IMG/VR virus record: IMGVR_UViG_3300032087_004344
Coordinates: 1-29,836 of that record
Reading direction: 5' to 3' (one strand)
Source: a virus
DNA length: 29,836 nucleotides
Positions within the stretch are counted from its first letter, which is position 1; each line of letters starts with the position of its first letter. Both the position numbers and the translations under genes were made by a program. Below, in pieces: positions 1 through 29,836 of this stretch. The notes under the pieces are model-generated. The model was not told where the DNA came from. It made no database searches and saw only the letters and a program-made list of their open reading frames with translations.

Positions 1-9
1 CCCCTCCAT
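1..9 (-). CDS. Scaffolding protein gene, extreme 5' end at left edge
   Basis: The minus-strand ATG at 9-7 is the counterpart of the possible start at 29617 of the scaffold-like gene. Only three codons are present before the window edge. The intact gene lies at the right end, which supports a circular molecule opened here. Confidence 0.6.
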
Positions 10-228
10 GGTCAGGCTCGCGCCATAAACATGTCGTCCGTATCGTCCTCGGGTGTCATCACGGCCACGGCCAGCGATGCGCCGTCCTCCATGTCCGCCA
101 TGTCCTCCTCGACTTCCCGCGCCATGGCTTCCCGGAACTGCTCGTCTTTTGCGAGCGCCTCCAGTTTCCCTGCGAGGAGGAGGACGTCCCGGTCTGCCTC
201 GAGCATGGAGAGGTCCATGTCCAGCGTG
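1..228. repeat. Left copy of the 228-bp near-identical window ends
   Basis: Bases 1-228 align without gaps to 29609-29836. I find mismatches at 27, 33, 42, 54, 60, 87 and 147, giving 221 of 228 identical. All seven fall at third codon positions of the gene at 491-12, six are silent and one changes Asp to Glu. This is best explained as the same locus read twice from slightly different strain variants, i.e. an assembly overlap of a circular or circularly permuted genome, rather than a packaged terminal repeat, whose copies should be identical. Confidence 0.9.
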
Positions 229-491
229 GCGCCCACCTCATCGGCGGCGTCCTTGACCATGGCCAGCTCCCGAACGAAACGGCCAGGGAACTCGTCCACG
301 TCTCCCTCGAAGCGCGGGTAGCGGTCGGCCTTCGGTGCGCCCATTACCTCGAGGACCATGTTGTGAGCGTCCACGAGTGCGTTCATGGCGCGTTCGCTGA
401 AATCTCCTCGAGGCGCGTCCATCTCGGCCATCTCGTCCATCTCGTATTCCATCTGCTCGCCCATCCGGCGGAGCTTGTCTTCTGCTTCCAT
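12..491 (-). CDS. Acidic 159-aa protein between portal and scaffold genes
   Basis: I do not recognise the family. It is a complete gene starting at ATG 491 behind a strong ribosome site (AAGGAGG) and ending with TGA at 14-12. The protein is very rich in Asp, Glu, Met and Ala, with acidic Met-rich stretches at both ends (residues about 10-25 and 125-155) and a predicted mostly helical middle. It has no Cys motif, signal peptide or membrane segment. It lies between the zinc-ribbon gene and the scaffold gene, so a head-assembly role (scaffold helper or head-completion factor) is plausible but inferred only from position. A second, 5'-truncated copy at the right end is the same gene read again and differs only at codon third positions. 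Confidence 0.8.
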   Translation of the reverse strand: MEAEDKLRRMGEQMEYEMDEMAEMDAPRGDFSERAMNALVDAHNMVLEVMGAPKADRYPRFEGDVDEFPGRFVRELAMVKDAADEVGATLDMDLSMLEADRDVLLLAGKLEALAKDEQFREAMAREVEEDMADMEDGASLAVAVMTPEDDTDDMFMARA

Positions 492-501
492 GGTTCCCTC
501 C

Positions 502-900
502 TTACGGGACTGGTGTGGGGAATGCGGCTTCTGTAGCCGCGGCGGCGTCCCCGGTTTCCCGGAGGACGCGTCCGAACGTCTCGGCCTGGCGGTCCTGCTC
601 GAGGGCCGTGTTTACCTGGTGGTCGAACGTGCGGTCCACCTCATCGGCCTCCACCGGTCGGAGTCCACGCTCCTCCATGAGGCGGCGCCGGTGGGCGTGG
701 TCCTCGACGTAGGTTCCCAGGCCGCGGTCGAAGTAGCCCGCGGATGGGCCCCACTGGAACGGGGTCCGGTACGGCGTGGTGACCTGGCGCCTGGCCTCGG
801 CTCCGCAGTGCGGGCAAGGCATCGAGGCGGGCGCCTGGCCCACCTTCGCCAGCTCCTCCGAGCGGTGGCCGTGCGTGCATGTGTACGGGTACAGCGGCAT
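502..900 (-). CDS. FmdB-like zinc-ribbon protein (132 aa)
   Basis: The protein opens with MPLYPYTCTHGH and continues with MPCPHCG, the N-terminal layout of FmdB-type zinc ribbons: Cys8 and a His at 10 or 12 as the first pair, Cys29 and Cys32 as the second. The rest is charged, helical and has no recognisable domain. ATG 900 is preferred because it gives the family-typical MPLY start; a GTG at 903 is also in frame. The gene overlaps the portal stop by one base. Small zinc ribbons next to portal genes occur in several tailed phages, but their role is not established. A protein- or DNA-binding part in head assembly is a guess. Confidence 0.8.
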   Translation of the reverse strand: MPLYPYTCTHGHRSEELAKVGQAPASMPCPHCGAEARRQVTTPYRTPFQWGPSAGYFDRGLGTYVEDHAHRRRLMEERGLRPVEADEVDRTFDHQVNTALEQDRQAETFGRVLRETGDAAAATEAAFPTPVP

Positions 901-2642
901 CACACAATCCCACCGGGCGGGAGGACGGCCTGTATCTGTGTCGGGCTCGGGAGCTCTCCGGGTCCGATTCCGAGTCCCATCGTGGCGGGTACCTGCTCGG
1001 CGCCCATCGGCGGTCCTGCCTGCGGAGGTGCGGCCGTGGCCACCGGCGGAGGTGCGGGGGTCTCGTCCTCCACTCCGGCCGCGGCCTCTCCGGGGAGGAA
1101 GGACTCCGGGAGGTCCAGCGCTCGGACCAGCTCCGAGAGCACCAGCTCTCGAGGGACTCCGAGCTCGAGGAGCTGCGGGACGGCGCCGATGAGCTCGGAC
1201 TTGCGGACGGCCTCCGAGACTGGAGTGGCGCCGGAGTCCTGCGCGTAGAACGTGAAGTCCCCGTCGAGGTCGTCGGCTCGGATGGCTTGCGCTCGGCCGT
1301 TCAAGCGGACCACCTCCGGCTCGTCTCCGAGAGATAGCCGGACCATGGCCACGTATACCTCGGCCAGCTGGGCGATAGCTGCGTCGCGCTCTCTAGCCAT
1401 CCTGCCCACCTCGCTCGAGGAATACGCGGCCATCGCGGTTACCTCGGTGGCCGTGGCCTTCGTGGCCTCTCCACGTGTGAACGGTGCGAGGATGCTCCCG
1501 CGTGCGAAGTCTTCGTCCACCTGGTTTAGGTAGGTCTGGAGCTCGGCGGGGACGGGGAGGTGGGGGACGGGAACAATCGCTCCGGCCAGCTGCTGGCCTG
1601 GACTGGTCTCCACCTCGATAAACTCTCCATCTTGACCCATGACCATCTTCGCCATGGACTCCGCATCGAGGGTGCCTTTCTGGACAAGCCACTGGCGGGC
1701 GGCGCGGCGGACTCCGTTGGCCTGGTAGGTGCGAATGGTGTTCGATTCCTGGACCTGGTCGTAGACGCGTCGGAGTCCGGAGTAGCCGCGGAGTGGGCGG
1801 TCCGGCTCCCTCGAGAGGTAGAGCGGGACCACGGGGACCAGTGGGTAGTCGTCGGCCGTGCGGACTGGGATGCTGTCCACCTTCTCCGAGACCGGGTCCT
1901 CCACGCCCACCTCGAGCTCGACGCCATCGGCCACCCACTTGGAGCCGTTGGCGTAGTCGGGGGACCAGACCAGGAAGCGGTCGCCGGTGAGGTCGTAGAA
2001 CTCGACCACCTCCACGAACTCTCCAATTGCGTCTTCATCGTCCGGTCCGTAGCTCGGCGCGTCCTCGTCTCCGTTCCGGTCGAGGAACTGGCGGAACGTG
2101 CGCGTGGCCCACTGCTTCCGGCCGTACCGCTCTCGTGCCTCCTCGACGGGCATCATTACGCGGACTCCGACGTAGCGCTGGTAGTCCCAGGCGCGGGCGG
2201 TGTCGTCCACGAGGACGTCCCAGGGGGGGAGCGCTGCAACGGTGACACGCTGGAGCGGGTCGGGATGGGAGCGGGGCGCTACCTTCAGTGCAGCCCATGG
2301 GTAGATGATGGCCAGGCGGAGGGCGTCCTCCATCTGGCGGCGCACGTGCGTCAACCAGTCGTTGGCCAGCGCCTGCGCCTTGTCCTGGTCCCCGCGGCCT
2401 CGGAGGTCTCCTCGAACCACTACGGCCGGGTCCCGCATGAACAACGAGGCCACGTAGGACTCGACGAGCTCGTAGGCTCTCGAGGTCTCCACGAGCATCT
2501 CTCCACGCTGGTCGTAGTTGGTCCGCATCCAGTAGCGCATCTGGTAGGCGTTGCGGAGGCGGCGGAGCTCCGGCCGTCGGTCCTCCCAGTACCGTTCGTG
2601 TTTGTCGTAGATGCTGCGGCACATGGACGGGGTCAGGCTCAT
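900..2642 (-). CDS. Portal (head-tail connector) protein, 580 aa
   Basis: This should form the dodecameric ring at the capsid vertex through which DNA is packaged and ejected. The length, its place directly after the large terminase and before the capsid genes, and the overall pattern fit portals of podoviruses. The N-terminal helical region has conserved-looking YQMRYW and Tyr/Arg-rich segments. A mixed alpha/beta wing follows, including PWDVLVDD near residue 140 and LVPVVPLY near 265. Next come long stem-like helices (about 280-470) containing SGLRRVYDQVQESN, and then a low-complexity Pro/Ala/Gly tail after about 515. ATG 2642 overlaps the terminase stop as ATGA. Assignment rests on context and architecture, not on a search. 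Confidence 0.85.
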   Translation of the reverse strand: MSLTPSMCRSIYDKHERYWEDRRPELRRLRNAYQMRYWMRTNYDQRGEMLVETSRAYELVESYVASLFMRDPAVVVRGDLRGRGDQDKAQALANDWLTHVRRQMEDALRLAIIYPWAALKVAPRSHPDPLQRVTVAALPPWDVLVDDTARAWDYQRYVGVRVMMPVEEARERYGRKQWATRTFRQFLDRNGDEDAPSYGPDDEDAIGEFVEVVEFYDLTGDRFLVWSPDYANGSKWVADGVELEVGVEDPVSEKVDSIPVRTADDYPLVPVVPLYLSREPDRPLRGYSGLRRVYDQVQESNTIRTYQANGVRRAARQWLVQKGTLDAESMAKMVMGQDGEFIEVETSPGQQLAGAIVPVPHLPVPAELQTYLNQVDEDFARGSILAPFTRGEATKATATEVTAMAAYSSSEVGRMARERDAAIAQLAEVYVAMVRLSLGDEPEVVRLNGRAQAIRADDLDGDFTFYAQDSGATPVSEAVRKSELIGAVPQLLELGVPRELVLSELVRALDLPESFLPGEAAAGVEDETPAPPPVATAAPPQAGPPMGAEQVPATMGLGIGPGELPSPTQIQAVLPPGGIV

Positions 2643-4177
2643 GTCGCTACCTCCCAGGGGGTGGACTTGTTCAGGATGCGAGCGGCTCTCCTGCGGTCCA
2701 GGTGTCGCTCCATGAGGTGGGTCCTACTGTATGCCATGTGTGCGGGCGCGTCTCTCGTGGCGCGGTAGGCCAGTGCGAGGGCCATGGCCATGTCGTCATG
2801 GAGACCAGGCGGAGCCTCCGGCGTGACGCGTCGCACCTCGAGCGCTCGGAGCTCCTCGAGCGTGGTGCGGTCCAGCGCCTGGACCACTCCGGACTCGAGG
2901 TATTCCCGGAGCGTCTCGAACGCGTCGAGCTTCGAGCGGACGGTGGTCGTCCACGGTCGGCCGCTCGAGTCTCGCCACTGCTTCCGGTAGCCCATGAGGT
3001 CCAGTTCCCGGAGGACGACGTGGCCGTGGTTGTTGCTTTCCACGAGGACCATGGCGTCCCCGTAGTGGTTCGCTACCTCGAGGACGCGGGCCGCCCACTC
3101 CACCGGGCTCGTGCGGTTGCATCGCTCGAGGTAGACCGGCTGGAACGATGAGAGGCTAACCACGGCCAGCGCGCTGTAGTCGCCACCCACTCCGGCCGCG
3201 ACGTCCACTCCCATGACGTAGGCGTCCAGTTCGTCCGGCGGCTGGAGCTCCCGCTCCGGTCCATCGAACCAAACCGCATCGATGTCCTCGAGCGCCTCGG
3301 CCTGGAGGTAGGTGGACTCTCGAGCGGCGAACGCGTCGGCCAGGCTCCCAGGGTATTCCCGGCGGAACTTCGCCTCTCCGAGCGTTGCTACCTGCTGGCG
3401 CCTCCACGCCAGCTGGTGGTCGTCGAGGTCCCATCGCCTGGCCAGGCGCTCCTCCTCGTCCGTCCGTTCCCAGTCCGGGGGCAAATTTTCGAGGCGGAGG
3501 GCGTGATGCTCGTGCCACCAATACGTGACGACTCGCCATCCGTTCTCGGGGGCTCCCTCGATGAGGCGGTGGAACGTGTCCCCGGGTGCGTTCGGCGTGG
3601 ACTCGATGACCACCTGGCCTCGGCCGACGGTGGCGAGGACTTGTGCGAGGAGCTCCGGCTGGTCCGGGTAGAACGCAAACTCCGAGAGGTGCGCGGCGGT
3701 GAGGGCCACGGACCTGGTCCCACCTCGGCCTCCGGCGGTCCACGAGGCGAGACTGGCGCCGGTGTCTCGGAACTTTGCTTCCGTGGCGGAGTCCACCTCG
3801 AGGTCTCGGCGGAGGAGTGCGGGGAGGTTGTCCATCCATGCGCGGTCGAGCTGGCGGAGGTGGCGGGCGCTCCTCTCGTGGAATGAGAGGACTCCGAGCG
3901 CCACCGGCTCCCTCGAGGTGTAGGCCGTGTGGAGCTGGTGGGCGCGGCATATGGTCGAGATTCCCACTTGGCGGGCCTTGACTACGATGACCCGGGAGTG
4001 GTTGTCGAGCGCCTCGAGGAGTCGGAGCTGGCCGGGATTCGGGACCAGCGGGACTGTCTTCTGCTCCTCCTTATGTGTGATGCGGAGGAGCTTGAAAAAG
4101 GCCAGGCGGTTCCGCAGTAGTCCTGCGACCTGGTCCTGGAGCTCGAGGGGGACGGCGGCGGGGACGTGAATGCTCAC
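2639..4177 (-). CDS. terL: Terminase large subunit (DNA packaging motor), 512 aa
   Basis: An ATPase-nuclease that docks on the portal, pumps DNA into the procapsid and cuts the concatemer. The ATPase half shows the variant Walker A KARQVGIST at residues 67-75, an acidic HLSEFAF segment near 163-169 as the likely Walker B/catalytic Glu, and the coupling-type motif IESTPNAPGD at 191-200. The RNase H-like nuclease half has the expected acidic triad: Asp325 in VMGVDVAAG, Glu380 in VLVESNN, and Asp461/Asp462 in GLHDDMAMA. The start is GTG 4177, which overlaps the small-subunit stop as GTGA. The frame stays open further upstream, but only over the small-terminase gene. Length is normal for the family. 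Confidence 0.95.
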   Translation of the reverse strand: MSIHVPAAVPLELQDQVAGLLRNRLAFFKLLRITHKEEQKTVPLVPNPGQLRLLEALDNHSRVIVVKARQVGISTICRAHQLHTAYTSREPVALGVLSFHERSARHLRQLDRAWMDNLPALLRRDLEVDSATEAKFRDTGASLASWTAGGRGGTRSVALTAAHLSEFAFYPDQPELLAQVLATVGRGQVVIESTPNAPGDTFHRLIEGAPENGWRVVTYWWHEHHALRLENLPPDWERTDEEERLARRWDLDDHQLAWRRQQVATLGEAKFRREYPGSLADAFAARESTYLQAEALEDIDAVWFDGPERELQPPDELDAYVMGVDVAAGVGGDYSALAVVSLSSFQPVYLERCNRTSPVEWAARVLEVANHYGDAMVLVESNNHGHVVLRELDLMGYRKQWRDSSGRPWTTTVRSKLDAFETLREYLESGVVQALDRTTLEELRALEVRRVTPEAPPGLHDDMAMALALAYRATRDAPAHMAYSRTHLMERHLDRRRAARILNKSTPWEVAT

Positions 4178-4542
4178 GCGCCCACCACTTGGAGGAGGCC
4201 GCGGAGCTCGGCCACGGCCTCGTCTCCCGGTCCCTCCTCGGAGGCCGGGGCGCGGATGGCGTCGAGGACGTAGCGCGCGGCCAGTAGCCTGGTCTGCGGG
4301 TTGCCTTCCGCCATGCAATAGCGGAGCGTGCGGAGTGCATGCCCGGCCATCGCTCGGAGCTCCAGTTCCACCTCCTCCGGGGGGGGTGCCTTCTCGAGGC
4401 GGTAGCGGCGGACCACGTCGTCCACGTCCCACTTCCGGACTGTGAGCGGGGAGACCACTCCCTCCTCGAGGAGCTCGGACATGGTCGCGCCTCGCTCGAG
4501 GCGCTCCGCGACTTCCCGCTGGAGCTTGGTGAGGTAGGCCAT
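4174..4542 (-). CDS. Probable terminase small subunit, 122 aa
   Basis: Small terminases recognise the packaging site and load the large subunit. This gene sits directly before the large terminase with a GTGA overlap, is small, and begins with a helix-turn-helix-like stretch: SELLEEGVVSPLTVRKW at residues about 22-38. Helical segments suited to oligomerisation follow, including HALRTLRYC near 69-77. ATG 4542 is chosen because a GGGAGG ribosome site lies just upstream. An in-frame ATG at 4581 has no ribosome site and follows the preceding stop by one base. The family is divergent, so position is the main support. Confidence 0.7.
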   Translation of the reverse strand: MAYLTKLQREVAERLERGATMSELLEEGVVSPLTVRKWDVDDVVRRYRLEKAPPPEEVELELRAMAGHALRTLRYCMAEGNPQTRLLAARYVLDAIRAPASEEGPGDEAVAELRGLLQVVGA

Positions 4543-4582
4543 GGTCCTCCCTTGGTGCGTGCGAGGTGCTCTCGAGGTCATG

Positions 4583-5173
4583 TTAGCGCCCACTCTCGAA
4601 GGTGCGTAGGTTCCCGGAGGTCTTCGGCGGCTCCACGGCCGGTGCCCACCTGGTCCACTCCGGGCGCGCTCCCTTCGTCGAGTCGTCCACGTAGAGCGCC
4701 ACCACTCCGTCCGCCCACTCGTTGGCGGCGCGTTGGCGTTGCGCCGTGGTCTCGAGCTCGGCGCGGTCCATGCGGCGCTCTCCCTCCTTCCCTGCAAGCT
4801 GAAGTCCTCGAGGACACGAGCAGGTGGCTGCGTAGGTTCGGACGCGCTCCGCTCCTCGAATGCGAGTCCGGACCCATGCATGGACCTGGCCACGGCCTTC
4901 GCAGTAGGGGCAGCGCCTCGAGCGCTGGCGGATGGACTCGTCCCTCCGCTGTCCGGCCTCGGAGGCCATCGCCATCCACGTGGAGCGCAGCTCGGCCGGG
5001 GTCGGGCGGTAGGTGGCCGATGCCAGTTGGCGCTCGACGAGTGCTCCGGCCAGGCTCCCGGCCTCCTCCAGGATTCCCTCGAGGGTAGGTCCGAGGAGCT
5101 GCATGTAGTCGCGAGGTGTTCCTGGTCCTGGTAGCGCGCTCAAGCGGCGGACAAGTCGGTCGTGCTTTCCCAT
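4583..5173 (-). CDS. Candidate helicase-loader-like replication protein with zinc motif, 196 aa
   Basis: Not recognised by a signature, but several features fit a phage helicase loader. A helical N-terminal half contains TYRPTPAELRSTW (residues about 54-66), resembling the segment seen in G39P/lambda P-like loaders. It is followed by a cysteine knuckle CPYCEGRGQ at 88-96, which looks like one DnaJ-type CxxCxGxG repeat, and by CSC at 118-120, giving four Cys for one zinc. The gene follows the winged-helix initiator candidate, the same order as lambda O then P. ATG 5173 is chosen because AGGAG lies 8 bases upstream; GTG 5182 is in frame but overlaps that site. Function is inference. Confidence 0.5.
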   Translation of the reverse strand: MGKHDRLVRRLSALPGPGTPRDYMQLLGPTLEGILEEAGSLAGALVERQLASATYRPTPAELRSTWMAMASEAGQRRDESIRQRSRRCPYCEGRGQVHAWVRTRIRGAERVRTYAATCSCPRGLQLAGKEGERRMDRAELETTAQRQRAANEWADGVVALYVDDSTKGARPEWTRWAPAVEPPKTSGNLRTFESGR

Positions 5174-5182
5174 GGTTTCCAC

Positions 5183-5259
5183 TCCTGGGTTGATTCGGTG
5201 AGGCTCTCGTCTCCGTTGAAACTAGCGGTGAGGTTGTCTCCCCACCCTCTCTCTCTATC
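5183..5259. other. Intergenic segment with pyrimidine/purine tract next to the iterons
   Basis: Between the initiator stop and the loader start, 5237-5270 on the plus strand is almost entirely C and T, so the transcribed strand is GA-rich. This runs into TATATG at 5271-5276, beside the iterons. It is the least GC-biased stretch of the neighbourhood and a candidate duplex-unwinding element. AGGAG at 5186-5182 is the ribosome site of the loader gene. No hairpin terminator is obvious. Confidence 0.4.
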
Positions 5260-5682
5260 TCACTCTCTCTTATATGTGGTTCGGGTGTTGGTTCGGGACT
5301 GGTTCGGGTTCGCTGCTATGTCGTTGAAATCCGCGCCGTTCGTTGGTCCGGGACTGGTCCACTTCTTGGTTCGGGTCCGTGTCGCCGTTGCGGCGCGCTG
5401 GACGGGAGTGGCGGGCTGGACGGTCCACTGGATGATTCGGGCGCGGTTGCGGTTCCCGGGCTCGACGGTCCGGAGGACTTCCGCGTCCTCGAGGTCCTCG
5501 AGGAGCTGGCGCGCTCGACGCTTGGAGCACTGACAGACTCCGGCCAGGCGCCGGTCGGTCATGGCCTCCGGCTTCCATCCGCGGATTCTCGAGTCCCGTA
5601 GCAGGCGGACCAGGCCGAGTAGCTCCGCGCCGTCCTCGACGAGCTCGGGGAGGAGGTCCGGGACGGGGGTCCAGCTTCTCAC
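5260..5682 (-). CDS. Candidate replication initiator (lambda O-like), winged helix, 140 aa
   Basis: The protein has a winged helix-turn-helix-like core at residues about 42-75 (TDRRLAGVCQCSKRRARQLL, then EDAEVLRTVEPG), as in phage replication initiators. A basic, Thr/Arg/Asn-rich disordered tail follows (about 95-140). DNA for that tail contains repeated CCCGAACCA units in all three reading frames, the same design as lambda O, where the origin iterons lie inside the initiator gene. GTG 5682 overlaps the regulator stop as GTGA. The frame is open further upstream but would fully overlap the regulator. The candidate loader follows. A transcription factor binding the same repeats is the main alternative. 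Confidence 0.55.
   Translation of the reverse strand: MRSWTPVPDLLPELVEDGAELLGLVRLLRDSRIRGWKPEAMTDRRLAGVCQCSKRRARQLLEDLEDAEVLRTVEPGNRNRARIIQWTVQPATPVQRAATATRTRTKKWTSPGPTNGADFNDIAANPNQSRTNTRTTYKRE
5277..5375. repeat. Two triplets of iterons, candidate replication origin
   Basis: The plus-strand unit TGGTTCGGG occurs perfectly at 5277-5285, 5289-5297, 5300-5308 and 5367-5375, with variant TGGTCCGGG at 5344-5352 and half copy TGGTCC at 5355-5360. Start-to-start distances are 12 and 11 in the first triplet, 44 between triplets, and 11 and 12 in the second. This roughly helical phasing is typical of initiator-binding iterons. Copies lie in three different reading frames of the overlapping gene, so the repetition is selected as DNA and not as protein. 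Confidence 0.6.
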
Positions 5683-5948
5683 TCTGCGCTCCGGTCTGGC
5701 GCGCCCATCGGCTCCACGCCCACCACTCGGAGCGCGAGCTCCTCCAGTGGTCCCTCGAGCACCTCGGCCAGGACTGGCCACGAGGCTCGAGCGGGGAGGC
5801 GCTGGCCGGACGCCCACCTCCAGACGGTCCGTCGGTCCACCGGCGTGTCGGGTTGCGCCGTGGTCATGGCCGTGGCCAATGCTGCGGGGCCACTGTGTCC
5901 GCTCTCGAGGATGGCGGCCTGTAGCCACTCGTGGAAAGGTCGGTGCAT
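5679..5948 (-). CDS. Cro/CI-type helix-turn-helix regulator, 89 aa
   Basis: A small DNA-binding protein with a lambda-repressor-like fold. It shows the helix pattern ALATAMTTAQP near 23-33, followed by the recognition helix DRRTVWRWASGQRLPAR at 38-54, and a short C-terminal helix. There is no peptidase/LexA-like domain, so it resembles Cro or a short repressor rather than a RecA-cleavable CI. ATG 5948 has a good AGGAGG site. It faces the divergent region with two 17-bp palindromes, its likely operators, and overlaps the next gene as GTGA. It is therefore the first gene of the whole leftward unit, which includes the virion genes. Confidence 0.75.
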   Translation of the reverse strand: MHRPFHEWLQAAILESGHSGPAALATAMTTAQPDTPVDRRTVWRWASGQRLPARASWPVLAEVLEGPLEELALRVVGVEPMGAPDRSAE

Positions 5949-5971
5949 TTTTGTCCTCCTCCGGTTTGCGT

Positions 5972-5988
5972 GTCGCCTCCGCGGCGAC
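5972..5988. promoter_or_regulatory. Operator 1, 17-bp imperfect palindrome
   Basis: GTCGCCTCCGCGGCGAC has matching outer arms GTCGCC and GGCGAC around a five-base centre. Length and symmetry fit a Cro/CI-type dimer. It lies 24 bp upstream of the regulator start, where binding would block leftward transcription or translation initiation. Confidence 0.65.
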
Positions 5989-5998
5989 TACCACTGGT

Positions 5999-6028
5999 GT
6001 ACCACGTCGCCACGGTGGCGACTGGTAC
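5999..6028. promoter_or_regulatory. Operator 2 inside a longer nested palindrome
   Basis: GTCGCCACGGTGGCGAC at 6006-6022 is a perfect 17-bp palindrome around a central G. Its outer six bases match those of operator 1, and the centres are 34 bp apart. Flanking GTACCA (5999-6004) and TGGTAC (6023-6028) extend the dyad to 30 bp with a single extra C on the left side. This is the likely strong site of the regulator encoded at 5948-5679. Confidence 0.65.
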
Positions 6029-6044
6029 AAACGAGGATTGAAAA

Positions 6045-6155
6045 ATGCTTCTCGATGTCGGCCTGGTGGCCGTTGCCTTCGGCGCGCTGTGCGCTGTTTT
6101 CCTGCTCCTCGGCCTCGTGGCCGACTTCATCCACGCTCGCACCTTCAAGGGGTGA
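6045..6155 (+). CDS. Small single-pass membrane peptide, 36 aa
   Basis: ATG 6045 follows GAGG by eight bases and the frame ends at TGA 6155, four bases before the next ATG. Residues about 4-28 form one uninterrupted hydrophobic segment containing VAVAFGALCAVFLLLGLVA, followed by a short basic end (HARTFKG). It is the first gene of the rightward unit, just after the operators, so it should be expressed early. The family is unknown. Membrane-targeted early peptides of phages can act in superinfection exclusion or as host toxins or inhibitors, but nothing here shows which. It is too short for statistical coding evidence; ribosome site, spacing and hydrophobicity are the support. Confidence 0.55.
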   Translation: MLLDVGLVAVAFGALCAVFLLLGLVADFIHARTFKG

Positions 6156-6158
6156 ACC

Positions 6159-6527
6159 ATGACGCCGATGCGCCTGGCTTCCATCTTCACGGTCCTGGAT
6201 ACCTACGGGGTCCAGGACGTCCTCCGCGTACAGTCCACGGTCAACCCACTGGACCCGGACAACCATACGACGGCCGTCTGGGTCCGTCCCTCGGACTGGG
6301 TCAACGTCTACGACGCCATCTTCTACGCCACGGACGAGGTCCCGGAGGTCCGGGCCTCGATGGCCACCACTGGCGTGGACATTACTGTAGCGCTCGAGGG
6401 GGACGGGTTCCGCGTGTTTGCGTGGTGGCCAGTGCGGGACCTGGAGTCCGTGTCCGAGCGCCTCGCGGCCTCCGGTGTCGAGGAGCGCAAGGTCCAGGCC
6501 TGGCGCCTGCTCGGGGGTGCGGCGTGA
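6159..6527 (+). CDS. Unknown early protein, 122 aa
   Basis: Not recognised. The gene starts at ATG 6159 behind AAGGGG and ends overlapping the ERF start (GTGA). The protein is soluble, mixed alpha/beta and Val/Asp/Trp-rich, with segments such as TAVWVRPSDWVNVYDAIF (about 38-55) and GFRVFAWWPV (about 83-92). There are no Cys or membrane motifs. The position between the membrane peptide and the recombination protein suggests an early regulatory or DNA-metabolism accessory role, which is speculation. Confidence 0.75.
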   Translation: MTPMRLASIFTVLDTYGVQDVLRVQSTVNPLDPDNHTTAVWVRPSDWVNVYDAIFYATDEVPEVRASMATTGVDITVALEGDGFRVFAWWPVRDLESVSERLAASGVEERKVQAWRLLGGAA

Positions 6528-7213
6528 AGACTTCCGACGCGGTGAACGAACTGGCCACGGCGCTGGCCTCCGCCCAATCAAGCATGGGTCCGGCCATCAA
6601 GGGCGCGCGGAACCCTCACTTCCGGTCCAGCTACGCGGACTTGTCCTCGGTGGTCGAGGCCATCCGGGAGCCGTTCACGGCGAACGGCCTGGCCTGGGTC
6701 CAGGCTCCGGCGCTCGATGTCGAGCGGAACGTGGTCACGGTTACGACTCGCATCCTTCACACTTCCGGCCAGTGGGTGGAGGCGGAGGTCTCGGCGGTAC
6801 CTGGTCGCGGCAAGGGTGCGGACTTGTCTCCTCAGTCCGTCGGCTCGTGTATCACCTACCTCCGACGCTACGGCCTCCAGGCGCTGGCCGGTGTTCCGTC
6901 GGCTGACGATGACGGGGAGGCGGCCATGGGTCGTGGTGGGCGCTCAGCGCCTCGAGGAGGCGCGCGGGGCTCCGCTCCCATGTCTCGGCCTACCTCTCCA
7001 CCTCCGGCGCCTCCTGCGGCGCGCTGGAGCGATGAGGAGCGGGCGCGCTTCTGTGCGGCGCTCGGGGACCTGGGCCTCCAGTATGAGGCGGTCGCGGCGT
7101 ACTGCGAACGGGTGAAGCGTCCCCGGCCTTCCGCCATGGGTGAGGAGCGGCGCGTCCAGCTGCTGGCCTACCTCCAGGGGGCGCCGGACGTAGTCTCGGA
7201 GCTCGGAGAATGA
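6524..7213 (+). CDS. erf: ERF-family single-strand annealing protein, 229 aa
   Basis: ERF proteins anneal complementary single strands and promote circularisation or recombination of phage DNA. The N-terminal core matches the family pattern: NPHFRSSYADLSSV at about 30-43, a beta-rich middle, and QSVGSCITYLRRYGLQALAG at about 104-123 followed by the acidic VPSADDDGE. A Pro/Arg/Gly-rich linker (about 135-165) leads to a helical C-terminal region. GTG 6524 overlaps the previous stop as GTGA. It ends in an ATGA overlap with the next gene. Together with the RuvC-like gene downstream it forms a recombination module, useful for a phage without its own polymerase. Confidence 0.85.
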   Translation: MKTSDAVNELATALASAQSSMGPAIKGARNPHFRSSYADLSSVVEAIREPFTANGLAWVQAPALDVERNVVTVTTRILHTSGQWVEAEVSAVPGRGKGADLSPQSVGSCITYLRRYGLQALAGVPSADDDGEAAMGRGGRSAPRGGARGSAPMSRPTSPPPAPPAARWSDEERARFCAALGDLGLQYEAVAAYCERVKRPRPSAMGEERRVQLLAYLQGAPDVVSELGE

Positions 7214-7704
7214 TTCGCCTCTGCGCGGTCAAGGGTTGCACGGGGGCCGCGGTGGCCCTCGTGCGTGTGAAGGCGCCTGGATGGAACGTCGCAGAGTCGC
7301 GGCGCGTCTGCTCGGCGCATCGGTCCCAGCTAATGGAGAGCAACATGGGAAAGCATAAAGACGAGATGAACGAGGTAACGGTGGCCCTGCGGTCGGTGCT
7401 GGTCGAGGTGGACCGGTTCATGGACGCGGAACTGGTGGCGGACCTGGATGCGCTGTCGTGTCTCGGGATGCTCCGGAAGTGGGCGCTGGACCACGAGAAG
7501 CGTTCACACGCGGCGCTCGACACGGTGGACAAGCGCCTGGCCTCCACCTCCTCGGACCTGAGCGTGGCGCGGGACCTGGTCGGCCTGGCGCTTCAGCGCA
7601 TCGAGGAGGACGAGGATGTCCTGGACTGGACTGGTAGCGGGCGGCGGGTGGTCTCCCGTCTCCTCGAGGCCGCGGTGTCCGAGATGGAACGTGGCAATGG
7701 GTGA
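7210..7704 (+). CDS. Unknown protein with N-terminal Cys motif, 164 aa
   Basis: Not recognised. From ATG 7210 (ATGA overlap with ERF) the first 45 residues hold CAVKGC (Cys5, Cys10) and CSAH (Cys34, His37), a possible zinc-binding knuckle. The remainder is helical, with repeated acidic heptad-like segments (about 60-155) that could form a coiled coil. An internal ATG at 7345 has its own GGAGAG site and would give a 119-aa protein without the Cys region, so two products or the shorter product alone are possible. It overlaps the next gene by 8 bases. Confidence 0.65.
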   Translation: MIRLCAVKGCTGAAVALVRVKAPGWNVAESRRVCSAHRSQLMESNMGKHKDEMNEVTVALRSVLVEVDRFMDAELVADLDALSCLGMLRKWALDHEKRSHAALDTVDKRLASTSSDLSVARDLVGLALQRIEEDEDVLDWTGSGRRVVSRLLEAAVSEMERGNG

Positions 7705-8047
7705 GCGGGCCTACACCCACTGGACCCTCCCGGAGCTCCGGCGCATCTCGCTGCGTCGGGTCTCCGGTGAGGCGTGGTCCTCCATCGTCGAGGACTACGG
7801 TGTGAGCGAATCGTCCATCCGGGACGCGCTCTCGAGGAACGGCCTGGCCTACGGGTCTCGCATGGGAAAGGCGGAGCGCCTGGCCATCGTGCGGGACGCG
7901 GTCGAGCTGCGCTCGAGGCGCTGCACGTGGGACGAGATTGCAACGCGGCTCCGGTGGCCGATGACGGTGGCGGCATTGCGGGCGGCCTGCTCGAGGTACG
8001 CCATGAACAACCAGGCGCCACTCTGGCGCGGTCGGGGGTCTCGATGA
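7697..8047 (+). CDS. Helix-turn-helix DNA-binding protein, 116 aa
   Basis: The segment WSSIVEDYGVSESSIRDALSRNGL (residues about 27-50) has the spacing of a homeodomain-like or resolvase-type helix-turn-helix. A second similar unit is RCTWDEIATRLRWPMTVAALRAACSRY near 75-101, so the protein may carry two DNA-binding units. It lies between recombination genes and overlaps the RuvC-like gene as ATGA. Possible roles are late-gene regulation or a DNA-binding partner of the resolvase. The start at ATG 7697 is inside the previous gene's last codons. Confidence 0.65.
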   Translation: MGERAYTHWTLPELRRISLRRVSGEAWSSIVEDYGVSESSIRDALSRNGLAYGSRMGKAERLAIVRDAVELRSRRCTWDEIATRLRWPMTVAALRAACSRYAMNNQAPLWRGRGSR

Positions 8048-8538
8048 CGTGGGCGGTGGGGATTGACCCGGGGAGGAAGGGCGCCATGGTCGCGCTCTCC
8101 ACGGACGACGAGGTCCTGGTGTACCGGTCGCGCTTGGCGGCCGGGTGGCGCTCGGACCAGGAACGCCACGAGGCGTGGCTGGAACTGCTGCGGGAGGTGG
8201 GTGGGTCCGCTTCCATCGGCCTGGTGTGGGTCGAGCTCCAGCACGTGCGGCACGGCCAGCGTGGCCAGGTTGCACACGTGCGGGAGGCTGGCATGTGGTG
8301 CGGGTGGGCCGTTTCGTGGGGCCTTCGCCTCGAGGAGCGGCGGGCCTCCGGCAATGACGGATGGAGAGCGGCGGCCGGTCTCGGTCCTCGAGCGGGGAAA
8401 CAGGATGTCCTCGAGCTCGTGGAGCGTCGGCTCCCGAACCTGGACCTGGCGCCTGGTCGTCTCCGGGTGCCTCATATGGGCATCGTGGACGCTGCCGGGA
8501 TTGCACTGGGAGCGCGCTCCCATTGGCGGCGGTCGTGA
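8044..8538 (+). CDS. RuvC-like Holliday-junction resolvase, 164 aa
   Basis: RNase H-fold nucleases of this type cut four-way junctions or branched replication intermediates before packaging. The N-terminal strand VGIDPGRKGAMVAL gives the first catalytic Asp (Asp8). VWVELQHV gives Glu64 after the second strand set. GIVDAAGIALGA near the C terminus gives Asp149 in the family-typical helix. The length is that of bacterial RuvC. It overlaps neighbours on both sides (ATGA, GTGA). It probably works with ERF on replication and recombination intermediates. Confidence 0.85.
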   Translation: MTWAVGIDPGRKGAMVALSTDDEVLVYRSRLAAGWRSDQERHEAWLELLREVGGSASIGLVWVELQHVRHGQRGQVAHVREAGMWCGWAVSWGLRLEERRASGNDGWRAAAGLGPRAGKQDVLELVERRLPNLDLAPGRLRVPHMGIVDAAGIALGARSHWRRS

Positions 8539-8828
8539 GCTTCAGGGCCTACCGCATCCACGGCCATCGGGTCACGGTCTACACCGACGACGCGACGGGG
8601 AACGGGCGCGCGATTCTCGCTCGAGGAACGCGGCGCGTGTACCTCGGGGAGCTGCTGGTCCAGACGCTCGACGAGCTCCACTCCTTTCTCTCGGACCCTA
8701 CGCCGGGAGTGGAGGCGTGGGAACCGGAGAGGCCGTGGCCGTGGCGGCAGCAACACTACCTCGGCGTCGACATTCGGGACGCGTTGTCCTGGCTTGTCCG
8801 TCGAGCTCATCAACGAGGGGAGATGTGA
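8535..8828 (+). CDS. Unknown small protein, 97 aa
   Basis: Starts at GTG 8535 overlapping the RuvC-like stop (GTGA) and ends in ATGTGATG, sharing one base with the next start. An N-terminal beta-rich part (RAYRIHGHRVTVYTDD, residues 4-19) is followed by helices. No motif recognised. Position makes it an early accessory gene. Confidence 0.7.
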   Translation: MSFRAYRIHGHRVTVYTDDATGNGRAILARGTRRVYLGELLVQTLDELHSFLSDPTPGVEAWEPERPWPWRQQHYLGVDIRDALSWLVRRAHQRGEM

Positions 8829-9220
8829 TGGCATTCGAGGAAACAGAACTAGACCGGGCGTTCACTCGATGGCTCGAGAAACAGACCGGGCCACGGTGGC
8901 CACGGTCTCCGGGCTTCCATACCCGGCAAGGGCAACGGAACTGGAGCGGAGGAGCGCCGTGGACGTATGACGGGCGCGCCTGGTGGGTCCGGCTCGGCGG
9001 CGTCCCTCGAGGGTTTGCGGGTCGAGCGTGGGCGCTCGGCCTCCTCGAGGCCGTACCTGCGGAGCACATGCCAGCGGCCACTCGAGACGGCCAGGGGCGG
9101 TGGGTCGTCCAGCTCCACCTCGAGGGCCGCGCTTGGCGGGAGGTGGACGTAGACGCGTGCGTGGCGGTCGCTCGGCTTCTCATGGCGGCCTACCCGCTCG
9201 AGGACTCCGACGGCTCGTAG
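8828..9220 (+). CDS. Unknown Trp/Arg-rich protein, 130 aa, last gene of the rightward unit
   Basis: Not recognised. Residues about 20-60 are rich in Trp, Arg and Gly (for example APWTYDGRAWWVRLGG), followed by beta/alpha segments and a final helix. The start is ATG 8828 in a TGATG coupling. Its last 31 bases overlap in opposite orientation with the end of the endolysin gene, so no terminator can lie between the two units without being inside coding DNA. Confidence 0.7.
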   Translation: MAFEETELDRAFTRWLEKQTGPRWPRSPGFHTRQGQRNWSGGAPWTYDGRAWWVRLGGVPRGFAGRAWALGLLEAVPAEHMPAATRDGQGRWVVQLHLEGRAWREVDVDACVAVARLLMAAYPLEDSDGS

Positions 9221-9675
9221 GTCCGGTAGCGCTTCTCTCCGGTGGCCGGGTCGCGGTAACAGTGGAGGAACTGGCGCCGGTTGCGTCCACTTCTCGAGTG
9301 CGAGACGTGGACGTGGCCACCCACTTCCGGGCTGTACCAGATGACCTGGTCCACCGGTACCTCGAGGAGGCGGAGGACGTCGGCTACCTGGCGCGCGTCG
9401 TGGCGGTCTACCAGGACGATGTCGGCCGCTTCTCCTCGGACATGCTGGGAGGTGGAGCTCCCTCCGATGGCGCGGTTAACGTCCGGCGCTCGATACCCGG
9501 ACGTCACCCGGATTGCTCCGAGCTCGTCCCGGAGTGGGTCCAGCACCTCGGCCACGAGGTGGCGGAGTGCCACCACTATCTCCGGCGGTGGGGTATTCGG
9601 GTGTCCCATGCGGGCGGCTGCGGAGCTGCGGGTGAACTCCCGCAACGTGAACCACCTTCCCAGCTTCTCACTCAT
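9190..9675 (-). CDS. Endolysin, peptidase M15 (M15A-like) family, 161 aa
   Basis: A zinc D-Ala-D-Ala carboxypeptidase-type or endopeptidase-type enzyme cutting peptidoglycan peptides. The family signature is clear: VTSGYRAPDVNRAIGG at 57-72, then SQHVRGEAADI at 76-86 supplying zinc ligands His78 and Asp85, and HVHVSH at 121-126 supplying the third ligand, probably His123. The N-terminal FTLREFTRSSAAAR (9-22) is the usual lead-in of the M15_3 group. There is no signal peptide or binding domain, so export needs a holin. It lies at the end of the leftward unit after the spanin-like gene, overlapping it by 8 bases. Confidence 0.9.
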   Translation of the reverse strand: MSEKLGRWFTLREFTRSSAAARMGHPNTPPPEIVVALRHLVAEVLDPLRDELGAIRVTSGYRAPDVNRAIGGSSTSQHVRGEAADIVLVDRHDARQVADVLRLLEVPVDQVIWYSPEVGGHVHVSHSRSGRNRRQFLHCYRDPATGEKRYRTYEPSESSSG

Positions 9676-10060
9676 CGGGGCATCCCTCCCAACGCTTCAC
9701 GAGGACGGCCTGGAGTCCAGACTCCTGGCATCTCTGCGCGTTGGATTCTCCGTCTCGGACGCACCATGCCCACGCACACTGCGGGGACATCGGGCTCCCT
9801 CCGAGCTCCTCGACGCACTGCGGTGGAACGTCGGTGAGCTTGTCCGCTATCCGCGTCTCCCTCTCGGCCTCCTCGAGGGCTACGCGTTGCACCTCCTCGA
9901 GGAGCGCCTGGTTCCCACGGTTGAGCTCGGCCACGGTTTCCCGGTTGGCCTCGAGCGCTTCCTGTGCGGCGCTCGGCTTCAATCCCCATCCGGCTCCGAA
10001 TCCGGCTCCGGCTGCAACGATGACGGCCACGGCCGCCCATCCTACGGGGCCCACCTTCAA
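9668..10060 (-). CDS. Rz-like inner-membrane spanin candidate, 130 aa
   Basis: One N-terminal membrane segment (residues about 5-28, WAAVAVIVAAGAGFGAGWGL) is followed by a long charged coiled coil (about 32-75, many Glu/Ala/Arg heptads) and a Cys-containing periplasmic end. This is the layout of i-spanins, which act after endolysin to disrupt the outer membrane. It directly precedes the endolysin. The start is TTG 10060, overlapping the previous stop as TTGA; GTG 10054 is also possible. No clear overlapping Rz1 lipoprotein with a lipobox is seen in the other frames, so the o-spanin is missing or divergent. Confidence 0.65.
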   Translation of the reverse strand: MKVGPVGWAAVAVIVAAGAGFGAGWGLKPSAAQEALEANRETVAELNRGNQALLEEVQRVALEEAERETRIADKLTDVPPQCVEELGGSPMSPQCAWAWCVRDGESNAQRCQESGLQAVLVKRWEGCPDE

Positions 10061-10212
10061 CGCTTCCCGCGGTTCTTCTTCCCGCGCTTCTTGTTGGCCT
10101 CGACGGCGCGGAGCTGCTTCAACGCTTCGCGCCTGGTCTTAGCCTTCTTCGACAGTGGCCGTCCGGCCTTCGTCGTGGCCTTGTATCCGCCACGGGTTTT
10201 CACAATCGCCAC
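10057..10212 (-). CDS. Very basic small protein, 51 aa
   Basis: The reading frame starts with GTG 10212, eight bases after GGAGG of the junction GGAGGTAGCCGTGGC. About a third of residues are Lys or Arg, including KTRGGYKATTKAGRPLSKKA at the N terminus and a KKRGKKNRGKR end. The GGYK..T..G.PLSKK pattern is familiar from small uncharacterised proteins of aquatic phages, but the function is unknown. It closes a row of three basic genes and overlaps the spanin gene by four bases. Likely roles are nucleic-acid binding or DNA condensation in the virion, which is inference. Confidence 0.6.
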   Translation of the reverse strand: MAIVKTRGGYKATTKAGRPLSKKAKTRREALKQLRAVEANKKRGKKNRGKR

Positions 10213-10214
10213 GG

Positions 10215-10544
10215 CTACCTCCGCTTTTTGCGCTGTGCTGGCGCTCGACGGCCTGCGGCCTTCGCGCGTGTTCCGGCCTTGGTGAACTTCCGACTGGGAG
10301 TCTTCGAGGAGACCTTCTTGGAGGGTCGGCAGTAGGAACGGGAACCACCGGCGCCTGTCGCTCCGCATGGCTTCCCGGACTTTGTCTTCCACTTCTCCTT
10401 CTCCCAGCGCTTCAACGAGGCGCCGGCCTCTCCCTTTCGGACCTGGCCTTTCTTCTTGCGACACTTAGCAACGGCCTGCGAGGCTCGAGCGGACGGCCAT
10501 TTTTTATACTGGCGCTTGATTTTTTTTGTGCATGCATCGGCCAC
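10215..10544 (-). CDS. Basic DUF5872-like protein, 109 aa
   Basis: Lys/Arg-rich protein with the pattern I associate with DUF5872: KKWPSARASQAVAKCRKKKG (14-33), then SLKRWEKEKWKTKSGKPCG (43-61), YCRPSKKVSSKTP. Four Cys are spread through it. The function of the family is unknown; it is frequent in phages and giant viruses and may bind nucleic acid. The start is GTG 10544; no ATG is available in frame nearby. It follows the previous stop by two bases, with the stop TAG lying inside the ribosome site. The family name is from memory of the motif and not confirmed by a search. Confidence 0.7.
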   Translation of the reverse strand: MADACTKKIKRQYKKWPSARASQAVAKCRKKKGQVRKGEAGASLKRWEKEKWKTKSGKPCGATGAGGSRSYCRPSKKVSSKTPSRKFTKAGTRAKAAGRRAPAQRKKRR

Positions 10545-10546
10545 GG

Positions 10547-10792
10547 CTACCTCCGGGACTTGGAACCACTACAGCGCCAGCGCTTCCGGGAAAGGCGGAG
10601 CGGGCTGTTCGGGTTCTTGGCGGCCTTCGGGTGGGCCTTCATCTGGCCAGCGCTCCGAGCGCAGTAGGCGTCTCCCTTACTGGTCCCCGGCTTGACCTTG
10701 GCTCCCTTCGCTCCGTAGGAGGTGCGCCTGGTGCGTCCGGTCTTCGGGTCCTTGTAGGTCTTCACGCGGGCCTTTCCCTTCGCTGGCTTCAT
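10547..10792 (-). CDS. Basic DUF6321-like protein, 81 aa
   Basis: A short, strongly basic protein with TSYGAKGAKVKPGTSKGDAY (24-43), CARSAGQMK and RLSRKRWRC. The order GAKG...PGT.KGD.YCARS...LSRK.W.C matches what I recall of DUF6321 proteins in aquatic phages. Function is unknown. ATG 10792 overlaps the previous stop as ATGA, and it is followed at once by a second, DUF5872-like basic protein, so the two probably form a unit. Two Cys and many Lys suggest nucleic-acid or metal binding. Confidence 0.7.
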   Translation of the reverse strand: MKPAKGKARVKTYKDPKTGRTRRTSYGAKGAKVKPGTSKGDAYCARSAGQMKAHPKAAKNPNSPLRLSRKRWRCSGSKSRR

Positions 10793-11109
10793 GGCGCGGA
10801 CTCCTGCGATGGTGCGGGGAGGCGGGAGTAGAGTCCGCCCACTCGGCGGTCGATGCGCTCGAGCTGTCCCATGAGGGCGTCCGACCGCTCGTGGCAATCC
10901 CTCATCGAGGCCAGCCATGCCTCCCGGTCGGCGGCGTGCTGCTCGAGGAGGTCGTCCACCTGTGTGAGGTGCTTGTCTACCCATGCCTTCACGGCGGGGA
11001 GGATGGACTGTGTCGCCACTCGCCAGACCGCCACGAGCATACCCAGGAGGAGGACCAGGCTGCTGGTCGGGCCGGTGAGCATGGACACGAGTGCGGCGTG
11101 GTCTTCCAT
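10789..11109 (-). CDS. Single-pass membrane protein with coiled coil, holin candidate, 106 aa
   Basis: One strong membrane segment at residues about 16-32 (SSLVLLLGMLVAVWRVA) is followed by an amphipathic helix and a charged coiled coil to about residue 90. It lies upstream of spanin and endolysin genes in the lysis end of the leftward unit and is the best local candidate for the holin the signal-less endolysin needs. Holins with a single segment exist, but the long coiled coil is also compatible with an unrelated membrane anchor. It shares one base with the previous stop (TGATG). Confidence 0.5.
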   Translation of the reverse strand: MEDHAALVSMLTGPTSSLVLLLGMLVAVWRVATQSILPAVKAWVDKHLTQVDDLLEQHAADREAWLASMRDCHERSDALMGQLERIDRRVGGLYSRLPAPSQESAP

Positions 11110-11336
11110 CAGCTGCTCGTCGGCTCGGGGTCACGGGCCACGAGCTCGACCACGTCGTAGAGGCCGAGCTGCTGCAAGTGCGTGGCCAGGACTGGCGTCT
11201 GGCCTGCGGCAATGCGTGCGAGGATGTCCGCTCGGACTCCATCCCAGACCACGGCGTCCCATGCGGAACGAACGAGGACCACGGGCTCGAGGTCTCCCTG
11301 GACTGCGTTGGTTACGTCAATGTCCTGGCGATTCAT
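11109..11336 (-). CDS. Unknown small protein, 75 aa
   Basis: Starts at ATG 11336 overlapping the fibre-like gene's stop (ATGA). The protein is acidic and helical with no Cys or membrane segment, containing VRADILARIAAGQTPVLATH near residues 34-53. It sits between a receptor-binding-type gene and the membrane protein. Function unknown. Confidence 0.7.
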   Translation of the reverse strand: MNRQDIDVTNAVQGDLEPVVLVRSAWDAVVWDGVRADILARIAAGQTPVLATHLQQLGLYDVVELVARDPEPTSS

Positions 11337-12115
11337 GGCGCGTTCCCTGCTGGTCCAATGGGTGTCCGGATGACCCGGTAGAAGATGTGGAACGCGTTGG
11401 TCTGTCCGGCTGTGATGGCTCGGGTGCTCGAGGCTCCCATGTTCAGCTGGAGGTACACGGTTCCGGTGTAGTTGGTTGCGGTCCGGTTCACGAGGCCGGT
11501 GGTGGCTCCGCTGGTCTGGATGGCCCACCCGAACGCCAGACCGGACTTTCCTTTGATAAACGCGGTGCGGCCGTAGCCGTACCGGTTGTTTAGATTGAAC
11601 GCGGCAAGCGGGGACGCGGTGGTCCGAATCTGGCCGATGAGGGCCACTCCATCGGTGCGGTCCGGGGACCAGTAGAGTCCGGCCAGGTTGGCGGTACTGT
11701 TGCTTGTCGAGGTCGGGTTGGAACTGACTCCGAGCGCGTACATGGTCCGAGCGCATCCGGCCACGGCGGGGATGTCTACCCACGTCTCGAGCGTCCATCC
11801 GTCGTCGGCCAGGCTAACCGCGGTACCGTCCGGATACTCCAGCTGCTTGTAGTAGCGCTGGCCGGTGAACGTGCTCCCATCGATGGCGTCGTCTGACGTG
11901 GCCGTGAATGCGTTCCACGTGACGGTCGTTTCACCACTGGCCACGGCTACGCTATCCACGCGTCCGTTTCCACCTGGGTCCGAGGACGTCCACGTCCCGT
12001 CGGTGATGTCGATGGCCTCCCAGTCGGGGAGCGTGGCGCCTCCACCTCCTCCACCGGGCACCACTCCACCGGTGGCGCCTCCGGTGTACGGGTCGAACAT
12101 GCGGGCGATGGGCAT
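11333..12115 (-). CDS. Fibre- or decoration-like beta-rich virion protein, 260 aa
   Basis: A short N-terminal region leads into a Gly/Pro linker (GGATGGVVPGGGGGGA near 12-27) and then a Thr/Ser/Asn/Gly-rich beta domain with no enzyme motif. Composition resembles tail-fibre or head-fibre adhesins. ATG 12115 is preferred because GGAG lies nine bases upstream; GTG 12124 is in frame but has no spacing to that site. It comes after the 2060-aa internal virion protein and a small beta protein, a place where receptor-binding genes are often found. Exact role is inferred. Confidence 0.6.
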   Translation of the reverse strand: MPIARMFDPYTGGATGGVVPGGGGGGATLPDWEAIDITDGTWTSSDPGGNGRVDSVAVASGETTVTWNAFTATSDDAIDGSTFTGQRYYKQLEYPDGTAVSLADDGWTLETWVDIPAVAGCARTMYALGVSSNPTSTSNSTANLAGLYWSPDRTDGVALIGQIRTTASPLAAFNLNNRYGYGRTAFIKGKSGLAFGWAIQTSGATTGLVNRTATNYTGTVYLQLNMGASSTRAITAGQTNAFHIFYRVIRTPIGPAGNAP

Positions 12116-12116
12116 G

Positions 12117-12542
12117 TCACTCACTCCACGTGATGCAGGACTGCGACCACGTCCCCGTACCCTGGTCGAGTCGGAGGTGGATGTAGAGCGTGGCGCCTCC
12201 CAGAATCTGGTTCACGGGGATGCCCACCTCGATGGCGGCGCATCCGGCGGTGGCCGTCGTGTGTCCCAACGAGAGGGCGGCCTCCGTCGAGGGCCCCACC
12301 TGGTAGTCCCCGGCGGCGTCGAGGCTCAAGGTGGCGAAAACCTTAGGCGTGGCCGAGAGTCCGGCCAGGCCGGTAATGCGGATGTGCATGGACTCGACGC
12401 GACCACGGAACGGGGACACGAGTGCTACCACGTCCTCGAGCATGTTCACGGCGTGGTTCGTTGCGGGGGCGTAGGCGTTGGAAACGGCCACGTCCTCCAC
12501 TTTCATGGCGTCGTGTAGGTAGTGGGTGACTCTCGTGGGCAT
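12117..12542 (-). CDS. Small beta-rich structural protein, 141 aa
   Basis: Not recognised. Starts at ATG 12542 behind GAGGAGG. The protein is soluble and predicted mostly beta, with a Val/Ala/Thr-rich composition and segments such as ATNHAVNMLEDVVALVSPF and YIHLRLDQGTGTW. It is placed between the giant internal virion protein and a fibre-like gene, so a fibre accessory, chaperone or minor virion protein is likely. Confidence 0.65.
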   Translation of the reverse strand: MPTRVTHYLHDAMKVEDVAVSNAYAPATNHAVNMLEDVVALVSPFRGRVESMHIRITGLAGLSATPKVFATLSLDAAGDYQVGPSTEAALSLGHTTATAGCAAIEVGIPVNQILGGATLYIHLRLDQGTGTWSQSCITWSE

Positions 12543-12578
12543 CGTGTCCTCCTCGTCGTGGACGGCGTTTGTATCGTA

Positions 12579-15500
12579 TCACTGCCGGGGTGCCTGCGGG
12601 ATGCGGCGCTCCGCGGTCTCGAGTGCGCGTCCCACGAGCTCCTCGGGGGCGCGTCCCTTCATGGGCGTTTCCGCGCCTGCGATGAATAGCAGCGGGTTGG
12701 CCAGGCCGCGGCGCTTCGGGTCGAATCCGAGCGGGGCCTGGATGCTCTGGCCTATCTTGGCGCCGTCTTCGACTGCTCGACGTCCGGCCATGATGAATGC
12801 CTGGGACTTCAGCTTCTCGAACTCGACGGCCTTCTCCGGGGTTCCGAAACGGTACTGCCGCCCATAGTCCGCGGTCTCGGCTCCGGGATACTTCCGTCCC
12901 TCGGGGAGGGCCTCGAGCTGGAAGTGGTCCCGGAACCATGGCCACATGCCAGTCCCAAACCACGCGTCGTGGTACTGCATGTAGGCGATGTAGCTCGGGT
13001 CCATGTAGCCTTGTGGCCCTACCCTCGAGGACGGCCTGGCCAGTAGGACGTCGGCCGCGGGGATGAGGCGCTCGTCCCGGATGGCTTCCTGTAGACGGCC
13101 TGGCCGGTCGGCCTGTGCGAGGTAGGCCAGCACGTTCAATACGTCGTTGGCCTGCTCGGCTGCTGGGTTCGCTGGTCCATAGAATCCGGTGGCGGTGCCC
13201 TCAATCTCGGGACCTGGGAACGCCCACGCTCGGACCTTGGTGTAGTCCGGACCGTAGAGCCATGCGTTGGCGGCCTGCTGCTGGCGCATCTGGAGGCGCA
13301 TCACACGCGTGAACGTAGACGCGTCCCTGGCCAGTCCCTCGGCCAGTGCGTCCAGCATGGCCATCCGGAACGTAGCGAACAGGACGTAGCGGTTTACGTA
13401 CTGCTTGATAAAACCGGGAACGGCGCCGTAGTCGAGGACGGCGTTGCGTGCGAGTCCGGCCGCTTCCTGGATTGAGTAGCCCTCGCGGAGTGCGGACGCG
13501 AATGCGTTGCGCCGGAAGTAGCCGTCCGTGGCCGTGGCCAGGCTCATAAACGGGTTCACGCTCCGAGGGTCGAGGTGGCGGGCGACGGTCCGCGCCATTC
13601 CAACGGGAGCACCTTCCGCGGTGAGTCGGGCCGCTCGTTGCATTTCTCGAGCGGTCTTCGTACTCCACTCGACGTCGGCGCGGCTGTAATGGATGTTCGC
13701 CGTGTCCATGGCGTCCGAGAGCTCGCCCCATGTCCAGCGCCGTCCATCGGCCGCGGTGAATACCGTCTCCGTCCGAGACCGTGGCGTGATGGCGTCCACG
13801 AGAGTCCGGGCTCCCGTGGTGTCGGTGAGCGTGCGGAGCGTCCGGCCTGCTCCCAGCGTGGTGAGCATGATTAGCGGCGCGGTGAGGAGGTTCATTCCGA
13901 GGTACCGCGTGTTCGGCATCGGAACTACAAACGGGAGGCCGGGTCCCTCCTCGTCTGCGAATGGGAACACGTAGGCGAATCCCATAGCCAGGGCGCCGGT
14001 AGCGGCCACGGTGCGGGGCATACTCAGCGCATGGTCCAGAACTCCGAGCGCCATGGCGCCTGCGGACCTGGCCGTCTTCCCGCGTGCCTTAAGGAGCTCG
14101 TCCAGCGTTTGGCGGAGCTTCCCGGACTCGGCTGCGGAGCGGAGGCTCCGGACCGTCTCGACGGCCTCCGGACCGTAGACGAGGAGGCGGCGGTCCGTGG
14201 GGTCCAGTGCGTTGGCGGCGCGGATGAGGTAGTCCCCGGCTCCGCTGTCCATCGTGGCCAGGCCGGTGAGGCCGTAGGCTCGGAGCTGGTTGGCTACCTC
14301 GAGGCGCGGTCCCTCGAGGAGGCCACGTCCCTGGAGTCCCAGGATTCCGTCCATGTAGGCGTTGGCGAGTGCGTCCACTGCATTGAACCGTTCCACCTCG
14401 AGACCGGCCTGGCGTGCCTCCTGCTCCGCTCCTCGGATGCGTCCGAGAATCCGGCGGAGCTCGTCCGAGACTCTCGAGACCGGCTCGTCCATGCGCGCAC
14501 GTGCGGCCACGTCCCGGATAACGGTGGCGGCCTTCAAGTGGTGGACGCGCTGGGTCCCCGCTCCACCGGGGTCCACGTAGTCCATGAGGTCATCGAAGCG
14601 GAGGTCCGGCGGGAGGTCCGGGAAGTCTCGGACCGTAGCCGCGTCGAGGATGCGGCCGACCCTCTCGTAGGTGGCCTGCTTCTGGAGCGCCTCGGCCTGG
14701 CCGAGTGTCCGGCTGTAGATTTCTCCGACGTCGGGGTAGAGCGTCTGCTGTGCAACGCTTTCCCGAAGGAGCTCGTCCACGAGTCCAGCTCGTTGCGACG
14801 GGGAAAGGTTCACGACCAGGCGCTGGGCCAGCGTGTCGAACATGGAGAACAGCGGGTCCGTCGGGTCGAGCGAACGGATGCGGAGCGCCTCGAGGTCGAG
14901 GAGTGCGGCGCGGTAGGCTTCCGGCTCCATGTCGCTGGCCTCGATGGCCTCCCGTAGACGCTCGATGACGGTGGACCGTCCGAGGGTCGAGAGGTTCCCG
15001 GCGTCGCTTGGATACAGCGTCGTGAACTGAGTCCGCAGTCCGGGGGACAAGTCCACGCGGAGCTCGGGATGGGTGTCCAGTAGCTCGTCCATGGCGCGGC
15101 GAACGTGTCGGCCACGGTCGGCCTCGAGTGCCCACGTGGAGAGCGTCCGGAACAAGTCGTCCCGGAGGAACGCTTGCAGCGGTCCGCTGGCCTTCCGCTT
15201 GAACAGTGCGCGGACTCCGGCCGGGATGTCCACGGCGAACACTCCACGGTCTCGGAGTGTGTCGGGCGCCCGTTGGCGGAGAAGCTCGAGGACGTCCCGG
15301 AGGTCCCCGGTGGTGATTGGCCTGTAGCTCGAGCCGAGTCCGGCCGCGGCCTGGCGGCCTGCTGCATCGAGGCGGGCCACCTCCGGGCGGAGGATTACCT
15401 CATCGAGGTGGGGCGCCACTCCGGCGTCGTACACGCTTCCGAAAAATGAACGGAGGATGGACTCCCAGCTCTGGCGATACGGCCTGGCCGATACGGCGTC

Positions 15501-18500
15501 CCGGGTCAATCGCTGGAGCTCGGCCAGCTCCTCGGCGTTGCGCGGGCGCTGGACGCGGTAGATACCTCGTCCGGCCTGGTAGCTCTCGCGGGCCTGGTAG
15601 CCTACCTGGAACCACGCGTCTGCCTCGGACATACCGGCGGCCTGGAGCTGGGCCACTTCGTCCTCGAGCTCTCGGAATACCTGGGAGACGGTCCGGGCCT
15701 GGCGGCGCTCGAGGACTACGTTGAACCCTTCTTCCGGGTTCGGTGCGCGCTTTGCTTCCGTGGCGAGCTCCTCCATGAAACGGTCCCCGACGGTGGGGAT
15801 GGTCTCGCGGAGCTCCGACAGTGCGCGGTAGAGCGGGGCCGGTGTGCGGTCCGGGTCTGCTCCCTTGAACCACCGGCGGGCCGAGTCGGGGAACACTGCC
15901 TCCGCGGCTCGGCGGACGGGTCGCGGGGTGAACCCTCCGACGAGGTCCGCTCCGGCTCGGAGTGCGTCCCGGAACCCTCCTCGACGCTCTCGAGGAACGA
16001 GCGCGCGCTGGAGCTGGCGGCCTCCAGTGGTCGGCTCGAGGACCGTCACTCCACGCGCCTCGAGGACCAGGCGGTAGAGCGCTGCACGGATGGAGTCCTC
16101 CACCTCCGCACGTTGCGCCATGTCGAGCGGCGTTCCACTGCGGAGCGCCTCGAGCGCCTGGCGGGCGGTCCTGCTCTGGCGGATGTAGAGCGGGGAAACG
16201 CTGTTGGCGTATGCCTCGGCCACTCCGATGTTGTCGAGGTAGGTGGTGACCACTCCATCCGGGGTCACGGCCTGCGAGCTCTTCAGGATGTCGTCGCTTG
16301 CGGCGCCCACCACTCGGAGGACGTCCCCGTCCTCGAGGGCTGCTCGAGGAACGAGGAGCGAACGCGCGACCAGGACCATGTCGTCCGGGACTGCATCGAG
16401 GAGCGTGGAGGCCACGTCCTCTCCAATGGCGGAGCGGAGTGCGAACTCCACGGCGTCCGGGGATGCTCCCTCGAGCGTGACTCCAGCGGCTCGGAGCTCT
16501 CCGGCCACGTCCTCGACGTCCGTCCGTGCAAGCGCCTCCACTGCTCGACGGGTGTCCACCTGGCGGCGGTTGTAGGCGGTCAACGCTCGGAGGAAGCGCC
16601 TGGCCAGTGGCCCACGTGGGGCTCCGGCCTCTCCTGCTCGAGTGGCCAGGACCTTGACCTGGTCCGCAAGTGCCAGCGCTCGGCGGAGCGTCGGGGACGG
16701 TGCGCGGGCGGCGGAACCCAGGGACATGCGTGCGGCCTCGAGGACTCGGCGGAGGTCGCGCGGGTCCGGGTTGGCGGCCACGAGTCGGAGGATGACCGAC
16801 TCTCCGGCGTTCCATCCGGGGATGGCCTGCTCGAGGTGGCGGGCGATGGCGGGCGCGTCTGCTCCTCCCTCGACCAGGCGGAGCACCTCGGCCGCTTCCC
16901 ATGTCTCGCGCCATGCCTGGGTCCGGCGTCCCATGTCGGCCACGTCAATCATGCCGGACGCGTCCTCGAGGTCGTCGAGGATTTTCGCCACGTGCGGGTT
17001 CCCGGTGAGCGCATCGAGGGCCGCACGTGGAACGGTGGCCACTCCATTCGCTCGGAGCTGTGCGGCGGCCGTGTCGAGCGCCGCGGGTCCGGCTACCTCA
17101 TCCGCCACCACTGCGGCGGCCTGCGCTCGGACCGTAGCCGCGTCGAGGCCGGAGATTCTCTCGGCTGCTTCCGGCGCCACTCCATCGAGCTCGAGGAGTG
17201 CTCGACGGGCCGTCTTCTGTGCGCGGGCGTACTCGAGAGGGTTGGACGCTACGGTGAGCGTGTCGGCCAGGCGGGTGGCGCCTCGGCCTCGAGCGGCGCG
17301 GGCTGCGGCCTGCGCTCCTCGTGCCAGTCCCTTCCCGACGGTCCGCGCTCCCGTGGTGGGGAGCAGCGCCTCCATCAGGGTAAACGCGGTGAAGGGGTGC
17401 TGCGCGTATTCGTACCACTTGGTGTCGCGCTCCTCGAGCGGGTCCACCGGAAACGCGGTGAGCGGGAGACTGGCGGCCATGTCTCCGAGGCCACGGCCTA
17501 CGGCCTGGGCCTGGCTTAGGTCCACGAGGAAGCGGCCGGTGGTCTCGATGGTCCGGCGGCCTTCGGGGTCGAAGGCGGTGGGGGCGTCGGTTTCAATCGG
17601 CTGGAACGGTCGCGGGAGACGGTTCAATCCGAGGAGGACGGCGCCGGGGTTAATGCCGGAAAACCCACCTCCGGCTCCAGCCGGTCCGATGTCCTCGAGC
17701 GCCTCGGTGGGGAGGAGACGGTCCTGCTTCATGTAGTCGGGGAACTGCTGCTGCAAGGTAGCAGCGATGCGATATCCGAGACTCTCGGGGTCCGCGGGTC
17801 GGAGGTTCCCGTCCTCGTCTCGGACCACCTCGTAGGTGAGCGGCGTTTCCCGGATGCCAGCGGACACGAGTGTGGGCAGGATGTTTAGGACGTACCGGAA
17901 AGCGGCGCCGGTGGGTGTCTCGACCACTCGTCCCGGGCCTGCTGCTCCGCCCACCTCCGGCTCGGTGAGCAGTCCAGCGATTACCGGTCCCTCCTCCTCG
18001 AGGTACTGGCGGTAGCGTTCCTGGACTCCGACGTCCGAGAGTGGGGAAGCCTCGAGGCTCTCCATGAACTCGGCGCGGGCCTGCTGGCGCTGCTCCTGAA
18101 TCTCCTGGCGCTCCTCCGGCTGGACCACGGTCTGGCGTGCCATCGGCTCCACGAGGAGCTCGAGCGTGGTGGCCGGGCGTATGCGTCCGTCCTCCTCGTC
18201 CCGTACAAACCCGGGGCTCCCGGGTACCAGTCGGGACTCCCGGGTGAACGGGAGGAGCGTTCCGAGGAGACCAGTGGTGGGACTCGAGACCGTTCCCTCC
18301 ACGTCCACGGCCTGGCCGAGTGGGCCATAGACCATGGCCGACGCTCGGCGCTCGGCCTCCTCGAGGGGGATTCCCTGTGTCGGTCCCGTGTAGTAGTCCA
18401 CGTACTGGCGGTAGCGCTCCGCGGCCAGGCGCTCGAGGTCGTAGCTGGACGGGATGTCGCGACCACGGGCGCGGTCCTGCGCGGTGGGTGTCGGCTGTGC

Positions 18501-18761
18501 TCCGATGAATGGCGGGAGGTCTCGTTGTGCTCGAGGCTCCGGGCCCACCTCGATGGCGGGCTGGACTCGTGGCGGCTCGGGTACCTCGAGGTCAGACTGG
18601 AAACCGACCGGGGCGGCGGGCGCCTGGCCTACCACCGGCGCCTCGACGGCCTCCGGGCCTGGTTCTGCGAGGGCGGCCTGGCGCTCGAAGTATTCCACGA
18701 GAGACATGGCGCCCGTGGCGCGGGCCTCCTCGGCGCGCTGGAGGTACTCCTCCCGTGTCAT
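12579..18761 (-). CDS. Giant internal virion / ejection protein (gp16-like position), 2060 aa
   Basis: This single gene is about a fifth of the genome. By order it corresponds to the third internal virion protein of T7-like phages, ejected with DNA to form a trans-envelope channel. The first 450 residues are Pro/Glu/Arg-rich and disordered-looking. A long Ala/Arg/Asp/Glu helical body follows. Hydrophobic segments lie near residues 1570-1600 (VAATGALAMGFAYVFPF) and 1618-1637 (LTAPLIMLTTLGAG). A later aromatic segment (GAVPGFIKQYVNRYVLFATF, about 1775-1795) resembles the C-terminal domains of large polyvalent phage proteins. I see no lysozyme or transglycosylase motif. ATG 18761 overlaps the upstream stop as ATGA. 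Confidence 0.75.
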   Translation of the reverse strand: MTREEYLQRAEEARATGAMSLVEYFERQAALAEPGPEAVEAPVVGQAPAAPVGFQSDLEVPEPPRVQPAIEVGPEPRAQRDLPPFIGAQPTPTAQDRARGRDIPSSYDLERLAAERYRQYVDYYTGPTQGIPLEEAERRASAMVYGPLGQAVDVEGTVSSPTTGLLGTLLPFTRESRLVPGSPGFVRDEEDGRIRPATTLELLVEPMARQTVVQPEERQEIQEQRQQARAEFMESLEASPLSDVGVQERYRQYLEEEGPVIAGLLTEPEVGGAAGPGRVVETPTGAAFRYVLNILPTLVSAGIRETPLTYEVVRDEDGNLRPADPESLGYRIAATLQQQFPDYMKQDRLLPTEALEDIGPAGAGGGFSGINPGAVLLGLNRLPRPFQPIETDAPTAFDPEGRRTIETTGRFLVDLSQAQAVGRGLGDMAASLPLTAFPVDPLEERDTKWYEYAQHPFTAFTLMEALLPTTGARTVGKGLARGAQAAARAARGRGATRLADTLTVASNPLEYARAQKTARRALLELDGVAPEAAERISGLDAATVRAQAAAVVADEVAGPAALDTAAAQLRANGVATVPRAALDALTGNPHVAKILDDLEDASGMIDVADMGRRTQAWRETWEAAEVLRLVEGGADAPAIARHLEQAIPGWNAGESVILRLVAANPDPRDLRRVLEAARMSLGSAARAPSPTLRRALALADQVKVLATRAGEAGAPRGPLARRFLRALTAYNRRQVDTRRAVEALARTDVEDVAGELRAAGVTLEGASPDAVEFALRSAIGEDVASTLLDAVPDDMVLVARSLLVPRAALEDGDVLRVVGAASDDILKSSQAVTPDGVVTTYLDNIGVAEAYANSVSPLYIRQSRTARQALEALRSGTPLDMAQRAEVEDSIRAALYRLVLEARGVTVLEPTTGGRQLQRALVPRERRGGFRDALRAGADLVGGFTPRPVRRAAEAVFPDSARRWFKGADPDRTPAPLYRALSELRETIPTVGDRFMEELATEAKRAPNPEEGFNVVLERRQARTVSQVFRELEDEVAQLQAAGMSEADAWFQVGYQARESYQAGRGIYRVQRPRNAEELAELQRLTRDAVSARPYRQSWESILRSFFGSVYDAGVAPHLDEVILRPEVARLDAAGRQAAAGLGSSYRPITTGDLRDVLELLRQRAPDTLRDRGVFAVDIPAGVRALFKRKASGPLQAFLRDDLFRTLSTWALEADRGRHVRRAMDELLDTHPELRVDLSPGLRTQFTTLYPSDAGNLSTLGRSTVIERLREAIEASDMEPEAYRAALLDLEALRIRSLDPTDPLFSMFDTLAQRLVVNLSPSQRAGLVDELLRESVAQQTLYPDVGEIYSRTLGQAEALQKQATYERVGRILDAATVRDFPDLPPDLRFDDLMDYVDPGGAGTQRVHHLKAATVIRDVAARARMDEPVSRVSDELRRILGRIRGAEQEARQAGLEVERFNAVDALANAYMDGILGLQGRGLLEGPRLEVANQLRAYGLTGLATMDSGAGDYLIRAANALDPTDRRLLVYGPEAVETVRSLRSAAESGKLRQTLDELLKARGKTARSAGAMALGVLDHALSMPRTVAATGALAMGFAYVFPFADEEGPGLPFVVPMPNTRYLGMNLLTAPLIMLTTLGAGRTLRTLTDTTGARTLVDAITPRSRTETVFTAADGRRWTWGELSDAMDTANIHYSRADVEWSTKTAREMQRAARLTAEGAPVGMARTVARHLDPRSVNPFMSLATATDGYFRRNAFASALREGYSIQEAAGLARNAVLDYGAVPGFIKQYVNRYVLFATFRMAMLDALAEGLARDASTFTRVMRLQMRQQQAANAWLYGPDYTKVRAWAFPGPEIEGTATGFYGPANPAAEQANDVLNVLAYLAQADRPGRLQEAIRDERLIPAADVLLARPSSRVGPQGYMDPSYIAYMQYHDAWFGTGMWPWFRDHFQLEALPEGRKYPGAETADYGRQYRFGTPEKAVEFEKLKSQAFIMAGRRAVEDGAKIGQSIQAPLGFDPKRRGLANPLLFIAGAETPMKGRAPEELVGRALETAERRIPQAPRQ

Positions 18762-20674
18762 CGGTTACCCCGGGCGGCTCGAATCTCTGCGGGTGTCATT
18801 CCGATGTAGGGGGATGCGGCCATGGGCGCGTTCGGTGGTGGGCCACCGGCCTGGTAGTTCGCGGGGTCGAGCTGGAACGAGAGACGCGGGGCCGGTGCCA
18901 CCGGAGCACGGGCGGCGGCCTGCTGGGCCTGGAGTGCCGCGGCCTCCTGCTCGAGGAACACTTGGCGCGCGGTGGCCGGGGGCGGTGCGATGCGCGGGAC
19001 GGCTACCTCCGGAACGATGCGAGGCGCCACCGGCTCCGCCACTACCATCGGTGCGCCCATCGGTGTCGGGGCGGGTAGAGCGGGACCAGGCGCTCCCATC
19101 GTGGGCGCGGGCGGGAATGCCAGCTCCGAGACGGTGGGGATGGAAGGCGGCGCCGCCACGGGCGCCGGGGCCGGGGGAGCGGCGGCTGGTGCTCGAGACG
19201 GCGCCGCGGGAACGATGCGCCGGGAGCGCTGGTCGGCCTGGAGCTTACTGGCGAGGACATAGGTGAGCGCTTCCCGCTGGTCGTCCACCTCCGGGAGTGC
19301 TTCCCGGATGGTCGAGACCACGTTGTCCAGCTCTGCGCCGGACGGGTCTGCGCTCGAGGCGGTGAGGACGCGGGCGGCTACCTGCTCGGCTTGGTTGCGC
19401 GGGATGAGGTCCTCTCCCGGTAGGAAGTCCTGGAGCCTCGTGTAGGCTGCGGGGCCCACCTGGCGGAGGAGCTGGCGGGACGGGGCGCCGGGCTCGAGGT
19501 CCAGCGGGGCGCCGTACTGCATCGAGGGCGGGAGCTCTCCGGCCAGCTCGGGGACCTGCTGTGCGTAGGGCGCGTAGATTTCAAGCGCTCGACGTCGGAC
19601 GCTTTCCTCCGTGGGGCGCGTGGTCGGAAGTCCGGAGACTTCCACCTCCAGCTCCCTGCGGCGTCGGAGGTCCGAGAGGTAGCCCGGGTCAAACAGTAGA
19701 GCGGAGGCGGCCGGGAACTGGCCGGTGGCCTGCGCGTTCCGGTAGGCGGCCACGGCGGCCTCGGCCTCCTCCTCTCCCATGGCCTCGAGCTCGGCGGCCG
19801 TTACCTGGCCGGGGGTGTCCGGGTCCTGGAGCGCCTGGAGGTAGCGTCCCAGTGCCATCTCCTCGAGGGTGGCTTCTCGAGGAGCGGGGACGCCGGGAGC
19901 GGCTGGAGTGGTGGGCCTGGCGGCGATTGCTCCACGCTCCGCGGCCAGGCTGGCCAGTGCTTCCGTCCGGGCCTGCTGCTCGAATCCGGAGAGACCCGGG
20001 TCCATGGCGGCCATGGCCGTCCGTTCCGCGGCTTCCCGCTCGGCCAGAAAGAGAGACTGGCGGAGGTGCGGGACATTCAACGAGGAGGCCACGTCGGCGC
20101 TAACCACCTCGAGGAGCTCGGGGGCGGCCTGGAACTGCGGGAGCTGTGCGAGGCGGGCCATGTAGGTGAGTCCGAGGAGCTGGCGCTGTGGAGTGCTCAA
20201 TCCCTCGAAGGTGCGGGTTCCGCGTGCCAGCTGCTCGTTCAGACTGCGGACGGCGTCCGTGGCCAGTTCGGTCGGGTCTCGACGCGCGGTCCCCGCCACG
20301 GTCTGGACTTCATCGATGGCCGTCTGGATGTAGGGGAGCGCTACCGGGGAAACCTCCTCGTATTGGCGGCGGACCCGTTCGGCCGCGTCCTGGCGCTCTT
20401 TAGCTCGGCCGGTGGCGGCCTGGCGGTCCTGGCCTGCAAGCTTGACCACTTCCGCCAGCGCATTCCCTCGAGCGCCACCGGCGGCGCCACTGCGCGCTCG
20501 GCTCCCACTCCCTCGATACTGCTGGAGACGGGCGCGGGTGTCCTCGAGCTCCGACCGTAGGCGGGCCTCGTAGTCGGCCTGGGACTGTGCCTCCGCACGT
20601 GCGGCGGCCAGCGCCTCCTCGAGGCGGTAGGACGGGTGGTAGCTGGCGTAGATGCTCTGGCCGGTGGTCGCCAT
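18758..20674 (-). CDS. Internal virion protein (gp15-like position), 638 aa
   Basis: A long helical protein very rich in Ala, Glu, Arg and Gln, starting at ATG 20674. The N-terminal 60 residues are coiled coil (RLEEALAAARAEAQSQADYE). The helical body runs to about 480. The last 150 residues are Pro/Ala-rich linker ending in a short SPYIGMTPAEIRAARGNR helix. No catalytic motif. It lies between the small gp14-like gene and the giant gp16-like gene and overlaps the latter as ATGA, so it is the second of three core/ejection proteins by position. Confidence 0.7.
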   Translation of the reverse strand: MATTGQSIYASYHPSYRLEEALAAARAEAQSQADYEARLRSELEDTRARLQQYRGSGSRARSGAAGGARGNALAEVVKLAGQDRQAATGRAKERQDAAERVRRQYEEVSPVALPYIQTAIDEVQTVAGTARRDPTELATDAVRSLNEQLARGTRTFEGLSTPQRQLLGLTYMARLAQLPQFQAAPELLEVVSADVASSLNVPHLRQSLFLAEREAAERTAMAAMDPGLSGFEQQARTEALASLAAERGAIAARPTTPAAPGVPAPREATLEEMALGRYLQALQDPDTPGQVTAAELEAMGEEEAEAAVAAYRNAQATGQFPAASALLFDPGYLSDLRRRRELEVEVSGLPTTRPTEESVRRRALEIYAPYAQQVPELAGELPPSMQYGAPLDLEPGAPSRQLLRQVGPAAYTRLQDFLPGEDLIPRNQAEQVAARVLTASSADPSGAELDNVVSTIREALPEVDDQREALTYVLASKLQADQRSRRIVPAAPSRAPAAAPPAPAPVAAPPSIPTVSELAFPPAPTMGAPGPALPAPTPMGAPMVVAEPVAPRIVPEVAVPRIAPPPATARQVFLEQEAAALQAQQAAARAPVAPAPRLSFQLDPANYQAGGPPPNAPMAASPYIGMTPAEIRAARGNR

Positions 20675-20677
20675 TGG

Positions 20678-21343
20678 TTACCTCAGAAGTCGGTCGATGT
20701 CGGCGGACTGGGTCTCGTCGAGGCCGTAGGTGGTCTGGAGTGCCTGGAGCTGGCGCCGGGTGTCGAGGAGGGCGCGCTCTCGTGCGGCCTGCTCTCGGCG
20801 CTTCCGCTCTGCTACCTGGCGCTCGAAGGCGGCGCGGTCCATGTAGGCGCCTCCGACTTGTCCGGCGGCGCCTCCGAGTCCTCCGAGGATGGCGGAGGTC
20901 ATACCGGCGGCGCGGGCGCGGCGCTGCTGCTCGAGCTGTGCCAGCTCGGCCTCCTGCTCGGCCGCGGCCTGGAGGTCGGCCTGTGCCACGGTGGCGGCGC
21001 CGATGGCGGCGGCCTGCTGGCGGGCCTGCGCTTCTCCGAGCTCGGCCAGGTAGAGGTCGCGTCCGGAGAGCTGGCCACTGGAACCGAGACTCTGGAGGCG
21101 CTGGAGACTGGAGGCGCCGGTCTGGCGGGCGGCTCCCTCTCCCATGACTCGGGCCTGCTCCTCGAGGGCGCCACGTTCCGCGTCCGAGAGTCCGAGCTCT
21201 CCGGCGGCCTGCGCGGCCTCCAGCTCCTCCTTCCGACGGCGGTCCTCCTCGGTGAATAGTTGTGCGGCTTGAACTGCTCCAGCTCCGGCGGCGGCGGCCT
21301 GCTGGGAACCCTGAAGGATGAGTCCGAGGGTGAACGGGTCCAT
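20678..21343 (-). CDS. Internal virion protein (gp14-like position), 221 aa
   Basis: N-terminal hydrophobic/Ala-rich segment (LGLILQGSQQAAAAGAGAVQ, residues 5-24), then Ala/Gln/Glu helices, a second small-residue hydrophobic stretch TSAILGGLGGAAGQVGGAYM (about 148-167) and a charged C-terminal helix. This resembles the smallest T7-like ejection proteins, which enter the outer membrane. ATG 21343 follows AGGAGG; the previous gene's TAG stop forms part of that ribosome site. Together with the next two genes it makes the predicted ejectosome. Confidence 0.7.
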   Translation of the reverse strand: MDPFTLGLILQGSQQAAAAGAGAVQAAQLFTEEDRRRKEELEAAQAAGELGLSDAERGALEEQARVMGEGAARQTGASSLQRLQSLGSSGQLSGRDLYLAELGEAQARQQAAAIGAATVAQADLQAAAEQEAELAQLEQQRRARAAGMTSAILGGLGGAAGQVGGAYMDRAAFERQVAERKRREQAARERALLDTRRQLQALQTTYGLDETQSADIDRLLR

Positions 21344-21352
21344 GGGTGCCTC

Positions 21353-22042
21353 CTATAGGTACCAGGCTTCAATGGTTACGCCCCAGTTGATTACTGCGGC
21401 GCGGTCGATGCTTCCGGTGGCTGCGAGTCCGACGGTGACCGTACCTCCCGGGGACGTGGTGAGGTAGGTCCCGGCCATCTGCGACTCTCCGAGGATGGTG
21501 TAGACGCGCTCGGCTCCCTCGGGGGAACCCGGGTTGAAACCGTCGTAGTTGTTGGCGCATTCCTGCGCGGCCGACTTTGCCACCAGCGATACGTTTGCGA
21601 CGTAGGGTGCAATCCATGCGAATCGGTCCTCCGCGGCCGTGGCGCCCACTGCGGCCGTGTCCGGTCCTCCCTGCACCTCCGTCCACCAGTGGAACAGGAT
21701 GGTGGCCGGGGCGCGGATGGAGACTTGAAACGCGGTGTCCTGTATCTCCGTCCACCGGCCTCCGAGGTTCTCTCCGGTGAGGAAGCGGGAGACGAACGAG
21801 ACACGGGCCGTAGTGCTCCCGGGCCACTGGCTTCCCTGCCAGCCTGTGACTCCATGCTGTAGCCCTTGCGCCGGGACCAGGTAGGGCGCCTGGATGTGGC
21901 GGGTGTCCACCACTCCGGCGGCCACGTCCCCGGCGATGATTCCGTCGTGCGTGTAGATGCGGAGCGCGTCGAGGTTACCCTGGAGGTCTGCGGCCTCGAG
22001 GGTGGTTCCCGTGGTGAATGTGTTTGGCGGCGTGTAGGGCAT
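21353..22042 (-). CDS. Fibre/spike-type virion protein, 229 aa
   Basis: The N terminus PNTFTTGTTLEAADLQGNLDAL has the turn-rich pattern often seen at the virion-anchoring end of phage fibre proteins. A beta-rich remainder contains ILFHWWTEVQGG and ends in WGVTIEAWYL. No enzyme motif. It follows a gene with a comparable N-terminal layout. It lies between nozzle and internal virion genes, so it is probably part of the tail tip or fibres. The ribosome site is weak. Confidence 0.6.
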   Translation of the reverse strand: MPYTPPNTFTTGTTLEAADLQGNLDALRIYTHDGIIAGDVAAGVVDTRHIQAPYLVPAQGLQHGVTGWQGSQWPGSTTARVSFVSRFLTGENLGGRWTEIQDTAFQVSIRAPATILFHWWTEVQGGPDTAAVGATAAEDRFAWIAPYVANVSLVAKSAAQECANNYDGFNPGSPEGAERVYTILGESQMAGTYLTTSPGGTVTVGLAATGSIDRAAVINWGVTIEAWYL

Positions 22043-22045
22043 GGG

Positions 22046-22963
22046 TCAACCGGGGGCCATGAGTAGAGCGACCATGTTCCCGGAACCCACCTCGAGCGTC
22101 TGGCCTACGCCACTAACTCCGGTGTCGAGGACCAGGAAGTTGTCGCTGTTCGTGCGCCACGGGTGGTAGATGCCGTGGACGACCAGGCGGAACCCGTAGA
22201 TGGTCTGGCCTGCATAGAGTGCCGGGACCTTGTAGAACCAGGCTCCATGGGCGGGGCGCCACTGCTGGTCCTTGTCGATGACGCTTCCCACGTAGGTCGC
22301 GGAGGTGGTGGCGCTGTTTGCGAACACTCCCCACGCTCCGACCACGGACTGGGCCTGCATGTTCTCGAGGTTCTCTCCGTAGTTGCCTCCGGCGCCTCCG
22401 ACCACGGCCTGGTACCCACCGGACGCGGGGACGTCCTGCCAGTTGGTGAGCGTGGCGTCCGTGATGTCCCACTGTAGCTGGATGACCCATACGTGAAACG
22501 AGTCCGTCGTGGTCAGCGTCGTAGGCGCGGCGCTCGCAAGGTAGCGGACGTCCCCGTAGTTCTGGCCAGTCCACGGCGTACCGGTGTAGGTCGGATGGAC
22601 TGATAGGTCCCAGTACACGCGGATGACGTCGTCCAGTGCCATGGACCAGACCACGGGTCCGAGCGGAGTGGGTGTTCCGGTCCCTCCGTCCACGACCTGG
22701 ACACGAGTGGCCGGACCCACTGCGGTGGACGGGACGCTCTGCGGAGTCGTGTGAAGGAATCCACCGGTTCCCAGGGTGACGCGGGCGGCCTGCTTCAGGA
22801 TGACCGCGGCTCCCTCGAGCTGCGGGAGGTCCACGGCCTGGTCTCGGTGGTTGGATGCATCGAGGCTACCCGTGGCCGTGGCCACGTCGGTGAATGCCTG
22901 ATTGAGTGCCGCGGCCGTGGCCGGGTCCCCGATGACGAACGGCGGCGTGGTTATCCGGCTCAT
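22046..22963 (-). CDS. Fibre-type virion protein, 305 aa
   Basis: N-terminal segment TTPPFVIGDPATAAALNQAF (5-24) is a typical fibre-anchor style repeat entry. It is followed by a short helical linker and a long beta-rich domain with aromatic strands (DDVIRVYWDLSV, DSFHVWVIQLQWD, AWFYKVPALYAGQTIYGF). No catalytic residues are apparent. ATG 22963 overlaps the previous stop as ATGA with GGGAGG upstream. Longer frames upstream lie over the preceding gene and are not used. Likely a tail-fibre or receptor-binding subunit. Confidence 0.65.
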   Translation of the reverse strand: MSRITTPPFVIGDPATAAALNQAFTDVATATGSLDASNHRDQAVDLPQLEGAAVILKQAARVTLGTGGFLHTTPQSVPSTAVGPATRVQVVDGGTGTPTPLGPVVWSMALDDVIRVYWDLSVHPTYTGTPWTGQNYGDVRYLASAAPTTLTTTDSFHVWVIQLQWDITDATLTNWQDVPASGGYQAVVGGAGGNYGENLENMQAQSVVGAWGVFANSATTSATYVGSVIDKDQQWRPAHGAWFYKVPALYAGQTIYGFRLVVHGIYHPWRTNSDNFLVLDTGVSGVGQTLEVGSGNMVALLMAPG

Positions 22964-23631
22964 CTCCACCTCCCGATGGCCACGACCTTGTTCCCGTAGA
23001 GGTGGCCCTGGAGTAGCGGCTGATTCCCTACGTAGTCCTCGAGGTGGTCGTTCGGTCCCTGGCCTGCGATGCGGAACTGGAGCTCCAGCTCCACGTTCCC
23101 GGCAGGAACGAATCCACCTCCGACCAGGCGGAAGTTTCCGCCATACCATCCGGGCCCCACCTGCTCGGCCAGTGTGATTCCACCGGCTCGGATGCGGAGT
23201 GCGATACGGCGCGGGGTTCCCGGGAACGCCTGGTCGATGGTCTGCGCGAAAAAGTTATTGGCGAGCATGTTCCCGACCCAATCCACGAGGAGGTGGCCTC
23301 CCTTGTGACCGGCCAGGGACGGGCTAAACGCGGTGCGCCATCCGGTGGTGAAGACGTTGTAGGTAGCCGCAGCCCATGCCACGGCGCTCGTGTCTCCGTC
23401 TCGGAGGATGGACTGCTCTCCCGGGTGGGCGGGATTGAGTGCGGCGCCGTCGAAGGTCCAGACGCGGTGCATGGCGTAGGGCTGGACGCGTGCGGACGTG
23501 TAGGCGCTGGACGGGAGCTGCGTCCGGTCCAGACTGGTGAGGCTCGAGCGTTGTGCCTGGAGCTCTCGGTTCGCTCCGACGGTGTCCACAAGATGGGTGT
23601 CCCGTGGGGGCTGTTGCGTCCATCGCTTCAC
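22960..23631 (-). CDS. Tail-associated virion protein, 223 aa
   Basis: Not firmly recognised. The first 40 residues are polar (VGANRELQAQRSSLTSLDRT) and the rest is a compact beta-sandwich-like domain with alternating hydrophobic strands (RRIALRIRAGGITLAEQ, AGNVELELQFRIAGQG). ATG 23631 overlaps the nozzle gene stop as ATGA. Its place directly after the nozzle protein fits a fibre-attachment or tail-tip protein, the position where T7-like phages keep proteins that link fibres to the tail. Confidence 0.6.
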   Translation of the reverse strand: MKRWTQQPPRDTHLVDTVGANRELQAQRSSLTSLDRTQLPSSAYTSARVQPYAMHRVWTFDGAALNPAHPGEQSILRDGDTSAVAWAAATYNVFTTGWRTAFSPSLAGHKGGHLLVDWVGNMLANNFFAQTIDQAFPGTPRRIALRIRAGGITLAEQVGPGWYGGNFRLVGGGFVPAGNVELELQFRIAGQGPNDHLEDYVGNQPLLQGHLYGNKVVAIGRWR

Positions 23632-25745
23632 GGGCGCCTCCCTTCCACCACTCGAGTGCCGCGGGCTGTGAACTCCACCTCCCAGCCTACCAGGACCACG
23701 TCGTCCGAGGTCTGGACTTCAAACTGGAACCATGCACACGACTGGACGGCCACGGCGTAGCGGAGCGGGACCACTCGTTCCCGTTCCCACGTAGACGGGA
23801 GGACGGTCTCTCCGTAGGTCTGCACCTCGGCCGCGTCCGGCGGCTGGAGCTTCAAGGCGCGTCCGACGTTGGCCTGGTAGTCCCAGTCCTTCCGCCACCG
23901 GAGCGCCACGGACGGGTCCCCGGTGGTGGTGACCCATAGCGTCACGTACTGGACTTGCTTCTGGAGCTGTGCGTCTCCGAGATTCAACCAGGCCGACCGC
24001 CACGTGGAGGTCGGTGGCGGGTCCTCCACGAGGACGTCTCCCTCGATGGACGCGCCCATGGCGCGGCGTCCGCTGAGGATGAACAGTCCGGCCTCGCTGT
24101 CTGCTCCGGCCTCTGCTCCGGTGTTGTGTCCGAAAATGAGGGCGCCGGTGTACATCCGGTCAATGCATCCCACGGGGAAGCCAGACCGGACGCTCCATCC
24201 CTGCTTCTCGGCGTGGTAGATAAGGCCGGTGTCCGGTCGGTCGTTGCCATTGGTCGGGACGTAGAGGTGGAGCTCCCGGAACAGTGGCGAGTATCGAGCG
24301 ACGGCGCGTGGTGCGCAGTCCTGGGTCACGGTCTGGAGCGTCTCGCGGATGGGGTCCGAGACTCGCTCCACGTCGAACACTGCTCCTCCCTCGAGGCCAC
24401 CGGTCAGGCGGTAGACGCCATCGGCGGCCAGGAACACGATTCCCAGTCCGGGGACGGCCTCGACGGCGTGCGGGCTCCGGCATGCTACCTGCTGGGTCAC
24501 GGTCGAGACCCGGAACTCCGGGTAGGTCCCGGTGACCACGTCCACGCCAGACTCTCGGAGGACGAGAAGGAGCGTGTAGTAGCTGTAGAGGCCGGTGATG
24601 TTCCCGCCATCGCTCGGAAGCTGGACGTAGTCCGCGGCTCCAAACTGGTCTGGGAGGCCGGGGTGGCTGTAGTAGAGGCGGGTCCCGTCGTTCGGTCCGC
24701 CATCGAGGAACATGCAGTCCGCGTAGGTGGCCGACACTCGAGCGAACGGCGCCGGGAGGACCACGGACTCCACGAGGCTCGGCGCCTGGTCTCCCAGTGC
24801 GGAGGACGGGACGGCGTCCCAGGCCGTCTCCTCGACGTTGTTCCGGATGTCAAAAAGGAAGTAGAGCGTAGGGTCCCCGGGCGCGTTCCCGTCCTCTCCA
24901 ATGTTCTTCGTGCGGTAGAGGCGCCGGGCCACGGTGCCAGGCGGTCCGAGCGGGATGCGGAGCGCTACGGCGTAGCGGAACGTCCCCTCATTCAACCAGT
25001 CCACGGGAGCGGACACGGTAGAGCGGGGGCTCTCGGCGCCGGTGTCGCTGATGAATGAGACGGCGTAACGGTAGGCGCTCTCGACGGTGGCGGTGGTTCC
25101 ACTCGGGACTCGTGCGCCGATACCCCACCGGCCAGCGGCCTCGATGGCGCCGGGAGTGGAGGGCCACCATACGGTCACGGCGTCGCCTGGAGTGGTGTCG
25201 CTCGAGGCCGTCGAAGAGTCCAGCGCCTTTACTCCCAGCTCCTCGGGAGCGGGCGGGACGGATGAGAATCCAAGCGGCCGGACGAGACCAGGCGCGGCTC
25301 CTCCGAGGAGCGGCCACGGGTTGACGAGGAGCGGACGGTCCACGCCATTGGTGAGGAGGACGGACTGGCCGGTCTGACTGTAGAGCGTCCCCGGCTCCGA
25401 GGGGGTCGGGATGTTCCGACCCTGTGCCAGGGTGATGAGCTGTCCGCCCGTTCCCGTCTCGAAGTAGAGGAACAGCGTTCCACCGGCCTCGAGGAGGATG
25501 TGGTAGCGGGCTCCGCCACCCACCTGGTCGAACACGTGAACCGAGTCCACGCGGCCCATGGTCGTGAACGGTTGGAACCTTACGGCCGGGTTCGGCCTGT
25601 AGCGCTCGTAGCCTACGCGACTCGACCACCCACCGGTCGTGGGGTCGATGGTCATGTTCTCGATAAGCTCGGCCGCGGGGATGGGCGCGGGGACGCGCTC
25701 GTGCATTCCCTCGAGGGCCGGAGCCTGGAGCGTCTTTCCTTTCAT
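23628..25745 (-). CDS. Tail tubular protein B / nozzle (gp12-like), 705 aa
   Basis: By order, size and the conserved-looking opening (LQAPALEGMHERVPAPIPAA, then DPTTGGWSSRVGYERY) this matches nozzle proteins of T7-like tails, a hexameric beta-propeller-rich tube. Repeated blades can be read at about 60-170 and 330-480 (for example YADCMFLDGGPNDGTRLYYS; TGLYSYYTLLLVLRESGVDV). Residues about 222-282 form an inserted Fn3-like unit, YRYAVSFISDTGAES...VARRLYRT, which also occurs in the upstream adaptor protein. ATG 25745 is one base after the adaptor's stop. Confidence 0.85.
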   Translation of the reverse strand: MKGKTLQAPALEGMHERVPAPIPAAELIENMTIDPTTGGWSSRVGYERYRPNPAVRFQPFTTMGRVDSVHVFDQVGGGARYHILLEAGGTLFLYFETGTGGQLITLAQGRNIPTPSEPGTLYSQTGQSVLLTNGVDRPLLVNPWPLLGGAAPGLVRPLGFSSVPPAPEELGVKALDSSTASSDTTPGDAVTVWWPSTPGAIEAAGRWGIGARVPSGTTATVESAYRYAVSFISDTGAESPRSTVSAPVDWLNEGTFRYAVALRIPLGPPGTVARRLYRTKNIGEDGNAPGDPTLYFLFDIRNNVEETAWDAVPSSALGDQAPSLVESVVLPAPFARVSATYADCMFLDGGPNDGTRLYYSHPGLPDQFGAADYVQLPSDGGNITGLYSYYTLLLVLRESGVDVVTGTYPEFRVSTVTQQVACRSPHAVEAVPGLGIVFLAADGVYRLTGGLEGGAVFDVERVSDPIRETLQTVTQDCAPRAVARYSPLFRELHLYVPTNGNDRPDTGLIYHAEKQGWSVRSGFPVGCIDRMYTGALIFGHNTGAEAGADSEAGLFILSGRRAMGASIEGDVLVEDPPPTSTWRSAWLNLGDAQLQKQVQYVTLWVTTTGDPSVALRWRKDWDYQANVGRALKLQPPDAAEVQTYGETVLPSTWERERVVPLRYAVAVQSCAWFQFEVQTSDDVVLVGWEVEFTARGTRVVEGRRP

Positions 25746-25746
25746 G

Positions 25747-27021
25747 TCACGTCCGGCGGAGCTGCGTAAACTGCGGGACGCGGTCGAGGAGGCCGGGCTC
25801 CATGAAACCCTTCACCCACCTCCTCGGCTTCTCGGTGAGGTACCGTCCCTCCATGGCGAGGAGCTCCCGCTCTGCTCGACGGGCGTAGAGCTGGGACTGT
25901 GCTGGGTTGTCGTGCTTCAGGAACAATGCCTCGAGCGCACGGTAGGCCAGCGCCACGTGGTGAGCGGACGGGAGGTCCGGCGTGTCCTGGTCGTCCTCGA
26001 GGCGGGAGGCGCGGCGGAGGTACCGCACGGTGAACGTGTAGTCCCGGTCCTGGCGCGGGTAGAGGCGGATGCGCTGGGTCGTTCCGCCATTGTTCTCCAG
26101 TCGCTGCTTCAGCGTGTACGCCGGGGAGTCCAGCTCGTTGGACGTGAACTCATAGGTGAACGTTCCACCGGTCGGGGAGACTTCCGTATCTCCGGCCGTG
26201 TTCTCGAGGAGGCGGTAGGCGACCAGGCCGCGGGTGGTGTCTCGGAGGTAGACGCGCCTCCGGAGTCCGGACTGATTCAGCGTCGCTCCGAGGGTCACGG
26301 TGAGGAACTGGGTGTCCGTCAATGTGATGGACTGCGCGGCGCTGGGTCCGCTCTCCCGTCCATCCGCGAACACGTGGGTGACGACCACTTCCACGGTGCG
26401 GACGCCACGGCCTGGTGGCGCTACCGCGGTTCCCAGGGTCCCGGCCGTCCGTGGCGCGGGCGTGAACGTCGTGTCCGCTGGAACGAAATACGCCGGGAGG
26501 TTCACTTCATCGAGGGGGAGGTTCGCCCACTCGTCCTCGTAGCGGGTCAACGGGACCAGGCGCCCCGGGTCCTCGGGGCTCCTCGAGTCCACGCGGCGAA
26601 TCACCTGGAGGAGTGCGATGCAGTCCTGAGGGATGGCCAGGTACCGCTCCTTCGCCACTCCATCCACGGTGCCAGTGGTTCCCGCGTAGAGTGCGGTGAG
26701 CACGGCGTTCGTGTCCGCAATGACCAGCGCCACCTCGTACTCGACGCCATCGAGCTCGAGGATGTTTCCCTCCATCCAGCTCTCGAAAAACGCGTTGGCG
26801 GTGCTGACGTTGGCGCTGTTCGCCGTGACTGCTACCTGCGCGGTGGCGTCGGCGTGGGCCACTACCTTCGCCTCCTTCTGCGCCCATGGCCACGGCTTGT
26901 CGGACACGATGCGGTCGTGGGCGTCGTTCAGGAGCTGCGCTACCTGGCTTCGATACGTCGGGTTGTCCGGGTCGTAGTCCAGGACATTGGCGACGTAGTC
27001 CCGGAGGCGCTGGAGGTTCAT
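25747..27021 (-). CDS. Tail tubular protein A / adaptor (gp11-like), 424 aa
   Basis: The N-terminal helix block NLQRLRDYVANVLDYDPDNP with SQVAQLLNDAHDRIV (2-40) and the C-terminal helix block HHVALAYRALEALFLKH with QLYARRAERELLAM (about 360-400) are the signature of the adaptor ring that joins portal and nozzle. Between them is an inserted beta domain (about 205-262: VVVTHVFADGRESGPS, LRRRVYLRDTTRG) related to one in the nozzle protein. The gene starts at ATG 27021 behind GAGGAG and follows the double hairpin at 27043-27107. Confidence 0.85.
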   Translation of the reverse strand: MNLQRLRDYVANVLDYDPDNPTYRSQVAQLLNDAHDRIVSDKPWPWAQKEAKVVAHADATAQVAVTANSANVSTANAFFESWMEGNILELDGVEYEVALVIADTNAVLTALYAGTTGTVDGVAKERYLAIPQDCIALLQVIRRVDSRSPEDPGRLVPLTRYEDEWANLPLDEVNLPAYFVPADTTFTPAPRTAGTLGTAVAPPGRGVRTVEVVVTHVFADGRESGPSAAQSITLTDTQFLTVTLGATLNQSGLRRRVYLRDTTRGLVAYRLLENTAGDTEVSPTGGTFTYEFTSNELDSPAYTLKQRLENNGGTTQRIRLYPRQDRDYTFTVRYLRRASRLEDDQDTPDLPSAHHVALAYRALEALFLKHDNPAQSQLYARRAERELLAMEGRYLTEKPRRWVKGFMEPGLLDRVPQFTQLRRT

Positions 27022-27042
27022 GGGTCTAGCTCCTCACAGGAA

Positions 27043-27068
27043 CGCCCCACCTCGAGCGAGGTGGGGCG
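27043..27068 (-). terminator. Perfect 12-bp hairpin upstream of the adaptor gene
   Basis: CGCCCCACCTCG at 27043-27054 and its exact complement at 27057-27068 enclose only two bases (about four unpaired in practice). It is extremely GC-rich and lies between the decoration and adaptor genes, followed by TTCCTGTG rather than a U run in the leftward RNA. It could be a partial terminator, an mRNA-end stabiliser or a processing site that sets the high capsid to low tail expression step. Confidence 0.6.
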
Positions 27069-27107
27069 GCCGGTCTCCACTGGGAGTGGAAGTCAATGGA
27101 GACCGGC
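27069..27107 (-). terminator. Second hairpin (11 bp) with a competing inner stem
   Basis: GCCGGTCTCCA (27069-27079) pairs exactly with 27097-27107 across a 17-base loop. A different perfect stem, TCCACT (27076-27081) with AGTGGA (27085-27090), shares the inner bases of the first arm, so the two folds exclude each other. It directly abuts the first hairpin. No U tract is present. Confidence 0.5.
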
Positions 27108-27114
27108 GGGGGAT

Positions 27115-27558
27115 TCAGCCGACGATGACCTCGGCCTTGTTGTCGGCGGCCACGGTGAGCGACGTTCCGCAGATACCGGGCACGGGCTCGGTGGCGCCAC
27201 CGGTGGCGTCCACGGTTGCCTGAGCGGCGCGGCCTGCGGTTGCGCTGATTGCCAGCGGGACGCCTGCGGCGGTGGCGGTGAGGACGTTGGCCTCCGCCAC
27301 GTAGCCCTTCACGACGACGTCCACCTGGTCCCCGGCCGCGGCTGCGAACTTCGCAACGCCACGGACCAGGCCGTTACCGGCGGTGCTGGCCTGGACCACG
27401 TACAGCGCCTTGTCTGCGCCGGACTGGGAAACGTCAATCATGACCCAGTCCCCGGCAACAATGGTGCCACCGGCAATGTAGGTCTCGATGGAGGAGCGGG
27501 CCGACGTGCCAGCGGACTGGCCAGCGTCGAGGCTCTGGAGGATGGTGCTGGTTGCCAT
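27115..27558 (-). CDS. Head decoration / capsid-stabilising protein candidate, 147 aa
   Basis: Small Ala/Val/Thr/Gly-rich protein with beta strands such as GTIVAGDWVMIDVSQSG (31-47) and VDVVVKGYVAEANV, similar in pattern to DUF2190-type or lambda gpD-like decoration proteins. It follows the major capsid gene by four bases, the usual place, with GGAGG upstream of ATG 27558. It has no Cys cluster or enzyme motif. Trimeric binding to capsid local threefold axes is the expected role if the assignment is right. Confidence 0.7.
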   Translation of the reverse strand: MATSTILQSLDAGQSAGTSARSSIETYIAGGTIVAGDWVMIDVSQSGADKALYVVQASTAGNGLVRGVAKFAAAAGDQVDVVVKGYVAEANVLTATAAGVPLAISATAGRAAQATVDATGGATEPVPGICGTSLTVAADNKAEVIVG

Positions 27559-27562
27559 TGGT

Positions 27563-28594
27563 CTATGCCTCCGCGTCGTAGAGGACGCCGTGTCCGGACA
27601 GGTTGGAAGTGCAAATCTGCATGCGGACGAAAATCTGGAACGCGGTGGCGGCGTACCCGGAGATGGGCGTGGCCTCCTCGAGCTCGAACTGGCCGTCCTG
27701 GTCGAAGTAGACGCTGAACAGGGAGCTGTTCAGGAAGAACATCGAGATGGGCTTCACGGTTGCACCGGCCTTGTCCACGGTACCGTTGTACCCAAGGTTC
27801 GGCTCGATGAACATGTCCGCGCCGTTGTACTTCAGTCCGAGCTTTCCAACCATGTTGCGCTGCTCGTTGGCGCTGGTGTAGCGCTCGAGCGACTGGAGCT
27901 CGTTCTTGTAGAGCTCGTAGCTGGTCGGGCTGGCCAGGATGAGGTCGATGTCCCCTTCCGGTGCGTAGGTCTGCGCATCGATGAAAATGCGGGACATCGC
28001 GCGGAGGCCGTTGGTGGCGAATGCGGCTCCAGCGGTCTGGGACTGGTTCTGCCACGAGGCGGGGAAACCAGACTTGGCGATACCGCCAACCGTGTTGGAC
28101 TGGGAACCGAATGCCTCTCCCTCGAACCAGCCGGTACCAGCTGCTGCGGAGAATCCGTTCAGCGTCTGGAGGTCGGTGAGGATGGAGCTGTTCCCGGCGA
28201 TGAGCTGCTTGGAGACTTCCCGGCGGAGCATGCCCATGACCTGCTTCATCCGACCTTCGTAGATGCGGACGATGGCCCGCTCTCCCTTGTTGCTGGTCTC
28301 CTCCTTCTTCGTCATGACGACCGGCGCGACAAAATCGCACCACTCGTAGGACGAGGTTCGGAAGGGGTCCTTCACTGCGAGGTTCACGGCCTCGTAGCCG
28401 GTCGAGAGCTGGGTAATGGTGGAGTGGTCGGTGAGGATGACGGGGGAATCAACCTTGGAACCGCCGTCCACGGTCTCGACGTTTCCGAGGCGCTGGGTGG
28501 CCTCGAGGATGGGGGTGGTGCGGAACGTGTTGTCCACTTCCTTGTCTCGAAGGATGCGGAGCGTCGTCGCCAGAATGTCCGGCTGGATGGCCAT
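27563..28594 (-). CDS. Major capsid protein, HK97-fold expected, 343 aa
   Basis: Size, placement after the scaffold and before a decoration protein, and a strong ribosome site (GGGAGG before ATG 28594) fit the most abundant virion protein. Visible parts are an N-terminal arm (IQPDILATTLRILRDKEVDN), an E-loop-like stretch around GGSKVDSPVILTDHSTITQL (44-63), a spine helix RIYEGRMKQVMGMLRREVSK near 110-129, and a C-terminal beta domain with ISGYAATAFQIFVRMQI. DILATTLRILRDKEVDNTF recalls capsid proteins of other environmental podoviruses. The fold is inferred. Confidence 0.85.
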   Translation of the reverse strand: MAIQPDILATTLRILRDKEVDNTFRTTPILEATQRLGNVETVDGGSKVDSPVILTDHSTITQLSTGYEAVNLAVKDPFRTSSYEWCDFVAPVVMTKKEETSNKGERAIVRIYEGRMKQVMGMLRREVSKQLIAGNSSILTDLQTLNGFSAAAGTGWFEGEAFGSQSNTVGGIAKSGFPASWQNQSQTAGAAFATNGLRAMSRIFIDAQTYAPEGDIDLILASPTSYELYKNELQSLERYTSANEQRNMVGKLGLKYNGADMFIEPNLGYNGTVDKAGATVKPISMFFLNSSLFSVYFDQDGQFELEEATPISGYAATAFQIFVRMQICTSNLSGHGVLYDAEA

Positions 28595-28729
28595 CGTGGC
28601 CTCCCTTCATGGGGGTGGGTGTGTCTGGTACTGGTAGGGCGTGCCGCTACGGGTGCCAGGCCCACCGGCGTGTCCCATGGTCGGGGGCCCGTGTCCTGGT
28701 CAACGGGTAGCACACTCGAGGAGGAGCGG
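28595..28729 (-). promoter_or_regulatory. 135-bp gap upstream of the major capsid gene
   Basis: This is the largest gap in the leftward unit. Read leftward it holds TTGACC twice, at about 28732-28727 and 28708-28703. These resemble sigma70 -35 boxes but lack a convincing -10 partner. A clean GGGAGG lies before the capsid ATG. An internal promoter or a long 5' leader boosting capsid expression is plausible. Confidence 0.35.
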
Positions 28730-29605
28730 TCAACCCTTCCGGCTGAGCTGGGAGTAGATGCTCCACGCGTCCCCGCGCTCTCGGGTGGACTTGTCCACCT
28801 TCGCCACGGACTCCGCCACGTGGGTCCCGTTGGCCATCTGCGCGCCTGCGGCCTGGAGTGCTCGACGGCGCCGGGCCTTGTCGGCCTTCTCCTGTGCCGC
28901 GCGTCCCTGGAGCCGTCGTCCCTTCACTGCCCAGAAGGCGGTCTCGAGGTCGAGGGCCTGGTTGCGCTCGAGCTCCCGGCGGACTTCCGCTCGGAGCTCG
29001 GTGTCCGTCCGGAGCTCCGGGTGGGCGTCCATGAACGTCTCGTAGTTCGCGCGGGCCTGCTGCGCCTGGTGCTGGCGCTGCATCGGCTCGAGGAGGCTGT
29101 GGAGCTTGGCGGCCACGAGGCGCTCGATGCCAGCGTTCAAGCTGTCCGGGTCCCAGGGATTCAGCTCCTCACCGGCGGACTCGGCCACGGCCTTGAGCTG
29201 TCCGAGGACGGGGGACTCCACGATAGCGGCCTGTGCGGCCTCGAGGTCTCGGCGCTGCTTGGCCAGTGCCATGGTTTTCCGCGTGTAGTCCGCGCGGAGT
29301 GCCTTCATGGCGCGCTGGACGTCGTCGGGTTGATTCTTCAGAATGGAGTCCCAGCTCTCTCCCTCTCGGAGCTTTGCGTCCTCGGCCTCCTGCTTTTGCG
29401 CGGAGGCGTCGAGGTCGGCTCGATGGGCATCCAGGACCCGGTCCAGCTTCTGCTTCCAATCCGGGCGGCGGTCCGGGACCGTCGGCTCCGCTGCAATGTC
29501 CGCCACGGTCTCGGAGGTGGTGGCCTCCGAGGTGGTGGCCTCGACGTCGGGCGTGGCCTCGGTGGAGCTCGAGGTCTCCACCGGGGCGGTCGTCGTGTTC
29601 TCCAT
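28730..29605 (-). CDS. Scaffolding protein, 291 aa
   Basis: Scaffold proteins guide procapsid assembly and then leave. Residues 1-45 are a Thr/Ser/Glu-rich disordered region (STEATPDVEATTSEATTSET), followed by a highly charged coiled-coil body (about 50-280) with long Glu/Arg/Lys/Gln runs and a basic C-terminal part (KADKARRRRALQ) that would contact the capsid shell. This composition, and the place directly before the capsid gene, is typical. ATG 29605 is preferred because GGAGG lies five bases upstream; ATG 29617 is in frame but has no ribosome site. Confidence 0.8.
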   Translation of the reverse strand: MENTTTAPVETSSSTEATPDVEATTSEATTSETVADIAAEPTVPDRRPDWKQKLDRVLDAHRADLDASAQKQEAEDAKLREGESWDSILKNQPDDVQRAMKALRADYTRKTMALAKQRRDLEAAQAAIVESPVLGQLKAVAESAGEELNPWDPDSLNAGIERLVAAKLHSLLEPMQRQHQAQQARANYETFMDAHPELRTDTELRAEVRRELERNQALDLETAFWAVKGRRLQGRAAQEKADKARRRRALQAAGAQMANGTHVAESVAKVDKSTRERGDAWSIYSQLSRKG

Positions 29606-29608
29606 GCT

Positions 29609-29836
29609 CCCCTCCATGGTCAGGCTCGCGCCATGAACATTTCGTCCGTGTCGTCCTCGGGCGTCATGACGGCCACGGCCAGCGATGCGCCGTCTTCCAT
29701 GTCCGCCATGTCCTCCTCGACTTCCCGCGCCATGGCTTCCCGGAACTGCTCGTCCTTTGCGAGCGCCTCCAGTTTCCCTGCGAGGAGGAGGACGTCCCGG
29801 TCTGCCTCGAGCATGGAGAGGTCCATGTCCAGCGTG
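29609..29836. repeat. Right copy of the 228-bp near-identical window ends
   Basis: Counterpart of 1-228, with differences only at codon third positions of the shared gene. Merging the two copies gives a unit of about 29,608 bp. Confidence 0.9.
29620..29836 (-). CDS. Acidic head-region protein, 5'-truncated copy at right edge
   Basis: The last 72 codons of the same gene as 491-12, cut by the window edge. The protein is identical over this stretch except TDEM in place of TDDM near the C terminus. The internal Met at 29826 is not the true start. It is followed by the scaffold gene, which in the left copy is cut off. Confidence 0.85.
   Translation of the reverse strand, partial: TLDMDLSMLEADRDVLLLAGKLEALAKDEQFREAMAREVEEDMADMEDGASLAVAVMTPEDDTDEMFMARA

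Follow-up and report, generated by a model that had tools for sequence, protein, structure and literature searches.

A candidate replication origin of the lambda O type at the 3' end of a short putative initiator gene in an uncultured phage

The window, that is the whole stretch of DNA analysed, is a 29,836-base linear IMG/VR record. On its minus strand the genes follow one another in the order H, a gene for a 140-aa protein, Z, a probable small terminase, the large terminase and the portal protein. Gene H (5679..5948, minus strand) encodes a small regulator-like helix-turn-helix (HTH) protein (phrog_3949 repressor, E=0.011), is conserved in relatives and is translated just before the 140-aa protein (5260..5682, minus strand), the GTG start codon of which overlaps the stop codon of H. 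The next gene downstream, Z (4583..5173, minus strand), codes for 196 aa with a CxxCxGxG...CxC motif and is conserved in ten loci, while family scans gave no match for it. Z was also considered as the small terminase and rejected in favour of a better candidate at 4174-4536. This probable small terminase subunit (4174..4536, minus strand), likewise lacking a family match, is assigned by its position ahead of the large terminase TerL (2639-4177, minus strand) and by homologues located before TerL in G040 and G042.

The divergent early operon on the plus strand harbors an ERF-family single-strand annealing protein (6524..7213, plus strand; Pfam ERF, E=2.8e-21) and a protein with a RuvC-like start, for which an IDPG motif was read by eye and no Pfam match was obtained. 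Family scans of the main ORFs of the window recognised no polymerase, helicase or loader, in agreement with an earlier sequence-only reading of this DNA that had pointed out the missing polymerase gene. A 2060-aa ORF at 12579-18761 (minus strand) is without a Pfam match, and its PHROGs match is no more than borderline. The record is mosaic: the closest counterparts of the early genes, H and Z are those of G042/G040 (68-70% for ERF, 85% for the product of 6159-6527), and those of the structural genes belong to G002/G036 (71% for the major head protein, 62-64% for TerL).

The 3' end of the 140-aa gene contains four exact copies of TGGTTCGGG (CCCGAACCA on the coding strand) at 5277, 5289, 5300 and 5367, a copy with one mismatch, TGGTCCGGG, at 5344 and a half unit, TGGTCC, at 5355, which is exactly the inventory reported earlier. 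With start-to-start spacings of 12, 11, 44, 11 and 12 bp these units form a proximal triplet (5277..5308, minus strand) of three perfect CCCGAACCA copies spaced by 12 and 11 bp, and a distal triplet (5344..5375, minus strand) composed of the one-mismatch copy, the half unit and the fourth perfect copy. The separation of 44 bp given for the triplets is correct as a start-to-start distance, but the actual gap is 35 bp; similarly, the numbers of the mirror-image spacing (12/11 and 11/12) hold, but the symmetry hinges on the half unit. At 10.5 bp/turn the units within each triplet are phased to within about 70 degrees, whereas an angle of about 137 degrees separates the two triplets and all six units align only at 11 bp/turn, and the proposed helical phasing thus applies within but not between the triplets. 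Copies in all three codon frames are obtained if the one-mismatch copy is counted, the perfect copies occupying only two; copies in different frames encode different residues. A possible further unit with one mismatch, CCCGAATCA (5433..5441, minus strand), is weak, as it scores like chance matches elsewhere in the window.

Four perfect 9-mers within 99 bp constitute the sole such cluster across the 29.8-kb window; nowhere else in it does a non-simple 9-mer occur three or more times within 120 bp. Among 200 third-order Markov sequences as long as the window and 2000 synonymous recodings of the ORF, not one reached four copies. The raw excess of matches with at most one mismatch is only mild (17 in the whole window versus 11.6 expected), and the significance resides in the clustering and not in the raw match count. 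The iteron repeats are real and non-random.

Directly abutting the iterons and crossing the stop codon of the 140-aa gene lies a weak purine-rich tract, CATATAAGAGAG... (5237..5276, minus strand), a candidate DNA unwinding element. Among all 30-bp duplexes of the record, its segment 5247-5276 has the lowest stability (4.8 sd from the mean); 5237-5271, with 32 pyrimidines among 35 bases, is the longest polypyrimidine run of the plus strand; the near-pure pyrimidine tract described previously at the left side of the cluster is thereby confirmed. No DnaA box is found near the iterons, the two one-mismatch matches both being far away. GC skew, suggested earlier as a check, was computed and displays no switch at the cluster; it is uninformative as an origin marker. 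At fourfold sites the GC skew on the plus strand is positive for all minus-strand genes and nearly all plus-strand genes, which suggests a strand-biased process acting over the whole record.

The 140-aa protein, a probable origin-binding initiator, contains a helix-turn-helix-like part at about residues 14-66. Codons 1-95 of the ORF are coding by codon statistics (GC by codon position 0.76/0.48/0.87), and the iteron-coded tail has an atypical composition (0.44/0.67/0.69). Only five codons remain between the iterons and the stop at 5260, which is found in the same place in the close relative L002. An extension of the protein past 5260 by frameshifting was rejected, as a 1-base length difference from L002 just after the stop breaks any shared frame. 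The whole protein matches phrog_391 'replication initiation O-like' with E=0.0016, but this match depends on the iteron-coded tail and disappears in its absence; a reversed-sequence control reaches E=0.012 with another family. Without this tail no significant homology to initiators is observed; a profile of the O-like N-termini surveyed below matches the ORF with E=7 only, and winged-helix Pfam matches are weak and below the cut-off. A C-terminal domain for contacts to a helicase or loader is absent, and a C-terminal profile search of the window returned nothing significant. The predicted structure is of low confidence (mean pLDDT 47-49) and in a fold search retrieved only generic winged-helix regulators without significance; it is therefore left out as evidence. 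Direct relatives of the protein were found neither by a word-based scan of viral contigs nor by tblastn (phages at E of at least 0.2, no relative in the plasmid collection), and 298 genomes of one phylum gave chance-level matches only. The case for an initiator is built on anatomy and conservation, not on homology. Given the missing C-terminal part and a homology to O that is not established, the protein is not assigned to the O family.

A single close relative, L002 (TerL 88%, Z 92%), was found. Its contig begins inside the region and covers the proximal but not the distal triplet. L002 keeps 40 of 42 bases of the proximal triplet (95.2%), including 27 of 27 iteron bases, and 42 of 43 bases of the tract (97.7%) plus one 1-base gap, whereas the remaining intergenic DNA is 71% identical and the third codon positions within Z are 59% identical. 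The contrast with these third positions gives a Fisher p=2e-11, which is indicative since neighbouring bases are not independent. Judged from this alignment, the proximal triplet and the tract are conserved as DNA. As to the earlier suggestion to see whether iterons stay conserved where the protein varies, no relative combines kept iterons with a varying peptide.

Nine further, more distant loci (L079-L086 and L088, with the near-duplicates L080/L081 and L083/L084) share H, Z and, where the contig covers it, ERF. The 140-aa gene and the iterons are together absent between H and Z in all nine. That gene and iterons come and go together supports their being one unit; at the same time, the phage group does not depend on this unit, as loci lacking both exist. 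In the gene-less loci the slot between H and Z is occupied by a conserved noncoding element ending with CTTGACGnnnnTGGGTAnTATC, from which L079 departs in the second half. CTTGACGnnnnTGGGTAnTATC is located at L080:5864, L082:5931, L083:590, L084:608, L085:2014, L086:2339 and L088:1529, each time preceded by a conserved stretch; the element is promoter-like, yet its 8-bp gap misfits a standard sigma-70 promoter. The early operon of G040, G041 and G042, which have no 140-aa gene, contains a gene of unknown function (L080:3006-3677 and L082:3125-3592, both minus strand) that is absent from the window and is possibly a candidate for an alternative replication protein.

Besides L002, a scan of viral contigs for the iteron pattern yielded mainly coding microsatellites of the Pro-Glu type, a scan with GAACCACATATAAGAGAG found L002 plus two unrelated A+T-rich contigs, and a last scan with gene H revealed no further relatives. 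A 9-mer cluster in L071/L072 was set aside, as it looks like a coding repeat. Several TerL relatives carry dense, mostly noncoding arrays of palindromes of about 13 bp, of the type TGAACAnnTGTTCA, upstream of TerL (L017:1875-1990, L018:2977-3133, L040:232-286, L048:322-551, L038:4851-4971), which look like multiple copies of one operator.

A survey covered viral contigs retrieved by way of ERF, together with L069, which came from a TerL relative. Fourteen other O/DnaD-like genes (L069, L109, L146, L118 and others) carry internal repeat clusters placed after the HTH part, and the eight that were scanned all match replication-initiation or DnaD-like families. As in the window, the repeats are followed by DNA that is purine-biased in most genes (purine content 49-78% over the first 45 bases) and in most A+T-richer than the contig. 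Some of these clusters, such as that of L130, are short tandem repeats and possibly not true iterons. All 14 genes continue for 95-211 codons past the repeats, in contrast to five in the window gene. The module is accordingly less unusual than the sequence-only reading had assumed, repeats inside O-like genes being common; the odd feature, absent from that reading, is the end of the gene immediately behind the iterons.

In phage lambda, whose origin lies within gene O, the iterons are succeeded by A+T-rich DNA that has nearly all its purines on a single strand (PMC5043065, PMC7466680), and these papers uphold lambda O as the precedent cited earlier for iterons within an initiator gene. The window resembles this origin and those of Stx phages in the order of the elements: iterons lie inside the putative initiator gene after its DNA-binding part, and the adjacent weak, strand-asymmetric tract, also kept in L002, is A+T-richer with purines on one strand. 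Lambda iterons, however, are 19-bp inverted repeats in mid-gene, after which O continues, whereas those of the window are 9-bp direct repeats occupying the final codons, its tract extends beyond the stop codon, and neither a C-terminal domain nor a P-like loader is recognisable. A further similarity exists to SPP1, where the oriL repeats and an A+T-rich unwinding element reside in gene 38, the gene of the origin-binding protein gp38, and which like the window phage has a single-strand annealing protein (PMC6316719). SPP1 additionally codes for the loader gp39 and the helicase gp40 and possesses a second origin; the window, where the main ORFs were scanned, yielded none of these. Iteron plasmid origins share direct repeats near helical spacing and an A+T-richer region alongside; in contrast to them, the window has its iterons inside a gene, no nearby DnaA box and no relative in the plasmid collection.

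Taken as a whole, the segment is probably a phage replication origin in the style of lambda O and SPP1 gp38, situated inside a truncated initiator gene. The candidate origin proposed by the sequence-only reading is thus partly supported: by the uniqueness of the cluster, by the adjoining DNA, which is the weakest and most strand-asymmetric of the record, by the DNA conservation in L002 and by the succession of an HTH part, repeats and a mostly purine-biased tract that recurs in the 14 other viral genes. Against it stand the nine related loci that have the same early genes and manage without the unit, the absent C-terminal part for helicase contact, the low-confidence structure, the tail-dependent phrog_391 match, and the lack of a GC-skew switch and of a relative with kept iterons and varied peptide. 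The site most likely would work like a lambda-type origin. The 140-aa HTH protein would bind the CCCGAACCA iterons located at the 3' end of the gene encoding it, and the resulting complex would strain the adjoining purine-biased CATATAAGAGAG tract (5276-5237), which may then open as the entry site for the replicative helicase and polymerase of the host. Host enzymes are invoked because neither gene was recognised in the record, and the helicase would have to be recruited without the C-terminal part of comparable proteins. ERF and the RuvC-like protein may serve later recombination.

The serious, main rival, though a less likely one, is a transcription switch in which the HTH protein acts as activator (or autorepressor) and the iterons are operators before a promoter for Z, the terminases and the structural genes, with TATAAG at about 5274-5269 (minus strand), 2 bp away from the last iteron, as proposed -10 element. 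The site stands at the start of the packaging operon, some 100 bp ahead of Z, in a slot where relatives have the conserved promoter-like noncoding element; moreover, the protein is short, a spacing of 11-12 bp is also usual among activator sites, and a weak match to phrog_836 'late transcriptional activator' (E=0.027-0.059) exists. However, no promoter pair of the sigma-70 type was found beside the sites. Furthermore, a conserved 40-bp purine tract comprising the weakest DNA of the record is unneeded downstream of a promoter, and a location in the 3' coding end of a regulator's own gene is uncommon among operators yet common among origins. Less probable again is a split or minimal initiator, where the short protein would only mark and strain the origin while helicase loading is left to a separate protein, the adjacent CxxC protein Z being the nearest candidate, or to direct contact with the host helicase; the module would then have replaced the promoter-like element, and perhaps a different replication start, of sister phages.

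Recognition of the repeats by the small terminase as a packaging site (pac/cos) is highly improbable: repeats close to terminase genes would suit such a site, but some 740 bp, including Z, lie between these repeats and the probable small terminase gene, and relatives with homologous small terminases have no iterons. Hardly to be expected at all is a coding or simple-sequence repeat without DNA function. The motif is indeed in coding DNA, and in several other viral contigs repeated CCCGAACCA is a coding microsatellite, but here the copies encode different residues in their different frames, the synonymous recodings never yielded four of them, and the noncoding tract past the stop codon is conserved along with them.

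As a replication origin of the lambda O or SPP1 gp38 style, the segment would belong to an already known kind in a variant form, with the gene stopping right after the sites. It would then provide a mapped candidate origin for a group of uncultured phages of about 30 kb with no recognised polymerase, helicase or loader, and the shortest initiator gene with an internal origin in this survey, raising the question of how little an initiator needs. The arrangement also suggests that an iteron cluster beside the weakest DNA of a genome may flag origins whose initiator has no recognisable homologue.
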